Shown piece after piece: positions 1-32,454 of a stretch of DNA of 32,454 nucleotides. Each line of letters starts with the position of its first letter. Position 1 is the stretch's first letter. A program made the position numbers and the translations under genes. This DNA comes from Candidatus Melainabacteria bacterium GWF2_37_15 (lineage in GTDB: Bacteria > Cyanobacteriota > Vampirovibrionia > Gastranaerophilales > UBA9971): NCBI GenBank assembly GCA_001784565.1, contig MFRL01000024.1:1-32454 (forward strand), given 5' to 3'. The notes under the pieces were generated by a model. That model saw only the letters and a program-made list of their open reading frames with translations, had not been told where the DNA came from and searched no databases.

Positions 1-1
1 A

Positions 2-223
2 AAGGCATATCTTAAGGAGTTTTTAAACTATGGAATAATAAAGACTAAATGTTGCAATCGCTATGTTTTTCTTAAATTTCCTGATATTCGGATGGAAATA
101 CCTGTTATTAAAGTAAAATTATCAGAGGTACTAAACACTTACATTGAAAAATGGGCTAAAACCAGTAAGCCTTGTGGTGGCAAATGTTTGATTATTCAAA
201 ATGTAATCAAAACCAAATATTAG
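2..223 (+). CDS. 3' end of unknown protein (truncated by window edge)
   Basis: The reading frame is open from the window edge for 73 codons to a TAG at 221-223. The peptide is of mixed composition and includes a CCNR and a CGGKC cysteine cluster, so it looks coded rather than random. I do not recognise a family. It overlaps the next reading frame by about 40 nt in a different frame, so it is either the tail of a separate upstream gene or a piece of the following gene separated by a frameshift. The metal-binding histidine motif expected in the missing half of the next protein is not in these 73 residues, which favours a separate gene. Confidence 0.35.
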   Translation, partial: KAYLKEFLNYGIIKTKCCNRYVFLKFPDIRMEIPVIKVKLSEVLNTYIEKWAKTSKPCGGKCLIIQNVIKTKY

Positions 224-738
224 ATCTTTACGCTTTTAATCTATTAAGGCAAAATTGCAATAGAATGTTTTATCCTTGCTGGATAAGAAGTAAGGAGAAA
301 GATGTTCTTAATTGCAGCTTTTTAAACGACAATATTCGGGTATTATGTCCTAATTTAAACATTATAAATAAAGCAAATGAAACAAATTCTCCTAATTTGA
401 TAAGCTATGTTTTATCTGTCAACCATGGTTTAAGCAAAATTATTTTGGGTGGAGATGCAGAAAATGAGAGTTGGAATCATATTGTTGAAAATTATAAAGA
501 TGAAATTGCAAATGCAACTATTTTAAAAGCTTCACATCATGGTCGTGATTCCGGATATCATCAAGAAGCTGTTAAAACAATAAATCCTTTTGTTACTGTT
601 GTTTCAGTTGGAAAAAAACCAGAAACTGATGCATCTAACAAGTACAGACAGTATAGTAACTATGTATTTTCTACGGTCTGGCAAGGTTCTATGGTATTCG
701 ATTGTTATGAAGACGGAACTGTTATTATGTTAAACTGA
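184..738 (+). CDS. MBL-fold (ComEC/Rec2-like) hydrolase, C-terminal half only
   Basis: The protein matches the back half of the small ComEC-like metallo-beta-lactamase-fold hydrolases. It has an N-x-x-S/Y-V-L strand, the LGGDAE motif with its metal-ligand Asp, the ATILKASHHGRDSGY segment with its late His pair, and a P-x-TDASN-x-YRQY tail. The N-terminal HxHxDH metal site of the fold is absent and there is no room for it downstream of any start codon. Start candidates are ATG 184 (used here) and TTG 172; neither has a clear Shine-Dalgarno (SD) site. At about 185 residues it is far shorter than the 300 or more usual for the family. It is either N-terminally truncated or frameshifted from the upstream frame, and probably catalytically dead. 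The family call is fairly firm; function is unknown. Confidence 0.55.
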   Translation: MFDYSKCNQNQILDLYAFNLLRQNCNRMFYPCWIRSKEKDVLNCSFLNDNIRVLCPNLNIINKANETNSPNLISYVLSVNHGLSKIILGGDAENESWNHIVENYKDEIANATILKASHHGRDSGYHQEAVKTINPFVTVVSVGKKPETDASNKYRQYSNYVFSTVWQGSMVFDCYEDGTVIMLN

Positions 739-777
739 AACTATAAACTCACAAAACACCCTAAGAGGAATAGAATC

Positions 778-1107
778 TTGGCTATCCCAAAGGATTTTAA
801 AACATATATCAAATCAAAAGAACCTGAATTAAACAAATATGTTCAAAAAGAAGATAAAGAAAAAGGCTTTGAATTTAAACTTAAAATTGAAGGGAATGAA
901 GTCATACTTATTCATGGTCGTGTAACAGAATTATTTGATTTATGGCTGGGGCAGCCTTTCGCTACTTTTAGATATAATCCTAAAGCAGAAAGCTGGACTC
1001 TTTATTACATAAAGGACGAGAAAAATAAAAAAGTGCTGGAAAATAAATCTTTTGATGAGCTTTATGAAAGGCTATACGCTGATCTGGAAAAAACATATAA
1101 GGAATAA
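778..1107 (+). CDS. Small DUF3024-like protein
   Basis: This 109-residue soluble protein starts at TTG 778, placed 8 nt after a good SD site (AGAGGA, 764-769); no in-frame ATG is available near the 5' end. The middle reads as beta strands (IEGNEVILIHGR, then PFATFRYNP and SWTLYYIKDE) followed by a helix with acidic residues. This order, including the F-R-Y ... W-T-L-Y core, resembles the DUF3024 family, which has no known function. It ends 6 nt before the next gene, so the two are probably cotranscribed. The family assignment is by eye and tentative; the gene itself is well supported by its SD and its spacing. Confidence 0.6.
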   Translation: MAIPKDFKTYIKSKEPELNKYVQKEDKEKGFEFKLKIEGNEVILIHGRVTELFDLWLGQPFATFRYNPKAESWTLYYIKDEKNKKVLENKSFDELYERLYADLEKTYKE

Positions 1108-1113
1108 TATTTA

Positions 1114-2673
1114 ATGGTATTGCTGGAATCGAAAAATATAAAATCAAAAACCCTCACTTTACTGGATATAGGCGAAATTAAAATAGAAAAAAACTGTCGG
1201 AATAAGAATATAAGGCTAAAAATAAAGCCTCCAGGTATTGTATGGGTTTCTATGCCTGTTAATGCCGATTTCCAACACGCTGAAAAGTTCATAAAAGAGC
1301 AAAAAGAGTGGATAAAGGAACATCTTGAAATTGCCCGAAAAAAAGAAATCAAAAAAGAAATTATTGATGAGAATACAAACTTTAGAACCGAAAAACACAC
1401 CCTGAAATTCCACACTCACTACAGGGAATGCTTTGAAACGAAGATTAGAAATAACATTGTGAATATTTATTATTATGAAAACTGGGGCATAGCCGATGAT
1501 TTTGTCCAGAAATGCATCCGAAAAAGCATAGGTATGGCATTAAAAATCGAAGGCCGAGAGTATTTATCCCAGAGGCTTGATTATTGGTCAAAAAAAACCG
1601 GACTGAAATATAACGGATTTACCCTTGTTGATGTTAAAAGGCACTGGGGAATGTGTATGCAGGACAACCGAATAAAGCTAAATGTTCATCTTATCCGCCT
1701 TCCCAAAGAGCTTATCGACTATATCATTCTTCATGAGCTTGCTCATATTAAAGAAAAGAACCACAGTTCAAAATTTTACGATTTTCTTGGTACACTACTG
1801 CCAAACCACAGGGAATTATCCAAAGAAATGAAAAAATACAGTCCTGATAAATTTCTATCTATAGAAAAAGGAGTTTTATCTATGAAATACAGTGAAAATA
1901 TAATGAAATTAACTGAATTAGGAGAGCCAGACACTAAAAATTGGCTAAGTTACAAAGATTTAGGAATAACTGCACAGGATATACCAGAATTAACCGAACT
2001 TCTTAATGATGAAGAATACGGTTTTGATTCTGAAGACGACATTAAATGCTGGGGACAGGCTCATGCATGGAGAGCACTGGGGCAGCTCAGGGCAAAAGAA
2101 GCTGTTATTCCATTAACAGCCCGTTTTGATGATGATAAATACACTGACTGGGAACATGAAGAAATTCCCGAAGTATTTGCCATGATTGGAAAAGATGCAA
2201 TCGAGCCGTTAAGGGATTATCTTTTTGACAATTCAAAGCCTGAAATGGGAAGGATTACTATTGCAGACAGCCTTAAATGCACTGCTCAAAAAAATCCGGA
2301 GTTAAAAGATGACTGCATTAAGGTTTTAAGCGATTATCTTGAACAGGCAACAGAAGATTACCCTGATTTAAACGGCTTTGCTGTTTCATATCTGGCTGAT
2401 TTAAAGGCTGTGAATGCAATAGATGTCATTAGGCAGGCTTTTGAAAAAGGAATTGTAAGTTTTGGCGTAACAGGAGACCTTGAAGACGTAGAAGTCCTTA
2501 TGGGATTCAGGGAAAAAAGAACTACGCCAAAGCCAAGGTATAATGAGCTTTTTCATCATAATGGAACTCAATATACTGCTCAGGAACCTGTTTTCAAAGA
2601 TAAAAAAGTTGGCAGAAATGATCCTTGTCCCTGTGGAAGCGGTAAAAAGTACAAAAAGTGCTGCTTAAAGTGA
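1114..2673 (+). CDS. YgjP-like metallopeptidase fused to HEAT repeats and SEC-C motif
   Basis: There are three parts. Residues 1-250 are a YgjP/DUF45 (M48-related) zinc metallopeptidase: an N-terminal beta region, the HWGMC segment, then HELAH at residues 207-211 with the downstream N-H-S-S-K-F-Y helix typical of the family. Residues 257-495 are alpha-helical HEAT-like repeats (W-R-A-L-G-Q-L-x-A-K-E-A-V-I-P-L and similar). Residues 499-519 are a SEC-C zinc motif ([18 protein letters not shown]). Standalone HEAT/SEC-C proteins that begin like residue 257 are familiar to me, and this one carries its own SD (AAAAAGGAG, 1865-1873) ahead of ATG 1882. A second product from 1882 is therefore plausible. 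The stop lies 1 nt from the stop of the convergent neighbour. The peptidase substrate is unknown. Confidence 0.8.
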
Positions 2674-2674
2674 A

Positions 2675-4021
2675 TTAATCTTCTTGTTTTAAGCCCAGCT
2701 CTTTATAAACCCAGCTCATATCATATTCTCCGCTTGGAAGTTGTTTTTTTGCGCTGTCTTCCATCATATCAAGCCATTTTATAACTCTTTTGGGGTCAGA
2801 TTTAGCGCATTGCCTTGGGGTTTTATTGTTTAAAACAGGTATTTTTTCATCAAGACATTTTTTTAAATGCTGGTCATAATACTGTTGAAGCACCTCCTGT
2901 TTTATTTCATCAGGAATATCATCTTCTGTCTCCTGTTTGGCAGGGGATTTTTTCTTTTTACGGGTTTCATCATAAATATCCTCATGTTCAATAACAGGCA
3001 TACTTACAAGGTTGCCGAGATTTTCCTGCAAAAGTTTTATCAATCTTTCAGAAGCCGGTTTTGTCATCGTATTGCACAATAATTTATCGCCTTTAATTTC
3101 CAAATCCCCGACTGAAATGGTTTTCTGCTGCATTGGCAAGAATTTTTTCTTCCTTGGTTCTGTGTAAATCCAAAAAAGTTTATTCTCATCGTCCTTTTCA
3201 AACTCTGGCATACTATTGAGCTTTTCAATTACTTTATCCCTGTCCTTGATTATATAATTTAAGCTATTAAATGAAATAACTTCATTGTTGGGATTTACAA
3301 TAGTCATCGGAGTAAGCATATACCTTATTGCTTCAATGAATAAATCAGGAGTGTATTTTCTCAAAACTTCATTAGCTGCTGGCAGCAATTCTTTAGGGAC
3401 AATTTCATATTTTTTAAAATTAAGATTTTTTTCTTTTAAATCTTTTTGAACGTGTTTTTTTATTAATTTCACAAAATCATGACCAAGCGTAAAAACTGTT
3501 CCGGTAAAATAATATTCTCCATTTATCTGTAATGCCTTTGATATTATAAGGTCAAAGGGTTTTAATGCCCTGCTGCCTGATTCTTCAAATACCTTTATTT
3601 CCTTTGTGTCAAGCAAAATATCCTTTACTATCAAATATTCACCCGGTTTAGTATCAACAACCTCATAAATGGTAAAACACCTGTCCTTCATCTCTTCAAG
3701 GCAAACTGCCGACTCTTTGGACATTTTCCATTTTCTGCGTTTTAAATATTCAACAGCAACATTGTCTTCAGGGGAATCAAATTCTTTTTCTATGAAAGTC
3801 TCAATAGTTATACCGAAAATCTTTCCCTGCATGGTTTCCGGTCCCATATTGATGCCGCTTATTTTATTAATAAAAGCCTGCTTCGAAAGCTCCATTTCCT
3901 CACAAAAAAGTTCAAGATAATTGTCGCCATGTTCCTGAAAACGTTCTTTCCATGGGGATTTTTTGCAATAGTCCGCAATCTGTTGCCACGCCTGATTAAA
4001 TGAAGCTGTTATTTTACTCAC
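2675..4021 (-). CDS. Protein of unknown function with TPRxxA-type C-terminal domain
   Basis: This 448-residue soluble protein starts at GTG 4021 with a weak AGG about 10 nt upstream. The N-terminal 320 residues are a mix of helices and strands with no motif I recognise. A Lys/Glu-rich low-complexity linker follows around residues 345-370. The last 75 residues (LDEKIPVLNNKTPRQCAKSD, then K-W-L-D-M-M-E and D-x-S-W-V-Y-K-E-L-G-L) match a C-terminal module often seen on large bacterial proteins that also carry or neighbour SEC-C motifs. It recalls the toxin-binding (MbcA/ParS/Xre) type fold by the TPR-x-x-A motif, but that link is weak. It faces the SEC-C fusion tail-to-tail. No catalytic motif is visible and I assign no function. 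Confidence 0.6.
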   Translation of the reverse strand: MSKITASFNQAWQQIADYCKKSPWKERFQEHGDNYLELFCEEMELSKQAFINKISGINMGPETMQGKIFGITIETFIEKEFDSPEDNVAVEYLKRRKWKMSKESAVCLEEMKDRCFTIYEVVDTKPGEYLIVKDILLDTKEIKVFEESGSRALKPFDLIISKALQINGEYYFTGTVFTLGHDFVKLIKKHVQKDLKEKNLNFKKYEIVPKELLPAANEVLRKYTPDLFIEAIRYMLTPMTIVNPNNEVISFNSLNYIIKDRDKVIEKLNSMPEFEKDDENKLFWIYTEPRKKKFLPMQQKTISVGDLEIKGDKLLCNTMTKPASERLIKLLQENLGNLVSMPVIEHEDIYDETRKKKKSPAKQETEDDIPDEIKQEVLQQYYDQHLKKCLDEKIPVLNNKTPRQCAKSDPKRVIKWLDMMEDSAKKQLPSGEYDMSWVYKELGLKQED

Positions 4022-4070
4022 AATATATACCTGTAAGTTCTATTACCATTTATAGTTTCTCATAAAAATT

Positions 4071-4439
4071 TTATAACTCATATCCACGAGCTATCCAATA
4101 ATGCCAGTCTTCGACCGCTTCCATGGTTTCGTCATCAGTATTTATCGGCTGTAATTGTTCAAGCGGTATGTAAAATGACCTGTTATTCCAATTAATTTCA
4201 ACAAACATTCCGTGTGAACATTCTTCTTCATCTGCCATTTTGATAACAATAACCTCTTCTCCTTTACGTAAGGGAGATTTGCCAACATTTTTTATACAGC
4301 GGGCAGTAAAAGGAAATTGTATTTTATCCTCCAAATAGTAATACCAGCCCATTGCCTGCTCTTCAGTACCATAAGCGTCTACTATTATCTCCATATCAAT
4401 ACGTTCTTCACGTATTTCATCTTTTTTAATTTCAGGCAT
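4071..4439 (-). CDS. CcbP-like calcium-binding protein
   Basis: The sequence fits the CcbP-type calcium-binding family (Calci_bind_CcbP), described in Anabaena as a calcium-sequestering protein in heterocyst control. The conserved core is visible: IIVDAYG-x-E-E-QAMGWYYYLEDK, PF-x-A-R-C, SPL-x-KGEEV, then MADEEECSHGMF, and the terminal ETMEAVEDWHYWIARGY. The acidic clusters would bind calcium. Family members are about 120 residues, so I place the start at ATG 4439 (122 residues). An upstream ATG at 4478 and a GTG at 4493 keep the frame open and would add 13 or 18 residues; none of the three has a good SD. It sits alone, 49 nt downstream of the 448-residue gene start. The family call is firm; the role in this organism is unknown. 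Confidence 0.8.
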   Translation of the reverse strand: MPEIKKDEIREERIDMEIIVDAYGTEEQAMGWYYYLEDKIQFPFTARCIKNVGKSPLRKGEEVIVIKMADEEECSHGMFVEINWNNRSFYIPLEQLQPINTDDETMEAVEDWHYWIARGYEL

Positions 4440-4594
4440 TGTGTTCAACCATAGAAAATTATTATATTCAAATATCATAATAGAAAAAGACACTGAATGA
4501 ATTTACCCAACTCGCCAAAATTATTTGAGATAACAAAAAACTCAACAAAACAATATAAAACTTAACGTGTAAAAATTGCAAAAAATTTCCCAGT

Positions 4595-4688
4595 TTCTTG
4601 CGGGGAGTTTGATAATTTTTTGGCTTTTTTATCATACTGTCTGATAATTTTTCTCGTTTCGGGTGTCAATTTACAGTGTCAATTTACA
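4595..4688 (+). repeat. Partial copy 1 of ~0.5 kb degenerate repeat
   Basis: This is only the right-hand end of the unit: GGGGAGTTTGATAA, then GTCTGATAATTTTTCTC and CGGGTGTCAATTTACA. The 13-mer GTGTCAATTTACA occurs twice back to back (4663-4675, 4676-4688) and again in copy 2 at 5215-5227. The rest of the spacer 4494-4594 and 4689-4910 is AT-rich with no gene that I can support. Confidence 0.55.
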
Positions 4689-4910
4689 ACAACAAAAAGT
4701 GGACAAAAACTGGAATTATATCATGTATTCCCATGGTTATTCGCCTCCAAAAATGTCCATTTTTGACAGTTTTAACATATTCAATTTTTATGGTTTAAAA
4801 GCACGTCCTCGTTGCCTTTCGGCCTTCAAAAATATTTCTGCTATTCCACTGTGTTTTTAGTCTTAATCACTTGTCCTGAGTGTGTTTTAACGAGGTGACT
4901 TGGGCTAGAT

Positions 4911-5229
4911 GTGGCTCCTTTCTTTTTTTATTTAACTTAGTCTAATGATAACTCTGGTGTGCTAAAAGTCGAGTCTTTTTGGTTGTAAGTTTTACTTTCA
5001 GACACATTTGAGTTTTTTATTTTTGTTAAGCCCCTGGATGACTGGTAAAATTATCATTTGGTTTGATAGTTGCTTATCATTATGAAACAATCAGACACGT
5101 TTCTTTACAAGGATTTTAGGTATATTACTTCCCTCTTAGCTGCAGGAGGTTTGAGAACTATTCTGCATTTTTTTTGTTTTTTCTCATTCCGTCTGATAAT
5201 CTTTCTCACTTCGGGTGTCAATTTACACT
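4911..5229 (+). repeat. Copy 2 of ~0.5 kb degenerate repeat
   Basis: It aligns with copy 3 at a constant offset of about 505-506 bp. Shared blocks include a start G-T-G-G/C-C-T-C-C-T-T-T-C, GACACATT-T/C-GAGTTTTTTATTT, GCCCCTGG, and a 43-nt block 5040-5082 that differs at one position from 5546-5588. The right end repeats the GTCTGATAAT ... CGGGTGTCAATTTACA signature of copy 1. No reading frame is conserved between copies, so this is not protein coding. Confidence 0.7.
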
Positions 5230-5415
5230 CATACTGGGTGATAATTTATACACATCCAGACTGGTTTTGAGGTTATTATCCCCCCTCCCCCTCAATGCGC
5301 CGGACACATACGGGGGAAGTAGTATGGGTATGCTATAAACCAATATCTATGAGCTATTAGGTATATTTTATAAGCTAATTTTTATCTATACTTATTTGTT
5401 TTTTGTCTTAAGGCA

Positions 5416-5736
5416 GTGCCTCCTTTCGTTTTAGCTTTTAAAGTTATCTATATTATAAATCTCTGGGTGCGAAAGTGAAGTCTTTTCGATTAAAAGTTTA
5501 CTGTTAGACACATTCGAGTTTTTTATTTAATGATAGCCCCTGGCTGACTGGTAAAGTTATCATTTGGTTTGATAGTTGCTTATCATTACTTAACAGTCGG
5601 ACACGTTTCGTAACGTGGATTTAGGGGCGATTGTTTCCCCCTAAATGTCGGAGGTTTGATAGTAAATTATATATTTTTTTAGCTTTTTCTCAAACCTGGT
5701 GAGATCTTTTCTCAATCTGGGTGATAATTTACACGG
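5416..5736 (+). repeat. Copy 3 of ~0.5 kb degenerate repeat, with hairpins
   Basis: Same block order as copy 2. This copy retains two neat hairpins near its right end: CACGTT/AACGTG with a TCGT loop (5602-5617), and ATTTAGGGG/CCCCTAAAT (5619-5646). Both are degraded in copy 2, so copy 3 may be the least decayed. It could be a decayed non-coding mobile element or a structured RNA; sequence alone does not decide. Confidence 0.65.
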
Positions 5737-5812
5737 ATATTCTCAAAAAAAATAAATTATGGCTGTGTTTTAGTGTTGTTAAAGCCTTGAGGCAGATTCG
5801 CAAAAATCGGTC

Positions 5813-5868
5813 GTATCCAATTCTTATCCGATTCGTATCCGATTTTTATCCATTTTATCCAATTTGTC
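5813..5868 (+). repeat. Iteron-like TATCC array with 11-bp period
   Basis: TATCC occurs at 5814, 5825, 5836, 5847 and 5856, giving steps of 11, 11, 11 and 9 bp, with flanking ATT kept (unit TATCC-A/G-ATT). The last unit, TTTTATCCAATTT (5853-5865), recurs as a perfect 13-bp inverted copy at 5934-5946. One box per helical turn plus an inverted distal box resembles protein-binding arrays such as replication iterons or recombinase arm sites. Proximity to the tRNA and recombinase remnant fits the latter. Confidence 0.6.
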
Positions 5869-6008
5869 TCAGTCTTAAAAATTAGGCTTAACTCCGCACC
5901 GCTTACGAGAGTTAGCCAGCTTCCCGCCAAATGAAATTGGATAAAAACCTATAACTAGAACTTTAAAACCCTTTAACAATGCTGATTTTAAACCCATAAA
6001 GCAAAAAC

Positions 6009-6082
6009 TACCCACGGCAGGATTCGAACCTGCGACATCCGCCTTAGGAGGGCGACGTTCTATCCTGCTGAACTACGTGGGC
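6009..6082 (-). tRNA. tRNA-Arg (anticodon CCU)
   Basis: A full cloverleaf folds on the minus strand. The acceptor arms GCCCACG/CGTGGGT include a terminal G-U pair. The D stem is GTTC/GAAC. The anticodon arm is TCGCC-CTCCTAA-GGCGG, giving anticodon CCT. The variable loop is ATGTC and the T arm is GCAGG-TTCGAAT-CCTGC, with discriminator A. It is 74 nt and CCA is not encoded. tRNA-Arg(CCU) genes are frequent integration sites for mobile elements, and a recombinase remnant lies 118 bp beyond its 5' end. I found no second copy of its 3' end in the window to mark an att repeat. Confidence 0.95.
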
Positions 6083-6200
6083 ATATGTCGTTATTATTGG
6101 ATTCTAGCATTTGTTATTTTTTATGGAATCTACATTTTGTGTAATATTTGTGTAATTGATTCCTTGATTAATGTTCATCATTATACAATAAATAACATAA

Positions 6201-6677
6201 TTAATAATTATTCAATGCTTGTATCGCTTGTAATTTTCTTTCTGGTACAGGGTGGGCATACCGCATGGTAGTTTTAATTTCAGAATGTCCAAGAAGGTCT
6301 TTAACAGTAACAAGCTCAATTCTTTTTTCTACCATTCTTGTCGCTGCTGTGTGCCTGAAGGCATGAAAAGTTAAGTTTTCAATACCTGCTAACTTCAAGA
6401 CCAGATTAAATGCTTTTCTAATATCAACATATGGCTTATCCGTAAGAGGGTTAGGGAAAACATACTTGGATGTCCTCGGCAACGGTTCTAGTGTTCGTAT
6501 AAGCGTATCTGTCATAGGTATTTTATTTGTTTTTCCATTTTTGGGGTTCAATACTGTAATAAACTTTTGTGTAAAATTTACATAAGACCATTCCAACTGT
6601 AAAATATTTGATTTGCGTATGCCTGTATGTAGTGCCATTAGTATTATTGGCTTCAAATAAGCTCTGTCTTCTACACA
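6201..6677 (-). pseudogene. Tyrosine recombinase/integrase, N-terminally truncated
   Basis: This is the catalytic domain of a phage-type tyrosine recombinase. Visible are the first catalytic Arg in ALHTGIRKSNIL, the beta-turn Lys region (NPKNGKTNKIPM), the HAFRH box (H-x-x-R), the LLGHSEIKTT His box and the nucleophile Tyr in MRYAH. Reading upstream of the first usable start (TTG 6656), the frame still reads as integrase (EDRAYLKPII) and hits an in-frame stop at 6678-6680. The arm-binding and core-binding N-terminal domains are missing. The break coincides with the left edge of the IS110-like fragment, so transposon insertion or a deletion through it destroyed the gene. The catalytic residues alone would not make a working recombinase. 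Confidence 0.8.
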
Positions 6678-6679
6678 TC

Positions 6680-7130
6680 AAAGCCTGTTCAATGTTAAAA
6701 CATCGGGTTAAATTGCTCAAAAGTATAAAAGGAATTGGAGACCGAACAGCCTGGCAAATATTATCAGAATTACACGCTGAGGATGGTAAAAGCATCAATA
6801 GCAGAGCGCAAATAGCACATGCAGGATTGGCTCCAAGGCAATTCCAGTCAGGAAGTAGCGTAAATGGACGACCCAGAATCTGCAAAACAGGAAATCACAG
6901 GTTAAGAAAAGCCCTTTACATGCCAGCTATGAGTGCCTTAAGGTTTAACCACCAACTGAGTGAATTCTATCATCGCTTACTTTCTAAGGGTAAATTGAAA
7001 ATGGTTGCTCTGGTTGCTGTTATGAGAAAAATGCTTGTACTTGCGATTGGTATATTAAACAATAATGCACCTTTTGATGAAAATTAGGCTGCTAAATATC
7101 AAGAAAATTTTGCTCTTGTTTCTTGACTTT
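6680..7130 (+). mobile_element. IS110-family transposase, C-terminal fragment
   Basis: The frame ending at TAA 7087 carries the Transposase_20 (IS110/IS116/IS902) domain: SIKGIGDRTAWQILSEL (helix-hairpin-helix), AQIAHAGLAPRQFQSGSS, GNHRLRKALYMPA and the AVMRKMLVLAIGIL ending. The catalytic N-terminal DEDD domain (roughly 150-200 residues) is absent; the first in-frame ATG is 6692. An inverted repeat TCAAGAAA/TTTCTTGA (7099-7106, 7119-7126) just past the stop may be a terminator or part of the element's end. The left boundary, set by where integrase homology stops, is about 6675-6690. It cannot transpose by itself. Confidence 0.8.
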
Positions 7131-7144
7131 AAACATACAATCTA

Positions 7145-7444
7145 CTATCTACCTTTATAAAAATGATCTTTATATTGTTTTTTTAATTTGTCAGCTGTAT
7201 CAGCAAGTTTAAGCATTAGGAGAGCCATTGTTTCGGGATCCTCTTTTACTATATTAGTTGTTATTCTACAAGCCTGTGTAGGTGTCATATGATTTAATGT
7301 TCTAGCCGCATCTTCAAGTAGAAGATTATTACTTGGGTTATCTGTGTAAGATCTTATATCTTTCTCTGGGCTTGCTTTAAAATTAACCTGTAATGCACGT
7401 GAACAAGCCATACTTCTATTTGCAAAATTAACTGAGTTCAACAT
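7145..7444 (-). CDS. Small protein with N-terminal VNFKA tag, unknown function
   Basis: This 99-residue protein starts at ATG 7444 with an AAGGAT SD 8 nt upstream. The N-terminus contains ALQVNFKASPE, a short signature that I associate with many unrelated proteins of gut Melainabacteria/Vampirovibrionia. The rest is helical (DAARTLNHMTPTQACRITTNIV, then MALLMLKLADTADKLKKQ) with a basic tail. It has no membrane segment and no catalytic motif. It lies downstream of pilM on the same strand after a 98-bp gap containing a TATAAT-like box for the minus strand, so it probably has its own promoter. Function unknown. Confidence 0.65.
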   Translation of the reverse strand: MLNSVNFANRSMACSRALQVNFKASPEKDIRSYTDNPSNNLLLEDAARTLNHMTPTQACRITTNIVKEDPETMALLMLKLADTADKLKKQYKDHFYKGR

Positions 7445-7542
7445 ATTTTTTATCCTTACGTTTTTACCTTACAATTATATAAATCCTGTAACTAAAAAAG
7501 TTGACAAAAAATTCTGCAAATTTGAAGAAATGTAAATGAAAT

Positions 7543-8628
7543 TTAATCCTGCAACCCTTTAAGCGCAAGACCGATAATTGTGGTTAGCGCTTGAACATTA
7601 AGCGGAATAGCCCTGTTTTCCTTTAATTCGCTTTGATAAGAAATATTTTTTAAAGCTTCACACACCACTGTATCTATTTTTAGTTTATTTGAAAGATACT
7701 TATCAATATTTCCAATACATATACCGCTTCCACCCAGAATAATTTTATCCGGCATTGCTGATTCGCCTTTCTGGGAAGTATAAAAATTTACAGTCTTTTG
7801 TATTTCAGAAGCAATATTAATGAAAATATTTTTTGCGGCATTGGAGGCTTTATATACATCTGAATCAGGGGAAAGGTCTGTTTCAGAAACGATAATATTA
7901 AGGTTTGGAAGCATTGTTTCTGCTTCTTCCCAGTAATTAAGATGCAATTCCCTCTTCAATGATTCCAGTATATTTCTTTTGCCTGTCTGTATATTGTGTG
8001 AATAAACGGGCATACCGTTATTTACAATATTTATATCTGTGTTTTCATATCCTACTAAAACTGAAACATAAGTTAAATTAGGGTTATTAATCATTTCTGC
8101 ATTCGCAAGAGTCCTGATCATTGCATAAGATCCAATATCAATAGCCTCAACATTTACGCCCGCAAGGCTGAAAGAATCTACAACGTTTTTTGCGATTTTT
8201 TTTGGAAGCGCACATATAATTACATCAACTTTATTGTCACTTCTTGTGTTTTCCAGTATCTCAAAGTCAAAATTCATTTCTTCAATCGGAAGTGGGAAAC
8301 TTCTGGCAGCTTCTTGCTGGGCTATTAATTTTAATTCTTCTCTAGGCAAATCAGGAAGAGTTATGATTTTAGAAAACGTTATATTGCTTGCAATGCCTAC
8401 ATTTACGGATTTTATGTCGAAATTGTTTTCATCAAGCGTTTTTTTCACTACATCAGCGAAAATTTCAGGTTTAATTATCATGCCGTCCATAAAGACATTT
8501 TGCTCAAAATAATTATATGCAAAATTTTCAAGGTTCAACTGGTCGCCTTCTTTAGAGACAGCTGCTATAGAAAATCCCCCCGACGAGATATCAATGCCTG
8601 TAGATATTTTTTTAGATTTTTTAAACAT
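7543..8628 (-). CDS. pilM: Type IV pilus assembly protein PilM
   Basis: This is an actin-like (FtsA/MreB fold) cytoplasmic ATPase of the type IV pilus inner-membrane platform, where it normally binds the N-terminal tail of PilN. The 361 residues match the usual length (about 350). The phosphate-1 loop GIDISSGGFSIAAV is at residues 11-24; the PilM signature ITLPDLPREELKLIAQQEAARSFPLP follows around 90-118, and the second phosphate loop IILGGSG sits near residue 300. The start is ATG 8628, 2 nt after the EF-hand gene's stop, suggesting translational coupling since no strong SD is seen. No pilN, pilO or pilQ follows, unlike the usual pilMNOPQ order, so the rest of the platform must be elsewhere. 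Confidence 0.9.
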   Translation of the reverse strand: MFKKSKKISTGIDISSGGFSIAAVSKEGDQLNLENFAYNYFEQNVFMDGMIIKPEIFADVVKKTLDENNFDIKSVNVGIASNITFSKIITLPDLPREELKLIAQQEAARSFPLPIEEMNFDFEILENTRSDNKVDVIICALPKKIAKNVVDSFSLAGVNVEAIDIGSYAMIRTLANAEMINNPNLTYVSVLVGYENTDINIVNNGMPVYSHNIQTGKRNILESLKRELHLNYWEEAETMLPNLNIIVSETDLSPDSDVYKASNAAKNIFINIASEIQKTVNFYTSQKGESAMPDKIILGGSGICIGNIDKYLSNKLKIDTVVCEALKNISYQSELKENRAIPLNVQALTTIIGLALKGLQD

Positions 8629-8630
8629 AA

Positions 8631-9152
8631 TTATATACTAGCATCATCTGTATTGGTTGAAGAATCATCATCAGCATAAAAAATTGAAATATTGCTGGTT
8701 TTGAATTCTTTATATTCCGCTACTTTTTCATCTATTTCTTCATTTAAATTATAAGCATCTATTTCTTTTGTGGTTATTTTTCCATCATTGTTGATATCAA
8801 TCTCTTTAAAATGTTCTATAAGTTTTGCCAGAGCAGAATTTGCTTCAGCTAAACCATTTTCCTGCAAAGCAAGCAGCTGGTTATAAGTTAATCCCTCACT
8901 ATCGATTGCAGAAAGCTCCTTTTGCATCTCAGCATGTGAAATAATACCATCAGAATCTGAATCAAACTGGTTTAGGTTCTGATAAAGATATTGAGCAAAA
9001 GGGATGTCACTGGTTGCCAGGTTGCTGTATGCGCCCTCAATGTCTGATAAGGAAACGCCATCAAGGTCTGTTTTATTTAAAACCGAATAAACTCTTTGAA
9101 GCCCGAATTGAGTGTTTGTAAATAAATGTTCAGCTGATATTTTCTCTGCCAT
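8631..9152 (-). CDS. EF-hand calcium-binding protein
   Basis: This 173-residue protein contains two canonical EF-hand loops: DSDSDGIISHAE (residues 64-75) and DINNDGKITTKE (119-130), each with Asp/Asn at positions 1, 3, 5 and Glu at 12. A helix-rich linker joins them, and an earlier stretch around residues 29-40 (D-L-D-G-V-S-L-S-D-I) looks like a degenerate third loop. It has no signal peptide or membrane segment, so it should be cytoplasmic. Start ATG 9152 follows an AAGGGAA SD at good spacing. It is the first gene of a two-gene unit with pilM (2-nt gap). That pairing suggests calcium control of pilus function, but this is inference from neighbourhood only. Confidence 0.85.
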   Translation of the reverse strand: MAEKISAEHLFTNTQFGLQRVYSVLNKTDLDGVSLSDIEGAYSNLATSDIPFAQYLYQNLNQFDSDSDGIISHAEMQKELSAIDSEGLTYNQLLALQENGLAEANSALAKLIEHFKEIDINNDGKITTKEIDAYNLNEEIDEKVAEYKEFKTSNISIFYADDDSSTNTDDASI

Positions 9153-9237
9153 TAGAAATTCCCTTTTATTCCATTACCTGAAATAAAGTATAATGGTGTT
9201 TCAATAAAAGGAAAAACTATTTTTAGAGGATTTAACT

Positions 9238-9621
9238 TTAAACTTTTTCGTAAACTTCGTGCAGAACGTGTTCTATCTCGGTTGTCCTGTTATATGTCTG
9301 CTCAGGGATACTTTGCAGTAAATCACCCAGCTTTTCTTTCTTGCCTAGATGGTATTCTATCTCTTTATTGCCGTATTTTGATAAAATATCATGCTTTGAC
9401 ATCGGAAAATCAGCGCCTTTAAAAGCTTTTGCAACAGCAACTGCTCCATATACTCCACTAGTTCCTAGGTTCTTCCTGTTTTTTCTTAATATTGAAACAG
9501 CCAGCGCTGCGATACCTGTAAATGCGCTTATAAATATAGGTATTCCAACAGTCATTGTTGTTCTATTGAGCAAAAAATTCCTTAATAATTCCACATTGGA
9601 CTTTTTATGTTTCCAAAACAT
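9238..9621 (-). CDS. Membrane protein with DUF2795-like C-terminal domain
   Basis: This 127-residue protein has one clear hydrophobic segment at residues 22-45 (TMTVGIPIFISAFTGIAALA...). It is followed by a soluble tail: F-P-M-S-K-H-D-I-L-S-K-Y-G-N-K-E-I-E-Y-H-L ... LLQSIPEQTYNRTTEIEHVL. This pattern (fP-x-s-K-x-d-i ... lp-e-x-Y-x-s-x-x-d/e-v) resembles DUF2795, a small domain of unknown function. Start ATG 9621 follows GAGGGAG at 6-nt spacing. It lies 85 bp upstream of the EF-hand gene on the same strand and may be cotranscribed. Function unknown. Confidence 0.65.
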   Translation of the reverse strand: MFWKHKKSNVELLRNFLLNRTTMTVGIPIFISAFTGIAALAVSILRKNRKNLGTSGVYGAVAVAKAFKGADFPMSKHDILSKYGNKEIEYHLGKKEKLGDLLQSIPEQTYNRTTEIEHVLHEVYEKV

Positions 9622-9720
9622 AACCTTCTCCCTCTCATTAACTGAATCATAAAATTTTATTATTAAACTATTTTTTATTCATTACCCAAATTCACAGGTT
9701 TTATTTGTAATATGACTGAC

Positions 9721-9750
9721 TATTTGTTAGATTTAATTTACAATTATAAT
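9721..9750 (+). promoter_or_regulatory. Putative promoter of typA
   Basis: A perfect -10 TATAAT lies at 9745-9750. Upstream, TATTTG (9721-9726, 18-bp spacer) is a weak -35. The predicted start near 9757 leaves a short leader of about 17 nt before ATG 9774. Confidence 0.45.
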
Positions 9751-9773
9751 GTTAAGAGAGAAAAAAACAGATC

Positions 9774-11573
9774 ATGAGTGAAGTAGAGCAGATTTCAAAT
9801 GTAAGAAACATAGCTATAATAGCGCACGTTGACCATGGAAAAACCACGCTGGTTGATTGTATGCTTAAGCAAAGCGGTATTTTCAGAGATAATGAGGTAG
9901 TGCAGGAAAGAGTACTGGATTCTAATGACCTGGAACGGGAAAGAGGAATTACCATACTTGCAAAGAACATTTCCATTTGCTACGGAGACTACCGCATCAA
10001 CGTTGTAGACACACCCGGCCACTCGGACTTTGGCGGGGAAGTTGAACGTGTACTTGGGATGGTTGATGGAGCGTTGCTTATAGTTGACGCAGCAGAAGGC
10101 CCAATGCCCCAGACAAGGTTTGTTTTGTCAAAAGCCCTGGAACTTGGCATAAAAATCATAGTTGTAATTAACAAAATCGACCGCAACGGTGCAGAACCTC
10201 ACGCTGCTCTGGATAAAGTATTTGAACTATTCGTGGAATTAACTGACAACGAGGAACTACTGGACTTCCCGGTTGTGTATGCAAGCGCAGTTGCCGGAAT
10301 TGCCAAAAATGAGCTGGAACACGAAGATATAGACATTAAACCCTTATTTGATTCAATAATTGAACATATCCCGCCACCAAAAGGCAATATGGACATGAAT
10401 TTACAGTTCCATGTAACTACACTTGACTACAGTAATTACCTTGGAAGAATCGCCATTGGCAGGATTGTAAACGGTAAAATCCAGAATAACCAGCAGGTAA
10501 GCCTGATAAACAGAAACGGTGATGTACTAAAAGGCAAAGTCACAAAGCTTCTAGGTTTTAGCGGACTGGGAAGAATTGAGTTAAATGAGGCATACGCAGG
10601 TGATATAGTCGGAATTGCCGGCTTTCCTGAAATACAGATAGGTGAAACCATCTCATCCGTAGAAAACCCGGATGCATTGCCATTGATTACAATAGATGAA
10701 CCCACACTGCAAATGAATTTTTCGGTCAATGATTCACCTTTTGCCGGACAGGAAGGTAAATTTGTTACTTCCAGGCAGTTAAGAAAACGGCTGTATCTTG
10801 AACTCGAAAAAAATGTCAGCCTCAAAGTAGAAGACACAGAAAGCACAGATGTTTTCAAAGTAAGCGGCAGGGGAGAACTGCACCTCGGGATACTGATTGA
10901 GACTATGAGGCGTGAAGGGTATGAGTTCCAGGTAAGCAAACCGGAAGTTATCTTTAAAACTATTAATGGAACCCAGCATGAACCGTTTGAGAACCTGATA
11001 GTTGATGTGCCAAATGAATATGCAGGCTCAAGTATTGAACGCTTATCCTCAAGAAGGGCTGAAATGCTTGATATGAGCTCTACTGATTTACGTACGATTA
11101 TACGTTTTTCCATACCTGCCAGGGGATTAATCGGCTTTAGGAGCGAATTTATCAGAATGACTAAAGGCGAAGGTATTATGTACCATACCTTTGAAGCTTA
11201 TAAACCTTTAATTGGAGATATCCCACGCCAGCGCAGCGGATCATTGATTTCCTTTGAAGACGGCGAGGCTGTGCCTTATGCACTTCAACAATTTGAAGAC
11301 CGCGGCGTATTCTTTATTAAACCTAGGACAAGGGTTTATCGAGGAATGATAGTCGGCGAGTGCAACAAGTTGCAGGACATTGTTGTTAATGTTTGTAAGA
11401 CAAAAAGGCTGACTAACATGCGTAGTGCCGGGGCTGACATAATGGTGACGCTAGCTGCTTCAAGACAGTTATCGCTTGAGGACTGCCTGGAATACATTGG
11501 GGATGATGAGCTTGTAGAAGTAACGCCTCAAAGCATACGCATCCGCAAGGCCCCCTGGGTAAAACTGCGTTAA
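9774..11573 (+). CDS. typA: Ribosome-associated GTPase TypA/BipA
   Basis: This translational GTPase of the EF-G family binds the ribosome and helps assembly and stress adaptation. The 599 residues match the family length (about 600-610). G-domain motifs are G1 AHVDHGKT (17-24), G2 RERGIT (55-60), G3 DTPGH (79-83), G4 NKID (133-136) and G5 near YASA. EF-G-like domains II, III and V follow. The C-terminal TypA-specific region is present ([18 protein letters not shown], then the [21 protein letters not shown] and [19 protein letters not shown] stretches). Codon use is slightly more GC-rich than the flanking small genes. Its TAA stop shares a TTAA with the stop of the convergent gene. Confidence 0.97.
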
Positions 11574-11827
11574 GCTTCAGCTTTATTTCTAAAACGCGGA
11601 AAATAATATTCCCACTGCCTGATTTCCCCGCAATATTTACATACAGCATGCCCGTTCATAAACCCCAGATCAGGTATGAATTCATATCCATCAATATTAA
11701 ACACAATTTCTTCATGCTGGTTTACGGTTTGTGTAAATTCCCCTTTTCCTTTGTAGTTGGGGTTAAACACAAGCCCAAAACTGTCAATTGATCCGCAATT
11801 CTTACATCTAAACATTTTGCCTGACAT
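11570..11827 (-). CDS. Small zinc-ribbon protein, unknown function
   Basis: The 85-residue protein has two CxxC knuckles, CKNC (residues 8-11) and CKYC near residue 64, spaced as in a rubredoxin-like zinc ribbon. A beta-rich middle (EEIVFNIDGYEFIPDLG) lies between them. The start could be ATG 11827 (used) or ATG 11815. The gene begins inside the last 20 nt of glf in another frame, which suggests translational coupling. It ends overlapping the typA stop. Many such ribbons bind nucleic acid or chaperone partners, but no specific role is visible. Confidence 0.7.
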   Translation of the reverse strand: MSGKMFRCKNCGSIDSFGLVFNPNYKGKGEFTQTVNQHEEIVFNIDGYEFIPDLGFMNGHAVCKYCGEIRQWEYYFPRFRNKAEA

Positions 11828-12920
11828 TTTTAACTTTTATTATAACGCTTTCCACTACCTGATCTATATTGTAATACTTATACTCAGCTAATCTGCCGAT
11901 GAACAGTACACTTCCATCCGCTTCCAGTTTTTGTGCCTCCTGCATGTACAGTTCTCTTTTTTTCAGGTTTTCATCATTAATTATGACATAATATGGCTCG
12001 CCTTTGCTTGCTGGGTATTCATAGCAAAGGGTTGTCCAGTCCACATTTTCCCGCAAAAACTGCTTGTATTCGGTTATTCTTGTCCATGGTTCATCTCCCG
12101 GGTAATTCACAACAGCAACCGGCTGGAACTGTTTCTGCTCAAGATTTTCATACTTAAACTCAAGCGACCTGTACTCTAAGTGACCGTATTTATAATCAAA
12201 AAACCTGTCCAGTTCTCCTGTATATACCGTTAATTCCGACTTATAACGCGACCTAACCTCGAAATAATCCGTATTTAAAAGCACTGTGATGTTCGGATGG
12301 TCTAACATTTTTTCAAACAGCAGAGTGAAGCCATTAGTGGGAATGCCCTGGTATTTATCGCTAAAATAATAGTCATCAAGATTATCCCGGACAGGAACAC
12401 GTTTTGCGATATCAGCAGCAAGATTTTCAGGCTCTTTTCCCCACTGTTTCATAGTATAACCTTTGAAAAAGGCTTCATAAAGTCTTTCACCTACTTGGGA
12501 AATCACTTGATCCTGAAAATTCCGAGGCGGCATGCTAAATGTAGATTTCTCGACTTCTTGTTTTAATATTTCTGCAATGTTTACAGTGTTTATGTCGAGG
12601 TTTAAAAAATCACATACAGTGGTTTTATTAATGGGTATGGGGTAAAATTTTTCGCCAACCTTGCTTAAAACCTTGTGTTTATAGTCATTAAAATCGCTGA
12701 ACCTGTTTAAAAATTCCCACACCGCCTCACTTTGAGTGTGAAAAATATGCGGGCCATATTTTTGTATTGTTATACCAAAGGCGTTTTTTAAATCGTAGCA
12801 ATTTCCGCCCACATGGTCACGTTTTTCAATTAAAAGTACTTTTTTGCCCCTTTCGGCTAAAATTCTTGCTGCTGATGAGCCTGAAAACCCTGCACCAGCT
12901 ATTATTACATCATAAGACAT
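11808..12920 (-). CDS. glf: UDP-galactopyranose mutase
   Basis: This flavoenzyme interconverts UDP-galactopyranose and UDP-galactofuranose, the precursor of galactofuranose in surface polysaccharide. The 370-residue protein shows the Rossmann FAD loop IIAGAGFSGSSAA near the N-terminus, the E-K-R-D-H-V-G-G-N-C-Y-D segment, the YGPHIFHT motif, the F-F-K-G-Y-T-x-K-Q-W core, and a C-terminal FIGRLAEYKYYNIDQV with the conserved Arg/Tyr near the flavin. Length is normal. Start ATG 12920 has TAGGA about 10 nt upstream. The next minus-strand gene overlaps its 3' end. It implies galactofuranose-containing glycans; the GT4 enzyme and hydrolase further on may act on the same envelope. Confidence 0.95.
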   Translation of the reverse strand: MSYDVIIAGAGFSGSSAARILAERGKKVLLIEKRDHVGGNCYDLKNAFGITIQKYGPHIFHTQSEAVWEFLNRFSDFNDYKHKVLSKVGEKFYPIPINKTTVCDFLNLDINTVNIAEILKQEVEKSTFSMPPRNFQDQVISQVGERLYEAFFKGYTMKQWGKEPENLAADIAKRVPVRDNLDDYYFSDKYQGIPTNGFTLLFEKMLDHPNITVLLNTDYFEVRSRYKSELTVYTGELDRFFDYKYGHLEYRSLEFKYENLEQKQFQPVAVVNYPGDEPWTRITEYKQFLRENVDWTTLCYEYPASKGEPYYVIINDENLKKRELYMQEAQKLEADGSVLFIGRLAEYKYYNIDQVVESVIIKVKNVRQNV

Positions 12921-12997
12921 TATAATTTTCCTATAGAATCTACTTATATTATAATTGATCGGAGTTTTAATTTTTTTATTTAAATTATTTGTAACAA

Positions 12998-13027
12998 TTT
13001 ACTTAATAAAAGGAAATTTTATATAAT
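12998..13027 (+). promoter_or_regulatory. Putative promoter of GGDEF gene
   Basis: -10 TATAAT at 13022-13027, with TTACTT about 17 bp upstream as a weak -35. The leader is about 45 nt and carries an AGGAAG some 11 nt before ATG 13079. Confidence 0.4.
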
Positions 13028-13078
13028 CAGGGTTTTTGTATTGAATGAAAAATACATTTATAGGAAGTAAAAATCTTT

Positions 13079-13963
13079 ATGATAAATAATATAGCAATAT
13101 CTAGGTCAAATCCGTATCAACCAAGGCCAAATAATAAGATTCTATACTTTGGATTTAGTAATCAAAATTACACGGACTCAGGAAAAATAATCGATACCTT
13201 TAATGGACTAATGGATAATGCTTATGCAAATTTTAATCTTGAAAGATCAAAAAGAGAAACAGCAACAAAAAAAAATATAGATTTACAAAGTTTAACCCCT
13301 GAACAAGCAATAAAGTATTTAACCTTCCAGTTAAACATATTTACCCAAAAGGCCCACAATTTGGCTTTTAAAGATGCTCTGACGGGTTTAAATAACAGGC
13401 GATCATACGATATAGACAGAAAAAAAGAATTTATCAACGCATGCAAGGAACAGACCCCGCTTTCATTTATCTTTCTTGATCTGGATAATTTTGGGGCTTA
13501 TAACAAAGCATATGGACATGATCAGGGTGATGAGGCCTTGAAGATATACGCAAACATTGTCAAAAATACAATAAATACTGCCGGAAAAGGTGAAAACAGG
13601 GAGAAAGTATACAGGTTCGGGGGAGAAGAAATAATGATATTGTTGCCTGATACGAATTACAGCACAGCAGGCAATGTAGCAAGACAACTAAGGAAAAACC
13701 TGGAAAAAGATACACAAGTACTTATTCAAAATAAAAAAATAAAAAACTGTTTAACCGCAAGCATTGGGTTTTCAACCTTTAAACCCGATATAGAAATGAA
13801 AAATATTGAAGAATCAATCAAAAAATCCAAAGGAAATAAGCTATGCTGCAGGGAATTGTTTAAACCTCTTGAAGATGCTCAAAATAACGCTGATAAAGCT
13901 TCACGTAAGGCTAAAAAACTTGGTAAAAATATTGCCTGCGGAGAAAAAACTTTCGTATATTAA
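13079..13963 (+). CDS. Diguanylate cyclase (GGDEF domain)
   Basis: The protein probably makes cyclic di-GMP from GTP. The GGDEF domain spans about residues 95-250: DALTGLNNRRSYD (99-111), DLDNFGAYNKAYGHDQGD (134-151) with the metal and nucleotide ligands, and the active-site loop as GGEEI (181-185), a variant of GGEEF. The usual inhibitory RxxD site five residues before the loop is not present (R-E-K-V instead), so product inhibition may be lost. There is no transmembrane or PAS sensor; the first 90 residues are a lineage-type N-terminus with an ILYFGFSNQN tag followed by a helix. A basic helical tail with several Lys follows the domain. The stop abuts the convergent SEC-C gene stop. Confidence 0.88.
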   Translation: MINNIAISRSNPYQPRPNNKILYFGFSNQNYTDSGKIIDTFNGLMDNAYANFNLERSKRETATKKNIDLQSLTPEQAIKYLTFQLNIFTQKAHNLAFKDALTGLNNRRSYDIDRKKEFINACKEQTPLSFIFLDLDNFGAYNKAYGHDQGDEALKIYANIVKNTINTAGKGENREKVYRFGGEEIMILLPDTNYSTAGNVARQLRKNLEKDTQVLIQNKKIKNCLTASIGFSTFKPDIEMKNIEESIKKSKGNKLCCRELFKPLEDAQNNADKASRKAKKLGKNIACGEKTFVY

Positions 13964-14683
13964 TTATAAACAGCATTTCTTATACTTTTTCCCACTTCCG
14001 CAAACGCACGGCTCATTCCTTCCAATTTTACATTCCGTATTTTGCTTTGCTGGTTTTGGATTCCCGGACAATTCCATCAATTTCTCAAAAGCTTTTGATG
14101 AATAAAGCACTGTTGGCACGGAAAAAGCTTCTTTATTGAAAGAATCCCGTTTATCCTTCGGCATAGTCTGGAGGCCGGTTTTTGAGTCAAAAAATACTAT
14201 TATGTCAGCATTTTCAGGAGTTTCAGTATATTCTTCATAATCCATCTTTTCTCCGCCTTCAACATACTCATTGAATAAGTCCAACAGTGCGTTAAGTTTG
14301 GAACTTGATGTAAAAATTTCCTCGGTTTTGAAGAAGTCTTTGTACTTTTGACTTAAAAATGCAACATTTTCTTCAATTTCTTTTATCTTTTCTTCATTCT
14401 TAGCATACAACAGTGCCGGGTCTTTTACCTGCATTGAAACTGCGGCTTTGTAAGCAACTAAACCCTCAGATGGCTTAATAATACTTTGAATATTACAAAG
14501 GTAATACTCACCTTCTTTAAGCATAATTTTGCATACAAGGTAGTTCCCTCGACATAACCGTCTGTAATTAACCATTTTTATCTGGCTTTTAACACTGTAA
14601 ATCTTTTCATTTACCAGGTTATAAAGCTCAAATCCCTCTTTATTAATACTTTTGACTTCAAATACAGAATCCATTGAATCCAT
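13964..14683 (-). CDS. SEC-C motif protein, unknown function
   Basis: The last 21 residues form a SEC-C zinc motif ([20 protein letters not shown]) nearly the same as in the fusion protein at 1114-2673. The rest is a novel globular region: a beta-rich N-terminus, then a charged helix ([21 protein letters not shown]). A perfect AGGAGG lies at 14690-14695. Two ATGs follow in tandem; the second (14683) has the better 5-nt spacing, so I start there. SEC-C motifs bind zinc and often a protein partner (SecB in SecA), but no specific partner is indicated. mutL lies upstream, ending 18 nt before this gene's first ATG, so they form an operon in which this is the second gene. Confidence 0.75.
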
Positions 14684-14704
14684 CATTTCCTCCTAATGAG
14701 TATA

Positions 14705-16462
14705 TTATAACTGACGTCCAAAAAATCCCGCTATTTCCTGCCTGGAAATCACATGGGCTATTTTTCTTCCATGTGGGCAGGTTTTTGGGTAAGATGTATT
14801 CTGCCAGTTGATTATAAGTTCTTCCATTTGCCCAATAGATAATCTTTCTCCTGCTTTAACAGATGAAAGGCACGCTGTCCTCATTAATAGTTCATTTTCT
14901 ATTATTTCTGGAGATGATTCTAGCGCCTCTATTAGGTCATTTACTATTTTTTTAGGGTCTTTTTCAGCAATTGTCTGTGGTATCCGCTTTAATTTTATAC
15001 CAAAATCAATAATTTCAACCTCATAGCCATATTTATTAAGCAAATCAGCATTTTCCCTGAACAGATTGTATTGTTCAGGAGTAAGTTCTATCACCTCAGA
15101 TGCCAGCAATAACTGCGATGCATAATTTTTTTCCCTTTTCAGCTTTTCATAAAGCGCTCTTTCATGCGCTATGTGCTGGTCAATGATTTGCAGTCCGTCT
15201 TTTGCCTGGATAAGAATGTATGTATTTTCAAGCTGACCAATGATTCTAGGTTTTTCCACAAACAGATCATAGCCATCCGACTCAACTTCAAAGCGTTTTT
15301 GTACAGAGGCAGGAGCAAAACTTACTTCCTGAATATCGTCATCTTCGATTTCCTGCGTTATTGCCTTTGGGAAATTGATTACTTTTGGAATTTCGTAGGG
15401 TGCATTTATGCACCCTTGTTGTTCTGGTGCATAAATGCACCCTACATCTTGAGAATGACGTTGAGGCGCAACCCCCAGTGCCCCTTTAATAGCAGAGTAC
15501 ACAAAATTAAATATTAGGTTTGGTTTTGAGTATTTTACTTCCTTCTTTGTTGGGTGAACGTTTACATCTATCTCTTTTGGCGACATTAAAATGTTCAAAA
15601 CCACATATGGATACCTGCCAGACGGAATCATATCACTGTATGCCGTATCAATTGCCTTGGAAATGATCGGACATTTTACGGTTCTACCGTTAATAAAGGT
15701 ATAAATGGCTTTTTTATTTGACCGGGTAAAGTCCGGGTTGCTCGCAAATCCGTGTATCTTGAGGTTAAACTGCTCATCTTCCTTATTAATTTCAACCAGC
15801 TCGCTGATTATTTCACTTGAATAAACCTCACCGATAGTAGCAGCCAGATCATTACTCCCTATTGTCTTAAATATAGTATTTTTGTTATGTATAAGTGTAA
15901 AAGCAATGCCCGGGTTTGAAATAGCCAGGCTTTGCACAATCTCTGATATAGCAGCCATTTCAGTTTGTGTCTTTTTCAGGAACTTTAACCTTGCTGGCAC
16001 GTTATAAAACAGGTCATTTATTTCCATTGTAGTACCGATTGCGCACCCTGCGTCAGAAAAACTAACCTGTGAATTTTCACATTTAACCTTCAAACCGGTT
16101 TCAGAATCTTTAGTTCTTGTGGTACAGATAACTTTAGCAATAGAAATCATGCTGGAAAGAGCTTCTCCACGAAAACCCAGCGTAGAAATAGACCATAAAT
16201 CGTTTATTTTCTCAATTTTACTTGTAGCATGGCGTGAAAAAGCAAGTAATATGTCATCTTTATGTATGCCGCCACCATTATCTGCTACCCGTATATCACG
16301 TGTAGCGTTAGATATTTCAACCTCTATTCTTGTAGAGCCAGCATCAATAGAATTTTCTACCAATTCCTTAACTACAGACGCAGGCCGTTCAATCGCTTCG
16401 CCGGCTGCTATCTGGTTAATAAGGTTATCAGGCAGTTGTTTTATACGTTTCGTAGTTATCAT
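14705..16462 (-). CDS. mutL: DNA mismatch repair protein MutL (endonuclease type)
   Basis: The N-terminal GHKL ATPase has motif I KELVENSIDAG (32-42), motif II DNGGGI (61-66) and motif III TLGFRGEAL. The C-terminal dimerisation domain has DQHIAHERALYE (the DQHA-x2-E-x4-E nicking motif with Ile for Ala), an ACLSSVKAGE motif and CPHGRK, ending FGRQL. These mark the nicking form used where MutH is absent. The length of 585 is slightly short. The start is ATG 16462; there is no SD, but an extended -10 ends 7 nt upstream. The interdomain linker contains a perfect palindromic repeat (15395-15445) read in frame, encoding the region VGCIYAP...GCINAPY. It leads a two-gene unit with the SEC-C gene. Confidence 0.97.
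   Translation of the reverse strand: MITTKRIKQLPDNLINQIAAGEAIERPASVVKELVENSIDAGSTRIEVEISNATRDIRVADNGGGIHKDDILLAFSRHATSKIEKINDLWSISTLGFRGEALSSMISIAKVICTTRTKDSETGLKVKCENSQVSFSDAGCAIGTTMEINDLFYNVPARLKFLKKTQTEMAAISEIVQSLAISNPGIAFTLIHNKNTIFKTIGSNDLAATIGEVYSSEIISELVEINKEDEQFNLKIHGFASNPDFTRSNKKAIYTFINGRTVKCPIISKAIDTAYSDMIPSGRYPYVVLNILMSPKEIDVNVHPTKKEVKYSKPNLIFNFVYSAIKGALGVAPQRHSQDVGCIYAPEQQGCINAPYEIPKVINFPKAITQEIEDDDIQEVSFAPASVQKRFEVESDGYDLFVEKPRIIGQLENTYILIQAKDGLQIIDQHIAHERALYEKLKREKNYASQLLLASEVIELTPEQYNLFRENADLLNKYGYEVEIIDFGIKLKRIPQTIAEKDPKKIVNDLIEALESSPEIIENELLMRTACLSSVKAGERLSIGQMEELIINWQNTSYPKTCPHGRKIAHVISRQEIAGFFGRQL
15395..15445. repeat. Palindromic element inside mutL
   Basis: A perfect 20-bp inverted repeat: GTAGGGTGCATTTATGCACC (15395-15414) against its exact complement (15426-15445), with an 11-nt loop. 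Each arm is itself nearly palindromic (GGTGCAT/ATGCACC). The element keeps the mutL frame and falls in the disordered linker. Its ends resemble the intergenic palindrome at 27254-27280 (GTAGGGGCGCACATA...). Confidence 0.85.
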
Positions 16463-16469
16463 ACATAAA

Positions 16470-16478
16470 ATTATAGCA
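16470..16478 (-). promoter_or_regulatory. Extended -10 of mutL, leaderless geometry
   Basis: On the minus strand TGC-TATAAT ends 7 nt before ATG 16462. Transcription would begin at or next to the start codon. Confidence 0.5.
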
Positions 16479-16503
16479 CTTACATGAAACCCAAAATTTA
16501 AAT

Positions 16504-16509
16504 TATAAT
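16504..16509 (+). promoter_or_regulatory. -10 box of the phosphodiester glycosidase gene, leaderless geometry
   Basis: TATAAT lies exactly 7 nt before ATG 16517 with no SD between. No convincing -35 is seen. Confidence 0.45.
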
Positions 16510-16516
16510 TAATGTT

Positions 16517-17353
16517 ATGCGAAATTTAATTTTAATAATTTTGGTATTAACAATAGCAATTTACAGTGTAAAAGCCGATCAAACCAGGCAGGCTGTTGAA
16601 TTTTATTCTCCACAAAAGGGTGTTTATATTGTGGATATTGATACTAATGAGTGCAAAAATTGTATTTCGCCTTATGTATCGGATTCCCTGGAAACCGTGG
16701 AATCAGTCGCCATAAAAACAGGCGCTATTGCCGCTATTAATGCCGGATTTTTCGATCCTCTCAACACTAAAACAACATCTTACATAATAAAAGACGGCGA
16801 ACTAGCGGCAGACCCCACATTAAACCCGGATTTAATGAACAACCCCACGTTACAGGACTACCTCCCGCAAATTCTCAACAGGTCAGAATTCAGAATAATG
16901 GATTGTTTTATTTCACTCGATATAGCCCAACATAACAGCATGCCTCCGTCCCAATGCAATATTCTTCATTCTATACAGGCAGGACCGCAGCTTGTGCCCA
17001 CTTTACTATTGGAGCAGGAGAGTTTTGTAGTCAAAAATGACAATAAAATTATAAGAGAAGCGGTTTCCGCCCTTCACAAACGCCCAAGATCAGCTATTGG
17101 GATAACTTTGGAAAATCATGTCCTGCTTGTGGCAGTAAGCAAGGAAAATCCTATGACTTTGAAGGAACTTGCAGAATTCATGCAGGATGACCTGAAAGTG
17201 AAGCAGGCTTTAGCGCTGGATGGTGGAGGTTCGACTTCTTTGTACGTAGACCTGCCGGGACAGGATAAGTTTGTGCTTAATTCAGAAGAGGATGGGTCTG
17301 CAAGAAGGGTTAAATCCGTGTTCTTGGTTAATCCACGGACAGAATATCCTTAA
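16517..17353 (+). CDS. Secreted phosphodiester glycosidase family protein (NAGPA domain)
   Basis: The 278-residue protein starts with a signal peptide (residues 1-20, a hydrophobic Leu/Ile run then S-V-K-A-D). The mature part is a NAGPA-type domain. It has the AAINAGFFD motif around residue 75, a SIQAGPQLV motif, the K-R-P-R-S-A-I-G-I segment and the LALDGGGSTSLYV motif near the C-terminus. These are the family's conserved core, and the ending RRVKSVFLV is also typical. In bacteria this domain is exported and thought to act on glycan phosphodiesters or exopolysaccharide; the substrate here is unknown. It is divergent from mutL (54-bp gap). Its 3' end overlaps the SNF2 helicase gene by 26 nt, tail-to-tail. 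Confidence 0.88.
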   Translation: MRNLILIILVLTIAIYSVKADQTRQAVEFYSPQKGVYIVDIDTNECKNCISPYVSDSLETVESVAIKTGAIAAINAGFFDPLNTKTTSYIIKDGELAADPTLNPDLMNNPTLQDYLPQILNRSEFRIMDCFISLDIAQHNSMPPSQCNILHSIQAGPQLVPTLLLEQESFVVKNDNKIIREAVSALHKRPRSAIGITLENHVLLVAVSKENPMTLKELAEFMQDDLKVKQALALDGGGSTSLYVDLPGQDKFVLNSEEDGSARRVKSVFLVNPRTEYP

Positions 17354-20300
17354 TGTCTTCGTAAGTCAAGGTCTTGCCAATATTTCGCTCAACTGAGATG
17401 ACTGAATCTACAAGGTTACGCTTACGCTCTTTGAGCTTCATTATCTTTTCTTCAACTGTACCTTTGGTAATGAAGCGGTACACAAATACGTTCTTGGTCT
17501 GGCCAATTCTGTGCGCCCTGTCAGTAGCCTGATCTTCAACAGCAGGGTTCCACCACGGGTCATAATGAATTACATAATCTGCACCTGTGAGATTCAAACC
17601 AGTACCGCCAGCCTTCAAGCTAACAAGGAAAACAGGAATAGACTCATCAGTGTTGAAGCGGTTGACTACTTCTCGACGATCAGTTGTTGCCCCGGTAAGA
17701 TAGCAGTATTTTATGCCTTCTTTATCAAACCATTCTTTTACAATGTCGAGCATTTGGACGAACTGACTGAAAAGGAGTACTCTGTGACCTTCACTGATGA
17801 TTTCTTCGAGCATTTCCTTGAGGTGTTCAAACTTGCCTGATTCGTTGACATTATAACGTCCTTCCTTGTCAAACAAGCGTGGATGGTTACAAATTTGCCG
17901 CAACCGTAGCAGTGCAGCAAATACAGACATCTTGGACTTCTCAAATTTACCATCTGCATTATTACCGAAAATTTCCTGACGTGTGCTATCAAGTACATCT
18001 AAGTATAAATCACGCTGATCAGGTGTCATTTGGCAGTATGCAACACTTTCAATCTTAGGTGGCAGGTCTTTTGCGATATCACGCTTCATACGCCTTAATA
18101 TAAACGGATAAACCTGTCTTTTTAAACGTGATTCAACAGTCTTATCGCCTTTATCCTGTATTGGTAAAGCATATCTATAGTTAAAATCGTTAAGATCATA
18201 TAAGAAACCTGGCATCAAGAAATCAAACACTGACCAAAGCTCAGAGAGTCGGTTTTCAATTGGCGTACCTGACATAGCGAGTCTGTGCTGGGCATTTAAT
18301 TGTTTCGCAGATTGCGCAGTCAAAGACTCATAATTTTTTATGTTTTGCGACTCGTCAAGTATGACTGTCCTGAATTTGTGCTTTTTGTAATCATTAATAT
18401 CTCGCCGTATCAATGCATAGCTGGTTATAATAACATCATAATCATCAATTTTACTAAATAAATTCTTTCTGTCAGGCCCTGTAATGCTTAAATACGTGAG
18501 ATTTGGTGTGAATTTCTCAATTTCAGCTTCCCAGTTAAATACCACGGAAGTCGGACATATTACAAGATTTGGCGTTTTTCCATCCTTTTCCTTAGCTTTT
18601 TGCAAAAGTGTAAGTGCCTGCACTGTTTTACCAAGCCCCATATCATCAGCAAGAACGCCATTCAAACCATAAGAATACAAGAACCACAACCAATTAAAGC
18701 CTTTTTCCTGGTATTCCCTGAGGTCACCCTTAAGTCCACGTGGAAGCGGAATGTCCTCCATTGAATTAAAGCTGCTTATTTTTGTCCAAAATTCCTTGAA
18801 TTTCCTGCTCATTTTCAGGGTTATTTCATTCTCTTCCAGCTCACCTACTATTCCTGCCCGGAACGTCTTAATCATATACTTATTTTTATTGATTTCCAGA
18901 GCATCCACGTTACTCAAAGCTGAATTGATCCGCAGCATTTTGTTATACGGAATCTCTATATTTCCTTTATCTTCAAGGTAAACATACTTCTGACCTTGCT
19001 GAAAGAAGTGCTGTATAGCCTCATAATCCATTTTTGCCTTACCAACCGTAGCAAAGAAACCAATTTCAAAGCTGTCTGAAGTTTCTGAAAAATCAATATC
19101 AGCAACGATTTTAAGAGGATTTTTCGCCAGCTTAAATTCAGACAGATCATCCGATTCAACTATTTTCCATTTTTCTGCGGCCTGCGGAAGCAAATAATTA
19201 TAGAAATCAATAGCACTATCACCTTCAATAACAAGGTTATTAGTTTGAGTAGGCGTGAATCTTGCTCTTTGAATCTCTTTATACGCAGCTTCTTCTAGCT
19301 CAAGGTTTCTTTTCACCCAGTAAATCAAGTCTTCTTCCGGCTTTTTTATTGTTACATAAGGGGTTTTTTCGGCAAGTTTGCCATAAGGGACAGCTACTCC
19401 GTCGTATTCAAAGCCTAATATTCCCTTTATAGCTCCTCTTTCTGTTTTTTCAAGGGTTAAAATATTAACAGGCGGCCTCTGCTCTAGAAGAAGCTGCTCA
19501 AGCCTTTCATACACATCAACATTTGTGAGTTTTTTCAGTTTTGGAAGCTCTTCATACACGAACTTACCGCCGTCTGCGTCACGTATATCTGAAAATGTTG
19601 ATTTTGTGAGATAACCGGGCAGAGTTGAAAGCGCTGTATCAAGAGGCATAATTAAATCCTTATACCTTGCCCATTTAACACTTTTATTGAAATAATGCAA
19701 TTCCTCAAGGGGCAATATATCTTCCGGTTCAGGCCTTTTCCAATGCAGTGCCAGCAGGACATTTCCCACCAGTGATACATTTACAGCGAGGTTAAGTTTC
19801 CATGGAACAGATTCAAAAGAAAGCAGTTTCTGGGTTTCGTTATCTCTGACTTCCTCTACTTGCGCTAGAAGCGGCATTATTGCATCAATTTTGTTATGCG
19901 GTATATTGTGCCATATAATATTTTTCTTAACCATTTCAAACTTAAAAATATGCTGCAAAAGGACAAGTTCCTTTTTTTGCGCATCATTTAGGCCGACAAT
20001 GCCATTATTTACGACAAACCTTAAAATTTGCTCAATGTTTTTTACAATGTCGTTCTTTGCCCTGTCAACTATCTGTATACCAACAAATTTAGCATTTTCA
20101 GGCGCATTTAATATAAACTTATAGCTGCCCTGCGGATTTGTAACCTCATCCGGTTTCTCTTCCTCTGGTTCAAGTAAATGCCTTTCTATACTCTCAAGAG
20201 CAACACAAATAGCATGCTTACACCATTCTTCCTCAAGTGGGCATGTACATTCTGCTGACAGTTTATTTTTCGTGAAGTGGAGGGTGATGTCATATTTATC

Positions 20301-20444
20301 CTGAAAAGATCCCTTTGTTGAGGCTTTAATAGTTTTACCTTCTACTTTTGCATCAATCAATTGGCCTTTCTTATAATAATCATAGCCCCTTCGCCAACTC
20401 CCCGGAGCAGCAAGCTCTTTTATATATTTAAAATTGAACTTCAT
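17328..20444 (-). CDS. SWIM-SNF2 family helicase/ATPase
   Basis: The 1038-residue protein is of the bacterial SNF2 type. An N-terminal SWIM zinc finger has C66-x-C68-x6-C75-x-H77. A long bacterial SNF2-associated region (about 100-560) follows. The ATPase has Walker A ADDMGLGKT near 601, motif Ia VICPTSVV, a Walker B/DEAH box written LDESQN, motif III MSGTPIENR, and the helicase C part with LLFSQFVQML, VSLKAGGTGLNLTGAD and QATDRAHRIGQ. It is a DNA translocase likely to act on nucleoprotein during transcription or repair; the exact role is not established for this branch. The start is ATG 20444. No clear SD is present (AAGG lies too far upstream). Confidence 0.95.
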   Translation of the reverse strand: MKFNFKYIKELAAPGSWRRGYDYYKKGQLIDAKVEGKTIKASTKGSFQDKYDITLHFTKNKLSAECTCPLEEEWCKHAICVALESIERHLLEPEEEKPDEVTNPQGSYKFILNAPENAKFVGIQIVDRAKNDIVKNIEQILRFVVNNGIVGLNDAQKKELVLLQHIFKFEMVKKNIIWHNIPHNKIDAIMPLLAQVEEVRDNETQKLLSFESVPWKLNLAVNVSLVGNVLLALHWKRPEPEDILPLEELHYFNKSVKWARYKDLIMPLDTALSTLPGYLTKSTFSDIRDADGGKFVYEELPKLKKLTNVDVYERLEQLLLEQRPPVNILTLEKTERGAIKGILGFEYDGVAVPYGKLAEKTPYVTIKKPEEDLIYWVKRNLELEEAAYKEIQRARFTPTQTNNLVIEGDSAIDFYNYLLPQAAEKWKIVESDDLSEFKLAKNPLKIVADIDFSETSDSFEIGFFATVGKAKMDYEAIQHFFQQGQKYVYLEDKGNIEIPYNKMLRINSALSNVDALEINKNKYMIKTFRAGIVGELEENEITLKMSRKFKEFWTKISSFNSMEDIPLPRGLKGDLREYQEKGFNWLWFLYSYGLNGVLADDMGLGKTVQALTLLQKAKEKDGKTPNLVICPTSVVFNWEAEIEKFTPNLTYLSITGPDRKNLFSKIDDYDVIITSYALIRRDINDYKKHKFRTVILDESQNIKNYESLTAQSAKQLNAQHRLAMSGTPIENRLSELWSVFDFLMPGFLYDLNDFNYRYALPIQDKGDKTVESRLKRQVYPFILRRMKRDIAKDLPPKIESVAYCQMTPDQRDLYLDVLDSTRQEIFGNNADGKFEKSKMSVFAALLRLRQICNHPRLFDKEGRYNVNESGKFEHLKEMLEEIISEGHRVLLFSQFVQMLDIVKEWFDKEGIKYCYLTGATTDRREVVNRFNTDESIPVFLVSLKAGGTGLNLTGADYVIHYDPWWNPAVEDQATDRAHRIGQTKNVFVYRFITKGTVEEKIMKLKERKRNLVDSVISVERNIGKTLTYEDIKDILSVD

Positions 20445-20531
20445 TTATATAATTAAAGACCTTAAATCCAAACAAAAGATCCAGACCACTTGATTAAAGT
20501 GATCTTATCCAAACAATATTATAGCAGAAAA

Positions 20532-21362
20532 TTACAAATCAACTCTTTGCTTTACCCAACTCTTAAAACTATCAATTCTCTTATTCTTTAGATGAACATT
20601 ATTTGTAGAATAAGAGTGACCATCCTTGGTCTGGAGACCCTCCATGGTATCAACTTTTACATTTGATGTAGAAACTATATTGCTTTGTACCCTTGTATAA
20701 ACCGAATTATTAGCTTCTACAAACACATTAACAGCCACTATTTTAGAAATTTCGTCTGAAAACTCTTTAATTTGCTTTGTTGATATAGCATTCTCATTAA
20801 TGGAATTTACTGGAACTTCAAAGGCATCCGTCTTTATTTCCTTGTTATAAGTATTTTTAAAGTCTACAATGCAGGTTTCCGTATCAATAAGAGCCACTTC
20901 AACATTTAAATTATAAAAAGATTTTATGGCTTCTCCTTCACTTATACCTATTTGATGCCAAATTGATTGTTTCAAAATCATATTCTGCATACTGAAACCG
21001 GAAGAAACAAGCAAGATCTTCTGAACATCGAGTTTTTCACCTAACAGACTACACATTTTATAATCAATTGTTCCGTTATCTTTGTAATTTTTTAAAAAAT
21101 TTCCATACTTCTTATATAAATCCTGGCTCATGAGCAGGTTATCAGTAGAATTCAGATCGGGGATACTGAACCTGAGATTTTTATTGAGTTCGTTAATAAG
21201 GTCGTTTGATATATAAGTCGCAATATTAGGATAAATACTGTAGGTTGAATTCGGCGTAGCAACATTAATTGGTGATACAAACATCATGATTTGTGCTGCA
21301 GAAACAGGCTGAGTAGACAGCAAAAATATAATTAATAAAATTTTTAAATAAGACCACACCAT
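20532..21362 (-). CDS. Secreted protein of unknown function
   Basis: A signal peptide is clear: residues 1-22, a basic start then ILLIIFLLSTQPVSA with an A-x-A-type end. The 250-residue mature region mixes strands and helices. The order (early N-D-L-I-N-E-L, then K-I-L-L-V-S-S-G, and V-E-V-A-L-I-D-T-E-T) recalls the CsgG/LpoB-type periplasmic fold in which a LIDAxTG strand pair is common, but this is a weak structural hint. There is no lipobox Cys. The start ATG 21362 has AGGGAA about 14 nt upstream. The C-terminus is basic. Confidence 0.6.
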   Translation of the reverse strand: MVWSYLKILLIIFLLSTQPVSAAQIMMFVSPINVATPNSTYSIYPNIATYISNDLINELNKNLRFSIPDLNSTDNLLMSQDLYKKYGNFLKNYKDNGTIDYKMCSLLGEKLDVQKILLVSSGFSMQNMILKQSIWHQIGISEGEAIKSFYNLNVEVALIDTETCIVDFKNTYNKEIKTDAFEVPVNSINENAISTKQIKEFSDEISKIVAVNVFVEANNSVYTRVQSNIVSTSNVKVDTMEGLQTKDGHSYSTNNVHLKNKRIDSFKSWVKQRVDL

Positions 21363-21416
21363 ACTAAAATTATTATTCCCTAATAAGCGGATGGATTAAT
21401 CCTGTGTTTAATTGAT

Positions 21417-21932
21417 TTATGCTAACTCGTTATCAATTCGTTCGCTGTTTTCAGCGTCCTGATTTTCCTGATCTCGAGTTTCTTTTTCCTTGTGATGGTC
21501 TTTTTGCTCAAAGGAAGCATCTATTTTTTTCAACATGTCATAAACCTGCTCTTCCAGTCTTATGAAAGTATTAGACAAACGCTCCCGAATATCTTTTTCT
21601 CGTTCGCCAATAAAAGTGGCTATTCTATCGCTTATGTCAACAGTCCTGGCTATAAATTCCGAGTTTAATGCCTGTAATCTTGTTGGTACATTATTTTGAT
21701 TAAGAGGAACAGTTTGTGCAGAATTCTTTGGGCCAAACTGATCTTCAAAAGGTGGTGCAATATATGATTTTCCTTGGTTTTCCTGCGCAGGAGTGAACAC
21801 ATCACCGTGCGTATCAACCTGAGGGTTGGTTTGTGCTTGATTATTGACGGCTAAATTTTTTGAATTTTTAGCCGCACTTTCATTAGCATTAGCTGCTATT
21901 TTTGAAGCTTCTATGGATTCTACTTCTGCCAT
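21417..21932 (-). CDS. Hypothetical coiled-coil protein
   Basis: The 171-residue protein has an Ala/Asn-rich N-terminus, a Gln/Asn/Pro-rich middle (QTNPQVDTHGDVFTPAQENQ) and a charged C-terminal helix (VDISDRIATFIGEREKDIRE, then RLEEQVYDMLKKIDASFEQKDH) with heptad-like spacing that suggests a coiled coil. The acidic tail is NSERIDNELA. It has no membrane segment or signal peptide. It lies 54 bp upstream of the secreted-protein gene on the same strand and may be cotranscribed. No family is recognised. The SD is poor (GAGG about 14 nt from ATG 21932), so the start is not secure. Confidence 0.5.
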   Translation of the reverse strand: MAEVESIEASKIAANANESAAKNSKNLAVNNQAQTNPQVDTHGDVFTPAQENQGKSYIAPPFEDQFGPKNSAQTVPLNQNNVPTRLQALNSEFIARTVDISDRIATFIGEREKDIRERLSNTFIRLEEQVYDMLKKIDASFEQKDHHKEKETRDQENQDAENSERIDNELA

Positions 21933-22067
21933 CTTAGCTAAAATGACCTCAATATTTTCTGCTTTTTATCTTATTTTCCCTAGATTACAAATAAAGATGT
22001 TCCTTAACAATTCACTAATTGTAGTTACCATAAGGGCTTATGTCAATGTTTTGTAAATAGATATGTA

Positions 22068-22099
22068 AAGAACCCTGCATTTTTGTGTGCAGGGTTCTT
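22068..22099. terminator. Hairpin downstream of glycoside hydrolase gene
   Basis: A 12-bp perfect stem (AAGAACCCTGCA/TGCAGGGTTCTT) with an 8-nt loop. Read on the minus strand it is followed by TTT. It probably ends the hydrolase transcript. The spacer 21933-22244 also holds two further palindromes. Confidence 0.55.
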
Positions 22100-22141
22100 C
22101 AATTAAACTTATAAATGAATGGGAAGTAATTTATTATTATT

Positions 22142-22174
22142 TTTTTGGGAGCAGGCTTCGCCTGCTCCCAAAAA
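22142..22174. repeat. Palindrome TTTTTGGGAGCAGGC-TTC-GCCTGC...
   Basis: A perfect inverted repeat of 15 bp per arm around a 3-nt loop, with T-run and A-run ends. It works as a bidirectional terminator shape and lies in the hydrolase 3' spacer. Confidence 0.6.
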
Positions 22175-22179
22175 GGGTT

Positions 22180-22210
22180 GAGTGGCTGGGTGCGTAGCAC
22201 CCAGCCACTC
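22180..22210. repeat. Palindrome GAGTGGCTGGGTGC-GTA-...
   Basis: A perfect 14-bp stem, GAGTGGCTGGGTGC (22180-22193) and GCACCCAGCCACTC (22197-22210), with loop GTA. It contains the GGGTGC/GCACCC core also found in the mutL element. Confidence 0.6.
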
Positions 22211-22244
22211 AAAAATAAGTGACTTTTCAACCATTACCTAAATT

Positions 22245-25226
22245 TTAATTTATAGTAACCGTTGTAACCGGAGGTTCTGTTGATTCACCTGCCTGGTTAA
22301 AGGATTTTACTTTGTAAGAATAGGTACCTATTGCGCTAACAGGATGAACAACGGTTGTTTTATCTTTTGATATTGTTCCTATTTTACTGAAAGCTGCACT
22401 TGCAGAATTTGAACAGTAAATATTGAAGCCGTCCTCATCTGTAGCTGCGTCTGTCCATTTTAAGATAACAACATTATTGTTGCTTATATCTTCTACAGCA
22501 CTACCTGTAATGTTTGCAGGAACTGCAGGAACTGTTGCTACTGGAGGCGGAGTCAGTAACTTAACTTCAACTGATTTAGTATTTGAAGTCTGGGTTGTGC
22601 TGTCCGCAAATTTAACCACTATTTTGTAATAGTATGTTCCAGTTGTTGGAGTTGCACCAATATTGTTCCTGTATGTAATCGTTTGGTTTGTTCCGGTGAG
22701 AGCAGCTATTGTTTTAACCCGCTGGAAGTTATTAGTATCGCCAATTGACCTAAAAACTTCAAAACCGGTTTCATTAGCTGCGTTATCAGCCCAGTTAACT
22801 ACAACCACATATTGACCTAAAGTTTTATTAAAGTTAAGTTTTATACTGTTAATTACAGGCGCTGTTGCAGTTGGTGGAGGTGGTGGAGGAGGCGGAGGTG
22901 TAGTTGTTGTCTCCTTTACATATGTAGGCATTTGAGTTATTTGAACTGATTTGCCGTATACAGTCACCGAATGTGGACTTCCAGTTGTCCATGCAGCAAC
23001 TAACTTGCCTGACGGGCCTGTGTATTCGTACAGATAATCGCCTGTATTTGAGGATAACTTACTTGAAAAAGTCATGCCTGCAAGAGCTTCTCTCTGTGCT
23101 TTAATTGCATTGTATGCAGGTTTTATTGAGTAATCATTCCTGATTACTCCAAAGTTATGCTCGGCATTATTCGGGTCTGTACCGTCGTTTCTGAAGTCAT
23201 AAACTATAGAAACTGGAACATTGTAGAAATCATGCATCACTAACTGGCGAGCAAGAAATTCTGCCTGGTTTTGCTCATCCCCCACATTTGACCAGCTTGT
23301 GCTAAATCCAAATTCACCGCCTAAAATCGGCATATCTGGATGACCGTAGTCACGTACAATACCTTTTACTGAATTATACAGATAATCAATTGTACCTTCT
23401 TCAGGATTTGCGTTTTTGTAAGGATGCACACTTAAACCGTCTACGTAATCCAGTAAACCCTGTACACAACAACCATGTAGAAATTCAAATGTGTTTGCAA
23501 TAAAAGCAACGCCAGGACCTACGACTATACAATTAGGGTCTGCTGCTTTCATTGCAGGAACAACTGATTTAACAAGGTTCATGTACTGTGTTGAATTCGG
23601 CCCTGTTGTCCAGAAAATATCCAGGTTAGGCTCGTTCCAGATTTCAAAGATAATTTTTTTACCTTTATAACGAGCTGCTGCGGCCTTTGCAAAATTTGTG
23701 AAACCTTGAATCTGGGTAGAAGTAGTGATACCAGCCATGCCACTTCCTGCGCCATAAAGGGTGTTGTTGTAATCAAGTATCATGTAAGGTGTAATGCCTC
23801 TTGCCAGAAGACCATCTATTAACTGGTCATACTGCGTCCAAACATACTGGCCTTTTGTGCTTTCTACCTGATCCCATTTAAGGTCTGTTCTTACCATGTT
23901 AAACCCGGCATTCTTGATTAAATCAAGGTCACGTGCCGGTGCGCCGGTGAAGTGGATGTTTACACCAACTCCAGCCGGAATTGTATTTGAGCTTGTTGGC
24001 GGAGGTGCAGGCGGATCCGTTGGCGGAGGTGCTGGTGGATCCTCTGGAGGTGGCGGAGGCGGTGGTGTAGTTGTTGTTTCCTTTACATAAATCGGCATAG
24101 TAGTCAGTGTGACAGATTTGCCATAGATTGTAGCTGACTTTGTACCGCTGGTTGTCCACGCTGCCATTGTCCTGCCTGATGCACTCGTGTACTCATACAA
24201 GCGTACAGAAGCATCCGATGTTGTTACTCTTTTTGAATATGTTAAACCTGCAAGGTTTTGTCTTTGTGTCTGGATTGCTGTATAAGCAGGTTTAATTGAA
24301 TAATCATTCCTGATTATTCCAAAGTTATGCTCGGCGTTATTCGGATCTGTCCCATCATTTCTAAAATCATAAACGATCGATGAAACAACATTGTAATAAT
24401 CGTGCATAACTAGCTGACGAGCAAGAAATTCTGCCTGGTTTTTCTCATTTTGTACGTTTGACCAACTTGTACTAAAACCGAATTCACCGCCTAGAATCGG
24501 GAAGTCACGCTTTCCGTGTGATCCCAGGATGTTTCTTAATTCGGTGTATAAGTAGTCAACTGTACCGGCCTCTGGAGCTTCATTCTTATATGGGTGAACA
24601 CTCAGACCGTCCACATAGTTCAATAATCCCTGACTCATACATTGTTTAAGATAGTCAAAAGTGTTAGCAATAAAAGCCACGCCAGGACCAACAACTATAC
24701 AGTTAGGGTCAGCTGCCTTCATTGCAGGGTATACTGATTTAATAAGCGCCATATACTCGCCGACGTTTTCAGTAGGTCTCCAGAATATCGAACCAAGATT
24801 AGGCTCATTCCAGATTTCAAAGATAATTGTTTTACCTTTGTAGCGAGCTGCTGCTGCTTTTGCAAAGTTTGTGAAACCTGTACGCTGCTCGGATGTATGG
24901 ATACCATCCATTCCGCCTGCTCCGTAAACAGGGTTGTTGTAATCAAGGATCATGTAAGGTGTAATACCTCTAGCTAAAAGGCCATCTATAAGCTGGTCAT
25001 ACTCTGTCCAGTTATACTGGCCTCTTGTGCGTTCTACACGATCCCATTTAAGGTCTGTACGTGCCTGATTGAATCCGGCATTCTTGATTAAATCAAGATC
25101 ACGTGCCGGTGCGCCGGTGAAGTGAATGTTTACACCGACTCCTTTTGGAATTGTAACCGCTTGACAGGGATTTGCGCATAATAATGCCATTGCGAAAATA
25201 CCTATCATTAAGATAAATTTCTTCAT
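22245..25226 (-). CDS. Secreted glycoside hydrolase with duplicated catalytic domain and Fn3 domains
   Basis: The 993-residue protein begins with a signal peptide (1-23, ending A-N-P-C-Q-A). Two clan-A TIM-barrel hydrolase domains (PslG/GH39-like) follow at about 24-385 and 415-775. Each has the acid/base Glu in IIFEIWNEPN and the nucleophile Glu in ILGGEFGFSTSW. A Pro-rich linker (runs of seven or more Pro with A-P-P-P-T) follows each. Two fibronectin type III domains close the protein (about 800-895 and 900-993). The domains align at a 390-residue offset with most residues identical. Start ATG 25226 follows a GGAGAGAGG SD. It probably acts on extracellular polysaccharide, perhaps the organism's own. 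There is no anchor sequence. The substrate is unknown. Confidence 0.9.
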   Translation of the reverse strand: MKKFILMIGIFAMALLCANPCQAVTIPKGVGVNIHFTGAPARDLDLIKNAGFNQARTDLKWDRVERTRGQYNWTEYDQLIDGLLARGITPYMILDYNNPVYGAGGMDGIHTSEQRTGFTNFAKAAAARYKGKTIIFEIWNEPNLGSIFWRPTENVGEYMALIKSVYPAMKAADPNCIVVGPGVAFIANTFDYLKQCMSQGLLNYVDGLSVHPYKNEAPEAGTVDYLYTELRNILGSHGKRDFPILGGEFGFSTSWSNVQNEKNQAEFLARQLVMHDYYNVVSSIVYDFRNDGTDPNNAEHNFGIIRNDYSIKPAYTAIQTQRQNLAGLTYSKRVTTSDASVRLYEYTSASGRTMAAWTTSGTKSATIYGKSVTLTTMPIYVKETTTTPPPPPPPEDPPAPPPTDPPAPPPTSSNTIPAGVGVNIHFTGAPARDLDLIKNAGFNMVRTDLKWDQVESTKGQYVWTQYDQLIDGLLARGITPYMILDYNNTLYGAGSGMAGITTSTQIQGFTNFAKAAAARYKGKKIIFEIWNEPNLDIFWTTGPNSTQYMNLVKSVVPAMKAADPNCIVVGPGVAFIANTFEFLHGCCVQGLLDYVDGLSVHPYKNANPEEGTIDYLYNSVKGIVRDYGHPDMPILGGEFGFSTSWSNVGDEQNQAEFLARQLVMHDFYNVPVSIVYDFRNDGTDPNNAEHNFGVIRNDYSIKPAYNAIKAQREALAGMTFSSKLSSNTGDYLYEYTGPSGKLVAAWTTGSPHSVTVYGKSVQITQMPTYVKETTTTPPPPPPPPPTATAPVINSIKLNFNKTLGQYVVVVNWADNAANETGFEVFRSIGDTNNFQRVKTIAALTGTNQTITYRNNIGATPTTGTYYYKIVVKFADSTTQTSNTKSVEVKLLTPPPVATVPAVPANITGSAVEDISNNNVVILKWTDAATDEDGFNIYCSNSASAAFSKIGTISKDKTTVVHPVSAIGTYSYKVKSFNQAGESTEPPVTTVTIN

Positions 25227-25308
25227 GTAACCTCTCTCCTTTGTCTTTACTACGATAACTAAAAGCGTTAGTTTTTTTCTTACCCATGGGAGTTATGTTT
25301 GTCTATTT

Positions 25309-25323
25309 AAACATAATATGTTT
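25309..25323. promoter_or_regulatory. Dyad AAACATA-A-TATGTTT upstream of hydrolase gene
   Basis: A perfect 7-1-7 palindrome lies 83 bp before ATG 25226 and overlaps a minus-strand TATTAT -10-like hexamer. It may be an operator of the hydrolase gene. Confidence 0.3.
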
Positions 25324-25426
25324 TAAAAAATCAAATCATTAAAAAAACAAAAATTCATAGTTTCTACAAGATTAATGCCTTGTTGATCGAGTTCAAAGAG
25401 GCACATATCTGTTAAATTATCTTGCA

Positions 25427-26695
25427 ATGAGTAAAAAAACTCTGCGGAGAACGGATTTAAAGAATTATATGAAAATTTTATTTGTTAACAATTTTTTTTC
25501 TTCATATGGAGGCGCGGAAAAGTTAATGCTCAATCAGGCCGACCTTTTAGCAAGAAACGGAAACGAGGTTGTGTTTTTTGCTACGGACAGGCAGCCTTTT
25601 GCAATTAATTCCTACCCACACGCAAAATTTTTTACAAAGTTTACTGATTTTAAAAAATTAAACAAACTTGATTCAATAAAAGTTTTACCCCGAATCCTCT
25701 ACAATACCGAGTCCGAAGCAAAATTAACCAGCCTGATAGCACAGACTAAACCCGACATAGTCCACTGCCATAATATATATTACCATCTCACCCCATCAGT
25801 CCTCTCCGCCTGCAAGAAAGCAAAGATTCCTGTAGTCATGACATTACATGACCCGCGACTTATGTGTCCGGGCGGGACTATGATGTTAAAATCACAATCC
25901 TACTGCAATAACGAATACTGTGTAAAAGGAAACCCATTATACGGACTGATTTACAAATGTAGGAACTCCAGCCTTAAAGAAAGCCTTATATCAACTCTGG
26001 AATACTCGTTTAACAGAGCTTGCAGGCATTATGACTATGTATCCTTATTTATTTGCCCGAGCAGAGCTGTTTACAACCTTGCTGAAAAATCAGGAATTCG
26101 CCGTAATCGACTTACAATGCTTAATAATTTTATTGATGATCATTTATTTGAAAGACCTCTTACTTATGCTCATAAAGGTTATTTTTTATATGTTGGCAGA
26201 CTGGCAAAAGAAAAAGGCGTGCATTACCTTATAGAAGCCGCAAAATTCCTGCCAAAAAACATAGGTTTTCATATTGTCGGAAGCGGGCCTGAAGAAGAAA
26301 ACCTGAGGAAAAAAGCCAGCCCCAACATTAAATTTAAAGGTTATCTTGAGGGTGATAAATTACGAAAGGAATATTCCGGGTGCATAGCTTCAATACTGCC
26401 CTGTAACTGGTTTGAGACCTTTGGTTTAACCATAGCGGAGTCGTTTGCATACGGAAAACCGGTTATTGCAAGCAGGATAGGAGCTATTCCTGAACTGGTA
26501 ACAGAAAACCAGGACGGACTTCTGTTCAAACCCGGAAACGTAGAGGAATTATCACACATGATTTATAAATTATATAAGCAAAAGGAGCTTGCAGCCTTAA
26601 TGGGTAAGAATGCAAGGCAAAAAGCAGAAAAAATGTTTAATTCAGATTTGCATTACAAAAATTTGATTAAGGTTTATATATCCGTCCTGATATAA
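25427..26695 (+). CDS. Glycosyltransferase family 4
   Basis: This is a GT-B retaining glycosyltransferase. The N-terminal domain has KILFVNNFFSSYGGAEKLM near the start (nucleotide-sugar acceptor side). The donor domain has YVGRLAKEKGVHYLIEA, FHIVGSGPEEENLR and the E-x7-E motif as ETFGLTIAE, followed by GKPVIASRIGAIPELV and DGLLFKPGN, as in GT4 enzymes. A CxxC-like cluster around MCPGGTMMLKSQSYCNNEYC is notable and occurs in some GT4 branches. Start options are ATG 25427 (used) and ATG 25469, where the family usually begins (MKILFV); neither has a strong SD. It is divergent from the hydrolase by 200 bp. It is likely to build surface polysaccharide. Confidence 0.9.
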   Translation: MSKKTLRRTDLKNYMKILFVNNFFSSYGGAEKLMLNQADLLARNGNEVVFFATDRQPFAINSYPHAKFFTKFTDFKKLNKLDSIKVLPRILYNTESEAKLTSLIAQTKPDIVHCHNIYYHLTPSVLSACKKAKIPVVMTLHDPRLMCPGGTMMLKSQSYCNNEYCVKGNPLYGLIYKCRNSSLKESLISTLEYSFNRACRHYDYVSLFICPSRAVYNLAEKSGIRRNRLTMLNNFIDDHLFERPLTYAHKGYFLYVGRLAKEKGVHYLIEAAKFLPKNIGFHIVGSGPEEENLRKKASPNIKFKGYLEGDKLRKEYSGCIASILPCNWFETFGLTIAESFAYGKPVIASRIGAIPELVTENQDGLLFKPGNVEELSHMIYKLYKQKELAALMGKNARQKAEKMFNSDLHYKNLIKVYISVLI

Positions 26696-26721
26696 TTAAT
26701 TTTACAATTCCATCAAATAGG

Positions 26722-26750
26722 TTTAAATAAAATAGAAAATTCGTTATACT
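26722..26750 (+). promoter_or_regulatory. Putative promoter of hpf
   Basis: TTTAAA (26722-26727), a 17-bp spacer, then TATACT (26745-26750). The leader is about 36 nt, with AGGAGG at 26781-26786. Confidence 0.4.
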
Positions 26751-26792
26751 ATAAAAAACTATCCGTATATTATCCCGATCAGGAGGAACTAA

Positions 26793-27227
26793 ATGAACTT
26801 TAATTTAAACGGTAAAAATATCAACATTACCGAGGCTATCAAAGAGTATGTCAAGGAAAAAATTAGCAGAATTGTTAAGCACAATGGCCAGATAATGAAT
26901 ATGAAAATTACGCTTAGCGTTAATAAGAACCCCAGCGTAAAGAAAAACAGCATAGCAGAGGTCGTATGCTTCCTTAATGGTTCAGTAATCAAGATAAAAG
27001 AAGACGCTGAATCCATGTATGCAGCAATTGACCTCTTGGCAGACAGGCTGGACAGACAGGTTAAGAATTTAAAAGAAAAACTCATAAAAAGTAAGACCGG
27101 TGAATCAATTAGAATAAGCACACCGGAACTTGCAGAAGAAGTAGCTGAAGAAACAGAAGACCCCGGCAGCGAAGAGTTTCTGCATAACGAAACCGTGCAT
27201 ATTGAGCTGGATTCGAATATACCTTAA
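26793..27227 (+). CDS. hpf: Ribosome hibernation promoting factor, short type
   Basis: The protein fits the HPF/YfiA family, which binds the 30S decoding region and silences ribosomes in slow growth. The 144-residue protein has the beta-alpha-beta-beta-beta-alpha core: NFNLNGKNINITEAIKEYVK, a basic strand block (VNKNPSVKKNSIAEV) and the helix ESMYAAIDLLADRLDRQVK with following basic residues. Long HPFs add a C-terminal dimer domain of about 55 residues; that is missing. Instead there is an acidic tail (LAEEVAEETEDPGSEEF). Start ATG 26793 follows a perfect AGGAGG with 6-nt spacing. Assignment is firm; whether a second 100S-forming factor exists elsewhere is unknown. Confidence 0.9.
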   Translation: MNFNLNGKNINITEAIKEYVKEKISRIVKHNGQIMNMKITLSVNKNPSVKKNSIAEVVCFLNGSVIKIKEDAESMYAAIDLLADRLDRQVKNLKEKLIKSKTGESIRISTPELAEEVAEETEDPGSEEFLHNETVHIELDSNIP

Positions 27228-27255
27228 GAAAAATTAAATTATTAAATATATGTAG

Positions 27256-27277
27256 GGGCGCACATATATGTGCGCCC
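27256..27277. repeat. Palindrome 1 of hpf 3' cluster
   Basis: Perfect 22-nt palindrome beginning GGGCGCACATA, preceded by GTAG as in the mutL element. It starts 29 nt after the hpf stop. Confidence 0.65.
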
Positions 27278-27284
27278 TAATTAC

Positions 27285-27310
27285 TTGGGCAGACACCCAG
27301 GTCTGCCCAA
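27285..27310. repeat. Palindrome 2 of hpf 3' cluster
   Basis: TTGGGCAGAC/GTCTGCCCAA, a 10-bp perfect stem around ACCCAG. Confidence 0.65.
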
Positions 27311-27320
27311 ACATCCATGC

Positions 27321-27409
27321 TGTCCTCGGCGTCAAAAGGGTTTTTAAAGGGGAAATTGGCCGCTGCGCGGCCAATTTCCCCTTTAAAATTACTTAATACG
27401 TCAAGGACA
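27321..27409. repeat. Nested palindrome 3 of hpf 3' cluster
   Basis: A 21-bp perfect inner stem (27343-27363 with 27367-27387; loop TGC) is framed by an outer imperfect pair, TGTCCTCGGCGT (27321-27332) and ACGTCAAGGACA (27398-27409), which match at 10 of 12 positions. It would form a long cruciform. Confidence 0.65.
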
Positions 27410-27502
27410 ACCCAAAAAGAAACCGAAAGATGTGTCCCGCGCCGCTTTTATAAAAGTTGTATATTGAAAGCATTTTCGTATAAATATTAAAAAACTATTA
27501 AC

Positions 27503-27534
27503 TATTGAGAAAAATTCTCAATAAGTAGTATTAT
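27503..27534 (+). promoter_or_regulatory. Promoter with Fur-like dyad, upstream of the Cys-rich small gene
   Basis: Perfect dyad TATTGAGAA-AAA-TTCTCAATA (27503-27523). Its centre, TGAGAAA-A-ATTCTCA, differs by one base from the 7-1-7 core TGAGAAT-N-ATTCTCA seen in many Fur boxes. A possible -35 TTGAGA (27505-27510) lies within it, and a -10 TATTAT (27529-27534) follows at 18 bp. A repressor bound here would block the -35. Confidence 0.45.
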
Positions 27535-27574
27535 TATATATAGATTCACAAACACCCAGCAAGGAGATAAAAAA

Positions 27575-27733
27575 ATGGAAAAATGTATTAATAAAAGCAA
27601 GGAAATTAATTTTGAGAGGATTTGCAAACTGCATGGAAAATGCGGAAACGAAATCCATCCCTACGACTCTACACGAATAACACTGTACGGGTTGTGTTGT
27701 CTCAATAAACACAATGAAAAGGCGTCTTGTTGA
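27575..27733 (+). CDS. 52-residue Cys-rich small protein
   Basis: This is a short gene too small for routine calls. ATG 27575 follows AAGGAG with 8-nt spacing, and it ends at TGA 27731-27733. The protein is MEKCINKSKEINFERICKLH, then G-K-C-G-N-E-I-H-P-Y, and ends with G-L-C-C-L-N-K-H-N-E-K-A-S-C. It has six Cys (4, 17, 23, 41, 42, 52) and three His (20, 28, 46), with a C-x5-C-G pair and a CC pair, so it may bind metal. A dyad promoter lies upstream and a GC-rich hairpin overlaps its stop. No family is recognised. The complete SD, ORF and terminator package makes it likely to be real, but it has no homology support. Confidence 0.6.
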   Translation: MEKCINKSKEINFERICKLHGKCGNEIHPYDSTRITLYGLCCLNKHNEKASC

Positions 27734-27740
27734 CGCCTTT
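27718..27740 (+). terminator. Hairpin overlapping stop of small Cys-rich gene
   Basis: AAAGGCGTC/GACGCCTTT, a 9-bp perfect stem with loop TTGTT that contains part of the TGA stop. The U tract is mostly inside the stem, so termination may be partial. Confidence 0.55.
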
Positions 27741-27754
27741 GTAATATATGGTTG

Positions 27755-27763
27755 TGTTATATT
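27755..27763 (+). promoter_or_regulatory. Extended -10 of mutS, leaderless geometry
   Basis: TGT-TATATT ends 6 nt before ATG 27770 with no SD. It lies just after the small gene's terminator. Confidence 0.45.
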
Positions 27764-27769
27764 TTTAAT

Positions 27770-30328
27770 ATGAACAACCTGAATCTCACCAAAACCTGTG
27801 ACATAAACCCTGAACACGCTACACCAATGATGCAGCAGTTTCTGCAAATAAAAAAACAGCATCAGGGAGTTATCTTGTTTTATAGAATGGGTGATTTTTA
27901 TGAAATGTTTTTTGAGGATGCAGTTTTAGGGGCAAAGGAACTCGAACTTACTCTCACAGGCCGCGACGGCGGCAGGCTCGGTAGGATACCAATGGCTGGC
28001 GTCCCCCATAAAGCCGCTGATAACTACATTGCACGCCTGCTGGAAAAAGGCCACAAAGTAGCTATATGTGAACAAATGGAAGATGCAGCTTTAGCAAAGG
28101 GGCTGGTTGAGCGAAAAGTCGTAAAAACCATCACTGCCGGCACAATCACTGATATAAACCTGTTACAGGGTTCAAAAAATAACTATCTTGCAGCAGTGAC
28201 AAACGTGCAAAAATCCTGTAAGCGCGGCTTTGCTTATGTGGATATTTCAACGGGCGAATTTAAAATTTCAACACTCGGCTATGATCAATTAATATCTGAA
28301 ATTAACAGAATTGAACCTTCTGAAATATTATGTGTATCGCAAAAAAGAGAAATAAAACCTTTTCAAATTGTACCTGAAGAACACCCTGACTTGCCCGAAA
28401 CTGTAATAGCTAATTATAATTGCACTGTAAGGGCAAATGCCGCATTCTACAAAGAAACAGCACTTGAAAAAATAAAACAGGCATTTAATATAAAATCCCT
28501 GGAAGCATTCGGCTTTCCTGAATACACAGAAGGCCTTATTGCTGCGGGTGTGATTATTGATTATTTACTGGAAACACAACAGGATAACCTGCCCAAATTC
28601 GATGTTATAACGCCGTATGAAACCGGCTCATTTGTTGCAATAGACAGCAGCGCAAGAAGAAACCTTGAACTCGTACAGACAGTGCGAGATAACAAATACG
28701 AAGGCAGCCTCATGTGGGCGGTAAATAAGACAAAAACCAACATGGGCGCACGACTTTTAAGAAAGTGGATACAACAGCCTCTTCAGGATATTAACGAAAT
28801 TAAACAACGCTACTGTGCGGTTGAAGAACTTATTGAAAACCCAAAAATACGCACTGATGTTGCCAATTTACTTGATAAAGTATACGACATAGAGCGGCTT
28901 GCTACAAAAATAAGTAATAATTCTGCAAATGGCCGGGATTTTATATCATTGCGGGATTCATTAAAGGTCTTACCTTTATTTGGCAATATCCTTTATAACA
29001 CCAAATCCCCCTTACTCAATAAATTTAGTGAAAAAGATGAAAAAATCTCTGACTTCACAGCCCTAATAGATAAAACAATTGTTGAAGAACCGCCTATAAG
29101 CATTAAAGAAGGCAATTTAATTAAAAGAGGCGTGCATGAGGAACTGGACTACCTTAAAAGCCTACTTTGCGACGGTCAGGAATGGCTGGCTGATTTTGAA
29201 AAAAGGGAAAAGGAAAGATCAGGCATAAAGTCCTTAAAGGTAGGATATAGCAAGGTTTTTGGTTATTTTATAGAAATCACGCATGCCAACACCGCACAGG
29301 TACCAAATGACTACATAAGAAAACAGACCCTGACAAGTGCTGAAAGATACATTACTCCTGAATTAAAACAGCATGAAAACGAAATATTAAGCGCAGGCTC
29401 AAAAAGCGCAGAACTTGAATATCACACTTTCTGCAATTTCCGGGAATATTCCAAGGAGTTCGTAGATGCAATTAGAGATATAGCAAAATCGCTTGCTGTA
29501 CTGGATGTAATGCTTTCATTTGCTCAAACAGCGGTAGAATACAACTATGTAAAGCCGGTAATTGATAAATCCCGGGATTTAGTCATTGAAGAAGGCCGTC
29601 ATCCGGTAATTGAGCAGTTACTGCCGCTCGGCAGCTACGTACCCAATGACCTTGATATTACTTCTCCCATGCTAATGATACTTACCGGGCCCAACATGGC
29701 CGGAAAATCCACCTTTATGCGACAAAACGCCTTAATAATTATTCTTGCTCAAATAGGCAGCTTTGTTCCGGCAAAGTCGGCACGCATCGGCATAGTGGAC
29801 AAGATTTTCACCAGGGTGGGCGCAGTTGATGACCTCTCAACAGGACAGTCAACATTTATGGTAGAAATGACTGAGACTGCAAGTATTTTAAACTCCGCAA
29901 CAGACAGAAGCTTTATCCTGTTAGATGAAATAGGCAGAGGGACAAGCACATATGACGGCGTTGCAATAGCCTGGAGCGTTGCAGAGCATATAACCCAGAA
30001 TATAGGCGCAAGAACCATATTTGCAACACACTATCACGAATTAAACATAATGTGTGAAAAACACCCGGAAATCAGAAATTTCAGGATGACTATATCTGAG
30101 AACGAAGATGAAATAATATTTTTAAGAAAAGTAGTTCCCGGCGGGGCAAGCAGAAGTTACGGAATACAGGTTGCTAAGATGGCAGGGCTGCCTGCATCAG
30201 TCATTGCAAGATCACAGCAGTTAATGACCAAAATGCAGAAAGATTACGCCGCGCAAATATCAACTAAGAAACGCAATAATAGTGAAGTTCAGGCGGACAC
30301 GCCGCAATTGTCACTTTTTATAGAGTGA
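27770..30328 (+). CDS. mutS: DNA mismatch repair protein MutS
   Basis: This is the mismatch-recognition ATPase. The 852 residues match MutS1 length. Domain I carries the mismatch wedge F-x-E in FYRMGDFYEMF (about residues 37-47). The connector, lever and clamp domains follow. The ATPase has Walker A TGPNMAGKSTF (around 639-648), the FTRVGAVDDLSTGQSTFM signature, Walker B LLDEIGRGTSTYDG and ATHYHEL. The last residues, TPQLSLFIE, hold a beta-clamp-binding motif (QLSLF). A start 18 nt upstream (27752) keeps the frame open, but ATG 27770 matches the family start and the -10 spacing. Its 3' end overlaps ispE by 40 nt, tail-to-tail. It works with the MutL encoded 11 kb away. Confidence 0.97.
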   Translation: MNNLNLTKTCDINPEHATPMMQQFLQIKKQHQGVILFYRMGDFYEMFFEDAVLGAKELELTLTGRDGGRLGRIPMAGVPHKAADNYIARLLEKGHKVAICEQMEDAALAKGLVERKVVKTITAGTITDINLLQGSKNNYLAAVTNVQKSCKRGFAYVDISTGEFKISTLGYDQLISEINRIEPSEILCVSQKREIKPFQIVPEEHPDLPETVIANYNCTVRANAAFYKETALEKIKQAFNIKSLEAFGFPEYTEGLIAAGVIIDYLLETQQDNLPKFDVITPYETGSFVAIDSSARRNLELVQTVRDNKYEGSLMWAVNKTKTNMGARLLRKWIQQPLQDINEIKQRYCAVEELIENPKIRTDVANLLDKVYDIERLATKISNNSANGRDFISLRDSLKVLPLFGNILYNTKSPLLNKFSEKDEKISDFTALIDKTIVEEPPISIKEGNLIKRGVHEELDYLKSLLCDGQEWLADFEKREKERSGIKSLKVGYSKVFGYFIEITHANTAQVPNDYIRKQTLTSAERYITPELKQHENEILSAGSKSAELEYHTFCNFREYSKEFVDAIRDIAKSLAVLDVMLSFAQTAVEYNYVKPVIDKSRDLVIEEGRHPVIEQLLPLGSYVPNDLDITSPMLMILTGPNMAGKSTFMRQNALIIILAQIGSFVPAKSARIGIVDKIFTRVGAVDDLSTGQSTFMVEMTETASILNSATDRSFILLDEIGRGTSTYDGVAIAWSVAEHITQNIGARTIFATHYHELNIMCEKHPEIRNFRMTISENEDEIIFLRKVVPGGASRSYGIQVAKMAGLPASVIARSQQLMTKMQKDYAAQISTKKRNNSEVQADTPQLSLFIE

Positions 30329-31113
30329 ACTTTAAACACTTCATATTCTTTTGACAATTTTGAAATATCCACATCATTCTCATAAATCCCGAACACAGTA
30401 GGCCCGCTGCCTGACATAAGCGCATTTTTACAACCTAATTCGAACAGAAGATTTTTCATATTTTCAATTTCAGGATAAGCAGGGATTATGGCTTTTTCAA
30501 GATCATTATAAAACTCTGCATTACCTGGCTTTGGTTTTTCTTCCAGGCGGTCATACCTTTGATATGCTTCTTTTGCTGATATAAAAAGGTTTTTGGGTTT
30601 TAGTAATATAATTTTCAGCTCTGGAGTCGGCATGGGTTCAAGAATTTCCCCTCGGGATGTTGTAAGGCAGGTACCGCCTTCAAGACAGAAATTAACATCA
30701 GAGCCTAGCTTTGCAGCGAGGGAATGTAGTTCTTCCCAACTTAAAGGCTTACCATACAAATCGTTCAATCCCCGCAATGTCCCGGCAGCATCAGAGCTGC
30801 CGCCTGCCAGACCCGCTGCAACAGGAATATTTTTTTCTATATAAACTTCTATACTCTGGTTTTTTATTCCTGTCTTCTCCAGAAACAGTTTCACCGCTTT
30901 AAAAACAATATTATTTTCATCATAAGGTATATGCGAAGAATTACCACTGAGAGTAATTTTCTCACTCCCCTCTTCTACAGTTATATTTAGATAGTCAAAC
31001 AAGCTTACAGTCTGCATTATACTTCTAATTTCATGGAAACCGTCTGCTCGCCTTCCAAGAATTTCAAGTACAAGATTTATCTTTGCAGGAGTTTTTATTT
31101 TTATTGTTTTCAT
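30289..31113 (-). CDS. ispE: 4-diphosphocytidyl-2-C-methyl-D-erythritol kinase
   Basis: The enzyme phosphorylates CDP-ME in the MEP isoprenoid pathway. Of the GHMP kinase motifs, TPAKINLVLEILGRRADGFHE (N-terminus, CDP-ME side) and PVAAGLAGGSSDAAGTLRGLN (ATP loop, about 95-115) are clear, as is the C-terminal MSGSGPTVFGIYE. The 274 residues are slightly short but complete. Start ATG 31113 has a TATAAT ending 7 nt upstream and no SD. It is divergent from dgkA by 44 bp; the two candidate -10 boxes overlap in one ATTATAAT. The presence of ispE shows use of the MEP pathway, as in cyanobacteria. Confidence 0.95.
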   Translation of the reverse strand: MKTIKIKTPAKINLVLEILGRRADGFHEIRSIMQTVSLFDYLNITVEEGSEKITLSGNSSHIPYDENNIVFKAVKLFLEKTGIKNQSIEVYIEKNIPVAAGLAGGSSDAAGTLRGLNDLYGKPLSWEELHSLAAKLGSDVNFCLEGGTCLTTSRGEILEPMPTPELKIILLKPKNLFISAKEAYQRYDRLEEKPKPGNAEFYNDLEKAIIPAYPEIENMKNLLFELGCKNALMSGSGPTVFGIYENDVDISKLSKEYEVFKVHSIKSDNCGVSA

Positions 31114-31120
31114 TAATTAC

Positions 31121-31128
31121 ATTATAAT
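31121..31128. promoter_or_regulatory. Overlapping divergent -10 boxes of ispE and dgkA
   Basis: ATTATAAT reads as TATAAT on both strands (31121-31126 minus, 31123-31128 plus). For ispE it ends 7 nt before ATG 31113; for dgkA it lies 29 nt before ATG 31158. RNA polymerase could occupy only one at a time. Confidence 0.45.
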
Positions 31129-31157
31129 AAAATTAAATCAGATAATGAAAGAGTAAA

Positions 31158-31535
31158 ATGAAAAAATACAGACATAAAACTACGTTTTCAAGCTTCCTGT
31201 CCGCTTATCGAGGGATAAGACTAGCTGCAAAGTCCCAGAAGAACTTAAGAACCGGCTTGCTTATTGCAGGATTTGTGTTGACATCAGGGATTTTATTAAA
31301 ATTCACCGTTGTCGAAATGGCTCTCATAACTCTGTCTATAGGATTTGTGCTTTTTGCTGAGTTAACAAACACTGTTACAGAATTCGTGGTGGACACTTAT
31401 TTCAGGACGAAATATTCCGAAATAGCAAAAATGTCTAAGGATGTTGCCGCCGGATCAGTGCTTTTAGCCATTTTCATTTCCGGAATTATAGGTGCGATAT
31501 TATTCTTACCTAAAATTATCGCTCTAATTATGTAA
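31158..31535 (+). CDS. dgkA: Diacylglycerol/undecaprenol kinase DgkA family
   Basis: A small integral-membrane lipid kinase, 125 residues. The N-terminal amphipathic helix SFLSAYRGIRLAAKSQKN precedes three membrane segments (about 42-61, 64-80, 101-122). The signature ELTNTVTEFVVD carries the catalytic Glu and is followed by KMSKDVAAGSVLLA. DgkA-type enzymes phosphorylate diacylglycerol in proteobacteria and undecaprenol in Gram-positives. The substrate here is not settled; an undecaprenol role would fit recycling of the envelope lipid carrier. The GAAAGAG before ATG 31158 is a weak SD. Its stop overlaps that of engB by 8 nt, tail-to-tail. Confidence 0.88.
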   Translation: MKKYRHKTTFSSFLSAYRGIRLAAKSQKNLRTGLLIAGFVLTSGILLKFTVVEMALITLSIGFVLFAELTNTVTEFVVDTYFRTKYSEIAKMSKDVAAGSVLLAIFISGIIGAILFLPKIIALIM

Positions 31536-32094
31536 ACAAAGCATTCAATACCTTTTCTTTACCAAGCCCTGTCTTGGCGGAAAATTCAATCACTTCTGTA
31601 TCAAAAGCATGCGATATGTGTTTTATGGACTCATTAAGCTTGTTTTTGCCTAAGGCATCAGCTTTTGTAGCGACAGTAATAATCGGAATTTTATGATATT
31701 CCAGCCACTCACGCATTTGCATGTCATTTTTCTGCACTTCATGCCGTGCATCAATTAACTGAATAACAAATTTTATAGCTTTTCTCTTTAAAATATACTC
31801 TTCAAGGTTTTTCTGCCACTTTTCCTGCTCGGTTTTGGATACTTTTGCATAGCCATATCCCGGCAAATCCGCAATAACCACTGCGTCATTAAGTTTATAT
31901 AAGTTTATCAGTCTGGTTTTCCCGGGAGTATTACTTGTGCGTGCAAGGTTTTTCCTATTAGAGAGTGTATTTATAAAAGATGACTTGCCGACATTTGAAC
32001 GCCCGATTAAAGGAAATTCCGGCAAATTAAAGTCAGGACACTCTTTAAGACCCGGGCAGCTGATTATAAATTCCGCTTTTGTTATCTTTATCAT
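31528..32094 (-). CDS. engB: Ribosome biogenesis GTPase YsxC/EngB
   Basis: A TRAFAC GTPase of 188 residues, needed for 50S assembly in several bacteria. G1 is GRSNVGKSSF, G2 is TPGKTRLIN, G3 is DLPGYGYAKV, G4 is TKAD and G5 is SAKTGLG. All are intact and the length is normal (about 190-200). Start ATG 32094 lies within the upstream minus-strand gene's last 50 nt, implying translational coupling; no strong SD is seen. Order on the minus strand is the 100-residue gene, then engB. Confidence 0.95.
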   Translation of the reverse strand: MIKITKAEFIISCPGLKECPDFNLPEFPLIGRSNVGKSSFINTLSNRKNLARTSNTPGKTRLINLYKLNDAVVIADLPGYGYAKVSKTEQEKWQKNLEEYILKRKAIKFVIQLIDARHEVQKNDMQMREWLEYHKIPIITVATKADALGKNKLNESIKHISHAFDTEVIEFSAKTGLGKEKVLNALFT

Positions 32095-32347
32095 TAGTTT
32101 CTATCTGTTTCATCTTATACCTTTTCCAGGTATTCGAAAGTAAATCATACATTTCTTTGTCATTATACACCGATATTTGTACTGAATTATTTTTCTTAAA
32201 ATCCAGCTCAAACATATTTTTATTTTTTCTGGAAAATATATTATCTGCTTCTATAAGGATTATTTCAATTAACCTGTCCTTAAGAATACTTATATTGTCT
32301 TTATTAAAGATTTCAAATGTTTTATAAATATCACTACTTTTTTTCAT
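32045..32347 (-). CDS. Small hypothetical protein overlapping engB
   Basis: This 100-residue protein is Lys/Asn-rich with two helical stretches (SDIYKTFEIFNKDNISILKD, then RLIEIILIEADNIFSRK) and a strand (VQISVYNDKEMYDLL). No family is recognised. ATG 32347 is preceded by TGA-TATAAT ending 6 nt upstream, the same leaderless-type geometry as mutL and mutS; an AGGA abuts the ATG and is too close to be a normal SD. It overlaps engB by 50 nt in another frame. The overlap is long, so an earlier stop or misread is possible, but its own promoter argues that it is real. Confidence 0.5.
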   Translation of the reverse strand: MKKSSDIYKTFEIFNKDNISILKDRLIEIILIEADNIFSRKNKNMFELDFKKNNSVQISVYNDKEMYDLLSNTWKRYKMKQIETNDKDNKSGIYNQLPGS

Positions 32348-32375
32348 TCCTAAATTATATCATTTTGAGAAAATA

Positions 32376-32414
32376 CTGTCAGAAATTGACAGAGAATTTT
32401 GAGGCTGTTATATT
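32376..32414 (+). promoter_or_regulatory. Strong promoter with -35 dyad, right edge
   Basis: TTGACA (32386-32391), a 17-bp spacer, then TGT-TATATT (extended -10, hexamer 32409-32414): near consensus. A perfect dyad CTGTCA-GAAAT-TGACAG (32376-32392) covers the -35 and is a likely operator. Confidence 0.75.
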
Positions 32415-32445
32415 TAATTACACACTAATACAAAGGATGGGCACT

Positions 32446-32454
32446 ATGATAGCA
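32446..32454 (+). CDS. Start of a gene cut by the window edge
   Basis: ATG 32446 follows AAGGA (32433-32437) at 8 nt and lies 31 nt past a strong promoter. An in-frame ATG at 32437 is the alternative start. Only three codons are visible; no identity can be given. Confidence 0.5.

Follow-up and report, generated by a model that had tools for sequence, protein, structure and literature searches.

The window analysed here, the whole 32,454-nt stretch of contig MFRL01000024.1 from Candidatus Melainabacteria bacterium GWF2_37_15, encodes an intact DNA mismatch repair protein MutL on its minus strand (mutL, positions 14705 to 16462, 585 aa). The gene was identified with Pfam and NCBIfam models and scored 506.6 bits against TIGR00585 (cut-off, 180). 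Inside it, a repeat search of the window found a 20-bp inverted repeat whose arms (15395 to 15414 and 15426 to 15445) are 100% complementary and separated by 11 nt. Both the search and the reading frame confirmed the earlier description of this hairpin as an exact repeat translated within the MutL linker. The minus-strand mutL frame runs open through the element, in phase and with no stop. The element totals 51 nt, or 17 codons, and encodes the peptide VGCIYAPEQQGCINAPY (MutL residues 340 to 356), which falls between the Pfam domains DNA_mis_repair (residues 211 to 329) and MutL_C (residues 408 to 541).

Each arm has the anatomy of a REP. In the first, on the plus strand, a GTAG tag (15395 to 15398) is followed directly by the palindrome GGTGCATTTATGCACC (15399 to 15414), which forms a 7-bp stem. 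The second arm is identical and inverted, on the minus strand, beyond the 11-nt spacer CTTGTTGTTCT (15415 to 15425). The pair (15395 to 15445) is an inverted GTAG-REP doublet, or REPIN, belonging to neither strand in particular and folding into one hairpin with a perfect 20-bp stem and the spacer as its loop. Four of the six frames of the 51-nt sequence are free of stops, the other two phases reading the TAG of the tag. The arm has two matches in the window and none in 100 dinucleotide shuffles of it, even when three mismatches were allowed. A search of Rfam with the element gave no match.

The arm is repeated elsewhere in the window genome, a draft of 2.27 Mb in 102 contigs that is 92% complete. 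Ten exact copies were found at seven loci (two each at C7, C34, and C24, the last being mutL, and one each at C20, C39, C42, and C63), with nine further matches at 1 to 3 mismatches, while the reversed arm, used as a control, had no match in this genome. The dispersed copies anticipated in the original prediction therefore exist, although they amount to ten exact arms and not to dozens of identical palindromes. In this genome and in that of a second bacterium, STE_97 (see below), the repeat is dispersed, multicopy, and mostly intergenic, most copies having no spanning open reading frame (ORF). The GTAG tag lies 5' of a short palindrome in most copies of both genomes, and the tag and the TTTA loop keep the same orientation in nearly all of them. 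Full doublets with exact arms occur at C7, at C34, and in mutL, the partner at C39 being truncated. The other measured doublets of the family are 50 and 49 nt long, with spacers of 10 and 9 nt, and would shift a reading frame, whereas the 51 nt of the mutL doublet would not. Because the mutL spacer is unlike those of the other doublets, insertion of the doublet as a single unit is an inference. Copies of two sister families, GGTGCGCNNNNGCGCACC and GGTGGGCNNNNGCCCACC, are scattered through the window genome as well (37 sites together, with at most one mismatch). The 50-nt doublets at C7 (4449 to 4498; L088) and C34 (7978 to 8027; L090) are intergenic and have long flanks in common, in opposite orientation, that include a CACCCTGAACTTGTTTCAGGGTC-like palindrome; both could be pieces of a larger repeat.

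A doublet scan of 84,980 species genomes, which may omit records belonging to the window's own genome, returned one other record, JAQVKX010000064.1, from Candidatus Gastranaerophilales bacterium isolate STE_97. The 16-nt palindrome has 34 copies in STE_97, where doublets are also found, and the MutL of this isolate is only 50% identical to that of the window. Within the order, the exact arm is present in 3 of 383 genomes, i.e., the window genome (10 copies), STE_97 (30 copies), and one genome with a single copy. The presence of an identical 20-nt REP in two distant members of the order, together with its absence from the other 380 genomes, suggests that a RAYT family either moved horizontally or survived patchily. 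The mutL gene of STE_97 is represented by two contigs (L069 and L070) that overlap in its C-terminal part and differ at one codon near a contig end, where one has a TAG stop and the other glutamate. We read this difference as a strain mixture or a sequencing error; inspection of the sequence showed that the internal TAG is not derived from a REP.

Two full-length RAYT genes are present in the window genome, at C71 and C67, both flanked by sister REPs. The former has GTAGGGTGCGCTATTGCGCACC doublets on either side, and the latter has a doublet of (TAG)GGTGGGCTTTAGCCCACC on its upstream side and one copy on its downstream side. No RAYT flanked by the exact REP of the mutL element was found in this 92%-complete genome; the cognate gene may lie in the absent 8%, may have been lost, or a sister RAYT may act in its place. 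In STE_97, by contrast, a RAYT gene (C93, 13115 to 13483) has this exact REP on either side. All three RAYTs pass the NCBIfam model NF047646, "REP-associated tyrosine transposase" (146 to 151 bits; cut-off, 80), with pairwise identities of 46 to 55%. A Y1_Tnp match at C34 was rejected as a RAYT, being a partial domain match with no flanking REP. Related RAYTs were found in 23 of 60 relatives, the window genome included, and many RAYT loci of the order adjoin a GTAG hairpin, each of its own sequence (e.g., GTAGGTTGGG...).

The alignment of the window MutL with 29 other MutL sequences revealed a linker whose length and sequence differ widely among relatives. The 17-residue peptide was found in none of the 29, in line with the expectation that it would be particular to this protein. 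The nearest MutL available for an insertion test (G002, 72% identical) lacks the 17 residues and aligns with the window MutL end to end across both flanks of the element. Removal of residues 340 to 356 raised the alignment score against G002 from 476 to 495, the best result among 85 placements of a 17-residue deletion (tied with deletions starting at 336 and 337), in a variable linker and with no empty site of the same genus in the set. Against MutL proteins more distant than G002, the linker is too variable for this deletion to be informative. The possibility that the mutL linkers of relatives are repeated targets of palindromes was also rejected, as a comparable linker palindrome was found in 0 of the 29 genes. 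Together, the copies and the alignment support the earlier proposal that a dispersed palindromic repeat entered mutL, in frame and in the linker.

The share of copies inside genes was judged on the stretches around REP matches. The more general claim that the family enters genes in frame held for mutL, but no further in-gene copy of that family was seen in the window genome. Among the REP sites examined there, the one other REP deep in a long ORF is a single REP of a sister family, in frame in the gene of a Wzy-like membrane protein (C18), where it reads SGGLKPTLQNL. STE_97 has one REP in frame within a fused fumarase, at the junction of its two parts; the linker of relatives at this point is about as long but differs in sequence. 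A second REP lies within the LpxK gene. All remaining copies examined were intergenic or at gene edges. At C42 (5397 to 5416; L092), the GTAG of a single REP gives its stop codon to an ORF that we take to be queC-like. REPs at the N termini of STE_97 ORFs (L129, L079, L138, and L137, and L053 upstream of smc) and the C80 REP of the window genome were not taken as in-gene copies, since translation probably begins downstream of them.

According to the main text of Di Nocera et al. (2013; PMC3733652), bacterial REPs fall into GTAG and CGTC superfamilies, and GTAG REPs occur in Cyanobacteria. Single and dimeric REPs are reported there inside genes, many of which are replication and repair genes, and neighbouring ORFs often get a TAG stop from GTAG REPs. 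Insertions in flexible linkers were argued to be possibly neutral, and mutators were a matter of speculation. The repeats described here resemble the GTAG REPs of that text in their tag, short stem, small loop, inverted dimers, and mostly intergenic position. The likeness extends to dimers lying in frame within genes, several of them for DNA repair, and to the use of the tag's TAG as a stop, as at C42. The mutL dimer adds 17 residues, versus the 20 to 30 given in the same text for dimers and groups. That main text does not mention mutL, and the passages compared here do not mention the Gastranaerophilales; the supplementary list of intragenic REPs may hold an earlier mutL case.

REPINs were defined as REP doublets that form hairpins and are tied to RAYTs (PLoS Genet. 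2011; PMC3116915). Doublets were over-represented relative to singlets in 17 of 20 REP classes, a trait that is typical but not defining. The mutL element shares with these REPINs the inverted doublet, the single hairpin, and the link to RAYTs. Its family differs in having few copies (ten arms and three exact doublets), spacers of 9 to 11 nt, and more singlets than doublets, STE_97 holding mainly singlets and the window genome few doublets. RAYT enzymes of Stenotrophomonas and Marinomonas cut single-stranded, perfectly palindromic REPs next to GTAG (PMC8266576). These REP and TnpA-REP systems have, as here, a perfect palindrome after the GTAG, with a loop of 3 to 4 nt, and the TTTA loop is common to the Marinomonas REP and the REP of the mutL element. 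The stems differ, and the RAYTs of our genomes are known from sequence only.

The suggested kinship with Rickettsia palindromic elements (RPEs) was not supported. Like an RPE, the mutL element is a palindromic repeat lying in frame inside a protein-coding gene (51 nt, no stop). However, RPE-4 and RPE-6 carry the CGTC tag, CGTC REPs being described as lacking a dedicated transposase (PMC3733652, main text), and they belong to another host group, while the tag here is GTAG and the same or sister REPs stand beside RAYT genes. The tag and the adjoining RAYT genes thus place these repeats among GTAG REPs and REPINs and not in the RPE class.

The explanation we favor, with a probability of about 0.88, is that a GTAG REPIN moved by a RAYT landed in the mutL linker and was retained, being in frame and in a tolerant linker. 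The element would belong to the non-autonomous single-strand mobile elements whose movement is attributed to RAYTs (HUH, IS200-like), and single-stranded GTAGGGTGCATTTATGCACC is a candidate substrate of the STE_97 RAYT. One copy would have landed between the ATPase and dimerisation domains, in a linker that varies freely and so probably accepts 17 residues. It would have stayed because its 51 nt contain no stop in the phase used and add only these residues to the protein. The effect on MutL is probably close to neutral, a neutral insertion being most likely.

A functional hairpin is unlikely. Under this alternative, the 20-bp stem in the mRNA would slow or attenuate mutL translation, or the peptide would alter MutL, giving a mutator or tuned repair of the sort that was speculated about in 2013 for repair genes with REPs. 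The predicted fold of the 91-nt stretch with the element is indeed very stable (−36.8 kcal/mol, with shuffled sequences averaging −13.4; z = −8.7), and the main text of PMC3733652 reports that intragenic REPs often fall in genes for replication and repair. Nevertheless, the site of the insert is a linker that separates two domains and differs greatly in length and sequence among relatives, and the other in-gene copies are in non-repair genes (Wzy-like protein, fumarase, and LpxK). Less probable still is that the REPIN lowers the activity or amount of MutL, through the hairpin or the peptide, and acts as a RAYT-driven, removable tuning insert of mismatch repair. This is conceivable because 51 nt can enter or leave without a frameshift, but its support goes no further than the stable hairpin and the published pattern of REPs in repair genes. 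That two contigs were wrongly joined at the repeat is highly improbable, even in a draft of 102 contigs, given that both flanks encode a single continuous MutL that aligns end to end with its closest relative and that a 51-nt repeat is probably shorter than a typical read. The poor conservation of the linker makes absence from relatives weak evidence if taken alone, and would leave room for a native linker sequence that is palindromic by chance, with no insertion. The odds of this are negligible, as it is already contradicted by the identical 20-nt arms found elsewhere in the genome (six further loci, most of them intergenic) and by the 30 in a distant species. Strong hairpins of this kind are found in bypassing elements, but a ribosome that skips the hairpin and never makes the 17 residues, GCIYAPEQQGCINAPY included, is barely credible, since the open frame continues in phase and needs no bypass.

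In-frame intragenic REPs have already been described in other bacteria, and the mutL REPIN is a clean further example. With it, the REP/RAYT system and the in-frame insertion of its repeats into genes reach the Gastranaerophilales, which are related to Cyanobacteria but non-photosynthetic, and mutL brings mismatch repair into the set of repair genes reported to carry REPs. The mutator suggestion of 2013 becomes simply testable with this case, a single element of 51 nt that occupies a flexible linker.

The same window contains further palindromes near mutS (27752 to 30328). One of them, located at 27254 in the original prediction and spanning 27252 to 27279 (GTAGGGGCGCACATATATGTGCGCCCTA), had been linked to the mutL element. 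The two share the tag, the GTAGGG start, and the dyad layout, but the core at 27252 to 27279 is different and was seen once across all stretches examined, so this palindrome belongs to another family and is not a second copy of the mutL repeat. It is followed by another REP-like palindrome, TGGGCAGACACCCAGGTCTGCCCA (27286 to 27309), which resembles a dispersed GGCAGAC...GTCTGCC family. This tandem (27252 to 27309) lies about 440 bp upstream of mutS, and a 22-bp inverted repeat follows it at 27342 to 27388. One window thus holds both mutS and mutL, each with REPs in or near it.
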